Shown here: positions 1 to 34,358 of the stretch, piece after piece
Layout: each line of letters opens with the position of its first letter
Position numbering within the stretch: position 1 is the first letter of the stretch
Assembly (NCBI GenBank): GCA_025056375.1
Contig: JANWWH010000011.1
Location: forward strand, 1-34,358
Length of the DNA stretch: 34,358 nucleotides
Reading direction: 5' to 3'
Source: Aquificaceae bacterium
GTDB taxonomy: Bacteria; Aquificota; Aquificia; Aquificales; Aquificaceae
The notes under the pieces: generated by a model
What the model saw: only the letters and a program-made list of their open reading frames with translations
Told to the model about the DNA's origin: nothing
The model's database searches: none
Translations under genes and position numbers: made by a program

Positions 1-1
1 A

Positions 2-595
2 ATGGTGGACGACTTGGTGACGAAGGGTGTTATGGAGCCTTACAGGCTGTTTACCTCAAGGTCCGAGTGCAGACTACAACTAAGGCAAGACAACGCCATC
101 CTTAGACTTTCAAAGTTAGGCTACCAGTTAGGTCTTCTGAGCGAGGAACAATACAAACTGGTGCAAGAGCTCCAGAGGGAGGTTCAGGATTGGGTGGAAT
201 TTTACAAGTCTCAGAGGGTGGCGGTGGCGGTTAGTTCAGACACGAGAAGCTACACACCCTCTCAGCTGCTTACTGCGGAGTATACCCTGAAGGACCTTGA
301 GGAGCTTGGCTTTGAAGTGCCAGAACACTCTTACGTAAAAGAGGAGGTGGAGATAATCCTTAAATACGAGCCCTATGTGGAGAGGGAGCAAAGGCTCAAC
401 GAGAGGTTGAGGAAGTTGGAAGGCATAAGCCTTCCTGAAGACATGGACTACGACAAAGTGCCGGGACTTACCAAGGAGGCAAGGGAAAAGCTAAAAAAGT
501 TCAGACCCCTTACGGTGGGTCAGGCGAGCAGGATAGATGGTATAACCCCAGCGGCGGTAACCGCACTCCTTGCCTACTTAGGAAAGTTAGACTGA
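2..595 (+). CDS. mnmG: tRNA uridine-5-carboxymethylaminomethyl modification enzyme MnmG (GidA), C-terminal part
   Basis: This is the 3' end of a gene that begins upstream of the window; the ATG at position 2 is an internal methionine, not the start. MnmG, with MnmE, installs the cmnm5 modification at the wobble uridine of certain tRNAs, using FAD and NADH. The visible part is the helical C-terminal domain that binds tRNA and MnmE. Recognisable stretches are EPYRLFTSRSECRLQLRQDN at the beginning, and the family C-terminus with PGLTKEAREKLKKFRP, GQASRIDGITPAAV and a final ALLAYLGK. The FAD-binding domain is outside the window. The gene is followed after 26 bases by der in the same direction. 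Confidence 0.95.
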   Translation: MVDDLVTKGVMEPYRLFTSRSECRLQLRQDNAILRLSKLGYQLGLLSEEQYKLVQELQREVQDWVEFYKSQRVAVAVSSDTRSYTPSQLLTAEYTLKDLEELGFEVPEHSYVKEEVEIILKYEPYVEREQRLNERLRKLEGISLPEDMDYDKVPGLTKEAREKLKKFRPLTVGQASRIDGITPAAVTALLAYLGKLD

Positions 596-621
596 GGGGA
601 TTGGTTTAAACTCTATATGCT

Positions 622-1917
622 ATGGTGGATGTGCTTATAGTGGGGAGGCCAAATGTGGGTAAGTCCACCCTTTTCAACCGTCTGGTGAAAAGGCGCAAAA
701 GCATAGTTCACGACATGCCCGGCGTGACCAGAGATGTGGTAGAGGGCGTGTGCCTCTGGCAGGGCAAAAGCTTTAGGGTGGCGGATACGGGTGGTCTCCT
801 CGAGAAGGGTGACGAGATAACGGAGGGTATCAGGAGGCAGGTTCAGAAAGTGCTGGAGGGGGCAAAAGCCATCATCTTCTTAGTGGATGGAAGGGAAGGG
901 CTTACCGCCGGTGACCAGTATTTGGCAAGACTCCTCTACCCCCACAAGGAAAGGGTTTTTCTTGTTGTCAACAAGATAGAGGAAGACAGGCTTCAAGAGA
1001 GGGTTTACGAGTTTTACTCTTTGGGCTTTGAAAGGGTTTTTCCTATATCCGCCCAGCAAGGTAGGGGTGTGGGTGAGCTTTTGGACAAGTTGATGGAATA
1101 CATACCCGGGGTGGAGGGAAAAAGCCTTGAAGGTATAAGGATAGCCTTCCTCGGAAGACCAAACGTGGGCAAGTCCTCTCTCATTAACGCCCTTTTGAAA
1201 GAAGAGAGGGTTTTGGTCTCACCCATACCCGGCACCACCAGAGATGCGGTGGAGGTGCCCTTCTCCTTTGAAGGTAAGGACTTCATCCTCATAGACACTG
1301 CGGGCATGAGGCGGAGGAGCAGGGTAGAATACGGACCTGAGTTCTTCTCCGTGGGCAGGTCCCTAAAGGCTCTTGAGCTTTCAGACATATCTTGTCTCGT
1401 CCTTGACCTCTCTGAGGGTATAAGTGACCAGGATAAAAAGATAGGTAGTCTCATAAAAAGAAGACACAAGGGCTGTGTTATAGTGGGCAACAAGGTGGAC
1501 CTGGTGAAGGCTGGAAGGAAAGAGATGGAAGACTACATAAGGGGGGAGCTCCACTTCCTGCCCTACGCACCAATAGTCTTCACCTCAGCTCTGAAGGGTC
1601 AGGGCATTGAGGAGCTTCTGAGAGCCTGCGAGCTCGTCTGGCGGGATTACAACCTCCAGCATAAAACCTCCTTCGTAAATAGAGCGGTGGAGAAGGTCTT
1701 GAGAGAAAAACATCCTCCTTCACACAGGGGTAAGGAAGTAAAGGTTTACTACGCCTTTCAGGAAAGCACCCGACCCCCTACAGTTGTCCTGTTTACCAAC
1801 GACCCAGAGCTCTGGCGGAAGGACTACCTGAGGTTCTTTGAAAAGAGGTTAAGAGAAGGGCTGAACATCAAGTATGCCCCCCTAAGGCTTCTCCTCAAAG
1901 GTAGAGAGGAGGAATAG
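622..1917 (+). CDS. der: Ribosome-associated GTPase Der (EngA)
   Basis: Der is an essential double-GTPase needed for maturation of the 50S ribosomal subunit. Two G domains are visible in tandem. The first has GRPNVGKSTLFN (P-loop, about residues 8-19), PGVTRD, DTGG and NKIE. The second has GRPNVGKSSLIN (about residues 178-189), PGTTRD, DTAG and NKVDL. A KH-like C-terminal domain follows, ending in the family-typical PLRLLLKGRE. At 431 residues it is of normal length. The ATG at 622 has no Shine-Dalgarno; the upstream bases are the AT-rich string TTTAAACTCTATATGCT. It sits between mnmG and reverse gyrase, all on the plus strand. Confidence 0.97.
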   Translation: MVDVLIVGRPNVGKSTLFNRLVKRRKSIVHDMPGVTRDVVEGVCLWQGKSFRVADTGGLLEKGDEITEGIRRQVQKVLEGAKAIIFLVDGREGLTAGDQYLARLLYPHKERVFLVVNKIEEDRLQERVYEFYSLGFERVFPISAQQGRGVGELLDKLMEYIPGVEGKSLEGIRIAFLGRPNVGKSSLINALLKEERVLVSPIPGTTRDAVEVPFSFEGKDFILIDTAGMRRRSRVEYGPEFFSVGRSLKALELSDISCLVLDLSEGISDQDKKIGSLIKRRHKGCVIVGNKVDLVKAGRKEMEDYIRGELHFLPYAPIVFTSALKGQGIEELLRACELVWRDYNLQHKTSFVNRAVEKVLREKHPPSHRGKEVKVYYAFQESTRPPTVVLFTNDPELWRKDYLRFFEKRLREGLNIKYAPLRLLLKGREEE

Positions 1918-1921
1918 AGTT

Positions 1922-1927
1922 TAAAAT
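1922..1927 (+). promoter_or_regulatory. Candidate -10 element before the reverse gyrase gene
   Basis: TAAAAT lies 9 bases before the ATG of the reverse gyrase gene in a 19-base gap after der. There is no Shine-Dalgarno in between, and no clear -35 at the expected spacing, where coding sequence of der lies. If used, transcription would begin within a few bases of the start codon. The same geometry recurs at other unit heads in the window. Confidence 0.35.
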
Positions 1928-1936
1928 AAAAAACCT

Positions 1937-4900
1937 ATGGTAGAAAGCCTTTTTAAAAATCTCTGTCCTAACTGTGGAGGAGACATAAGCGCAGAGAGGC
2001 TGAACCTGGGTCTGCCCTGCGACGCCTGCCTACAGGAGGAGAGAGATAATTACTGCGCGCACCTGAAAAGAGAGGGTGAGCTCCGCAAGGTATGCCAAAT
2101 GCAAGAGGAGCTCAGAGACTGGGAAGAGCACTTTGAGAGATGCCTGAGGTCAAAGCCCTGGAGCTTACAGCTGGGATGGGCGAAGAGAGTTTTTATGGGG
2201 AGCTCCTTTGGGCTGTTAGCACCTACGGGCGTGGGTAAAACCTCCTTCGGTATGGCTACCGCAAGCTATCTGGCAGGAAAGGGAAAAAGGTCTTACATCC
2301 TTTTACCCACAAAGGTTTTAGTGGAGCAGGTCGCCCATAGGCTAAGGCTCTTCGGTCATGGGGAGGACGTTCTTCACTTTTCAGAAGAAAGTCAGAAGCG
2401 CAAGGAGGCTAAAAAGCTTAGGCTTCAGGAAGGGGATTTCAAAATACTGGTAAGCACCTCCATGTTCCTCTACAGAAACCAAGACATAATACCCCCTGAC
2501 TTTTCCTTTATCTTTGTGGACGATGTGGACGCCTTTCTCAAAACCGCAAGGAACATAGACAAGCTCCTTTCACTTTTGGGCTTTGAGGAGGAAGACATAG
2601 AACTCGCTATGACCCTTATAAGGCTCAAGGAGAAGAGGAACAAGGGTGAGGAGGACTGGAAAAACATAAGGGAGCTGTCCGAGAGGATAAGGAAGGTCTC
2701 CGAAAAGAGAAGGGGCGTCCTCGTGGTTTCCTCTGCCACTTCAAACCCTCGCTCCAGCAGGATAAAGCTTTTTAGAGAACTTTTAGGCTTTGAGGTGGGC
2801 ACGCCCACTTTTTACTTAAGAAAAGTGAAAGACCTCTACGAAGACATACATTCAAAGCCACTTGAGGAGTGGATAAGGCTTTTAGGAAAGGGTGGTCTTC
2901 TCTTCGTGCCCTCGGACAGAAAGAAGGAGTTCGTGGAAGAGCTGGTTTCTTACCTTCGGGAAAGGGGCATAAGGGCTTTTTCTTACGAGAAGCTGAACCA
3001 GGAAGTGCTGGAAAGATACGAAGAGGGAGAGGTGGACCTTCTCGTAGGCATAGCCTCTCACAAAAACCCCCTCGCCAGAGGTATAGACCTGCCCCACGTC
3101 ATAAGATATGCCCTTTTCTACGGCGTTCCAAAGATAGTCATCTCCCTAAGCTTTGAAAAGAACCTGTCACATCTACTCTGGGCTCTCATGTCTTTGAGGA
3201 GTCTGCTGGCAAAGAAACTGCCCCACCGTCTGAAGGACGTGGACAGGTGGCTTGAAGGTCTCAGAAAGTATCAGTATCTGAGCGAGGAGTTCCTCCGCGA
3301 CAAACCTGAGCTCGTAGGCAAGATAGACAGGCTCAGAGAGGAGGTAAGACAGTTCCTAAGCTCAGAAGAGGTTCTCCTGCTCATGGAAGCCTCCGAGGAG
3401 ATAACCCTGAGAAAGACGGAGGAAGGCTACCAGATGGTGGTTTCTGATGCCACAGGATACCTGCAGGCAAGCGGTAGGGTCTCTCGCATGTTCGCAGGCG
3501 GTATAAGCAGGGGGCTTAGCTTAGTGCTGGTAGAAGACAGGAAGGCTTTTAAACACCTTATGAAAAAGGTAATGTGGTTCAACGAAGACATAGAATTTGT
3601 TAGGGCTGAGGAGGTGGACTTTCAGGCTTTGCTGGAGGAGATAGATGAAGACAGGAGGAGGATAAAGGGCTTTCTTTTAGGTGAAGAGAGGGGTGAGGGC
3701 GGAGAGGTGCTGAAGCCTGTTCTCATAGTGGTAGAGTCGCCAAACAAGGCAAGAACTATAGCGGGGTTTTTTGGAAAGGCAGTGAGAAGAAGGGTAGGAG
3801 AGCAGGAGCTCTTAGAAACCTCCGCAGAGGACCGCTACCTGATGATAACCGCCAGCCTCGGTCACGTGCTTGACCTCAACAGAGAAGAAGGATTTCACGG
3901 TGTTCATGTGAACTGCGAGCCCCTACCAGTCTATGAGGTTATAGAGGGTAAGGAGAAGCTGATTGAAAGTCTCAGACGCATGGCTCTTGAGGCACAGGAG
4001 GTCCTCATCGCCACAGACCCTGATACGGAGGGTGAAAAGATAGGCTGGGACGTGGCGGAGCTCCTTAGAGCCTACAACCCAAACATAAGGAGGATGGAGT
4101 TTCACGAAGTTACGAGAAAAGCTGTGCTTAGAGCTCTGAAGGAGAACAGAGACTTCAACCCGAACTTAGTGAGAGCTCAGGTGGTAAGAAGGGTGGCAGA
4201 CCGCTGGGTAGGTTTTGAGTTTTCTAAGCTTCTTCAGTCCGCCTTTGGCAAAAACTGGCTGTCCGCAGGAAGGGTTCAAACGCCAGTTCTTGGCTGGATT
4301 GTTCACAGAGAGAGGGAATACAGGCAAAAGCTATACCGGGTATCCTTTCCTGTGGACAACGAGGGTAGGTTTAGGGTAGAGTGGGACTTTGAGAAGAAGG
4401 AGGAGGCGGAAGCCTTCTACGAGAACCTCTCTGAAGTCCAGCTGGAGCTCGTAGAAGAGAAGGAAGAAGTTAAAAATCCACCACCACCCTTTAGCACTGA
4501 TACCCTTTTAAAGTCCGCCAGCGACGCTTACCGTTGGTCTCTGCCAAAGACCATGGGGCTTGCCCAGACCCTTTTTGAATTAGGTTACATCACCTACCAC
4601 AGGACGGACTCCACCAGAGTGTCTGACTACGGCATAAGCCTGGCAAAAGAATACATAAGGGAAGAGCTGGGCGAGGAATACTTTCAAGGAAGGAGCTGGG
4701 GAGAGGGTGGAGCTCACGAGTGCATAAGACCCACAAAGGCGATGGACCCGGAGGAGTTGAGGGCTCTCGTTTACAGCGGTCAGGTGGAAGGGCTTACGAG
4801 AGAGCACTTGCTCCTATATGAGCTCATATTCAGGCGGTTCATTTCCAGCCAGATGAGGGGTGTAAGATTAAAGGTTTTTAGGTTAAAGCTGTTTGCCGCA

Positions 4901-5371
4901 GGAAGGGAGAGGGAGCTGGAAGTGCCCGTAGAGGTCTTGCAGGAGGGTTGGAACAAGTTTCTGCCCTTAGAAACCTACAAGGTAGAGGGGGGAACTATAG
5001 ATGTAAAAGCCCGTAAAAGGCTCACCAGCCAGCCAAAAGCTTACTTATACACGCACGGCGAGCTGGTGCAGGAGATGAAAAGAAGGGGCATAGGAAGGCC
5101 TTCCACCTACGCCAGTATAGTGGAAAAGCTCATAGAGAGGGGTTACGTAATAGAAAACAAGGGTTTCCTCATACCCACAAGACTCGGCAAGGAGGTTTAC
5201 GGCTATCTGGAAGGAAGGGAGGAAATACACGAGTTTTTAAAGGAGGAGTTCACCAGAAGAGTTGAGGAACTTATGGACAAGGTAGAGCTGGGCGAGGAGG
5301 ACTATAGGAGCATCCTCATGAACCTCTACAGAAGTATAATAGAAGTGGATAAAAAGTTGGAGGTGTTATAA
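1937..5371 (+). CDS. rgy: Reverse gyrase
   Basis: Reverse gyrase introduces positive supercoils using ATP and is a hallmark of hyperthermophiles. Reading in order: an N-terminal C4 zinc finger (C10, C13, C28, C31); a helicase-like module with Walker A APTGVGKTS (K101), Walker B-like FVDDVD and SAT motif SSATSNP; then from about residue 590 a type IA topoisomerase with toprim VESPNKA and IATDPDTEGEKIGWD, SAGRVQTPVLGW, and the catalytic tyrosine in ITYHRTDS (Y887). At 1144 residues it is complete. The second zinc finger that many reverse gyrases carry within the toprim region is absent: YEVIEGKEKLIESLRRMA runs without CxxC pairs. The start has no Shine-Dalgarno. The next gene overlaps its stop by one base. 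Confidence 0.97.
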   Translation: MVESLFKNLCPNCGGDISAERLNLGLPCDACLQEERDNYCAHLKREGELRKVCQMQEELRDWEEHFERCLRSKPWSLQLGWAKRVFMGSSFGLLAPTGVGKTSFGMATASYLAGKGKRSYILLPTKVLVEQVAHRLRLFGHGEDVLHFSEESQKRKEAKKLRLQEGDFKILVSTSMFLYRNQDIIPPDFSFIFVDDVDAFLKTARNIDKLLSLLGFEEEDIELAMTLIRLKEKRNKGEEDWKNIRELSERIRKVSEKRRGVLVVSSATSNPRSSRIKLFRELLGFEVGTPTFYLRKVKDLYEDIHSKPLEEWIRLLGKGGLLFVPSDRKKEFVEELVSYLRERGIRAFSYEKLNQEVLERYEEGEVDLLVGIASHKNPLARGIDLPHVIRYALFYGVPKIVISLSFEKNLSHLLWALMSLRSLLAKKLPHRLKDVDRWLEGLRKYQYLSEEFLRDKPELVGKIDRLREEVRQFLSSEEVLLLMEASEEITLRKTEEGYQMVVSDATGYLQASGRVSRMFAGGISRGLSLVLVEDRKAFKHLMKKVMWFNEDIEFVRAEEVDFQALLEEIDEDRRRIKGFLLGEERGEGGEVLKPVLIVVESPNKARTIAGFFGKAVRRRVGEQELLETSAEDRYLMITASLGHVLDLNREEGFHGVHVNCEPLPVYEVIEGKEKLIESLRRMALEAQEVLIATDPDTEGEKIGWDVAELLRAYNPNIRRMEFHEVTRKAVLRALKENRDFNPNLVRAQVVRRVADRWVGFEFSKLLQSAFGKNWLSAGRVQTPVLGWIVHREREYRQKLYRVSFPVDNEGRFRVEWDFEKKEEAEAFYENLSEVQLELVEEKEEVKNPPPPFSTDTLLKSASDAYRWSLPKTMGLAQTLFELGYITYHRTDSTRVSDYGISLAKEYIREELGEEYFQGRSWGEGGAHECIRPTKAMDPEELRALVYSGQVEGLTREHLLLYELIFRRFISSQMRGVRLKVFRLKLFAAGRERELEVPVEVLQEGWNKFLPLETYKVEGGTIDVKARKRLTSQPKAYLYTHGELVQEMKRRGIGRPSTYASIVEKLIERGYVIENKGFLIPTRLGKEVYGYLEGREEIHEFLKEEFTRRVEELMDKVELGEEDYRSILMNLYRSIIEVDKKLEVL

Positions 5372-5766
5372 TGGTTTTGCACCCGCTCTTTTCTTACCCC
5401 ACTATTCTTCTCGCCCTTTTTACCTTCGGCTTTTACATACTTGCCCTGCTCAAACTGAAAAGTCTTATGAGGGTTGCCCTGTTTGCCAACGGGCTTCTGA
5501 TGGTCCTCGCCCTCCTTTCTGTAATCTTCGGCTTTGGTGTGTCCAATGTTCCACTGGTTCAGTCCAAAACACCTGGCATCTGGAGTTTTCCTCACAAGTG
5601 GAACGGCATAATGCTCTTCCTGATTTCGGTGGTTAATTTTCTTATCTTTTGGTTTAAGGGCGAGACCGCAGGCAGAAAGCTGGTAGTCCTCCCCCTTTTA
5701 GGTCTTCTCCTGACCCTATTCCAGCTACTTACGGGCTGGATGCTAAGGCTCGTGTTCTTCTCCTGA
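5371..5766 (+). CDS. Small multi-pass membrane protein, function unknown
   Basis: The start codon overlaps the reverse gyrase stop (TAATG), so translation is probably coupled. The 131-residue product is almost entirely hydrophobic, with about four transmembrane segments: YPTILLALFTFGFYILALL, RVALFANGLLMVLALLSVIF, IMLFLISVVNFLIFWF and VLPLLGLLLTLFQLLTGWML. The start HPLFSYPTILLA and the late TGWMLRLVF faintly recall DUF2231-type membrane proteins (an HP followed by a hydrophobic helix, and a GW in the last helix), but this is a weak resemblance and I do not assign the family. No catalytic motif is visible. The link to reverse gyrase is positional only. Confidence 0.8.
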   Translation: MVLHPLFSYPTILLALFTFGFYILALLKLKSLMRVALFANGLLMVLALLSVIFGFGVSNVPLVQSKTPGIWSFPHKWNGIMLFLISVVNFLIFWFKGETAGRKLVVLPLLGLLLTLFQLLTGWMLRLVFFS

Positions 5767-5808
5767 GAAGGCTTGAAAGGTAAGAAAAGGCGTATACCTT
5801 TATAGCTT

Positions 5809-7695
5809 ATGCTGGAAAAATACAAGTTTTTAAGAGAATACGGTGGTCCGGCGGACCTGAAAAGATACGACTACGGAGAGCTTCAGGAGCTTGCGGAAGA
5901 GGTAAGAGATTACATAATAGAGGTCACAGCAAAAAACGGTGGGCACGTGGCACCAGGTCTGGGCGTGGTAGAACTTACCCTTGCCCTCCTAAGGGTCTTT
6001 GAACCACCGAGGGATGTAGTGGTTTGGGATATAGGGCATCAGGCTTACCCTTGGAAGGTGCTGACCGACAGGAAAGAGCTCTTCCCCACCATAAGGCAGT
6101 TCGGTGGACTGTCGGGCTTTTTGAGGAGGGAAGAGAGCCCCTTTGATGCCTTCGGCGCAGGGCACAGCTCCACTTCCATCTCCGCCGCACTGGGCTACAG
6201 AAAAGCCTTTGACCTTTTAGATGAAAGAGACAGGTATGTGGTGGCTGTAATAGGGGACGGTGCCATGACCGCAGGCATGGCTTTTGAAGCACTGAACAAC
6301 GCAGGACACCTCCGCCCTGACCGCTTTTTGGTAGTGCTCAACGACAACGAGATGTCCATATCTCCGAACGTGGGTGCCATATCCACCTACCTCAGCAAAA
6401 TACTCAGCGGACATTTTGTCCAAGAGACCAGGCAAAAGGTAAAGCACCTTTTGGAGCATCTGGGAAGCCCTGCCCTAAGGGTTATGAAGCTCACCGAGGA
6501 GTTTCTGAAGGGGCTCATGTCGCCGGGTATCCTCTTTGAGGAACTGGGCTTTAACTACATAGGTCCTGTAGACGGACACGACCTTCCCGCTCTTGAAAAA
6601 ACCCTCGAGAACATAAAGCGTATAGAAGGTCCTGTCTTACTGCACATCTACACAAAGAAGGGGAAGGGCTACAGACCAGCGGAGAACGACCCGGTCACCT
6701 GGCACGGCGTCGCACCCTACAAGAGAGAATCAGGAGAGTTTATAAAGAAACCTTCACCACCCACTTGGACATCCGTCTTCGGGAAGGCGGTGGTGGAACT
6801 GGCGGAGCAGGACAGAGAATTGGTGGTTATAACCCCCGCCATGAAAGAAGGCTCTGGGCTCGTGGAGTTCAGTCAGAGGTTTCCCGAGAGGTTTTTTGAT
6901 GTAGGTATTGGGGAACAGCACGCCTGCACCTTTGCGGGTGGGCTTGCCTGCGCAGGGCTCAAGCCCATCGCCTGCTACTACTCTACCTTTCTCCAAAGGG
7001 CTTATGACCAGCTGATACACGATGTTGCCCTTCAGAAGCTCCCCGTGGTTTTTGCCATAGACAGGGGAGGTCTTGTAGGGGACGATGGTCCTACCCACCA
7101 CGGTGTCTTTGACCTCTCCTACCTGAGGTGTGTTCCTAATCTGGTGGTCTGTGCACCAAAGGACGAGCAGGAGCTAAGAGACTTGCTCTATACCGCCTTG
7201 CATTATGGCGGCCCCTTTGCCATACGCTACCCGAGAGGACCTGCTTACGGCGTGCCTACAGAGGGCTTTAGGCTTATCAAAGTGGGTAGCTGGGAGGTTC
7301 TGAGGGAAGGCAGAGAGGGTGTCATTCTTGCTGTGGGCTACCCAGTCTATCAGGCTCTTCAGGCTTCGGAGGAACTTCTCAAGGAAGGGTTAAACTTTGG
7401 AGTGGTAAATGCCAGGTTTGTAAAGCCCATGGATGAGGAGCTCCTTGAGGAACTCTCGCAAAGATACGAACTTTTCGTGACGGTCGAGGATAACGCGGTG
7501 ATGGGGGGGTTTGGCTCGGGGGTGCTTGAGTGGCTTGCAAGAAAGGGTTACAGTAAGAGGGTTCTCAACATAGGCATACCCGACAGGTTTATAGAACACG
7601 GTAACCAGAACCTCCTGAGAAGCTTGGTGGGCATAGATGCAAAGGGTATAAAGGAAAGGGTTCTGGAGTTTGTAAAGGGGTGCGTCATCATATAA
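5809..7695 (+). CDS. dxs: 1-deoxy-D-xylulose-5-phosphate synthase
   Basis: Dxs condenses pyruvate with glyceraldehyde 3-phosphate, the first step of the MEP isoprenoid pathway, with thiamine diphosphate and Mg2+. Visible features are the N-terminal GGHVAPGLGVVELT, WDIGHQAYPWKVLTDR, FGAGHSSTSISAALG, the ThDP/Mg motif GDGAMTAGMAFEALNNAG with LNDNEMSISPNVG, the pyrimidine-domain DVGIGEQHACTFAGGLA, and a transketolase C-terminal domain with FVKPMDEELL and ENAVMGGFGSG-like EDNAVMGGFGSG. At 628 residues it is full length. The ATG has no clear Shine-Dalgarno; TATACC (5793-5798) and TATAGC (5801-5806) are nearby AT-rich elements. It is separated by 42 bases from the upstream membrane protein and converges with nuoG. 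Confidence 0.97.
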   Translation: MLEKYKFLREYGGPADLKRYDYGELQELAEEVRDYIIEVTAKNGGHVAPGLGVVELTLALLRVFEPPRDVVVWDIGHQAYPWKVLTDRKELFPTIRQFGGLSGFLRREESPFDAFGAGHSSTSISAALGYRKAFDLLDERDRYVVAVIGDGAMTAGMAFEALNNAGHLRPDRFLVVLNDNEMSISPNVGAISTYLSKILSGHFVQETRQKVKHLLEHLGSPALRVMKLTEEFLKGLMSPGILFEELGFNYIGPVDGHDLPALEKTLENIKRIEGPVLLHIYTKKGKGYRPAENDPVTWHGVAPYKRESGEFIKKPSPPTWTSVFGKAVVELAEQDRELVVITPAMKEGSGLVEFSQRFPERFFDVGIGEQHACTFAGGLACAGLKPIACYYSTFLQRAYDQLIHDVALQKLPVVFAIDRGGLVGDDGPTHHGVFDLSYLRCVPNLVVCAPKDEQELRDLLYTALHYGGPFAIRYPRGPAYGVPTEGFRLIKVGSWEVLREGREGVILAVGYPVYQALQASEELLKEGLNFGVVNARFVKPMDEELLEELSQRYELFVTVEDNAVMGGFGSGVLEWLARKGYSKRVLNIGIPDRFIEHGNQNLLRSLVGIDAKGIKERVLEFVKGCVII

Positions 7696-7734
7696 GGCTT
7701 TCACAGCCGTAGAGAGGGTGTGCTCTAAAACTTA

Positions 7735-9612
7735 TTACTTTGCTAGTTTCAGAGACTCTTCCACCATCCTGTTTTTCTCGTAGAGCTTTCTGAGGTTTTC
7801 GCTCCTTTCCGTTATCCAGTTGCTCCTATAGAGGTGCACCTCCCTTGGCATCTCTCTATTAACCGAGAGGACAGAGGTGGGTTTTTTATCCCCTTCAGGC
7901 AGGTATTCTAAAAGACTTCTGAGGAACTCCGTATGGTTGAAAGAGCCCGGCAGGAACCTCTTTGCTCTGAGCTCGCCCATAAGGGTGCTGTAGGTGCCCT
8001 CCAGCTCACCCATGAGGTCAAGGGGCACTTTTATCTGTGCGTACTGGGCTATGCCATCCTCAAAGGGTGATAGGACAACCAAGTGCTCCAGTCTCTCAAA
8101 AGACTTCTTTAGCCTTTCCACGTCCACGTAGTCCAGCAAGTCCTCTCCGAAAAGGACTGCGTTTTTTGCAACCTGAAGGGACTCCAAAGGGTCAGAGAGC
8201 CATTCCAGAGGTATGTTGCCTATGAGCCCCAGAGAGTTACCCTCTTGGAGTAGTAAGAGCCTGAAGCCCTTTTCTTTACACAATTCTTTCAGGTATAATC
8301 CCCACTCCTCCGCCTCCTTAGCCCCCATACCAAGGGGGTTGAAAACTATAACCCCCTCACCTTCCAGCCCCTTCAGCTCTTCCTTGTCTATGTCTACGGG
8401 GTTAAACTTTAAGTCTCTCTGGCTTTTACCTACCCTGTAAACCTTTCCCTTTATGTAATAAGAAAGGACGGGTGCGGTGGAGGTCACATCCTGACCCACA
8501 AGAACGTAGAAGTCAGCCTCCAGTATGTCTCTTATGGTAAGGGGTATGTATTCTCCGTAAGCCCGAAGGAAGGGAAGGAGGTCAAAGGAAAGGGTTGAGG
8601 CAACCATAACCCCGGTCCTTCTTACAATTTCTCTTATAAGCTGATAGTCCTCGTTGCTCAGGTAAGAAGAGAGCACCAAGAGGGTCTCTTCTCCCTTCCC
8701 CTTTAGAAGTATGGAAAGATAATTGGCTACATTTCCCTTGGTCTCCTCTCTTCCAAACATGCGGGGGCTTTTCAGTCTCTGGTGGTTGAGGTGGTCATAA
8801 CCGAAGAAGGCTTTGGCGCATATGTTTAACTCCTCTGTGGGTTTTGTTCTGTAGACCTTCTCCTTTGACCTCCAGTCACCCACACCATACTCTATCTGTA
8901 TCTCACAGCCCACGGGGCAGAGGTTGCAGATGGTTTTCTCCTTTTTAAGGAGCCAGCTCCTGGTCCAGTACTTGAAAGGCTTGGATATGATAGCTCCTAC
9001 GGGACACACATGGACGCAAAGACCACACATCTCACAGGTAGAAGTGTCCATGGGCTTGAGGGTGGGTGCTATGTTTGCCTGAAAGCCCCTTTCTTCCACA
9101 TAGAGGGCATGAGCCCCCACCACATCATCACAGGCTCTGGTGCACCTGTAGCACACCACACACCGGTTAGAATAGTATTCCAGAAAGTCGCTCTCCCAGT
9201 CCACCTGATGTCTTTCCTTATGAAGTGCAGAGACGGGAACTATCTGCCTTTGGGGTCCAAAAAGAGCTCCGTAGTTCTGAAGGTCGCACTCCCCAGCCTT
9301 GTCACATATGGGGCAGTCCAGAGGATGTCTTGTCATAAAAGCCTGAAGAAGATACTTTTGGTTTTCCAATACTAAGGGGTGTTTTGTAGATATGGACATA
9401 CCCTCTTCTGGGTAGACATTGCAAGATGTCATGAGCCTCCCCGTCTTTTCGTTGAACACTATACACATTCTACAGGCACCTATTATCCTCAGTCTGGGGT
9501 GGTAGCAAAAGTAGGGAACCTGAATACCCAGTTCAAGAAGGCTTTGAAGCAGGGGTTTTCCCCTGTCCACCTCTCGCTCTATGCCATCAACTTGTATTCT
9601 TACACTGTTCAT
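7735..9612 (-). CDS. nuoG: NADH-quinone oxidoreductase subunit G
   Basis: NuoG is the large iron-sulfur subunit of the peripheral arm of complex I. In order: a 2Fe-2S site (FCYHPRLRIIGACRMC then SCNVYP), the N5 cluster motif HPLDCPICDKAGEC, two ferredoxin-like 4Fe-4S motifs (CVVCYRCTRAC and CEMCGLCVHVCP), and CNLCPVGC followed by a later NICAK, which matches the extra N7 cluster of some bacterial enzymes. A degenerate molybdopterin-oxidoreductase region fills the rest; no cofactor role is implied. I choose ATG 9612 (625 residues), because GGAGG lies about 8 bases before it; the tracked start at 9627 is itself part of that site. The gene starts inside the 3' end of the diguanylate cyclase gene. 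No other nuo gene is in the window. Confidence 0.95.
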   Translation of the reverse strand: MNSVRIQVDGIEREVDRGKPLLQSLLELGIQVPYFCYHPRLRIIGACRMCIVFNEKTGRLMTSCNVYPEEGMSISTKHPLVLENQKYLLQAFMTRHPLDCPICDKAGECDLQNYGALFGPQRQIVPVSALHKERHQVDWESDFLEYYSNRCVVCYRCTRACDDVVGAHALYVEERGFQANIAPTLKPMDTSTCEMCGLCVHVCPVGAIISKPFKYWTRSWLLKKEKTICNLCPVGCEIQIEYGVGDWRSKEKVYRTKPTEELNICAKAFFGYDHLNHQRLKSPRMFGREETKGNVANYLSILLKGKGEETLLVLSSYLSNEDYQLIREIVRRTGVMVASTLSFDLLPFLRAYGEYIPLTIRDILEADFYVLVGQDVTSTAPVLSYYIKGKVYRVGKSQRDLKFNPVDIDKEELKGLEGEGVIVFNPLGMGAKEAEEWGLYLKELCKEKGFRLLLLQEGNSLGLIGNIPLEWLSDPLESLQVAKNAVLFGEDLLDYVDVERLKKSFERLEHLVVLSPFEDGIAQYAQIKVPLDLMGELEGTYSTLMGELRAKRFLPGSFNHTEFLRSLLEYLPEGDKKPTSVLSVNREMPREVHLYRSNWITERSENLRKLYEKNRMVEESLKLAK

Positions 9613-10456
9613 CCTTTTTTCCTCCATCTATCAGGTATACTCTCTCTTTGGACGCGGCTACGCCAATTTTGCCCCTTCCGGACTTCTTTGCCTTATACAT
9701 GGCGATGTCCGCCCTTTCTATCACATCTTCATACCTTTCGTCCTGCTCCAGAGGATGGGTCAGACCTATGCTCACAGAGAGGGGAAAGGAAAACTCCAAA
9801 CACTCTACATAGCTAAAGACTCTTAGGGCTACGCGCTCACACCCCTCCAGAGCGGTGTTGGGGAGTATAATCAAAAACTCGTCACCCCCATACCTGCAAG
9901 CTACATCCGATGACCTTAACATAACCTTCAAGTAGGAGGATATCTTCCGTATGACCCTGTCGCCCGTCAGATGCCCCTGCTTATCGTTTATCTCCTTGAA
10001 GTTGTCAATATCTATAAACATAAGCCCGAAGGGCTGTCCGTATCTCTTCCACAGGCTGAAGTTCTTTTCAAGAAAACTCTCCGCAAAGCGTCTGTTGTAG
10101 AGACCTGACAGAGGGTCTATCATACTTAACCTGAGCACCTGAATGCTGGTTATGTTTATTACATTTTCCCAGTATATACCTTGGGTGGGTGCACTGCCGT
10201 AGCCTCTTATGTAATTTTCGTAGCTGACGCTTATTATGTCCACATCCGTTATCTTATCGTAGACAGGGCATTTAATACCCATATGGTAACATGGTTCGTT
10301 AAAGGCGTAGAGCACCTTATAACACTTTTTGCCTACCACATCACCAAACATACGTCTCGCGCTGTCGTTCAGCGTTAGGAGGTTGTAATCCTCGTCTATG
10401 GTAACGGAGGGTATGTAGCTTCTCAACTCCTTTTCTTGAACCTCCGTTATTTCCAT
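9587..10456 (-). CDS. PAS-GGDEF diguanylate cyclase
   Basis: A probable cytoplasmic diguanylate cyclase, making cyclic di-GMP from two GTP. Residues roughly 10-120 form a PAS-like sensor with SVTIDEDYNLLTLNDSARRM and a cysteine set, KKCYKVLY, EPCYHM and KCPVYD, seen in some PAS domains and possibly ligand-binding (inference). The GGDEF domain starts near DPLSGLYNRRF and has FIDIDNFKEINDKQGH, intact RYGGDEF, SIGL and ADIAMYKAKKSGR. RSSD five residues before GGDEF is a textbook inhibitory I-site. No transmembrane segment is seen. AGGAGGT (minus strand, 10463-10469) precedes the ATG by about 6 bases. It lies 17 bases after the NosL-like regulator gene, and its last codons overlap the nuoG start, so the three are probably cotranscribed. 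Confidence 0.93.
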   Translation of the reverse strand: MEITEVQEKELRSYIPSVTIDEDYNLLTLNDSARRMFGDVVGKKCYKVLYAFNEPCYHMGIKCPVYDKITDVDIISVSYENYIRGYGSAPTQGIYWENVINITSIQVLRLSMIDPLSGLYNRRFAESFLEKNFSLWKRYGQPFGLMFIDIDNFKEINDKQGHLTGDRVIRKISSYLKVMLRSSDVACRYGGDEFLIILPNTALEGCERVALRVFSYVECLEFSFPLSVSIGLTHPLEQDERYEDVIERADIAMYKAKKSGRGKIGVAASKERVYLIDGGKKDEQCKNTS

Positions 10457-10473
10457 GCCTTTACCTCCTGGGT

Positions 10474-11049
10474 TTATAGACTTATTTTAACAGCTGTTCC
10501 CCTTCTCATGAGCTTTTCCACACCCTCCACAGCACCTTCAAAATCTACAACAAAACCCCCAAAGCCTCTCGAAAATTTCTCCGCATCCTCTTTGCTGGTA
10601 AAAGCTATGGCAGAGGGTGAACAGCAGGGCATGGCGGAAGAACCTAAAACATACCAAGCGGAGAAACAGCTCATGGGCTTGCAGTTTATAAAGTCCCAGG
10701 TCATGCAGGCTTCTATGTCCTCCTCCTTAAGATTTTTGTATAGTAAAAGACCGCAGTGGGCACAGCAGGCTTTTACAAGCCTACCTCTCCTGAGCCTGTA
10801 TGTGAACTCCAACCTTTTCTCAATAGGTTTTGTGCAGTAAGCACAGGTTGTTACCCCTTCTTCCAAAACTTCCCCTGCCTCTTCTCTGAGAAGGAGCTCC
10901 CCGTGTTTCCTAACAATCCTCCCTTCCTTCTCAAGCTCTCTCACATCTCTGTATATGGTCATAAGAGAAACACCAAAATGCTGCGCAAGAGATTTCACAT
11001 TTCTCAACCCCTGAGTTATAAGTTCCACTATTTCTTCCTTTCTGGTCAT
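10474..11049 (-). CDS. DeoR-type HTH protein fused to a Cys-rich NosL-like domain; candidate metal-responsive regulator
   Basis: Residues 1-55 form a winged-helix HTH of DeoR type: RKEEIVELITQG, SLAQHFGVSLMTIYRDVREL, EKEGRIVRKHGELLL. The remaining 135 residues hold ten cysteines (69, 72, 95, 96, 99, 115, 123, 128, 142, 143), including CAYC and CCAHC, and end with SAIAFTSKEDAEKFSRGFGG, which resembles the C-terminal half of NosL-family copper-binding domains. There is no signal peptide or lipobox, unlike periplasmic NosL. A cytoplasmic metal- or redox-sensing repressor or activator is the inference; ligand and targets are unknown. A TATAAT on the minus strand lies 6 bases before the ATG, with no Shine-Dalgarno. 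It heads a unit with the diguanylate cyclase and nuoG. Confidence 0.85.
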   Translation of the reverse strand: MTRKEEIVELITQGLRNVKSLAQHFGVSLMTIYRDVRELEKEGRIVRKHGELLLREEAGEVLEEGVTTCAYCTKPIEKRLEFTYRLRRGRLVKACCAHCGLLLYKNLKEEDIEACMTWDFINCKPMSCFSAWYVLGSSAMPCCSPSAIAFTSKEDAEKFSRGFGGFVVDFEGAVEGVEKLMRRGTAVKISL

Positions 11050-11055
11050 GCTAAA

Positions 11056-11061
11056 ATTATA
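11056..11061 (-). promoter_or_regulatory. Candidate -10 element for the regulator-cyclase-nuoG unit
   Basis: On the minus strand this is TATAAT, ending 6 bases before the ATG at 11049. A TTCCCA about 17 bases further upstream is a poor -35 match. Such spacing would place the transcription start at or next to the start codon. The 11050-11177 gap also contains the carB C-half promoter region on the opposite strand, and I see no gene in it. Confidence 0.5.
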
Positions 11062-11161
11062 GTCCTGAAAGCGGAAGCTGGGAAGGATGTTACCCCAGAG
11101 GGTTTATACTCGGGCTAAGGTTCACACTTCCCTGAGTTTCTCACCTAACATGTATATAGGT

Positions 11162-11167
11162 TAAAAT
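11162..11167 (+). promoter_or_regulatory. Candidate -10 element before the carB C-terminal half
   Basis: TAAAAT, part of GGTTAAAATATAGG, lies 10 bases before the ATG of the carB C-half. No convincing -35 or Shine-Dalgarno is seen. A short inverted repeat, ACCTA and TAGGT separated by 9 bases, lies just before it and could be chance. Confidence 0.4.
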
Positions 11168-11177
11168 ATAGGCTTTA

Positions 11178-12770
11178 ATGAAAAAAGTCCTAATCCTCGG
11201 CAGTGGTCCGAACCGCATAGGTCAGGGTATTGAATTTGACTACGCTTGCGTGCATGCGGTCTTTGCTCTAAGAGAGCAAGGTATAAGGACCATAATGCTC
11301 AACTGCAACCCTGAGACCGTGTCCACTGACTACGACACTGCGGACGCCCTTTACTTTGAACCCGTGGTGCTTGAAAATGTGCTCGAGGTCATAAGGAGGG
11401 AAAAGCCTGACGGCGTGTTCCTTCAGTTTGGGGGTCAAACCCCTCTAAAACTCTCCCTGCATCTAAAAAACTTAGGCATAAACATTCTGGGCACGCCGCC
11501 TGAAAGCATAGACATGGCTGAGGACAGGGAGCTCTTCCGAAGCCTTGTGGAGAAACTGGGCATAAAACAGCCGGAGAGCGGGACCGCAAGGACAAAAGAA
11601 GAGGCTCTAAGGGTAGCGGATGGGCTGGGCTATCCCTTGCTTGTAAGACCCTCTTACGTGCTTGGTGGAAGGGCTATGAGAATAGTCTACGATAGGGATG
11701 ACCTTTTGCAATACCTTGAGGAGGCAGTGAGCGTAAGCTACGAGAGACCCATACTCATAGACAAGTATCTCTCCGACAGCGTGGAGGTGGATGTAGATGC
11801 CATAGGAGACGGCGAAGAGTATCTAATAGGTGCGGTTATGGAACACATAGAAGAGGCTGGGGTGCACTCAGGAGATAGCGCAGCCAGCATACCCCCATAC
11901 AGCCTTCCACCGGAAGTGGTGGAGGAGATAAAAAGACAGTCAAAACTCATAGCAAAGGAGCTGAGGGTGAAGGGTCTGGTGAACCTTCAGTTTGCGGTGA
12001 AAGAGGGAGAGGTTTACGTGCTTGAGGTAAATCCAAGGGCTTCAAGAACCGTTCCCTTTGTTAGCAAAACTATAGGCTATCCTTTGGCGAAGCTCTCCGC
12101 TCTGGTGGGTATAGGCAAAGGGTTAAAAGACTTAGTGCCAGAGGTTTTTGAAAGATTGAGAGAAGGCACAGCCCACCCTGCCAGTGACTTTATGTCTGTG
12201 GACAAAAGGATATACTCGGTGAAGGAGGTGGTCTTTCCTTGGAGTAGGTTTCCTGAGGAAGACCCTGTGCTCGGACCAGAGATGAAAAGCACGGGCGAGG
12301 TGATGGGAGTTGCGGACTGCTTCGGCCTTGCTTATTACAAGGCTCAGCTCTCTGCAGGGAGCAGGCTACCTACTTCAGGTAAGGTTTTTCTGAGCGTCGC
12401 GGACAGAGACAAGCCCAAAATAGCAGACCTATGCGTAGGCTTTCTCAATTTGGGCTTTGAAGTATACGCCACCCAAGGCACTTACCAGTATCTTACAGGC
12501 ATGGGACTTAAAGTAAGGCATGTTTTGAAGGTATCCGAAGGGAGGCCCAACGTGGTGGACATGATAAAGAACCAAGAGATAAACCTCATCATAAACACGC
12601 CCACTGGTAGAAAGGAAAGGGGCGACGCCCATCACATAAGGAGGTCTGCGGTTCAGTATGGTATACCTTACACTACCACCGTGAGGGGTGGGTATGCCAT
12701 GTTGGAGGCTATAAGGAGCTACTTGGAGCACGGTGGAAAGCTCAAAGTTTACGCCCTTCAGGACATATGA
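11178..12770 (+). CDS. carB: Carbamoyl-phosphate synthase large subunit, C-terminal half
   Basis: This is the second half of CarB, which carries the carbamoyl-phosphate domain and the allosteric domain for pyrimidine and arginine synthesis. It begins exactly where the second ATP-grasp repeat starts in fused CarB (KVLILGSGPNRIGQGIEFDY), continues with LNCNPETVSTDYD, LVRPSYVLGGRAM, VYVLEVNPRASRTVPFVSK, and finishes with an MGS-type domain (FEVYATQGTYQYL, INTPTGRKERGD, YTTTVRGGYAMLEAI). It has 530 residues and its own start, so it is a stand-alone gene, not a truncation. The N-terminal half is at 30592-32265. Split carB is known in Aquifex. The THEP1 gene overlaps its stop by 4 bases. Confidence 0.96.
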   Translation: MKKVLILGSGPNRIGQGIEFDYACVHAVFALREQGIRTIMLNCNPETVSTDYDTADALYFEPVVLENVLEVIRREKPDGVFLQFGGQTPLKLSLHLKNLGINILGTPPESIDMAEDRELFRSLVEKLGIKQPESGTARTKEEALRVADGLGYPLLVRPSYVLGGRAMRIVYDRDDLLQYLEEAVSVSYERPILIDKYLSDSVEVDVDAIGDGEEYLIGAVMEHIEEAGVHSGDSAASIPPYSLPPEVVEEIKRQSKLIAKELRVKGLVNLQFAVKEGEVYVLEVNPRASRTVPFVSKTIGYPLAKLSALVGIGKGLKDLVPEVFERLREGTAHPASDFMSVDKRIYSVKEVVFPWSRFPEEDPVLGPEMKSTGEVMGVADCFGLAYYKAQLSAGSRLPTSGKVFLSVADRDKPKIADLCVGFLNLGFEVYATQGTYQYLTGMGLKVRHVLKVSEGRPNVVDMIKNQEINLIINTPTGRKERGDAHHIRRSAVQYGIPYTTTVRGGYAMLEAIRSYLEHGGKLKVYALQDI

Positions 12771-13291
12771 AGATAGTTATAACTGGGGAGCCTGGCATAG
12801 GTAAGACTACTCTCATAAAGAGGTTGGCGAAAGTCCTGGGTGATAGAGCCGTAGGCTTTTGGACGGAGGAGGTAAGAGACCCACGGACGAAAAAACGCAC
12901 TGGCTTTAGGGTGGTCACCACTGAAGGAAAGAGCGCGCTCTTTGCAAGCAAAACCTACACCTCCAAACATCTCGTGGGCTCTTACGGTGTAAACCTTCAG
13001 AATTTTGAAAGCCTTGCACTTCCGGTGCTCCAGAGGGCACTTGAAGAAGATAGGGTGGTGGTTTTGGACGAAGTGGGCAAGATGGAACTCTTTTCAAAAC
13101 CCTTCAAAGAGATGGTGAGAATGCTCGTCCAGGACCCTAAGAGGAGGATGCTCCTGACCATACCCATAAGGGATGTGGACCCTCTGGTGGCAGAGATAAG
13201 AAGGTTACGCGGGGCGGTCCTTCTGGAAGTTACCAAAGAGAACAGGAACAGTCTGTTTGAGAACATACTTACCCTTCTTGACAGGGGGTAA
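12767..13291 (+). CDS. Nucleoside-triphosphatase, THEP1 type (COG1618)
   Basis: A small P-loop NTPase of the THEP1 family, whose members hydrolyse several nucleoside triphosphates; the cellular role is unclear. Visible are Walker A GEPGIGKTTLIKRL at residues 6-19, the family-specific GFWTEEVRDPRTKKRTGF, and Walker B VVVLDEVGKMELF. At 174 residues it has the family length. The start overlaps the carB C-half stop as ATGA, so the two are probably cotranslated. Its last bases (13278-13283) double as the -35 of the next promoter. Confidence 0.93.
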   Translation: MKIVITGEPGIGKTTLIKRLAKVLGDRAVGFWTEEVRDPRTKKRTGFRVVTTEGKSALFASKTYTSKHLVGSYGVNLQNFESLALPVLQRALEEDRVVVLDEVGKMELFSKPFKEMVRMLVQDPKRRMLLTIPIRDVDPLVAEIRRLRGAVLLEVTKENRNSLFENILTLLDRG

Positions 13292-13307
13292 GGTTATAGG
13301 GTATAGT
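13278..13307 (+). promoter_or_regulatory. Sigma70-type promoter of the SbcDC-DUF29-M16 gene chain
   Basis: TTGACA (13278-13283) and TATAGT (13302-13307) are separated by 18 bases, the best consensus promoter I found in the window. The -35 lies in the last codons of the THEP1 gene. The expected transcription start falls near 13314, at the left arm of the palindrome that follows. Confidence 0.75.
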
Positions 13308-13311
13308 TTTC

Positions 13312-13329
13312 TTACCTCCACGGAGGTAA
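13312..13329 (+). promoter_or_regulatory. Perfect 8+8 palindrome at the predicted transcript 5' end
   Basis: TTACCTCC and GGAGGTAA are perfect inverse complements separated by two bases. The element sits at the predicted transcription start and directly before the true Shine-Dalgarno (GGAGGG, 13331-13336) of the next gene. It could be an operator for a dimeric regulator. It could also be a 5' RNA stem; its right arm carries a second GGAGG, and the left arm CCTCC could pair with either ribosome site. No polyT follows, so it is not a terminator. Confidence 0.5.
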
Positions 13330-13342
13330 AGGAGGGTTAAAG

Positions 13343-13603
13343 ATGAAAAGGATTGCGCTTTTGGCTGCGATAGTGGGTTCTCTTAGCCTTTCCGTGCCCT
13401 TAGACCTTTCCTTTGCAGGCACAAAGGTAAAGAAACAGGTAGTGCAGGGGAAGGCTAAGAAGAAGGTAAAGAGCAAGGTTTCAAAAGCCAAGAATACAAA
13501 GACTACCTACAAAAGGCCTAGATACGCAAAGAACATAAACCAGCCTCAGGAAGGTGAACTCTTAAAGCTGGAGGGTATGGTCAAGGACCTTAATGAACAG
13601 TAA
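13343..13603 (+). CDS. Small exported Lys-rich basic protein, function unknown
   Basis: An 86-residue product with a typical signal peptide: KR, then a hydrophobic stretch (IALLAAIVGSLSLSVPLDL) and a likely cleavage after LSFA. The mature part is about 60 residues, low complexity, strongly basic and rich in KK and KxK (KVKKQVVQGKAKKKVKSK), ending with a short acidic helix. GGAGGG is 6 bases before the ATG. I do not recognise a family. A basic periplasmic or surface peptide could bind nucleic acid or envelope polymers, but nothing in the sequence proves this. It is the first gene after the strong promoter and overlaps the LOG gene by 11 bases. Confidence 0.8.
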   Translation: MKRIALLAAIVGSLSLSVPLDLSFAGTKVKKQVVQGKAKKKVKSKVSKAKNTKTTYKRPRYAKNINQPQEGELLKLEGMVKDLNEQ

Positions 13604-14342
13604 AGAGTTAAGGCTCATAGAAGAGTTAAAGATACGACAGGGTGATACCTGGCGTGTGCTTAAGATAATGAGCGAGTTTGTGGAGGGTTTTGATGCCCTC
13701 TCCTCTGTAGGTCCTGCCATAACCTTCTTCGGGAGTTCAAGGCTCACAGAGGAAGACCATTACTACCGTATGGCTTACAGAACCGCTTTCATCTTAGGTA
13801 GTCTTGGGTTTCATATAGTTACTGGTGGAGGGCCGGGCATAATGGAGGCAGCTAACAGAGGTGGAAAGGATGCGGGGGCTCTTTCTGTGGGTCTAAATAT
13901 ACAGATACCCACGGAGCAAGTGCCCAACCCTTACCAGAACCTTTCGCTGAACTTCAATTACTTTTTCGTAAGAAAGGTTATGCTACTCAGGTATTCTACC
14001 GCCTACCTTATATTTCCCGGCGGTTTTGGAACTCTCGACGAGCTCTTTGAAGCCCTTACCCTCATACAGACAAACAAAAGCCCCCCCTTCCCTATTATCC
14101 TCTTTGGCTACGATTACTGGTCCAAGCTGGTAGACTTCATGCGAGAGACTATGATAAGCTACCGCACCATAAGCGACAGCGACCTTAACCTCATCTCTCT
14201 CTGTAACACACCGGAGGAGGTGGTGGAGCTGGTGCTGGACGAGATGAAAAGGCTTTACGACAGGCTAAAGGAAGAAGAGGGTTACAGTCAGATGTTGAGC
14301 AGGCTGGAGGTTATACTTAATAGGGGTGGGGTTATGATATGA
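13593..14342 (+). CDS. LOG-family protein (TIGR00730-like, Rossmann fold)
   Basis: A member of the LOG/lysine decarboxylase-like family. Plant and some bacterial members release free bases from nucleoside 5'-monophosphates, but many bacterial members have no tested activity. Diagnostic motifs are GGGPGIMEAANRGG and PGGFGTLDELFEALT, with VGPAITFFGSSR at the first strand. At 249 residues it resembles the longer type II-like bacterial members. It has an 11-base overlap with the basic-peptide gene and a 4-base ATGA overlap with sbcD. The position next to the SbcDC nuclease might mean a nucleotide salvage or clean-up role; that is inference. Confidence 0.9.
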   Translation: MNSKELRLIEELKIRQGDTWRVLKIMSEFVEGFDALSSVGPAITFFGSSRLTEEDHYYRMAYRTAFILGSLGFHIVTGGGPGIMEAANRGGKDAGALSVGLNIQIPTEQVPNPYQNLSLNFNYFFVRKVMLLRYSTAYLIFPGGFGTLDELFEALTLIQTNKSPPFPIILFGYDYWSKLVDFMRETMISYRTISDSDLNLISLCNTPEEVVELVLDEMKRLYDRLKEEEGYSQMLSRLEVILNRGGVMI

Positions 14343-15484
14343 GACTGCTCCACATATCAGACCTACACGCAGGAAAAAGGCTATACGAGCACGTGAGCAG
14401 GAAGGAAGACCTCCTCTACGCCCTTGAGCAGGTATTTAGAATATGCAAAGAGGAGGGCGTGGAGCTCCTTCTCATAGCAGGAGACGTATTTGACAGGAAA
14501 AACCCAGACTTTGAGTCTCAAGAAATAGTGCTGGAGTTTCTCACTGAGCTTAATTCTGTGGGGCTTCATACCCTTCTGATTGCAGGAAACCACGACAGCT
14601 ACGACTTCATGAAGATATACAAAAGTCTAAAAAAGCTGGCAAACATACACGTTTTTGACAGACCAGCGAGGAACGTCTCGGAGGCAATCTTTGAGTATGG
14701 AGACCTAAAGGTGGCATGCCTTCCCTACCCTGACGAGAGGGTAATAACCCACCTTCACGAAGAGAAGGAAAGGAGCTACGCGGAGAAGGTTGCCCAGTAT
14801 ATGAGAGCCTTGGCGCAGGAGGTAAACGATGCCAGGTATAGGGTTCTCCTCTCTCACCTTATGTTGGACAAAGCCTGGATAACCGGTAGTGAGCTTCCCT
14901 CCACTGTAAGTCCCTACTACGCGGTGAGGGCGGACTCCATACCCGAAGAGTTTCATTATGCGGCGCTGGGGCACGTTCACAGAAATCAGAGGGTTGAAGG
15001 TGCGGTTCCTAAGGTTTACTACTCGGGCAGTCTCTACCAAATAGACTTTTCTGAGAAAGGTATGAAAAAGTTTGTTAATTTGGTGGTGCTTGAGGATGGT
15101 CTTGCGCGCGTTGAGCAAATAGGTCTCTCTTTGAAAAGAGAGCTGATTGAAATAAAGCTGAAGGAGGGGGAGGACATAGAAAGGGTGCTTGAGCCAGTTG
15201 CAGCTAAAGAGGTTCTGGTAAAGGTGCAGATGAGGGTGAACATGAAGGACACTTCTTACAATGTAAAGAAGGAGCGGGTGCAAAGGATACTGGGCGATAA
15301 GCTCGCAAGGCTGGAGGTTGAGCCTGTGGACGGTGGTGAGCCTTTAAGTCTTAGGGACGAGAGCCTGAGCCTTTTGGGGCTATATGAGGAGTTTCACAAG
15401 CGGAAATACAACTCAGAGCCGGCAGGAGAGCTGAAAGAGCTTTTTGGAAAGCTAATAGACAAGGTGAGCCATGAGACCGGTTAG
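14339..15484 (+). CDS. sbcD: SbcD/Mre11-type DNA exonuclease subunit
   Basis: The nuclease subunit of the SbcCD (Mre11-Rad50) complex, a Mn2+-dependent double-strand end and hairpin nuclease. Phosphoesterase motifs are all present: HISDLHAG (I), AGDVFDRKNPD (II), IAGNHDSYD (III), VLLSHLML (IV) and ALGHVHRNQ (V). At 381 residues it has normal length, with a C-terminal capping and SbcC-binding region. The start overlaps the LOG stop as ATGA, and its own end overlaps sbcC by 14 bases, so expression of both subunits is tightly coupled. Confidence 0.96.
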   Translation: MRLLHISDLHAGKRLYEHVSRKEDLLYALEQVFRICKEEGVELLLIAGDVFDRKNPDFESQEIVLEFLTELNSVGLHTLLIAGNHDSYDFMKIYKSLKKLANIHVFDRPARNVSEAIFEYGDLKVACLPYPDERVITHLHEEKERSYAEKVAQYMRALAQEVNDARYRVLLSHLMLDKAWITGSELPSTVSPYYAVRADSIPEEFHYAALGHVHRNQRVEGAVPKVYYSGSLYQIDFSEKGMKKFVNLVVLEDGLARVEQIGLSLKRELIEIKLKEGEDIERVLEPVAAKEVLVKVQMRVNMKDTSYNVKKERVQRILGDKLARLEVEPVDGGEPLSLRDESLSLLGLYEEFHKRKYNSEPAGELKELFGKLIDKVSHETG

Positions 15485-18400
15485 GCTTGAACTTGAGAAC
15501 TTTGGAGTATACAGGGGCAAACACGTTATTGACTTTTCTCCTTTGAGCTTTTTTGTCATAAGGGGTAGGACGGGTGCAGGCAAGTCCACTCTCATGGATG
15601 CCATATGCTACGCCCTCTATGGAAAGGCACCACGCTACGGAGAGCAGAAGGCTCATAAACATCTTATTTCAAAGGGTAGTAAGGGCATGCGCGTAGCCCT
15701 TGACTTTTCCGTAAAGGGCAAGGTATACAGGATTGAGAGGGAACACGACGGCGGTAGGTCTGATTTCAGATTTTACGAAAGTGGCATACCTAAGAGCCTC
15801 AAAGAAAAGGAGCTGGAAGAACGTATAAAAGGACTTCTTAGGCTCGACTACGGCACTTTTACGAAGGTTCTTCTACTGCCCCAGAACCAGTTTGACAGGT
15901 TTTTAAAGCCGGAGGACAAAAAGGACAGGAGGGAAATACTCAACTCTTTGCTTGGCTTTTCTGGGCTTTTTTTCCATCTTAAAAAACTCGTAGGGGAAGA
16001 ATATAAGGAAAGGTCTGGCAAGCTTGAAGTTCTTCAGTCAAGGCTTTCACAGCTTGAAAATGTAAGTCCGCAGGCAATAGAAAAGCTCGAAGTAGACATG
16101 CAGGAACTTCAACAAGAATACGAGCACCTTTTTGAGAAAAGGTCTCAGGCTCAAAAGCTTCTGGAGAGCTGTAGAGAAAGGGACGGCTTTTTGCAGGAAG
16201 CCTCGGAGCTTGATAGAAAGCTTGGCGAACTCTTATTGAGACGAGAGGAGATGGAAAAGCTCAGGAAGAGGCTTGAGGTTGCCCTCGAGCTCCTGCCCTA
16301 CCTTCCAAGATTGGAGGAGTATGAAAGGATTTTAGGGCTGGAGGAGAAATACACGGAGGACAAAAGGCGCAAGGAGCTGGAGCTCAAAAAGTGTTCAGAG
16401 GATAGGGTGCGTGTGGAGGTGGAGTTAAGGAAAGCAGAGGAAGAAGCTGGTAGGCTTGAAGAATACAACAGACAAAGCCTCGAGACGAGCCAAACGCTTC
16501 AGCTTCTGAATAGCTATAAAGAGCTATACAGAGAATCTCAGGACATACAGAAACAGTTAGAGGTGGTTAGGGGTGAGATTGAGCGCGAGAGAAAGGCGGA
16601 GGAGGAGTGCAGGCAGAGGCTTGAGAAAGGCTTCGAACTTATCAGGGAGGTTAGGAAGGAGATAGAGAACTACGAGAAGGGGGGCATAGAGGAAAAGATA
16701 AAGCAAGTAGAGAAGAAAAAGGAACAGCTGGAAAGGCTCAGGCGCCTCAGGGCGGAGAGGGAAAGGCTGGAAAGGGAGCGAAAAAACGCAGAAGAGGGTT
16801 TGGAAGAGCGTAGGCGAAGGATAGAGAAGGAGCGAGAAGAATACCAAAGGGTTGGAGAGGAAATAGAGAACGTGGAGAGGCTCATAGGGGAGTTGAGGTC
16901 TTCTGTAGATAAAGAGGTGGAACTAAGAGAGCTCTACGCAAAGGCTAAGGAGCTAAAGGATGTTGAAAGTGAAAAGAGAAGGCTTGAAAGGGAAAGGGAG
17001 AGCTTCAAGAAAGGGCTTGAGGAGATAAAGGGAGAGCTTTCCACTCTTGAGGAGAAAAAACTTGAGCTATACGCTATGGAGATAAGGTCAAGCCTGAGGG
17101 CAGGTTCTCCTTGTCCTGTGTGCGGTGGAGTAGTTTCGGAGGAGGAGCACGCAAAAAGAGAGGAGGACATAAGGGCTTTAACCTCAAGGCTTTATGAACT
17201 GAGAGAAAAAAGAGAAGACCTTGCGAGGGAGTTGTCTGCGAGAGAAGCCCAGTTCTCCATGCTTGAGGAAAGGGAACAAAAGCTCATAGAAAGCCTTCGG
17301 GATGCCACCAAAGAGGTGCATGAGCTTGAGGAAAGGCTGAGAAAGGTAGAGAAGGATAAGGCTCTGCTTAAGAAAAGGGAGGAAGAGCTTGGACTTCTTA
17401 GAAAAACTCATACAGAGATAGCTAATAAGTTAGAGGAGCTAAGAAGAGAGGAGTCAGAGTTAAAGGAGAGATTGTCTTCAAAAGGTTCTCTGCTGGAAAA
17501 ACTAAGAGAAGAGGAGGAGGAGCTCCTTGTGGAGCTCGGGGGTAAGTCTGAAGAGATGCTTAAAGAAGATATAGAAAATACAGAAAAAGCCTATCAGGAG
17601 CTGAGGTCCTTGAGAGAAAAGGAAAAAAAGTATGTCCAAAGGTTGGAAGAACTTCAAGGGGAACTCTCGCAGAAGGAGAAAAGGCTTACGGAGCTCCAGG
17701 AAAGGGAGAAAGGTCTGAGGGAACAGAAAGAGTCAAAAGAGGGAAGACTTAAGGAATTGGAGAGGGAAATAAGAGAGAAAACCGGTGAAAAGCCTTCAGA
17801 TTATCTTGAGATAAAGCTAAGAGATAAGATAGAAGAGCTTTCCTCAAAGATTAAAGAGGCTCAGGAAAGATACGCTACGGTAAGCAAACGCCTTCAGGAG
17901 GTAAAAGCAAAAGAAGCAAACCTCCTTTCTGACCTTCAGAAAACAGAAGAGTTTCTCAGAACTCTACAAGAACAGAAGAGCAGCATAGCTAAAGAGCTCT
18001 ACGAGCTAAACAAAATATTTGGAAGTCTTGAAGAGGCAAAAAGACATCTTCTGAGCCAAGAAGAGATAAGAAACCTTCAACAGACTTTTGAAAGCTACGA
18101 GAAGGAAAAACACAACCTTGAGAAGAGGCTTCAGGAGCTAAGGTCAAAACTATCTTCCCTTGAGGGTCTCCCTCCAACGGAGGAGGTAGAGAGGGCTTTT
18201 AAAGGGCTTGAAGAAGAGCTTCACAAAAACAGAGAGCTCTACGGCAACCTAACGAGTGAACTGGAAAGACTAAAAGAAGACCTAAGAGAAAAGAAGGAGC
18301 TCATAAGAAGCATAGAAGAGCTTAAAAAAGAGCTTGACCTTTACGAGAGGCTCAGGTCAGACCTCACGGACAACCAGTTTCCTGAGTTCGTAAGCCGTCT

Positions 18401-18821
18401 TATGCTTCAGAAAGTGGTTGAAAGAGCTAACTATTATCTTTTCAAGTTTAGCTCAGGACAGTTTAGTTTTGAACTGGTAGAAGGCGACCTTCAGGTTATT
18501 GAACACGGCACAGGACACCAAAGACCTGTCTCAAGCCTGAGCGGAGGTGAGACATTTCTTGCAAGCCTCTCTCTTGCTTTTGCGGTCGCAGACATCCTCT
18601 CTCAGAACGCACCCCTTGAGAGCCTCTTTATAGACGAAGGTTTTGGTTCTTTGGATAGAGAGACCAGAGAGTCTCTGTCTGAATTTTTTGACCTTATAAG
18701 GGAGTCAACTAACAGAATGGTGGGTATCATAACTCATGTGGAGGATGTGGCAGACAAGTTCAGTCAGCGTATTGAAATAGAAAAAAAGGAAGGCTCCGCG
18801 AGAATAAAGGTTATATATTGA
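15471..18821 (+). CDS. sbcC: SbcC/Rad50-type ATPase
   Basis: The SMC-like partner of SbcD. At the N-terminus are LELENFGVYRG and Walker A GRTGAGKSTLMDAICYALYG, then the Q-loop region LLPQNQFDRFL. A very long coiled coil rich in E, K, R and L follows, broken by the zinc hook CPVC at residues 548-551, near the middle as expected. The C-terminal ATPase lobe has the ABC signature SSLSGGETFLASL, Walker B LFIDEGFGSLD and the H-loop region GIITHVED. At 1116 residues it is full length. The end overlaps the first DUF29 gene. Antisense ORFs along the coiled coil are shadows. Confidence 0.96.
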   Translation: MRPVRLELENFGVYRGKHVIDFSPLSFFVIRGRTGAGKSTLMDAICYALYGKAPRYGEQKAHKHLISKGSKGMRVALDFSVKGKVYRIEREHDGGRSDFRFYESGIPKSLKEKELEERIKGLLRLDYGTFTKVLLLPQNQFDRFLKPEDKKDRREILNSLLGFSGLFFHLKKLVGEEYKERSGKLEVLQSRLSQLENVSPQAIEKLEVDMQELQQEYEHLFEKRSQAQKLLESCRERDGFLQEASELDRKLGELLLRREEMEKLRKRLEVALELLPYLPRLEEYERILGLEEKYTEDKRRKELELKKCSEDRVRVEVELRKAEEEAGRLEEYNRQSLETSQTLQLLNSYKELYRESQDIQKQLEVVRGEIERERKAEEECRQRLEKGFELIREVRKEIENYEKGGIEEKIKQVEKKKEQLERLRRLRAERERLERERKNAEEGLEERRRRIEKEREEYQRVGEEIENVERLIGELRSSVDKEVELRELYAKAKELKDVESEKRRLERERESFKKGLEEIKGELSTLEEKKLELYAMEIRSSLRAGSPCPVCGGVVSEEEHAKREEDIRALTSRLYELREKREDLARELSAREAQFSMLEEREQKLIESLRDATKEVHELEERLRKVEKDKALLKKREEELGLLRKTHTEIANKLEELRREESELKERLSSKGSLLEKLREEEEELLVELGGKSEEMLKEDIENTEKAYQELRSLREKEKKYVQRLEELQGELSQKEKRLTELQEREKGLREQKESKEGRLKELEREIREKTGEKPSDYLEIKLRDKIEELSSKIKEAQERYATVSKRLQEVKAKEANLLSDLQKTEEFLRTLQEQKSSIAKELYELNKIFGSLEEAKRHLLSQEEIRNLQQTFESYEKEKHNLEKRLQELRSKLSSLEGLPPTEEVERAFKGLEEELHKNRELYGNLTSELERLKEDLREKKELIRSIEELKKELDLYERLRSDLTDNQFPEFVSRLMLQKVVERANYYLFKFSSGQFSFELVEGDLQVIEHGTGHQRPVSSLSGGETFLASLSLAFAVADILSQNAPLESLFIDEGFGSLDRETRESLSEFFDLIRESTNRMVGIITHVEDVADKFSQRIEIEKKEGSARIKVIY

Positions 18822-19321
18822 AACCTATGAGCGTCATAAACAAAGAAGAACTAAAAGAGCTCTACGACAAGGACTTTCCTCTCTGGGCTGAGATAAACTT
18901 AGAGCTCCTCAAAGAAAAAGCTTACGAGCTCGTGGACTGGGAGAACCTCTTGGAGGAAATAGAGGACATGGCAAGGTCAGACCTGAAGGCGTGTATAAGT
19001 CATTTAGCGGTCATCCTTGAACACCTTTACAAGTGGGACAACTTCAAGGAGCTTGCTGGCGGTGAGGCCGCGGGCATGGGGTGGATAAAAAGTGTAGAGA
19101 ATTCAAGAAGGCGTATAAACACACTTTTTAAAAACTACCCAAGTCTCAGCTCAAAACTGCCCTGTGAACTTCACCGAGCATGGAACCATGCGATAGATAA
19201 CCTTATTGAATGGCTCGACGAAAATGGATATAAACCTGAGAACTTTCGCATTCCAGAAACTTGCCCCTACACCTACGAAGAAGCTATGACCAGAGACCTG
19301 AGGAAGGAGCTAAAGCCATGA
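18818..19321 (+). CDS. DUF29 family protein, first tandem copy
   Basis: DUF29 proteins are small, helical and of unknown function, common in cyanobacteria and often multicopy. This one shows the family hallmarks LYDKDFPLWAEINLELLKEKAYELVDWENLLEEIEDMA, HLAVILEHLYKW, and the terminal CPYTYEEAMTRDL. A TTG at 18818 overlaps the sbcC stop (TTGA) and has AAAGG 7 bases upstream; the alternative ATG at 18827 aligns exactly with the start of the second copy, so the start is uncertain by three codons. Coupling to sbcC suggests a role tied to that nuclease, or simple transcriptional convenience; this is inference. Confidence 0.9.
   Translation: MKPMSVINKEELKELYDKDFPLWAEINLELLKEKAYELVDWENLLEEIEDMARSDLKACISHLAVILEHLYKWDNFKELAGGEAAGMGWIKSVENSRRRINTLFKNYPSLSSKLPCELHRAWNHAIDNLIEWLDENGYKPENFRIPETCPYTYEEAMTRDLRKELKP
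18851..18973 (+). repeat. Direct repeat, copy 1 (5' part of DUF29 gene a)
   Basis: This 123-base segment aligns without gaps to 19342-19464. I count 7 mismatches by eye, six of them synonymous and one a Lys/Arg change. Outside this block the two DUF29 genes diverge clearly in both DNA and protein. Confidence 0.9.
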
Positions 19322-19809
19322 AGACCATAAGCAGAGAAGATTTAAAAGAGCTTTACGACAAGGATTTTCCTCTCTGGGCTGAGATAAACTTAGAGCTCCT
19401 CAAAGAAAGAGCCTACGAGCTTGTGGATTGGGAGAACCTCTTGGAGGAAATAGAGGACATGGCACAGAGGCACTTGGACGCCTGCATAAGTTACTTGGCG
19501 GTCATCTTGGAGCATCTCTACAAGTGGGATAACTTTAGGTCTATGACGAGAGCGGGCGGAGAAAGAGGAGGGCTTGGTTGGATAAAAAGCGTAGAGAATG
19601 CAAGGCTTGATATATGGGCTCTTCTTGAAAAGTATCCAAGCCTAAGGGCAAAACTTCCCTCTCAGATTGAAATGGCGTGGATAGATGCAAAAAAGGAAAT
19701 AGTGAAAAGCTCACATGAGCTTGGTCTTTCTCTTTCAATAAAAGACCTTCCAGAAGCCTGCCCTTACACTTACGAGGAAGCAATGACAAGAGACCTAATG
19801 AAAGAGTGA
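19318..19809 (+). CDS. DUF29 family protein, second tandem copy
   Basis: A paralogue of the preceding gene, 163 residues. I choose ATG 19318, which overlaps the first copy's stop as ATGA; the tracked start at 19261 is an upstream extension inside that gene. It shares the N-terminal half almost perfectly with copy one (LKELYDKDFPLWAEINLELL and DWENLLEEIEDMA), and the C-terminal CPYTYEEAMTRDL. The middle differs (residues about 75-145), with the poorly conserved loop MTRAGGERGG followed by the shared GWIKSVEN. The pair may form a heteromer. The M16 peptidase gene begins at its stop codon. Confidence 0.9.
   Translation: MKTISREDLKELYDKDFPLWAEINLELLKERAYELVDWENLLEEIEDMAQRHLDACISYLAVILEHLYKWDNFRSMTRAGGERGGLGWIKSVENARLDIWALLEKYPSLRAKLPSQIEMAWIDAKKEIVKSSHELGLSLSIKDLPEACPYTYEEAMTRDLMKE
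19342..19464 (+). repeat. Direct repeat, copy 2 (5' part of DUF29 gene b)
   Basis: Second copy of the 123-base block at 18851-18973, about 94 percent identical by eye count. The sharp drop in similarity after GACATGGCA is compatible with recent gene conversion limited to the 5' part, or with strong selection on this helix. Confidence 0.9.
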
Positions 19810-21098
19810 TGAGAATTTTACTATTACTTTTGGGGGTGTTTACGATGACCACATTAGCTTTTACTGGTGAGCTTAAGACCTATAAACTGCCCAACGGGGC
19901 AAAGTTGGTGGTAAACCGCAGAGAAGACTCGGAGGCGGTTGCCCTTCACGTCTGGTTTAGGGTTGGCTCTATTTATGAAGACTACCACCAAAAGGGCATG
20001 GCTCACTTTCTTGAGCATATGCTTTTTAACGGTTCGGAGAAGTATCCCTACGGTCATATGGACTACATAGTGGAAAGTCTTGGAGGAAACCTAAACGCAG
20101 GCACTTCAAAGGAGTACACCTTCTACCATATAACCATAGCAAAGCCTTACTGGAAGCAGGCTCTTGATGTTCTCTATCAGCTTACCCAAAAACCCTTGCT
20201 TGCGGAGGATATGGTGGAAAAGGAAAAGCCTATCGTAATAGAAGAGCTAAGGCGTGGAAAGGATAACCCTACCACAATCCTCTGGGAGGAGTTTGAAAAA
20301 CTTTTCTATAAGGTTTCACCCTACAGATACCCTATAATAGGTTACGAGGAAACCATCCAAAAGTTCACAAGAGAACTGCTCCTTGAGTTTTACAAGAACT
20401 TCTACCAGTCAAGAAACATGTATCTGGTTGTTGTTGGTGATGTTGAACCTGAGGAAGTTTACAGAGAGGTGCTACAGACCTTTGGTAAGGAAGAAGGTAA
20501 ACCCCTTCCTAAGGTGGATATACCACAAGAGCCCGAACAGCTTGAAAACAGGACGAAGACAATAAGAGACAACAGGGTGGAAAAGACCTACTGGCTTGTT
20601 GGCTGGAAGGTGCCAGCGGTAGGCACTAAGGAGCAATACGCCCTCGTAGTTCTTGACCAGATTTTAGGCAACGGCAGGACCTCTCTCTTTTATAGAGAGC
20701 TCAGAGAGAAGGGGCTAGTCTACAGTATATCCACAGGCGATTTTGGCAGACCAAGAGACAACCTCTTTTTCATATATGCCACCCTTGATGCGGAAAAGCT
20801 TGAGCAGGTCAAAGGAAGAGTATTTGAGCTTATGGGTTCTTTGAGGGAGGCTCTTACGGAAGAGGAGTTTCAAAGGGCAAAGTCAAGGATAATAAACTCG
20901 GAGGCTTTCAACCTTGAGAGGGTAGAAAGGGATGCTTATTACATAGGTTATTCGCTCACCGTGGTAGGAATGCTGGATTACTACAGATATTTTGAAAACA
21001 ACATAAGGAGCGTCCGCAGAGAGGATGTTTTAAGGGTATTGGAAAAATACATCCTAAGAAAGCCTTACTCTGAGGTCATAATGGTGCCAGACAGATGA
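19809..21098 (+). CDS. M16 family zinc peptidase, catalytic subunit
   Basis: A pitrilysin-type metallopeptidase. After a signal peptide (RILLLLLGVFTMTTLAFTG) comes the inverted zinc motif HFLEH (H66, E69, H70), with the third ligand in the downstream EKPIVIEELRRGKDNP. The C-terminal M16 domain has GNGRTSLFYRELREKGLVYS. At 429 residues it has the size of bacterial M16B subunits. ATG 19809 overlaps the DUF29 stop by one base; the GTG at 19806 is an alternative that adds one residue. It acts probably in the periplasm on unfolded peptides. The next gene encodes a related protein without the zinc motif, so a heterodimer is likely. Confidence 0.94.
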   Translation: MRILLLLLGVFTMTTLAFTGELKTYKLPNGAKLVVNRREDSEAVALHVWFRVGSIYEDYHQKGMAHFLEHMLFNGSEKYPYGHMDYIVESLGGNLNAGTSKEYTFYHITIAKPYWKQALDVLYQLTQKPLLAEDMVEKEKPIVIEELRRGKDNPTTILWEEFEKLFYKVSPYRYPIIGYEETIQKFTRELLLEFYKNFYQSRNMYLVVVGDVEPEEVYREVLQTFGKEEGKPLPKVDIPQEPEQLENRTKTIRDNRVEKTYWLVGWKVPAVGTKEQYALVVLDQILGNGRTSLFYRELREKGLVYSISTGDFGRPRDNLFFIYATLDAEKLEQVKGRVFELMGSLREALTEEEFQRAKSRIINSEAFNLERVERDAYYIGYSLTVVGMLDYYRYFENNIRSVRREDVLRVLEKYILRKPYSEVIMVPDR

Positions 21099-22345
21099 GT
21101 TATATAATACTTCTTCTTATCTTTAGCCTTTCTTTTGGGGGTGTAAAAGTGCAGGAGCGAGTGCTTCCTAACGGCGTGAAGCTCATACTCAAAGAAACCA
21201 GGGGCAGGGGTATAGTCTCGGGCGTCATCTTTATAAAGTCTGGCACTCATGGAGAGAAGAAAAGAGGACTTACGAACCTGACCGCAACCCTTCTTACCAA
21301 GGGAACGAAGAGCTACAGTTCCTATCAGATAGCCAGCACCTTTGAGGACTATGGGGGAAGCCTGTATGCCTCCGCAGGGGACGATTTCATAGAGATAGGC
21401 TTCTCCACCAAAGTGGAAGGTTTACCCAAGGGGCTTTCGGTCATAAGGAGCATACTAACAGAACCCCTTTTCTCCGAAGAAGACCTGCAGAGAGAAAAGA
21501 AGAACGCCCTTCAGACCCTAAGGTCAAGGAGGGAAAGGGGACAGGAGCTTGCCACTGATGCCCTCAGAAAGCTTACTTACAAAGGCTCCAACTACGAGGT
21601 GATACCCCTCGGAAGAGAGGAAGACATAAAGACTATAGAAAGAGAAGACCTGATAGAGAGATGGAAAGAGGTGCTTCGCTCGGAGAACTTGGTTCTGAGC
21701 CTCGTGGGCGATTTTAAGACGGAGCAGGTTCTCCCCCTTCTGGAGGAGACCTTCTCTCTACTTCCTGGGGGTCGCTACGAGCTAAAGACAGAGGATGTGC
21801 CCATGAGGGAAGACCTGATAGAGAGGGTTAAAAGACAAGGCTCTCAAGCTACGGTGCTATGTGCCTTTGATGCACCTAACTTTAAGGGCGAGGAATACTT
21901 CGCCTTTAAGGTGTTGGACGCGGTGCTCGGGGACGGCATGACCTCAAAGCTCTTTAAGGAACTGAGAGAAAGGAAGGGATACGCCTATGCGGTTTACTCC
22001 ACCTATCCTACGCGACTGGCTTCACCCAGGCTCATAGCCTACATAGGAACATCACCCGAGAAAAAGGAGGACGCCCTGAAAGACCTGATAGAAATGGTCA
22101 AGAACGCCCCTATAGAGCCCGGGGACGTGGAACTTGCCAAGAACAAGATAGTAGGTGACTTTCTGCTCGCCCGTCAGACTAGGCTCAGGCAAGCTTGGTA
22201 TTTAGGCTTTTTTGAGGTTATGGGCTTTGGCTGGAGGATGGAGGGTAAGTATGCGGAGAAGGTCAATAGCGTTAGCTTTGAACAAGTGCAGGAGGTAAGA
22301 AAAAAGTATCTTAAAATACATCACTGCGTGGTGGTGGAACCCTGA
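21095..22345 (+). CDS. M16 family peptidase-like protein without zinc motif (partner subunit)
   Basis: Homologous in layout to the preceding protein but the HxxEH zinc motif is missing: the matching place reads RGLTNLTATLLTKGT. It keeps the Arg/Tyr substrate-binding signature of M16 partner subunits in LFKELRERKGYAYAVYS. A short signal peptide (YIILLLIFSLSFGG) indicates export. At 416 residues it is normal for the family. In known M16B heterodimers such as mitochondrial processing peptidase, one subunit is catalytic and the other binds substrate; this pair fits. The start overlaps the upstream stop as ATGA, and its stop overlaps the next ATG by one base. Confidence 0.93.
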   Translation: MSYIILLLIFSLSFGGVKVQERVLPNGVKLILKETRGRGIVSGVIFIKSGTHGEKKRGLTNLTATLLTKGTKSYSSYQIASTFEDYGGSLYASAGDDFIEIGFSTKVEGLPKGLSVIRSILTEPLFSEEDLQREKKNALQTLRSRRERGQELATDALRKLTYKGSNYEVIPLGREEDIKTIEREDLIERWKEVLRSENLVLSLVGDFKTEQVLPLLEETFSLLPGGRYELKTEDVPMREDLIERVKRQGSQATVLCAFDAPNFKGEEYFAFKVLDAVLGDGMTSKLFKELRERKGYAYAVYSTYPTRLASPRLIAYIGTSPEKKEDALKDLIEMVKNAPIEPGDVELAKNKIVGDFLLARQTRLRQAWYLGFFEVMGFGWRMEGKYAEKVNSVSFEQVQEVRKKYLKIHHCVVVEP

Positions 22346-22644
22346 TGGGAGACTTTACGAAGGCAGGGCTTGACAGAGGTGACCTTGAAAAGGAACTGGA
22401 GCACACCCTCCTATCCGCAAAGATGCTATACAAAACCTATTCGGCTACCTTGGAAGACCTAAGGAAGGAAGAGCTCCTGCACGACCTTCGGGAATACGAA
22501 GACCAGCTAAGAAGGTTCATCCTGCCTCTGGTAAAAAGGGCAGAGGAGACGGGGGACAAGAGGCTCGTGAACACCGCTTACGAGATAAGATACACTTACG
22601 AGAAGCTCCTCGAGCTCATTAGGCAGGGTTTAGATAATTCCTGA
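22345..22644 (+). CDS. Hypothetical helical protein, 99 residues
   Basis: The ATG overlaps the M16 partner stop (TGATG). The product is charged and helical, with EKELEHTLLSAKMLYKTYSATLEDLRKEELLHDLREYEDQLRRF-type heptads, no cysteine, no signal peptide and no membrane segment. I recognise no family. The compact size and helical pattern would suit a small adaptor or helical-hairpin protein. It is the last gene of the chain that starts near 13.34 kb, and its final 26 bases overlap the 3' end of fliA on the opposite strand. No terminator is visible at this junction. Confidence 0.8.
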   Translation: MGDFTKAGLDRGDLEKELEHTLLSAKMLYKTYSATLEDLRKEELLHDLREYEDQLRRFILPLVKRAEETGDKRLVNTAYEIRYTYEKLLELIRQGLDNS

Positions 22645-23302
22645 GCTTTTCTATCGCAGAGCTCTTAATCTGAGATACCCTCGCCATAGATACACCTAAA
22701 AGTTTTGCCACTTCCTTCAAAGGTAGCTCCTCGTAGTAGAGGAGCTGAAGGAGGAGTTTTTCTCTGTGGTCTAACCTTTCTATCGCCTTCAGTAGCTTTT
22801 CCTTGAGGTCTGCTCTTATGACCGCCTCTTCTGGACCCTCTTCTTGGCTTTCAAAGAGCTCCTCGTAGCTCCTCCCTTCACGGAAGAGCTCTTCGAGGCT
22901 CATCAAGTAGGAAAAGCTGATAGCTTTGAGGTCTTCTTTTAGTTTTTCAGGGCTTTCTCCGAGAAACTTTGCCAGCTCTTCGTCGCTCACCTCCTCTCCC
23001 CTTTCCATGCTTAGCCTTTCAAGAGCTTGCTTTATAGCCTTCTCCTTGGACCTTATGTTCCTGCTTACGAAGTCCAAACTTCTTAGATAGTCATACATGG
23101 CACCCTTTACGCGTAGCTTAAGGTAAGCGGTAGGGTTCTTACTCCTGTCAACCTTGGGCAAGACCTCTATTAGAGCAAGAACCCCGTAACCTATCAGGTC
23201 GTTAACATCCACTGAGGAGGGCAGGTGCCTGTGGAGGCGGTAAGCTATCTGTTGAACGAGGGGCAGGTAGGAAAGCACCAGCTCCTTCTCTTCTTTGGTC
23301 AT
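22619..23302 (-). CDS. fliA: Flagellar sigma factor sigma-28 (FliA)
   Basis: FliA directs transcription of late flagellar and chemotaxis genes. Region 2 reads [22 protein letters not shown] and [23 protein letters not shown], the sigma-28 form of the core and -10 binding helices. Region 3 follows with [19 protein letters not shown], and region 4 has [29 protein letters not shown]. The 227 residues are typical. The start has no Shine-Dalgarno; TAAAAT on the minus strand ends 6 bases before the ATG. It is transcribed away from flhA across a 39-base gap, whereas many genomes have fliA downstream of flhG in the same operon. Confidence 0.95.
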
Positions 23303-23341
23303 GAGAATATTTTAGCCCCGAGGGACTTATACTATAGTCCT
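23303..23341. promoter_or_regulatory. Divergent fliA / flhA promoter region
   Basis: This 39-base gap is the only space for promoters of both divergent flagellar units. Towards fliA, TAAAAT (complement of 23309-23314) lies 6 bases before its ATG. Towards flhA, TATACT (23328-23333) lies 8 bases before its ATG. Neither gene has a Shine-Dalgarno here. No sigma-54 or sigma-28 consensus is visible. Confidence 0.5.
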
Positions 23342-25378
23342 ATGCTACGGGAAGGTTGGGTGGTCCTTGCCTTCATAGTAATACTCTCCGCCATAGTTCT
23401 ACCCATACCCGCCCTACTTCTTGACCTTTTGTTAGCCCTCAGCATAACCTTTTCCATGACGGTGTTGGTGCTGAGCTCTTTCATAAAGGAGCCTTTGGAG
23501 CTCTCCGCCTTTCCCAGCATACTCCTTTTGGGGACATTGCTTAGACTCTCTCTTAACATAGCGGCTGCGCGGAGGATACTACTCTACGGACACGAGGGCA
23601 CCTCGGCCGCAGGGCACATCATCGAAGGTTTTGGCACATTTGTGGTGGGTGGAGATGTGGTGGTGGGTCTTGTGGTCTTCCTTATATTCATAGTGATAAA
23701 CTTCGTGGTCATAACCAGAGGTGCGGAGAGGGTTTCTGAGGTGGCGGCGCGTTTTACCCTCGACGCCATGCCCGGAAAGCAGATGAGCATAGATGCGGAC
23801 CTGAACGCGGGTCTTATAACCGAGGAAGAAGCAAGGAGGAGAAGGTCACAGCTGGAACAGGAAGCCAGCTTCTACGGCGCCATGGACGGTGCCAGCAAGT
23901 TCATAAGGGGGGATGCGGTCGCAGCCCTTATCATACTCTTTTTAAGTCTGGTGGGTGGGCTTGTGGTGGGTCTTGTCTTTAAAGGTCTCGGCTTTTCTGA
24001 GGCTCTCAGAACCTACACTCTGCTTACCGTGGGCGAGGGGCTCGCCAGTCAAATACCCGCCCTAATGCTCTCCACCTCCGCAGGTGTGGTAGTAACCAAA
24101 TCCTCTTCAAAGGAAGAGCTGGGAAAGGTGCTCTTCAAAGAGTTTTCAAGAGAGCCCAGGGTTTTTCTCTTTTCTTCAGGACTGCTCCTTTTTATAGGTC
24201 TTATACCCGGCTTTCCAAAACTCCCCTTCTTCCTCATGGCTGGGGTTTTAGGCGGTCTCTATTACACCCTTAGAAGAGCTCTTAGGGAAGAGGAGCTAAA
24301 AAGGCTTGAGGAGATGCTAAAGGAGCAGAAAAGACCCTCCCCAGAGAAAAGAGAGGAAGAGTTTATCACACAGCCAGAGCCCATAGTCCTTGAGATAGGC
24401 TACGGGCTCATACCCTATATGGACGAAACCCAAGGGGGCGATGTCCCTGAAAGGATAAAGGCAGTAAGGAGACAACTCGCAGGCGAGTATGGTGTGGTGA
24501 TACCTCTCGTTCACATAAGGGATAACCTAAGGCTCAGACCCCACCAATACCGCATACTCATAAGAGGCATAGAGGTAGACTCCTACGAGATAGTGCCAGG
24601 ACACTGGCTTGCCATAGACCTGGGCGGTGCAAAGGAGACCCTTCAGGGCATAGAGACAAAGGACCCTTCCTTTAGGCTCAAAGCCTACTGGATAAGGGAA
24701 GAGCAGAGGGAAAGGGCTCAGAGGCTGGGTTACATGGTGGTGGACATATCCACCCTTATATTAACCCACATAAGTGAGACTATAAAGAAGAACCTCCACG
24801 AGATACTGGGGAGGTCGGAGGTTATGGAGCTCGTGGAAAATCTTTCAAGGAAGTATCCTAAGGCAGTTCAGGGGCTTGTGCCGGATGTAGTGCCCGTCTC
24901 GGTGCTTCACAGGGTCCTACAGAACCTTCTTAGAGAAGGCATACCCATCAATGACCTCCTTACCATAATGGAAACCCTTGCGGACTACATAGAGCAAACC
25001 AGAGACCCGGATACGCTTACCGAATTCGTGCGTCAGAGGCTCTCCAAAAGGATAACCAGGATTTATGCAACCAACGGCACCCTCTACGCCACGGTGATAG
25101 CCCCAAAACTGGAAACGAAGCTCACCGCCTACCTTCAGGAAGGAAAGGAGGATGAGTTTTTGGACCTTCTCGTAAACAGGTTATACCCAAAACTTTCGCA
25201 AGAGTTGACAAAGTTTAACCAGTATCAGGCTATGCCTTTGGTGATAACCTCGGGAAGTATAAGAAGGCATGTGAGAAAGGTGCTTGAAAACTACATACCA
25301 ACCCTTACGGTGCTGTCTTATAATGAACTTGACAGACAGCTGAACCTTAAGGTCATAGGTGTCATAGATGAAGATTAA
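23342..25378 (+). CDS. flhA: Flagellar export apparatus protein FlhA
   Basis: FlhA is the large membrane gate of the flagellar type III secretion system. I start at ATG 23342 (678 residues); the tracked ORF from 23225 would run back through the fliA start. The N-terminal half holds about eight membrane segments ([39 protein letters not shown], and others) and the FHIPEP-family signatures [16 protein letters not shown] and [29 protein letters not shown]. The cytoplasmic half after about residue 345 binds chaperones and export substrates, with the conserved [13 protein letters not shown] near the end. The 3' end overlaps flhF by 11 bases. Confidence 0.96.
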
Positions 25379-26474
25379 AAAGCTTTTAGTGAACTCTCTT
25401 CAGGAGGCGGTGGAGGAGGTCCGAGCCCTTTACGGCTCCGAGGCGGTCATTCTCTCTACGAAGGTGGTAAAGGAGGGGCTCTTCCCCTTTATACCCTTCC
25501 CTAAAAGGTCAAAGTTGGAGATAACGGTGGGCATACCCGATAAAGAAGACTTTGCAACGGAGCTGAAAAAAGAAGAAAGCTTGTATCAGGAGATAAACAA
25601 GCTCAAGGAGAACCTAAGAGAGGTTATGGAGCTTGTAAAGAGACAAAAAACGGAGAAGGGGGAAGTCCACAAGGACGACTTAGAGAGCGAGTATTCTATA
25701 AGGGCTCTTTATCTCATGAACAAGCTAATCAACAAGGGCGTATCTCGGGATGTGGCACAGAAAATCGTCGAGTCCGCCTGTGGATACGACTTTGAACTGA
25801 AAAGGCTGGACCTAAAGGGTGAGAACTTAGAATCTCTCGTAGAAGGTTTCGGCAAGAACCTGAGGTTGGTAGATAACTTTCCTGAGGGAGACTTTAGCGT
25901 TTTGGCACTTTTGGGACCAACGGGCGTGGGTAAAACCACCACGATAGCCAAGTTAGCTTACAAGCTAAAGAGTATGGGTAAAAGGGTTGGTCTTATAACC
26001 ATAGACAGCTACAGGGTTGGTGCGGTGGAACAGCTCAGGACTTACGCAGGTATTATGGAACTACCCTTCAGAGTTGCGGATACTCCCTATCGTCTAAGAG
26101 AGCGCGTGGGGGAACTTTCTTCTTTAGATGTGGTGCTGGTGGATACGGGTGGCAGGAGCCAACACAACGAGGTAAGGATGAAAGAGCTGATACCCTTTTT
26201 CACAAGACTTCCCGCCCTTAAGGCTTACATAACCCTCAGCGCCAATACGGAGGAAAGGGTTCAGTACGAGGTAGTCGAGGGTTTCAGCGTGGTGGAGCCT
26301 TCAGGTCTTATATTTACCAAGCTGGACGAGACCAGCTACTACGGCACCACCATAAACGTGGCTTACCGGACACAGCTACCCATACTGTGTTTTACCATGG
26401 GTCAAAGGGTGCCAGAAGACCTTGTAATGGCAAGCTACGAGTATCTTGCCAAGATGTTTTTAGAGGTTGTGTGA
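25368..26474 (+). CDS. flhF: Flagellar SRP-like GTPase FlhF
   Basis: FlhF sets the place and number of polar flagella. The N-terminal basic B domain begins [31 protein letters not shown]; a helical N domain follows, then a G domain with [18 protein letters not shown] (P-loop), [18 protein letters not shown], the G3 motif VDTGGRS (DTAGR in most relatives) and FTKLDE (G4). The 368 residues are typical. The start lies 11 bases inside flhA and its stop overlaps flhG by one base, so the three genes form one coupled unit. Confidence 0.95.
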
Positions 26475-27307
26475 TGGAGACGCAAGCACTTCACCTTTTG
26501 AAGATGGAAGGAAAGGAAAGGAGGACGGGCTACCTTTCCATAGCCAGTGGTAAGGGTGGAGTAGGCAAGACGCTTATAACCGTAAACATGGGCAGGATAA
26601 TAGGCAAGAACGGCAACAAGGTGCTCATAGTAGACGGTGACCTAGGGCTTAGCAACATCCATCTAATGCTTGGCATAACACCCTCAAAGAACCTTTATCA
26701 CTACTTCATGGGGGAGGTGTCGCTGGAGGAAGTGGTGGTGCCCATAGAGGAAAACCTCTCTTTCATCTCCAGCGGAAGTGGCGTCAGGGAACTGGTAAGC
26801 CTTCCACCTACACAGCTTAAAAACCTTATCTACAGGCTTCAGGAGTATGCGGAGAGAAACTACCACTGGGTCCTATTTGACACACCTCCTGGCATACACT
26901 CGGACACTCTTGCCCTCGTCTCCTCCTCTCACATACCTGTGATAGTGACCACCCCCGAGCCTACCGCCATAGCGGACGCCTACGGTCTTATAAAGGTGCT
27001 TAACCAAGAGGAAACGCTGAAGGAGTTTTACCTTATAGTAAACAAGGTCCAGAGCTCTGAAGAGGGTAAAAGGATTTTTGAGAGTATAAGAGTGGTCTGT
27101 GAGAAGTTCACCTCCGCAGAGGTTCAATACTTGGGAAGTATAAGATACAACCCAAAAATCATAAGGCAAATAGTAAACCAGAACCCCTTTGAGGAGGGCT
27201 TTACTAAGGAGCTTACCCACATACTCACAAAGCTACCCCTTAACATCAAGCCCCACCCTGCGGGTTTCTGGGAAAGACTTCTAACCAAGCTGAGGAGGCG
27301 TTCATGA
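26474..27307 (+). CDS. flhG: MinD-like ATPase FlhG (FleN), flagellar number regulator
   Basis: A ParA/MinD-family ATPase that works with FlhF to limit flagellar number. Visible are the deviant Walker A SGKGGVGKTL near residue 24, VDGDLGLSNIHLMLG and the Walker B-like FDTPPGIHSD, plus ATPase VTTPEPTAIADAYGLIK. ETQALHLLKM at the N-terminus resembles the DQAxxLR motif by which FlhG activates FlhF. The tail WERLLTKLRRRS is a likely amphipathic membrane anchor. I choose ATG 26474 (277 residues), overlapping the flhF stop by one base; the tracked start at 26387 is inside flhF. proC overlaps its end by 4 bases. Confidence 0.94.
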   Translation: METQALHLLKMEGKERRTGYLSIASGKGGVGKTLITVNMGRIIGKNGNKVLIVDGDLGLSNIHLMLGITPSKNLYHYFMGEVSLEEVVVPIEENLSFISSGSGVRELVSLPPTQLKNLIYRLQEYAERNYHWVLFDTPPGIHSDTLALVSSSHIPVIVTTPEPTAIADAYGLIKVLNQEETLKEFYLIVNKVQSSEEGKRIFESIRVVCEKFTSAEVQYLGSIRYNPKIIRQIVNQNPFEEGFTKELTHILTKLPLNIKPHPAGFWERLLTKLRRRS

Positions 27308-28077
27308 GGCTGGGCGTAATAGGTTATGGCAACATGGGGGAGAGTTTTGCAAAGGCTCTCCGGGAAAGAGCGGAGGTCGTCGTATACGATGTAAGTGAGG
27401 AGAAAAGACAGAAGGCATGGGCTGAGGGTTTCGGAGTTGTAAAAAGCACGGAGTTTCTTCTGGAACACTCTCAGTGGCTTCTTGTTGCGGTCAAGCCCCT
27501 GGATGTGGTGGAAGTCCTGAAAAGCCTAAGGGGAAAAGTAGGAGAAAGACTGCTCATAAGTCTCGTAGCGGGTTTGAGCCTCTCAAAGATGAAAGAACTC
27601 TCGGATGCCTCGAAGCTCATAAGGCTCATGCCTAACATAAACGCCCTGGTGGGGAAAGCTACGATAGCCTGTGCCTTTGGTAGTGGTGTGGAAGAGAAGG
27701 AGAAAGAGAGTTTTCTCAAGCTCTTTTCTGTCTGTGGAAGCCTTTATGAGCTCAAAGAGGAAGCCTTTGACGCCTTCACTGCGCTGGCTGGCTCAGGTCC
27801 TGCCTTTGTGTTCAGGTTTATCCATGCTCTTGCTTTGGCGGGAGTGAAGGAAGGTTTTCCCTACGAAGTGGCAAAATCTCTGGCTTTGGACGTGGTCTCC
27901 GGCTCCTGTGAACTCCTAAAAGAAAAGGGAGGACATCCAGAGGAGTGGGTTGTCAAGGTAGCATCACCCGGCGGCACCACCATCGAGGGGATAAGGGTTT
28001 TAGAAGAGAAGGGCTTTGCAGGTATAGTTATAGAATGCATACAGAAAACCTCGGAGAAAGCAAGGAAACTGCTGTGA
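27304..28077 (+). CDS. proC: Pyrroline-5-carboxylate reductase
   Basis: ProC reduces 1-pyrroline-5-carboxylate to proline with NAD(P)H. The Rossmann motif is GVIGYGNMGESFAKAL at residues 3-18. Further family signatures are LLVAVKPLDVVEVL, KLIRLMPNINALVGKATIA, FTALAGSGPAFVF, and the C-terminal VASPGGTTIEGIRVLEEKGF. At 257 residues it is normal length. The start overlaps flhG as ATGA, although proline synthesis has no evident link to flagella, and its end overlaps the next gene by 4 bases. Confidence 0.95.
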   Translation: MRLGVIGYGNMGESFAKALRERAEVVVYDVSEEKRQKAWAEGFGVVKSTEFLLEHSQWLLVAVKPLDVVEVLKSLRGKVGERLLISLVAGLSLSKMKELSDASKLIRLMPNINALVGKATIACAFGSGVEEKEKESFLKLFSVCGSLYELKEEAFDAFTALAGSGPAFVFRFIHALALAGVKEGFPYEVAKSLALDVVSGSCELLKEKGGHPEEWVVKVASPGGTTIEGIRVLEEKGFAGIVIECIQKTSEKARKLL

Positions 28078-28655
28078 TTTTTAAACTTCAGAAGGGGAGA
28101 GCCAGGCTCGGGCTCAAAAGATGGGAAGGGGACCGAGACGTGTTAACCCTCAGGCAGGTGCATTCTTCAAAGGTTTGGGTAATAGAGGAGTTTGTGGAGG
28201 GTCTGGAGGGGGATGCTCTCATAACGAAGAAAACTGGGTTGAAGATAGGTGTGAGGACTGCGGACTGCCTACCTATAGCCTTCTTGGGAAGGGAAACAGT
28301 TTCTGTGGTTCATGCGGGCTGGCGCGGGTTAAAAGAGGGCATAGTAGAGAGAGCCCTTGAAGAGCTCTCAAGGTTTGAACCCTTGGAGAACTTCTTAGTC
28401 TTTATTGGTCCCTCCGCAAAAGCCTGCTGTTATCAGGTGGGTGAGGACTTTAAGGAGCACTTCAGTAGCCTATACTACAGAGGGGGTAAGCACTACATGG
28501 ACACCCAAGAAGAAGCCTTGCTAAGGCTTAAGAAGTCAGGCATAAGAGAGCTCTCCCTATACAAAACCTGCACCGTGTGCCACCCAAGCCTTCCCTCTCA
28601 CAGAAGGGACAGGACACAGGAAAGGCTTCTGACCTTCGTGGAGTTGATAGGCTAA
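28074..28655 (+). CDS. YfiH/YlmD-family (DUF152, polyphenol-oxidase-like) purine nucleoside-acting protein
   Basis: Family members were first called multicopper oxidases; later work on relatives showed Zn-dependent purine nucleoside phosphorylase and deaminase activity, so the name laccase may mislead. Metal-ligand motifs are TLRQVHS, RTADCLPIAFL, SVVHAGWRGL and, at the C-terminus, CTVCHPSLPSHRRDRTQ. I choose GTG 28074, which overlaps the proC stop as GTGA and follows AGGAAA; this gives 193 residues, somewhat shorter than the usual roughly 240, with loss at the N-terminus. The tracked start at 27945 would read proC out of frame. The UbiE-like gene follows after a few bases. Confidence 0.9.
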   Translation: MIFKLQKGRARLGLKRWEGDRDVLTLRQVHSSKVWVIEEFVEGLEGDALITKKTGLKIGVRTADCLPIAFLGRETVSVVHAGWRGLKEGIVERALEELSRFEPLENFLVFIGPSAKACCYQVGEDFKEHFSSLYYRGGKHYMDTQEEALLRLKKSGIRELSLYKTCTVCHPSLPSHRRDRTQERLLTFVELIG

Positions 28656-28674
28656 AATTATGGAGGTGGGCTAC

Positions 28675-29328
28675 ATGGTCACAAAAAAGACCGTTGAGGA
28701 GGTTTTTTCAAAGGTAAGCAGGAAATATGACTTTTTCCTAAATCTGGTCACTTTTGGTAAGATTGACCTTTGGCAGAGAGAGATGTTGGATATGCTTTCC
28801 TGCGAGGGCAACAGGTTGGATGTGGGAACGGGCACAGGGGAAGTGCTTCTCAAGTCTCAAAACCGGGGGCTGAAGGTAGGGATGGACCTTTCTAAAGACA
28901 TGCTCAGGCGGGCGAGGGAAAAGTGTAAGGTGTGCAGGTTTCTGGTTGCGGATGCGGAGAACATGCCCTTTAAGAAGAGTTCCTTTAGCTCTGTTACCCT
29001 CTCTCTAGTCTTCAGACACCTCCTTGACAGAAGGAGCTTTCTGAGAGAAGTCAAGAGAGTTTTAAAGGAAGGGGGTGAGCTTGCCCTCTTGGACATAAAC
29101 AGGTTTTCTCTAACGCCCCTGCTGGTCTTTTTGATGAAGTTTCCGCTAAAGCCTTTTGGACTCCTTATCTTCGGGTCTGAGAAGTGGAGCTTTTTTATAC
29201 ACTCCCTTGAGAACGCATTGAGCCTGGAGGAGGTCAAGAGGGAACTCACGGAGGAGGGCTTTGAGGTGGCAGAGGTCCAGAAAAGGCTTTTTGGCTTTGT
29301 ATATCTTCTCCTTGCCAAAAGGCGCTGA
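28675..29328 (+). CDS. UbiE/MenG-like SAM-dependent methyltransferase
   Basis: A class I methyltransferase of the UbiE/COQ5 type, which methylates the ring of menaquinone or ubiquinone precursors. The beginning VEEVFSKVSRKYDFFLNLVTFGKIDLW matches the UbiE N-terminus; the SAM site is LDVGTGTGEVLL, followed by GMDLSKDMLRRAREK, VADAENMPFKKSSF, VFRHLLDRRSFLREVKRVLKEGG. I choose ATG 28675 (217 residues) because GGAGGT ends 7 bases before it; the earlier ATG at 28660 lacks a site and contains this one downstream. Aquificales make methylthio-naphthoquinones, so a role in quinone maturation is likely but not proved. Confidence 0.88.
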   Translation: MVTKKTVEEVFSKVSRKYDFFLNLVTFGKIDLWQREMLDMLSCEGNRLDVGTGTGEVLLKSQNRGLKVGMDLSKDMLRRAREKCKVCRFLVADAENMPFKKSSFSSVTLSLVFRHLLDRRSFLREVKRVLKEGGELALLDINRFSLTPLLVFLMKFPLKPFGLLIFGSEKWSFFIHSLENALSLEEVKRELTEEGFEVAEVQKRLFGFVYLLLAKRR

Positions 29329-30532
29329 GCTTTTCCAGTTACTCCTTTTTCTCTGTCTTATCTTTTTTGCCCTCTTTAGGGTCGAGAGGGAGGAGAGGTT
29401 TCTCTGGTTTGAGGAGGAGGGTTCCCTTGAGCTCCGTGTCCTGTCGCCACCTCAGGAGAGTGAGGAGGGTTTGAGGGTTAAGGTGGAAATCTTGGGTGGA
29501 GACTTTCCCGAGCTCCGAGGAAAGAAAGCCCTTCTCCTACTCTACCGCTCCGTGGACCTGCCTTCAAAGTCCTTTTCAATGTTTGCGGAGGTAAAAGCTG
29601 AGGGGAACAGGGTCTATGTGAAGGGTAGCTACAGAGATATAGAAGACCTGATAAGCACGAAGGAAAGCATAAGAGACCTATACATAAAACGGGTGGAAGA
29701 AAAGTTTCAGGACTTTCAGACAAGAGCTCTTATTCTCACCTATCTTTTTGGCGAGGCGAGAGAGTTCCTACCTCAGGACCTGCAATATTACTTTCTAAGG
29801 ACGGGGCTTCTTCACCTTTTGGTCATATCTGGCTTCCATGTGGGTATGGTCTTTTTGATGCTGAGGTTTTGTCTACCTTACCCCTATGGGCTTTGGCTTG
29901 GAGCTGTGGGGGTAAGTTTTTACGTGCTCTTGTTAGTTCCTCAGGAACCGCCCGTCTTGAGAGCTTGGCTCATGCTCCTCCTCTGGGTCCTTATAAAACT
30001 GCAAGAGGGTAGACCTAACGCGCTGACCGTGCTTTTCTTCTCCGCAAGCCTCCTGCTTCTCATAGAACCTTCCTTCGTGCGCTCCTATTCCTTCTGGCTT
30101 TCCTTCTTTGCTACCCTCTACATCTTGCTGGGTCTCAGGCTTTTACCCCCTTCTGATTCTCTCATCTACAGATACGCTCTTTTGCCTACCGCTCTTTCCT
30201 TCTTTGCCTTCCTTGGCGTTTCACCCCTACTCTTGAGCTTTACCAACGCCAGTATGGGCGGTATAATCTTTAGCACCCCCGTAGGCTACCTCTTTTTCCC
30301 CTTTACCCTCTACGGTATCCTACAAATCCTCACCTTTTTCAGCCTGCCTACCTTCCCTTTAGAAGTAACAGGGAAGCTTATCCTGCACGTGGTTAGCCTC
30401 CTGTCTCATCTTGATATGGAGCTGAGAACGCCCCTTTCCACAAGAACTGCCTACATCCTGAGCTTTTGTATGGCTCTTTTTCTGTATGTTCTTGGTCTCC
30501 TCAGAAAAAGCTCCCAGCACTATAGAGGTTGA
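29261..30532 (+). CDS. ComEC/Rec2-family DNA uptake channel protein, short form
   Basis: ComEC forms the inner-membrane channel for DNA uptake in natural transformation. A first membrane helix (FQLLLFLCLIFFALF) precedes a soluble region to about residue 130, then the competence domain with LLHLLVISGFHVGMVFLML and many membrane segments to the end. The 423 residues lack the C-terminal metallo-beta-lactamase-like domain of long ComEC proteins. The start is uncertain: TTG 29261 has GGAGG 6 bases upstream but overlaps the methyltransferase gene by 68 bases; TTG 29312 would overlap by 17 and give 406 residues. No other competence gene is in the window. Confidence 0.88.
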   Translation: MRWQRSRKGFLALYIFSLPKGAELFQLLLFLCLIFFALFRVEREERFLWFEEEGSLELRVLSPPQESEEGLRVKVEILGGDFPELRGKKALLLLYRSVDLPSKSFSMFAEVKAEGNRVYVKGSYRDIEDLISTKESIRDLYIKRVEEKFQDFQTRALILTYLFGEAREFLPQDLQYYFLRTGLLHLLVISGFHVGMVFLMLRFCLPYPYGLWLGAVGVSFYVLLLVPQEPPVLRAWLMLLLWVLIKLQEGRPNALTVLFFSASLLLLIEPSFVRSYSFWLSFFATLYILLGLRLLPPSDSLIYRYALLPTALSFFAFLGVSPLLLSFTNASMGGIIFSTPVGYLFFPFTLYGILQILTFFSLPTFPLEVTGKLILHVVSLLSHLDMELRTPLSTRTAYILSFCMALFLYVLGLLRKSSQHYRG

Positions 30533-30575
30533 GACTTCCTTCTTACACTTAAAATCTCTGGCTTTTTTCCTTTGC

Positions 30576-30581
30576 TATAAT
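30576..30581 (+). promoter_or_regulatory. Candidate -10 element before the carB N-terminal half
   Basis: A perfect TATAAT lies 10 bases before the ATG of the carB N-half in the 59-base gap after comEC. There is no -35 match at 16-18 bases and no Shine-Dalgarno. The predicted leader would be only a few bases. Confidence 0.55.
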
Positions 30582-30591
30582 ATAGACCCTA

Positions 30592-32265
30592 ATGCCAAAG
30601 AGAACAGACATAAAAAAGATACTCATCATAGGCTCAGGTCCTATAGTCATAGGTCAAGCAGCTGAGTTTGACTACTCTGGCACTCAGGCTTGTAAAGCCC
30701 TTCTTCAAGAAGGCTATGAAGTGGTTCTGGTAAACTCCAACCCTGCCACCATTATGACGGACCCCCAGTTCGCCCAGAGGACCTACATTGAGCCCCTCGC
30801 AGTGGAAGTTCTTGAAGAGATAATAAAGAAGGAAAGACCAGATGCCCTTCTTCCTACTCTTGGAGGACAGACCGCCCTAAACCTGGCGGTCAGACTGCAG
30901 GAGGAGGGTATTTTGGAAAGATACGGAGTAAGGCTCATAGGAGCAAGCTACACCGCCATAAAAAAGGGAGAAGACAGAGACCTCTTCAGAAAATCTGTGG
31001 AGAGGGTCGGACTTAAGGTGCCACCCAGTGTGGTGGTTTCTTCTCTTCAGGAAGCCCTCGAGAAAGTTAAAGAGGTAGGGTTCCCTGCCATACTCAGACC
31101 CGCCTTTACCCTCGGAGGCACTGGTGGTTCTATAGCTTACAACATGGAAGAGTTTAAGGAAAAGGTGGAAACCGCCCTCAAGTCCTCGCCCATACACCAA
31201 GTGCTCATAGATAAGTCCCTTATAGGGTGGAAGGAATTTGAATTTGAGGTCATAAGGGATGCCAAAGACAACGTGATAATAGTCTGCAGTATAGAAAACT
31301 TTGACCCTATGGGCGTCCATACGGGCGATTCCATCACCGTTGCACCCGCACAAACTCTTACGGACAAGGAATACCAAATACTCAGAGATGCCTGCATCGC
31401 TATAATGAGAGAGATAGGCGTTGACACTGGTGGTTCTAACATACAGTTTGCGGTGAACCCTTTGGACGGCGACTTTTATGTGATAGAGATGAACCCGAGG
31501 GTTTCTCGTTCCTCCGCTTTGGCTTCAAAGGCTACGGGCTTTCCTATAGCCAAGGTGGCCGCAAAGCTTGCGGTGGGTTACACCCTTGATGAACTAAAAA
31601 ACGACATAACAAGGCATACACCAGCCTCCTTTGAACCATCCATAGACTATGTGGTGGTAAAGATACCACGCTTTGACTTTGCCAAGTTTCCGAGGGCTGA
31701 AAAGACCCTGGGCACCATGATGAAGTCTGTGGGGGAGGTAATGGCAATAGGAAGAACCTTCAAGGAAGCTATTGGTAAAGCCATAAGAAGTCGGGAGCAG
31801 GGTGTCCACGGACTGGCTGTGCCCGATTATTCCTCCCTTGAGGAAGAGGAGATAAGGAGGGGTTTGAGAACACCAAACCCTAACAGGTTGTGGTATATCT
31901 CGGGGGCTTTCAGAAAGGGTTTCAGCCTTGAGGAGGTTTACCAGCTCTCAAAGGTTGACCCTTGGTTCTTGGAAAACCTCAAACAGGTAGTGGAGTTTGA
32001 GAAGGTTTTGAAAGAAAAAGAGCTCACCCCGGAGACGCTCAGGCTTGCCAAGGAGATGGGCTACTCGGACGTAGAGGTGGCGTGGCTCAGAGGGGTCAAA
32101 GAGGAGGATATAAGGAGGATGAGGTATGAATGGAAGGTTCTCCCTGCTTTCAAGGGCGTGGATACCTGCGCAGGAGAGTTCATAGCTTACACACCTTACT
32201 ACTATTCTACCTACGAAAGACCTTACTACAGCGTGGAGGGGCTGGAGTTCCTTGACGAGGATTAG
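30592..32265 (+). CDS. carB: Carbamoyl-phosphate synthase large subunit, N-terminal half
   Basis: This is the first half of CarB: the carboxyphosphate ATP-grasp domain plus the oligomerisation domain. Signatures are [91 protein letters not shown] and [20 protein letters not shown]. It ends shortly after [14 protein letters not shown], the very end of the N-half in fused CarB, with 557 residues. The C-half gene is about 18 kb away at 11178. It has its own TATAAT and no Shine-Dalgarno. Its stop overlaps the stop of the convergent DUF523 gene by 4 bases, with no room for a terminator. Confidence 0.97.
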
Positions 32266-33212
32266 ACCATAAGTTCCTCAGGATAGGGCTCAAGGTAGGT
32301 CTGAGCCATAAGGTAATTGTTTTCAAACCTGTAGGCGTAAGCTTTGAGAAACTCTAAGGGAAGCCTTTTATCCAGCCTTCCCCTCTTGTAGTCTTCTACC
32401 AGTTTGAAGAAGTGAGCCTTCTCCCTTTCCTTGAGGTTTCTTGAGATGTGTCCGAATATGTGAAGAAGAGTGTTTACCTGCTGTCCTCTCGAGGGTTTTT
32501 TCCTTATAGCCTGAAGGAAAAGACTTCCGTAAAGGCTAAGTGTTTCCCTTAGGTTTTCCTCTTTAGCACTGGCTACGAGCCTTCCCATCTCCTTTAGCTT
32601 TCTCTGAGAATGTGCCATAAGAAGGTATTTGTTCCTCTGATGAAAGTCCATAAGCTCGCTAATGCGGTTTATCCTCTCCTTGTTCTCTCTGAGCTCCGCA
32701 ACCGAGAAAAGCCTCGTAAGAAAATGTTCTCTTATCTCTTTGTCTTTCAGTCTTCCTTCGTCCTCCACCGGCAAGTATTCAAAGCGGTCCAAGACCTTGA
32801 GGGCAAAAAGACCCCTACCCTTCGAGTGGAACTCTCTACCTTCTGGGTCTCTGTATACCTTCGTGTTGGACACTCCGCAGGAGGGAGACTTGCTTTTCAG
32901 AAGGAAAGCGTCAACCCCTTGTAAGGTCTTTAGGAAAGTCTCCGCAAAGCTTTCCATCTTCTCCGTAAGCTCAAGCCCTGTAGAAGGTTGAGAAAGTCCG
33001 AAGGAGTTTTCCCTTCTGTAGACTATAACCCTTTCCCTCGGCACGCCAAGACCTATAGCCACCTCCGGGCAAACCTCTAAGACCTCACAGTAGGGTAAAA
33101 GCTTCAAAACAAACTCGTCTCTCACCTCTTGACCGTTATAGCGGACGGGCTTTAGGTTCAGACAGGCGCTTACCACTATTCTGGGTTTTGGAAAGTTCCT
33201 CACATAGAGCAT
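32262..33212 (-). CDS. DUF523-DUF1722 (YbgA-like) protein
   Basis: A two-domain protein. The DUF523 part has [37 protein letters not shown] and KSKSPSCGV, with conserved cysteines that could bind a metal or cluster. The DUF1722 (YbgA) part covers about residues 180-300, with [25 protein letters not shown]. Function is unknown; other bacteria often carry it near photolyase or stress genes. I choose ATG 33212 (316 residues), since family members start just before this motif; GTG 33230 is the tracked alternative, and neither has a Shine-Dalgarno. It lies about 30 bases after the fasciclin gene on the same strand. Confidence 0.9.
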
Positions 33213-33245
33213 TATAGGAAAGAGCCCCACGAGGGGGCGGTGTCT

Positions 33246-33770
33246 TCATCTGGGCATTATGACCGTATCTATCACATGTATGACGCCGTTGGAAGCCTCT
33301 ATGTCTGTCTTGACTATGCTTGCGTTATCTATTTTTGCACCCCCTCTAAGACCTATGGTAGCTTCCTGCCCCTGCATTGTCTTTACCTTTTGTCCCTCCT
33401 TTAGGTCCTTTGAGTAGACCTTACCATCTACCACATGGTAAAGGAGCACCTTTCTGAGGGCTTCCTTGTTCTTCAAAAGGGCATCCAGCCTTTCCTTTGG
33501 TATCTTGCCGAAGGCTTCGTCGGTGGGTGCAAAGACCGTAAAACAGCACTTATTCGCCAGAGTTTCCTCAAGCCCAGCTTCCTTTAGAGCGGTAAGAAGG
33601 GTCTTAAACTGACCAGCTTGCTGTGCGGTCTGGACTATGTTTTGCTTCGCCTGCCCTGCACCTGCCTTTTTTTCACCCCTTTCGTGCATGCCTGCTACCG
33701 CAAGCCCTAAAGCAAAGGAAAAAACTGCAGTTCCAAGAAGAGCCTTTTTCGTAAGAAAAGCCTTTAACAT
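33246..33770 (-). CDS. Exported fasciclin (FAS1) domain protein
   Basis: A 174-residue protein with an N-terminal signal peptide (KKALLGTAVFSFALGLAVAG) and one FAS1 domain. Family signatures are FKTLLTALKEAGLEETL, FTVFAPTDEAFGKIP, LLYHVVDGKVYS and NGVIHVIDTVIMP at the C-terminus. FAS1 domains mediate adhesion or bind ligands at the cell surface; single-domain bacterial members are usually secreted or periplasmic. AAGGAGGTG on the minus strand (33777-33785) lies 6 bases before the ATG, one of the strongest ribosome sites here. It probably leads a unit with the DUF523-DUF1722 gene. The 33771-33938 gap upstream holds no other gene. Confidence 0.94.
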   Translation of the reverse strand: MLKAFLTKKALLGTAVFSFALGLAVAGMHERGEKKAGAGQAKQNIVQTAQQAGQFKTLLTALKEAGLEETLANKCCFTVFAPTDEAFGKIPKERLDALLKNKEALRKVLLYHVVDGKVYSKDLKEGQKVKTMQGQEATIGLRGGAKIDNASIVKTDIEASNGVIHVIDTVIMPR

Positions 33771-33924
33771 GGTTTACACCTCCTTAAAGTTGTTTCTTAA
33801 ATCTTCCTTTCCATGGTAACTTTTTTGAAGGGCACCCCCTCACCTTTTAATGGAGTATTTTTACCTCTCGTCTGAAAATAAGACCCTAAGGCTTTTGTGA
33901 AAGGGGGCTTTTGACTTTTAAGCT

Positions 33925-33930
33925 ATAATT
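33925..33930 (+). promoter_or_regulatory. Candidate -10 element before the dehydrogenase gene
   Basis: TATAAT lies 8 bases before the ATG at 33939. A TTGACT at 33912-33917 is only 7 bases from it and so cannot serve as its -35. No Shine-Dalgarno is present between them and the ATG. Confidence 0.5.
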
Positions 33931-33938
33931 AGCAACTA

Positions 33939-34358
33939 TGAAGGCGGTTATTCTTGAAAATTTCGGGGGTGTGGAAGGTCTCCGGGTGCTGGAAAACTTC
34001 CCTGAGCCAGAGTTAAAAGAGGAAGAGGTGCTCGTAAGGGTAAGAGCGGTAGCCCTTAATCACTTAGACCTTTGGGTCAGGATGGGGGCGCTGGCGGTAA
34101 AGCCAGAGCTACCTCACATATTGGGCTCGGACGTAAGCGGTGTGGTAGAAAGGGTGGGTAGCCTCGTAAAGGATATAAGGGAAGGCGATGAGGTGGTGGT
34201 GGCGCCGGGGCTTTCCTGTGGCGTGTGCTACGAGTGTCAGTCGGGGCATGACAATCACTGTAGGCACTATGACATCCTTGGTCTGAAAGCTAAAGGGGGC
34301 TATGCGGAGTATGTAAGCGTGCCAGCCAGAAACATAATAAAAAAGCCCTCAAACCTCA
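33939..34358 (+). CDS. Zinc-binding medium-chain dehydrogenase (alcohol dehydrogenase-like), N-terminal part
   Basis: The first 140 residues of an MDR-superfamily oxidoreductase, running off the window end. The GroES-like domain is clear: MKAVILENFGG, ALNHLDLWVRMG, LPHILGSDVSGVVERVG and GDEVVVAPG. The structural zinc site CGVCYECQSGHDNHC (CxxCxxCx7C) is intact. The usual catalytic-zinc cysteine is replaced in ALNHLDL, as in a known subgroup closer to quinone reductases, so the substrate cannot be named. The nucleotide-binding domain is outside. It has TATAAT 8 bases before the ATG and no Shine-Dalgarno. Confidence 0.92.

Follow-up and report, generated by a model that had tools for sequence, protein, structure and literature searches.

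A DeoR-type winged helix fused to a NosL-like domain in Aquificota, very probably a YcnK-type regulator that responds to copper

A regulator gene and its surroundings

The window, a 34,358-nucleotide stretch of DNA from an Aquificaceae bacterium (contig JANWWH010000011.1), holds on its reverse strand an open reading frame that starts with ATG, encodes 191 amino acids without an internal stop and is present as a single copy in its own genome; its features and those of the adjoining genes are collected in Table 1. The N-terminal part of the protein matches the Pfam model HTH_DeoR (PF08220; residues 3-51, E 1.6e-10, 41 bits against a cut-off of 21) and the C-terminal part matches NosL (PF05573; residues 128-171, E 3e-6, 28.1 bits against a curated cut-off of 24), while the motifs IAFTSKEDAEKF and GFGG are also found. 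The original prediction, made from the sequence alone, of a DeoR-type helix-turn-helix (HTH) fused to a NosL-like domain is thus borne out by two models above their cut-offs, and the profile search led to NosL itself and not to an unrelated family. The DeoRC sugar-phosphate domain of the DeoR/GlpR sugar regulators is absent, the C-terminus being assigned to NosL by Pfam, and the NCBIfam DeoR equivalogs matched the HTH part only, with scores far below cut-off. Neither an export signal nor a lipobox was found, since the HTH occupies the N-terminus from the outset, in agreement with what had been predicted.

Table 1 Features of the regulator gene and of the genes next to it (window coordinates).
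Feature	Position	Strand	Basis and remarks
NuoG-like iron-sulfur protein, overlapping the GGDEF gene	7735..9627	-	Pfam; order kept in genus g1, partly in g8
GGDEF diguanylate cyclase	9587..10456	-	Pfam; 17 bp downstream of regulator; order kept in genus g1
YcnK-like regulator gene (DeoR-type HTH + NosL domain)	10474..11049	-	191 aa; Pfam above cut-offs; orthologues in 97/136 Aquificota genomes
C-terminal half of NosL domain, residues 128-171 (Pfam-matched part)	10537..10668	-	Pfam, profile search
Cys pair C142-C143	10621..10626	-	Invariant; aligned with GAMG (Met) motif of NosL
CCxHC motif (C95, C96, H98, C99), in first half	10753..10767	-	Invariant in 53/53
CxxC (C69-C72), opening the first treble-clef-like half	10834..10845	-	Invariant in 53/53; aligned to CxxC of Shewanella NosL 7og7
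DeoR-type winged HTH, residues 3-51	10897..11043	-	Pfam; AlphaFold secondary structure
TATAATTTTAGC, -10-like element immediately 5' of ATG	11050..11061	-	Conserved in genus as TATAATTTTAAC; read by eye

In the source genus the regulator heads a GGDEF-nuoG cluster, and the three genes are likely carried on one transcript. The N-terminal part of the GGDEF protein, to which no Pfam model matched, contains a cysteine-rich stretch (KKCYKVLYAFNEPCYHMGIKCPVYD), possibly a sensory site. Elsewhere in the window, the large subunit of carbamoyl phosphate synthase is apparently split between two genes about 18 kb apart (11178-12770 and 30592-32265). Outside the source genus the surroundings change: the regulator closes a dnaC-hisB cluster in Hydrogenothermaceae and precedes flgF or yebC in other genera. 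As none of the partners was constant across genera among the 54 loci compared, the neighbourhood was dropped as a guide to targets. No copper gene consistently adjoins the regulator across these Aquificota loci, nor is there a constant neighbour of the CopCD importer/DUF1775 type, an operon context that is typical of YcnK though not defining for it. CopD, the YcnJ-type importer domain, was not found in the regulator-bearing genera g4 and g5, and although three genomes (g9, g11) have CopD-like genes close to the regulator, these were dismissed because others do not share them. The lack of a constant copper gene nearby implies that the regulator probably acts in trans.

Most members of the genus (L002-L005, L007, L017, L021-L023, L025) have the element TATAATTTTAAC abutting, or nearly abutting, the ATG, and its retention while the DNA further upstream differs suggests that the regulator mRNA may be leaderless. 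As a candidate operator TATAATTTTAAC was rejected, because it looks like a -10 element; a palindrome 5' of the gene in Hydrogenobacter, ACTTAAATTATTAAGT, was set aside as well, being without a convincing second site in one complete genome. The copA promoters of the genus showed no obvious element in common with the upstream region of the regulator, and the search for operators across these two sets of regions returned nothing usable. In two genomes of the genus (L104, L105; G045:C4, G039:C1), the gene for a Cu-type P-ATPase is closely preceded by one for a classical exported NosL.

Conserved cysteines and predicted fold

The ten cysteines of the domain that had been counted at the outset are all present in the window protein, as C69 and C72 (CAYC), C95, C96 and C99 (CCAHC), C115, C123, C128, and C142 and C143 (PCC). 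We followed them through an alignment of 53 sequences, comprising 51 from Aquificota, a homologue from a Stenotrophomonas plasmid and a presumed YcnK sequence not taken from a database. Identical in all 53 are C69, C72, C95, C96, H98, C99, C142 and C143, together with D119, F120 and G165, whereas C115 and C128 are cysteine in 18 sequences each and C123 is variable too. The expectation that the cysteines are conserved in orthologues therefore holds for a core of seven; the other three are lineage-specific, so that the NosL-like domain is effectively a seven-cysteine domain. In the recognition helix of the HTH, M30, R34 and D35 are invariant or almost so among the aligned relatives.

An AlphaFold2 model built from 15 input sequences (mean pLDDT 84, pTM 0.61) predicts a winged HTH with helices at residues 3-12, 18-25 and 29-41 and wing strands at 45-48 and 51-54, certainty being low in a hinge (60-65) and in the tail. 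In a Foldseek search of this model against the PDB, the only matches at E <= 0.001 were NosL, which came first (7og7, E 5.9e-6), in line with the original prediction, and MerB (3f2g, E 1.2e-4); the MerB alignment spans the full length, but the two domains are placed differently (rmsd 14). The sequence profile also retrieves NosL chains; in the alignment to Shewanella NosL, C69-C72 fall on its CxxC and C142-C143 on its GAMG motif. The fold that NosL and MerB share is a TRASH-like treble clef that has been duplicated and fused, the treble clef itself being a structural zinc finger (PMC4999995).

Distribution in Aquificota and a plasmid homologue

A scan of species genomes returned 15 close relatives, all of Aquificota by content although one record is titled Acidobacteria, and a profile search over 136 Aquificota genomes located the gene in 97, which all belong to two families. 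All 15 relatives (alignment A1) match both HTH_DeoR and NosL, with HTH E-values down to 3.8e-15, meaning that the fusion, as predicted, is retained. The spread over 97 genomes and the two domains in 15 of 15 relatives show that the gene is real. The record titled Acidobacteria (L007, RFFP01000003.1) carries an Aquificaceae-type regulator with 76% identity in the same gene order and is most likely a mislabelled MAG. In two assemblies the gene is frame-shifted or split (L016:8001-8568; G026:C38), through assembly error or decay. Regulator and heme-copper oxidase COX1 occur together in 93 genomes, the regulator alone in 4, the oxidase alone in 7 and neither in 32; because two families have both and the rest neither, this co-occurrence is clade-level only, amounts to no more than one or two events and is not independent evidence.

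Outside Aquificota, a Stenotrophomonas plasmid encodes a 190-residue homologue with 37% identity and all seven cysteines. On its 3' side, in the same direction and apparently in one operon, follow genes for two membrane proteins, one matching DsbD_2 and the other carrying a cupredoxin domain, in an island that also holds copC, copD, cadA and ars genes. The DsbD-like partner resembles ArsG, with a score below the cut-off of that model. Nowhere else does the gene context point to copper. Among the control genomes, B. subtilis was one of two with a NosL-domain match above cut-off.

Comparison with YcnK and alternative readings

YcnK, a member of the DeoR family, represses the copper-uptake operon ycnKJI of B. 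subtilis in response to copper (PMC10991351, PMC8424229, PMC13344008); it is a copper-dependent HTH repressor that binds upstream of its operon (PMC8424229), and its gene is listed at 573 bp, or 190 amino acids (PMC10991351). A YcnK-like neighbour was reported at only about a fifth of the surveyed YcnI loci (PMC8424229), and linkage to that operon is thus not required. The suggestion of a possible new metalloregulator is not sustained, since the architecture is already that of YcnK; what is new here is that two Aquificota families have the regulator almost throughout and that it is separated from an uptake operon. The Aquificota protein agrees with YcnK in size (191 vs 190 residues) and in having a DeoR-type HTH followed by NosL, while it differs in lacking an adjoining ycnJ or ycnI, in its divergent sequence and in its thermophilic hosts.

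For residue-level comparison, no authentic YcnK sequence was found in the plasmid, phage and viral collections, and we used a presumed one, written out after the relatives had been seen and not taken from a database, so that its alignment counts as a strong lead and not as a comparison with a retrieved sequence. This presumed YcnK carries HTH_DeoR and NosL, is 30% identical to the window protein, with the seven cysteines and the histidine coinciding, and aligns to the plasmid homologue with 37.8% identity over 95% of the length (E 5e-34). The CxxC...CCxHC...CC set is identical in Aquificota and in the plasmid homologue, which was retrieved; for YcnK it was compared by the presumed sequence only.

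Three other systems share parts of this build. NosL, the copper chaperone of nitrous oxide reductase, has the same fold, Pfam family, opening CxxC and C-terminal motif, but is an exported lipoprotein without HTH and has Met where the regulator has Cys-Cys. The organomercurial lyase MerB likewise consists of a winged helix followed by the NosL/MerB fold and aligns over its full length in Foldseek, but it is an enzyme, its relative domain placement differs as described above, and its Pfam family model gave no match to the regulator up to E 1. The archaeal regulators CopR/CopT are copper-responsive and fuse an HTH to a treble-clef-type heavy-metal domain (PMC7830388), though their HTH is Lrp-like and their TRASH domain single, as against a DeoR-type HTH and a duplicated NosL fold.

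Taken together, the protein is a real HTH-NosL fusion and very probably a YcnK-type regulator that responds to copper, and we give a probability of roughly 0.7 to its being a thiol-based, Cu(I)-responsive transcription factor. Its proposed role as a sensor, a cytoplasmic HTH protein with a NosL-like metal site, stands as the best reading, whereas the ligand, the way in which the protein responds to it, the operator and the targets are what we infer; copper is favoured over zinc, Fe-S or a disulfide because of the YcnK parallel and because a homologue lies in a copper-type operon. The N-terminal winged helix would bind the operator, and the C-terminal domain, with its two fused treble-clef halves, would bind a thiophilic metal via the conserved thiols, with cytosolic Cu(I) as the likeliest candidate. 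C142-C143, at the position of the NosL Met motif, would form part of the metal site, and the CxxC/CCxHC set may either complete it or hold a structural zinc. Once bound, the metal would alter how tightly the protein holds DNA, presumably as copper-dependent repression by analogy with YcnK.

A zinc-stabilised regulator whose metal site is structural only, and whose true signal is redox (a disulfide between vicinal cysteines) or a small ligand, is an unlikely alternative: the pairs C95-C96 and C142-C143, the origin of the fold in a structural zinc finger (PMC4999995) and the respiratory (nuoG) and signalling (GGDEF) neighbours in the source genus would suit it. Seven strictly kept cysteines and a histidine nevertheless exceed the needs of one zinc site. 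Moreover, YcnK, with what we take to be the same cysteines, responds to copper. Somewhat less probable still is a regulatory relative of MerB that uses the same domain to sense a different thiophilic metal or metalloid (Hg, organomercurial, Cd, As), a reading which the match to the two-domain MerB build and the cadA, ars and ArsG-like genes around the plasmid homologue would favour, while the unmatched MerB model, the cupredoxin-domain partner of that homologue, which points to copper, and the copper response of YcnK speak against it. That the protein is no regulator but a cytoplasmic copper chaperone or buffer with a retained HTH-like domain, as NosL is a chaperone and the winged helix of MerB shows that such an architecture need not bind DNA, is highly improbable given the conserved recognition helix, the strong DeoR-type HTH matches and the binding of YcnK upstream of its own operon (PMC8424229).

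A Cu(I)-responsive regulator of the YcnK type might also have a wider role, as a core, stand-alone global regulator that adjusts respiration (e.g. GGDEF, nuoG) to copper or thiol status in Aquificota, with regulators built from a winged helix and the NosL fold being ancestral to MerB; we regard this combined proposal as speculative and rather improbable. The finding adds two families of thermophilic hydrogen oxidisers, in which the regulator is nearly universal, to the range of YcnK-type copper regulators, and offers a heat-stable protein for solving the structure of such a regulator and locating its copper site. Since the build is common to MerB, how an enzyme could arise from a metal sensor becomes a testable question.
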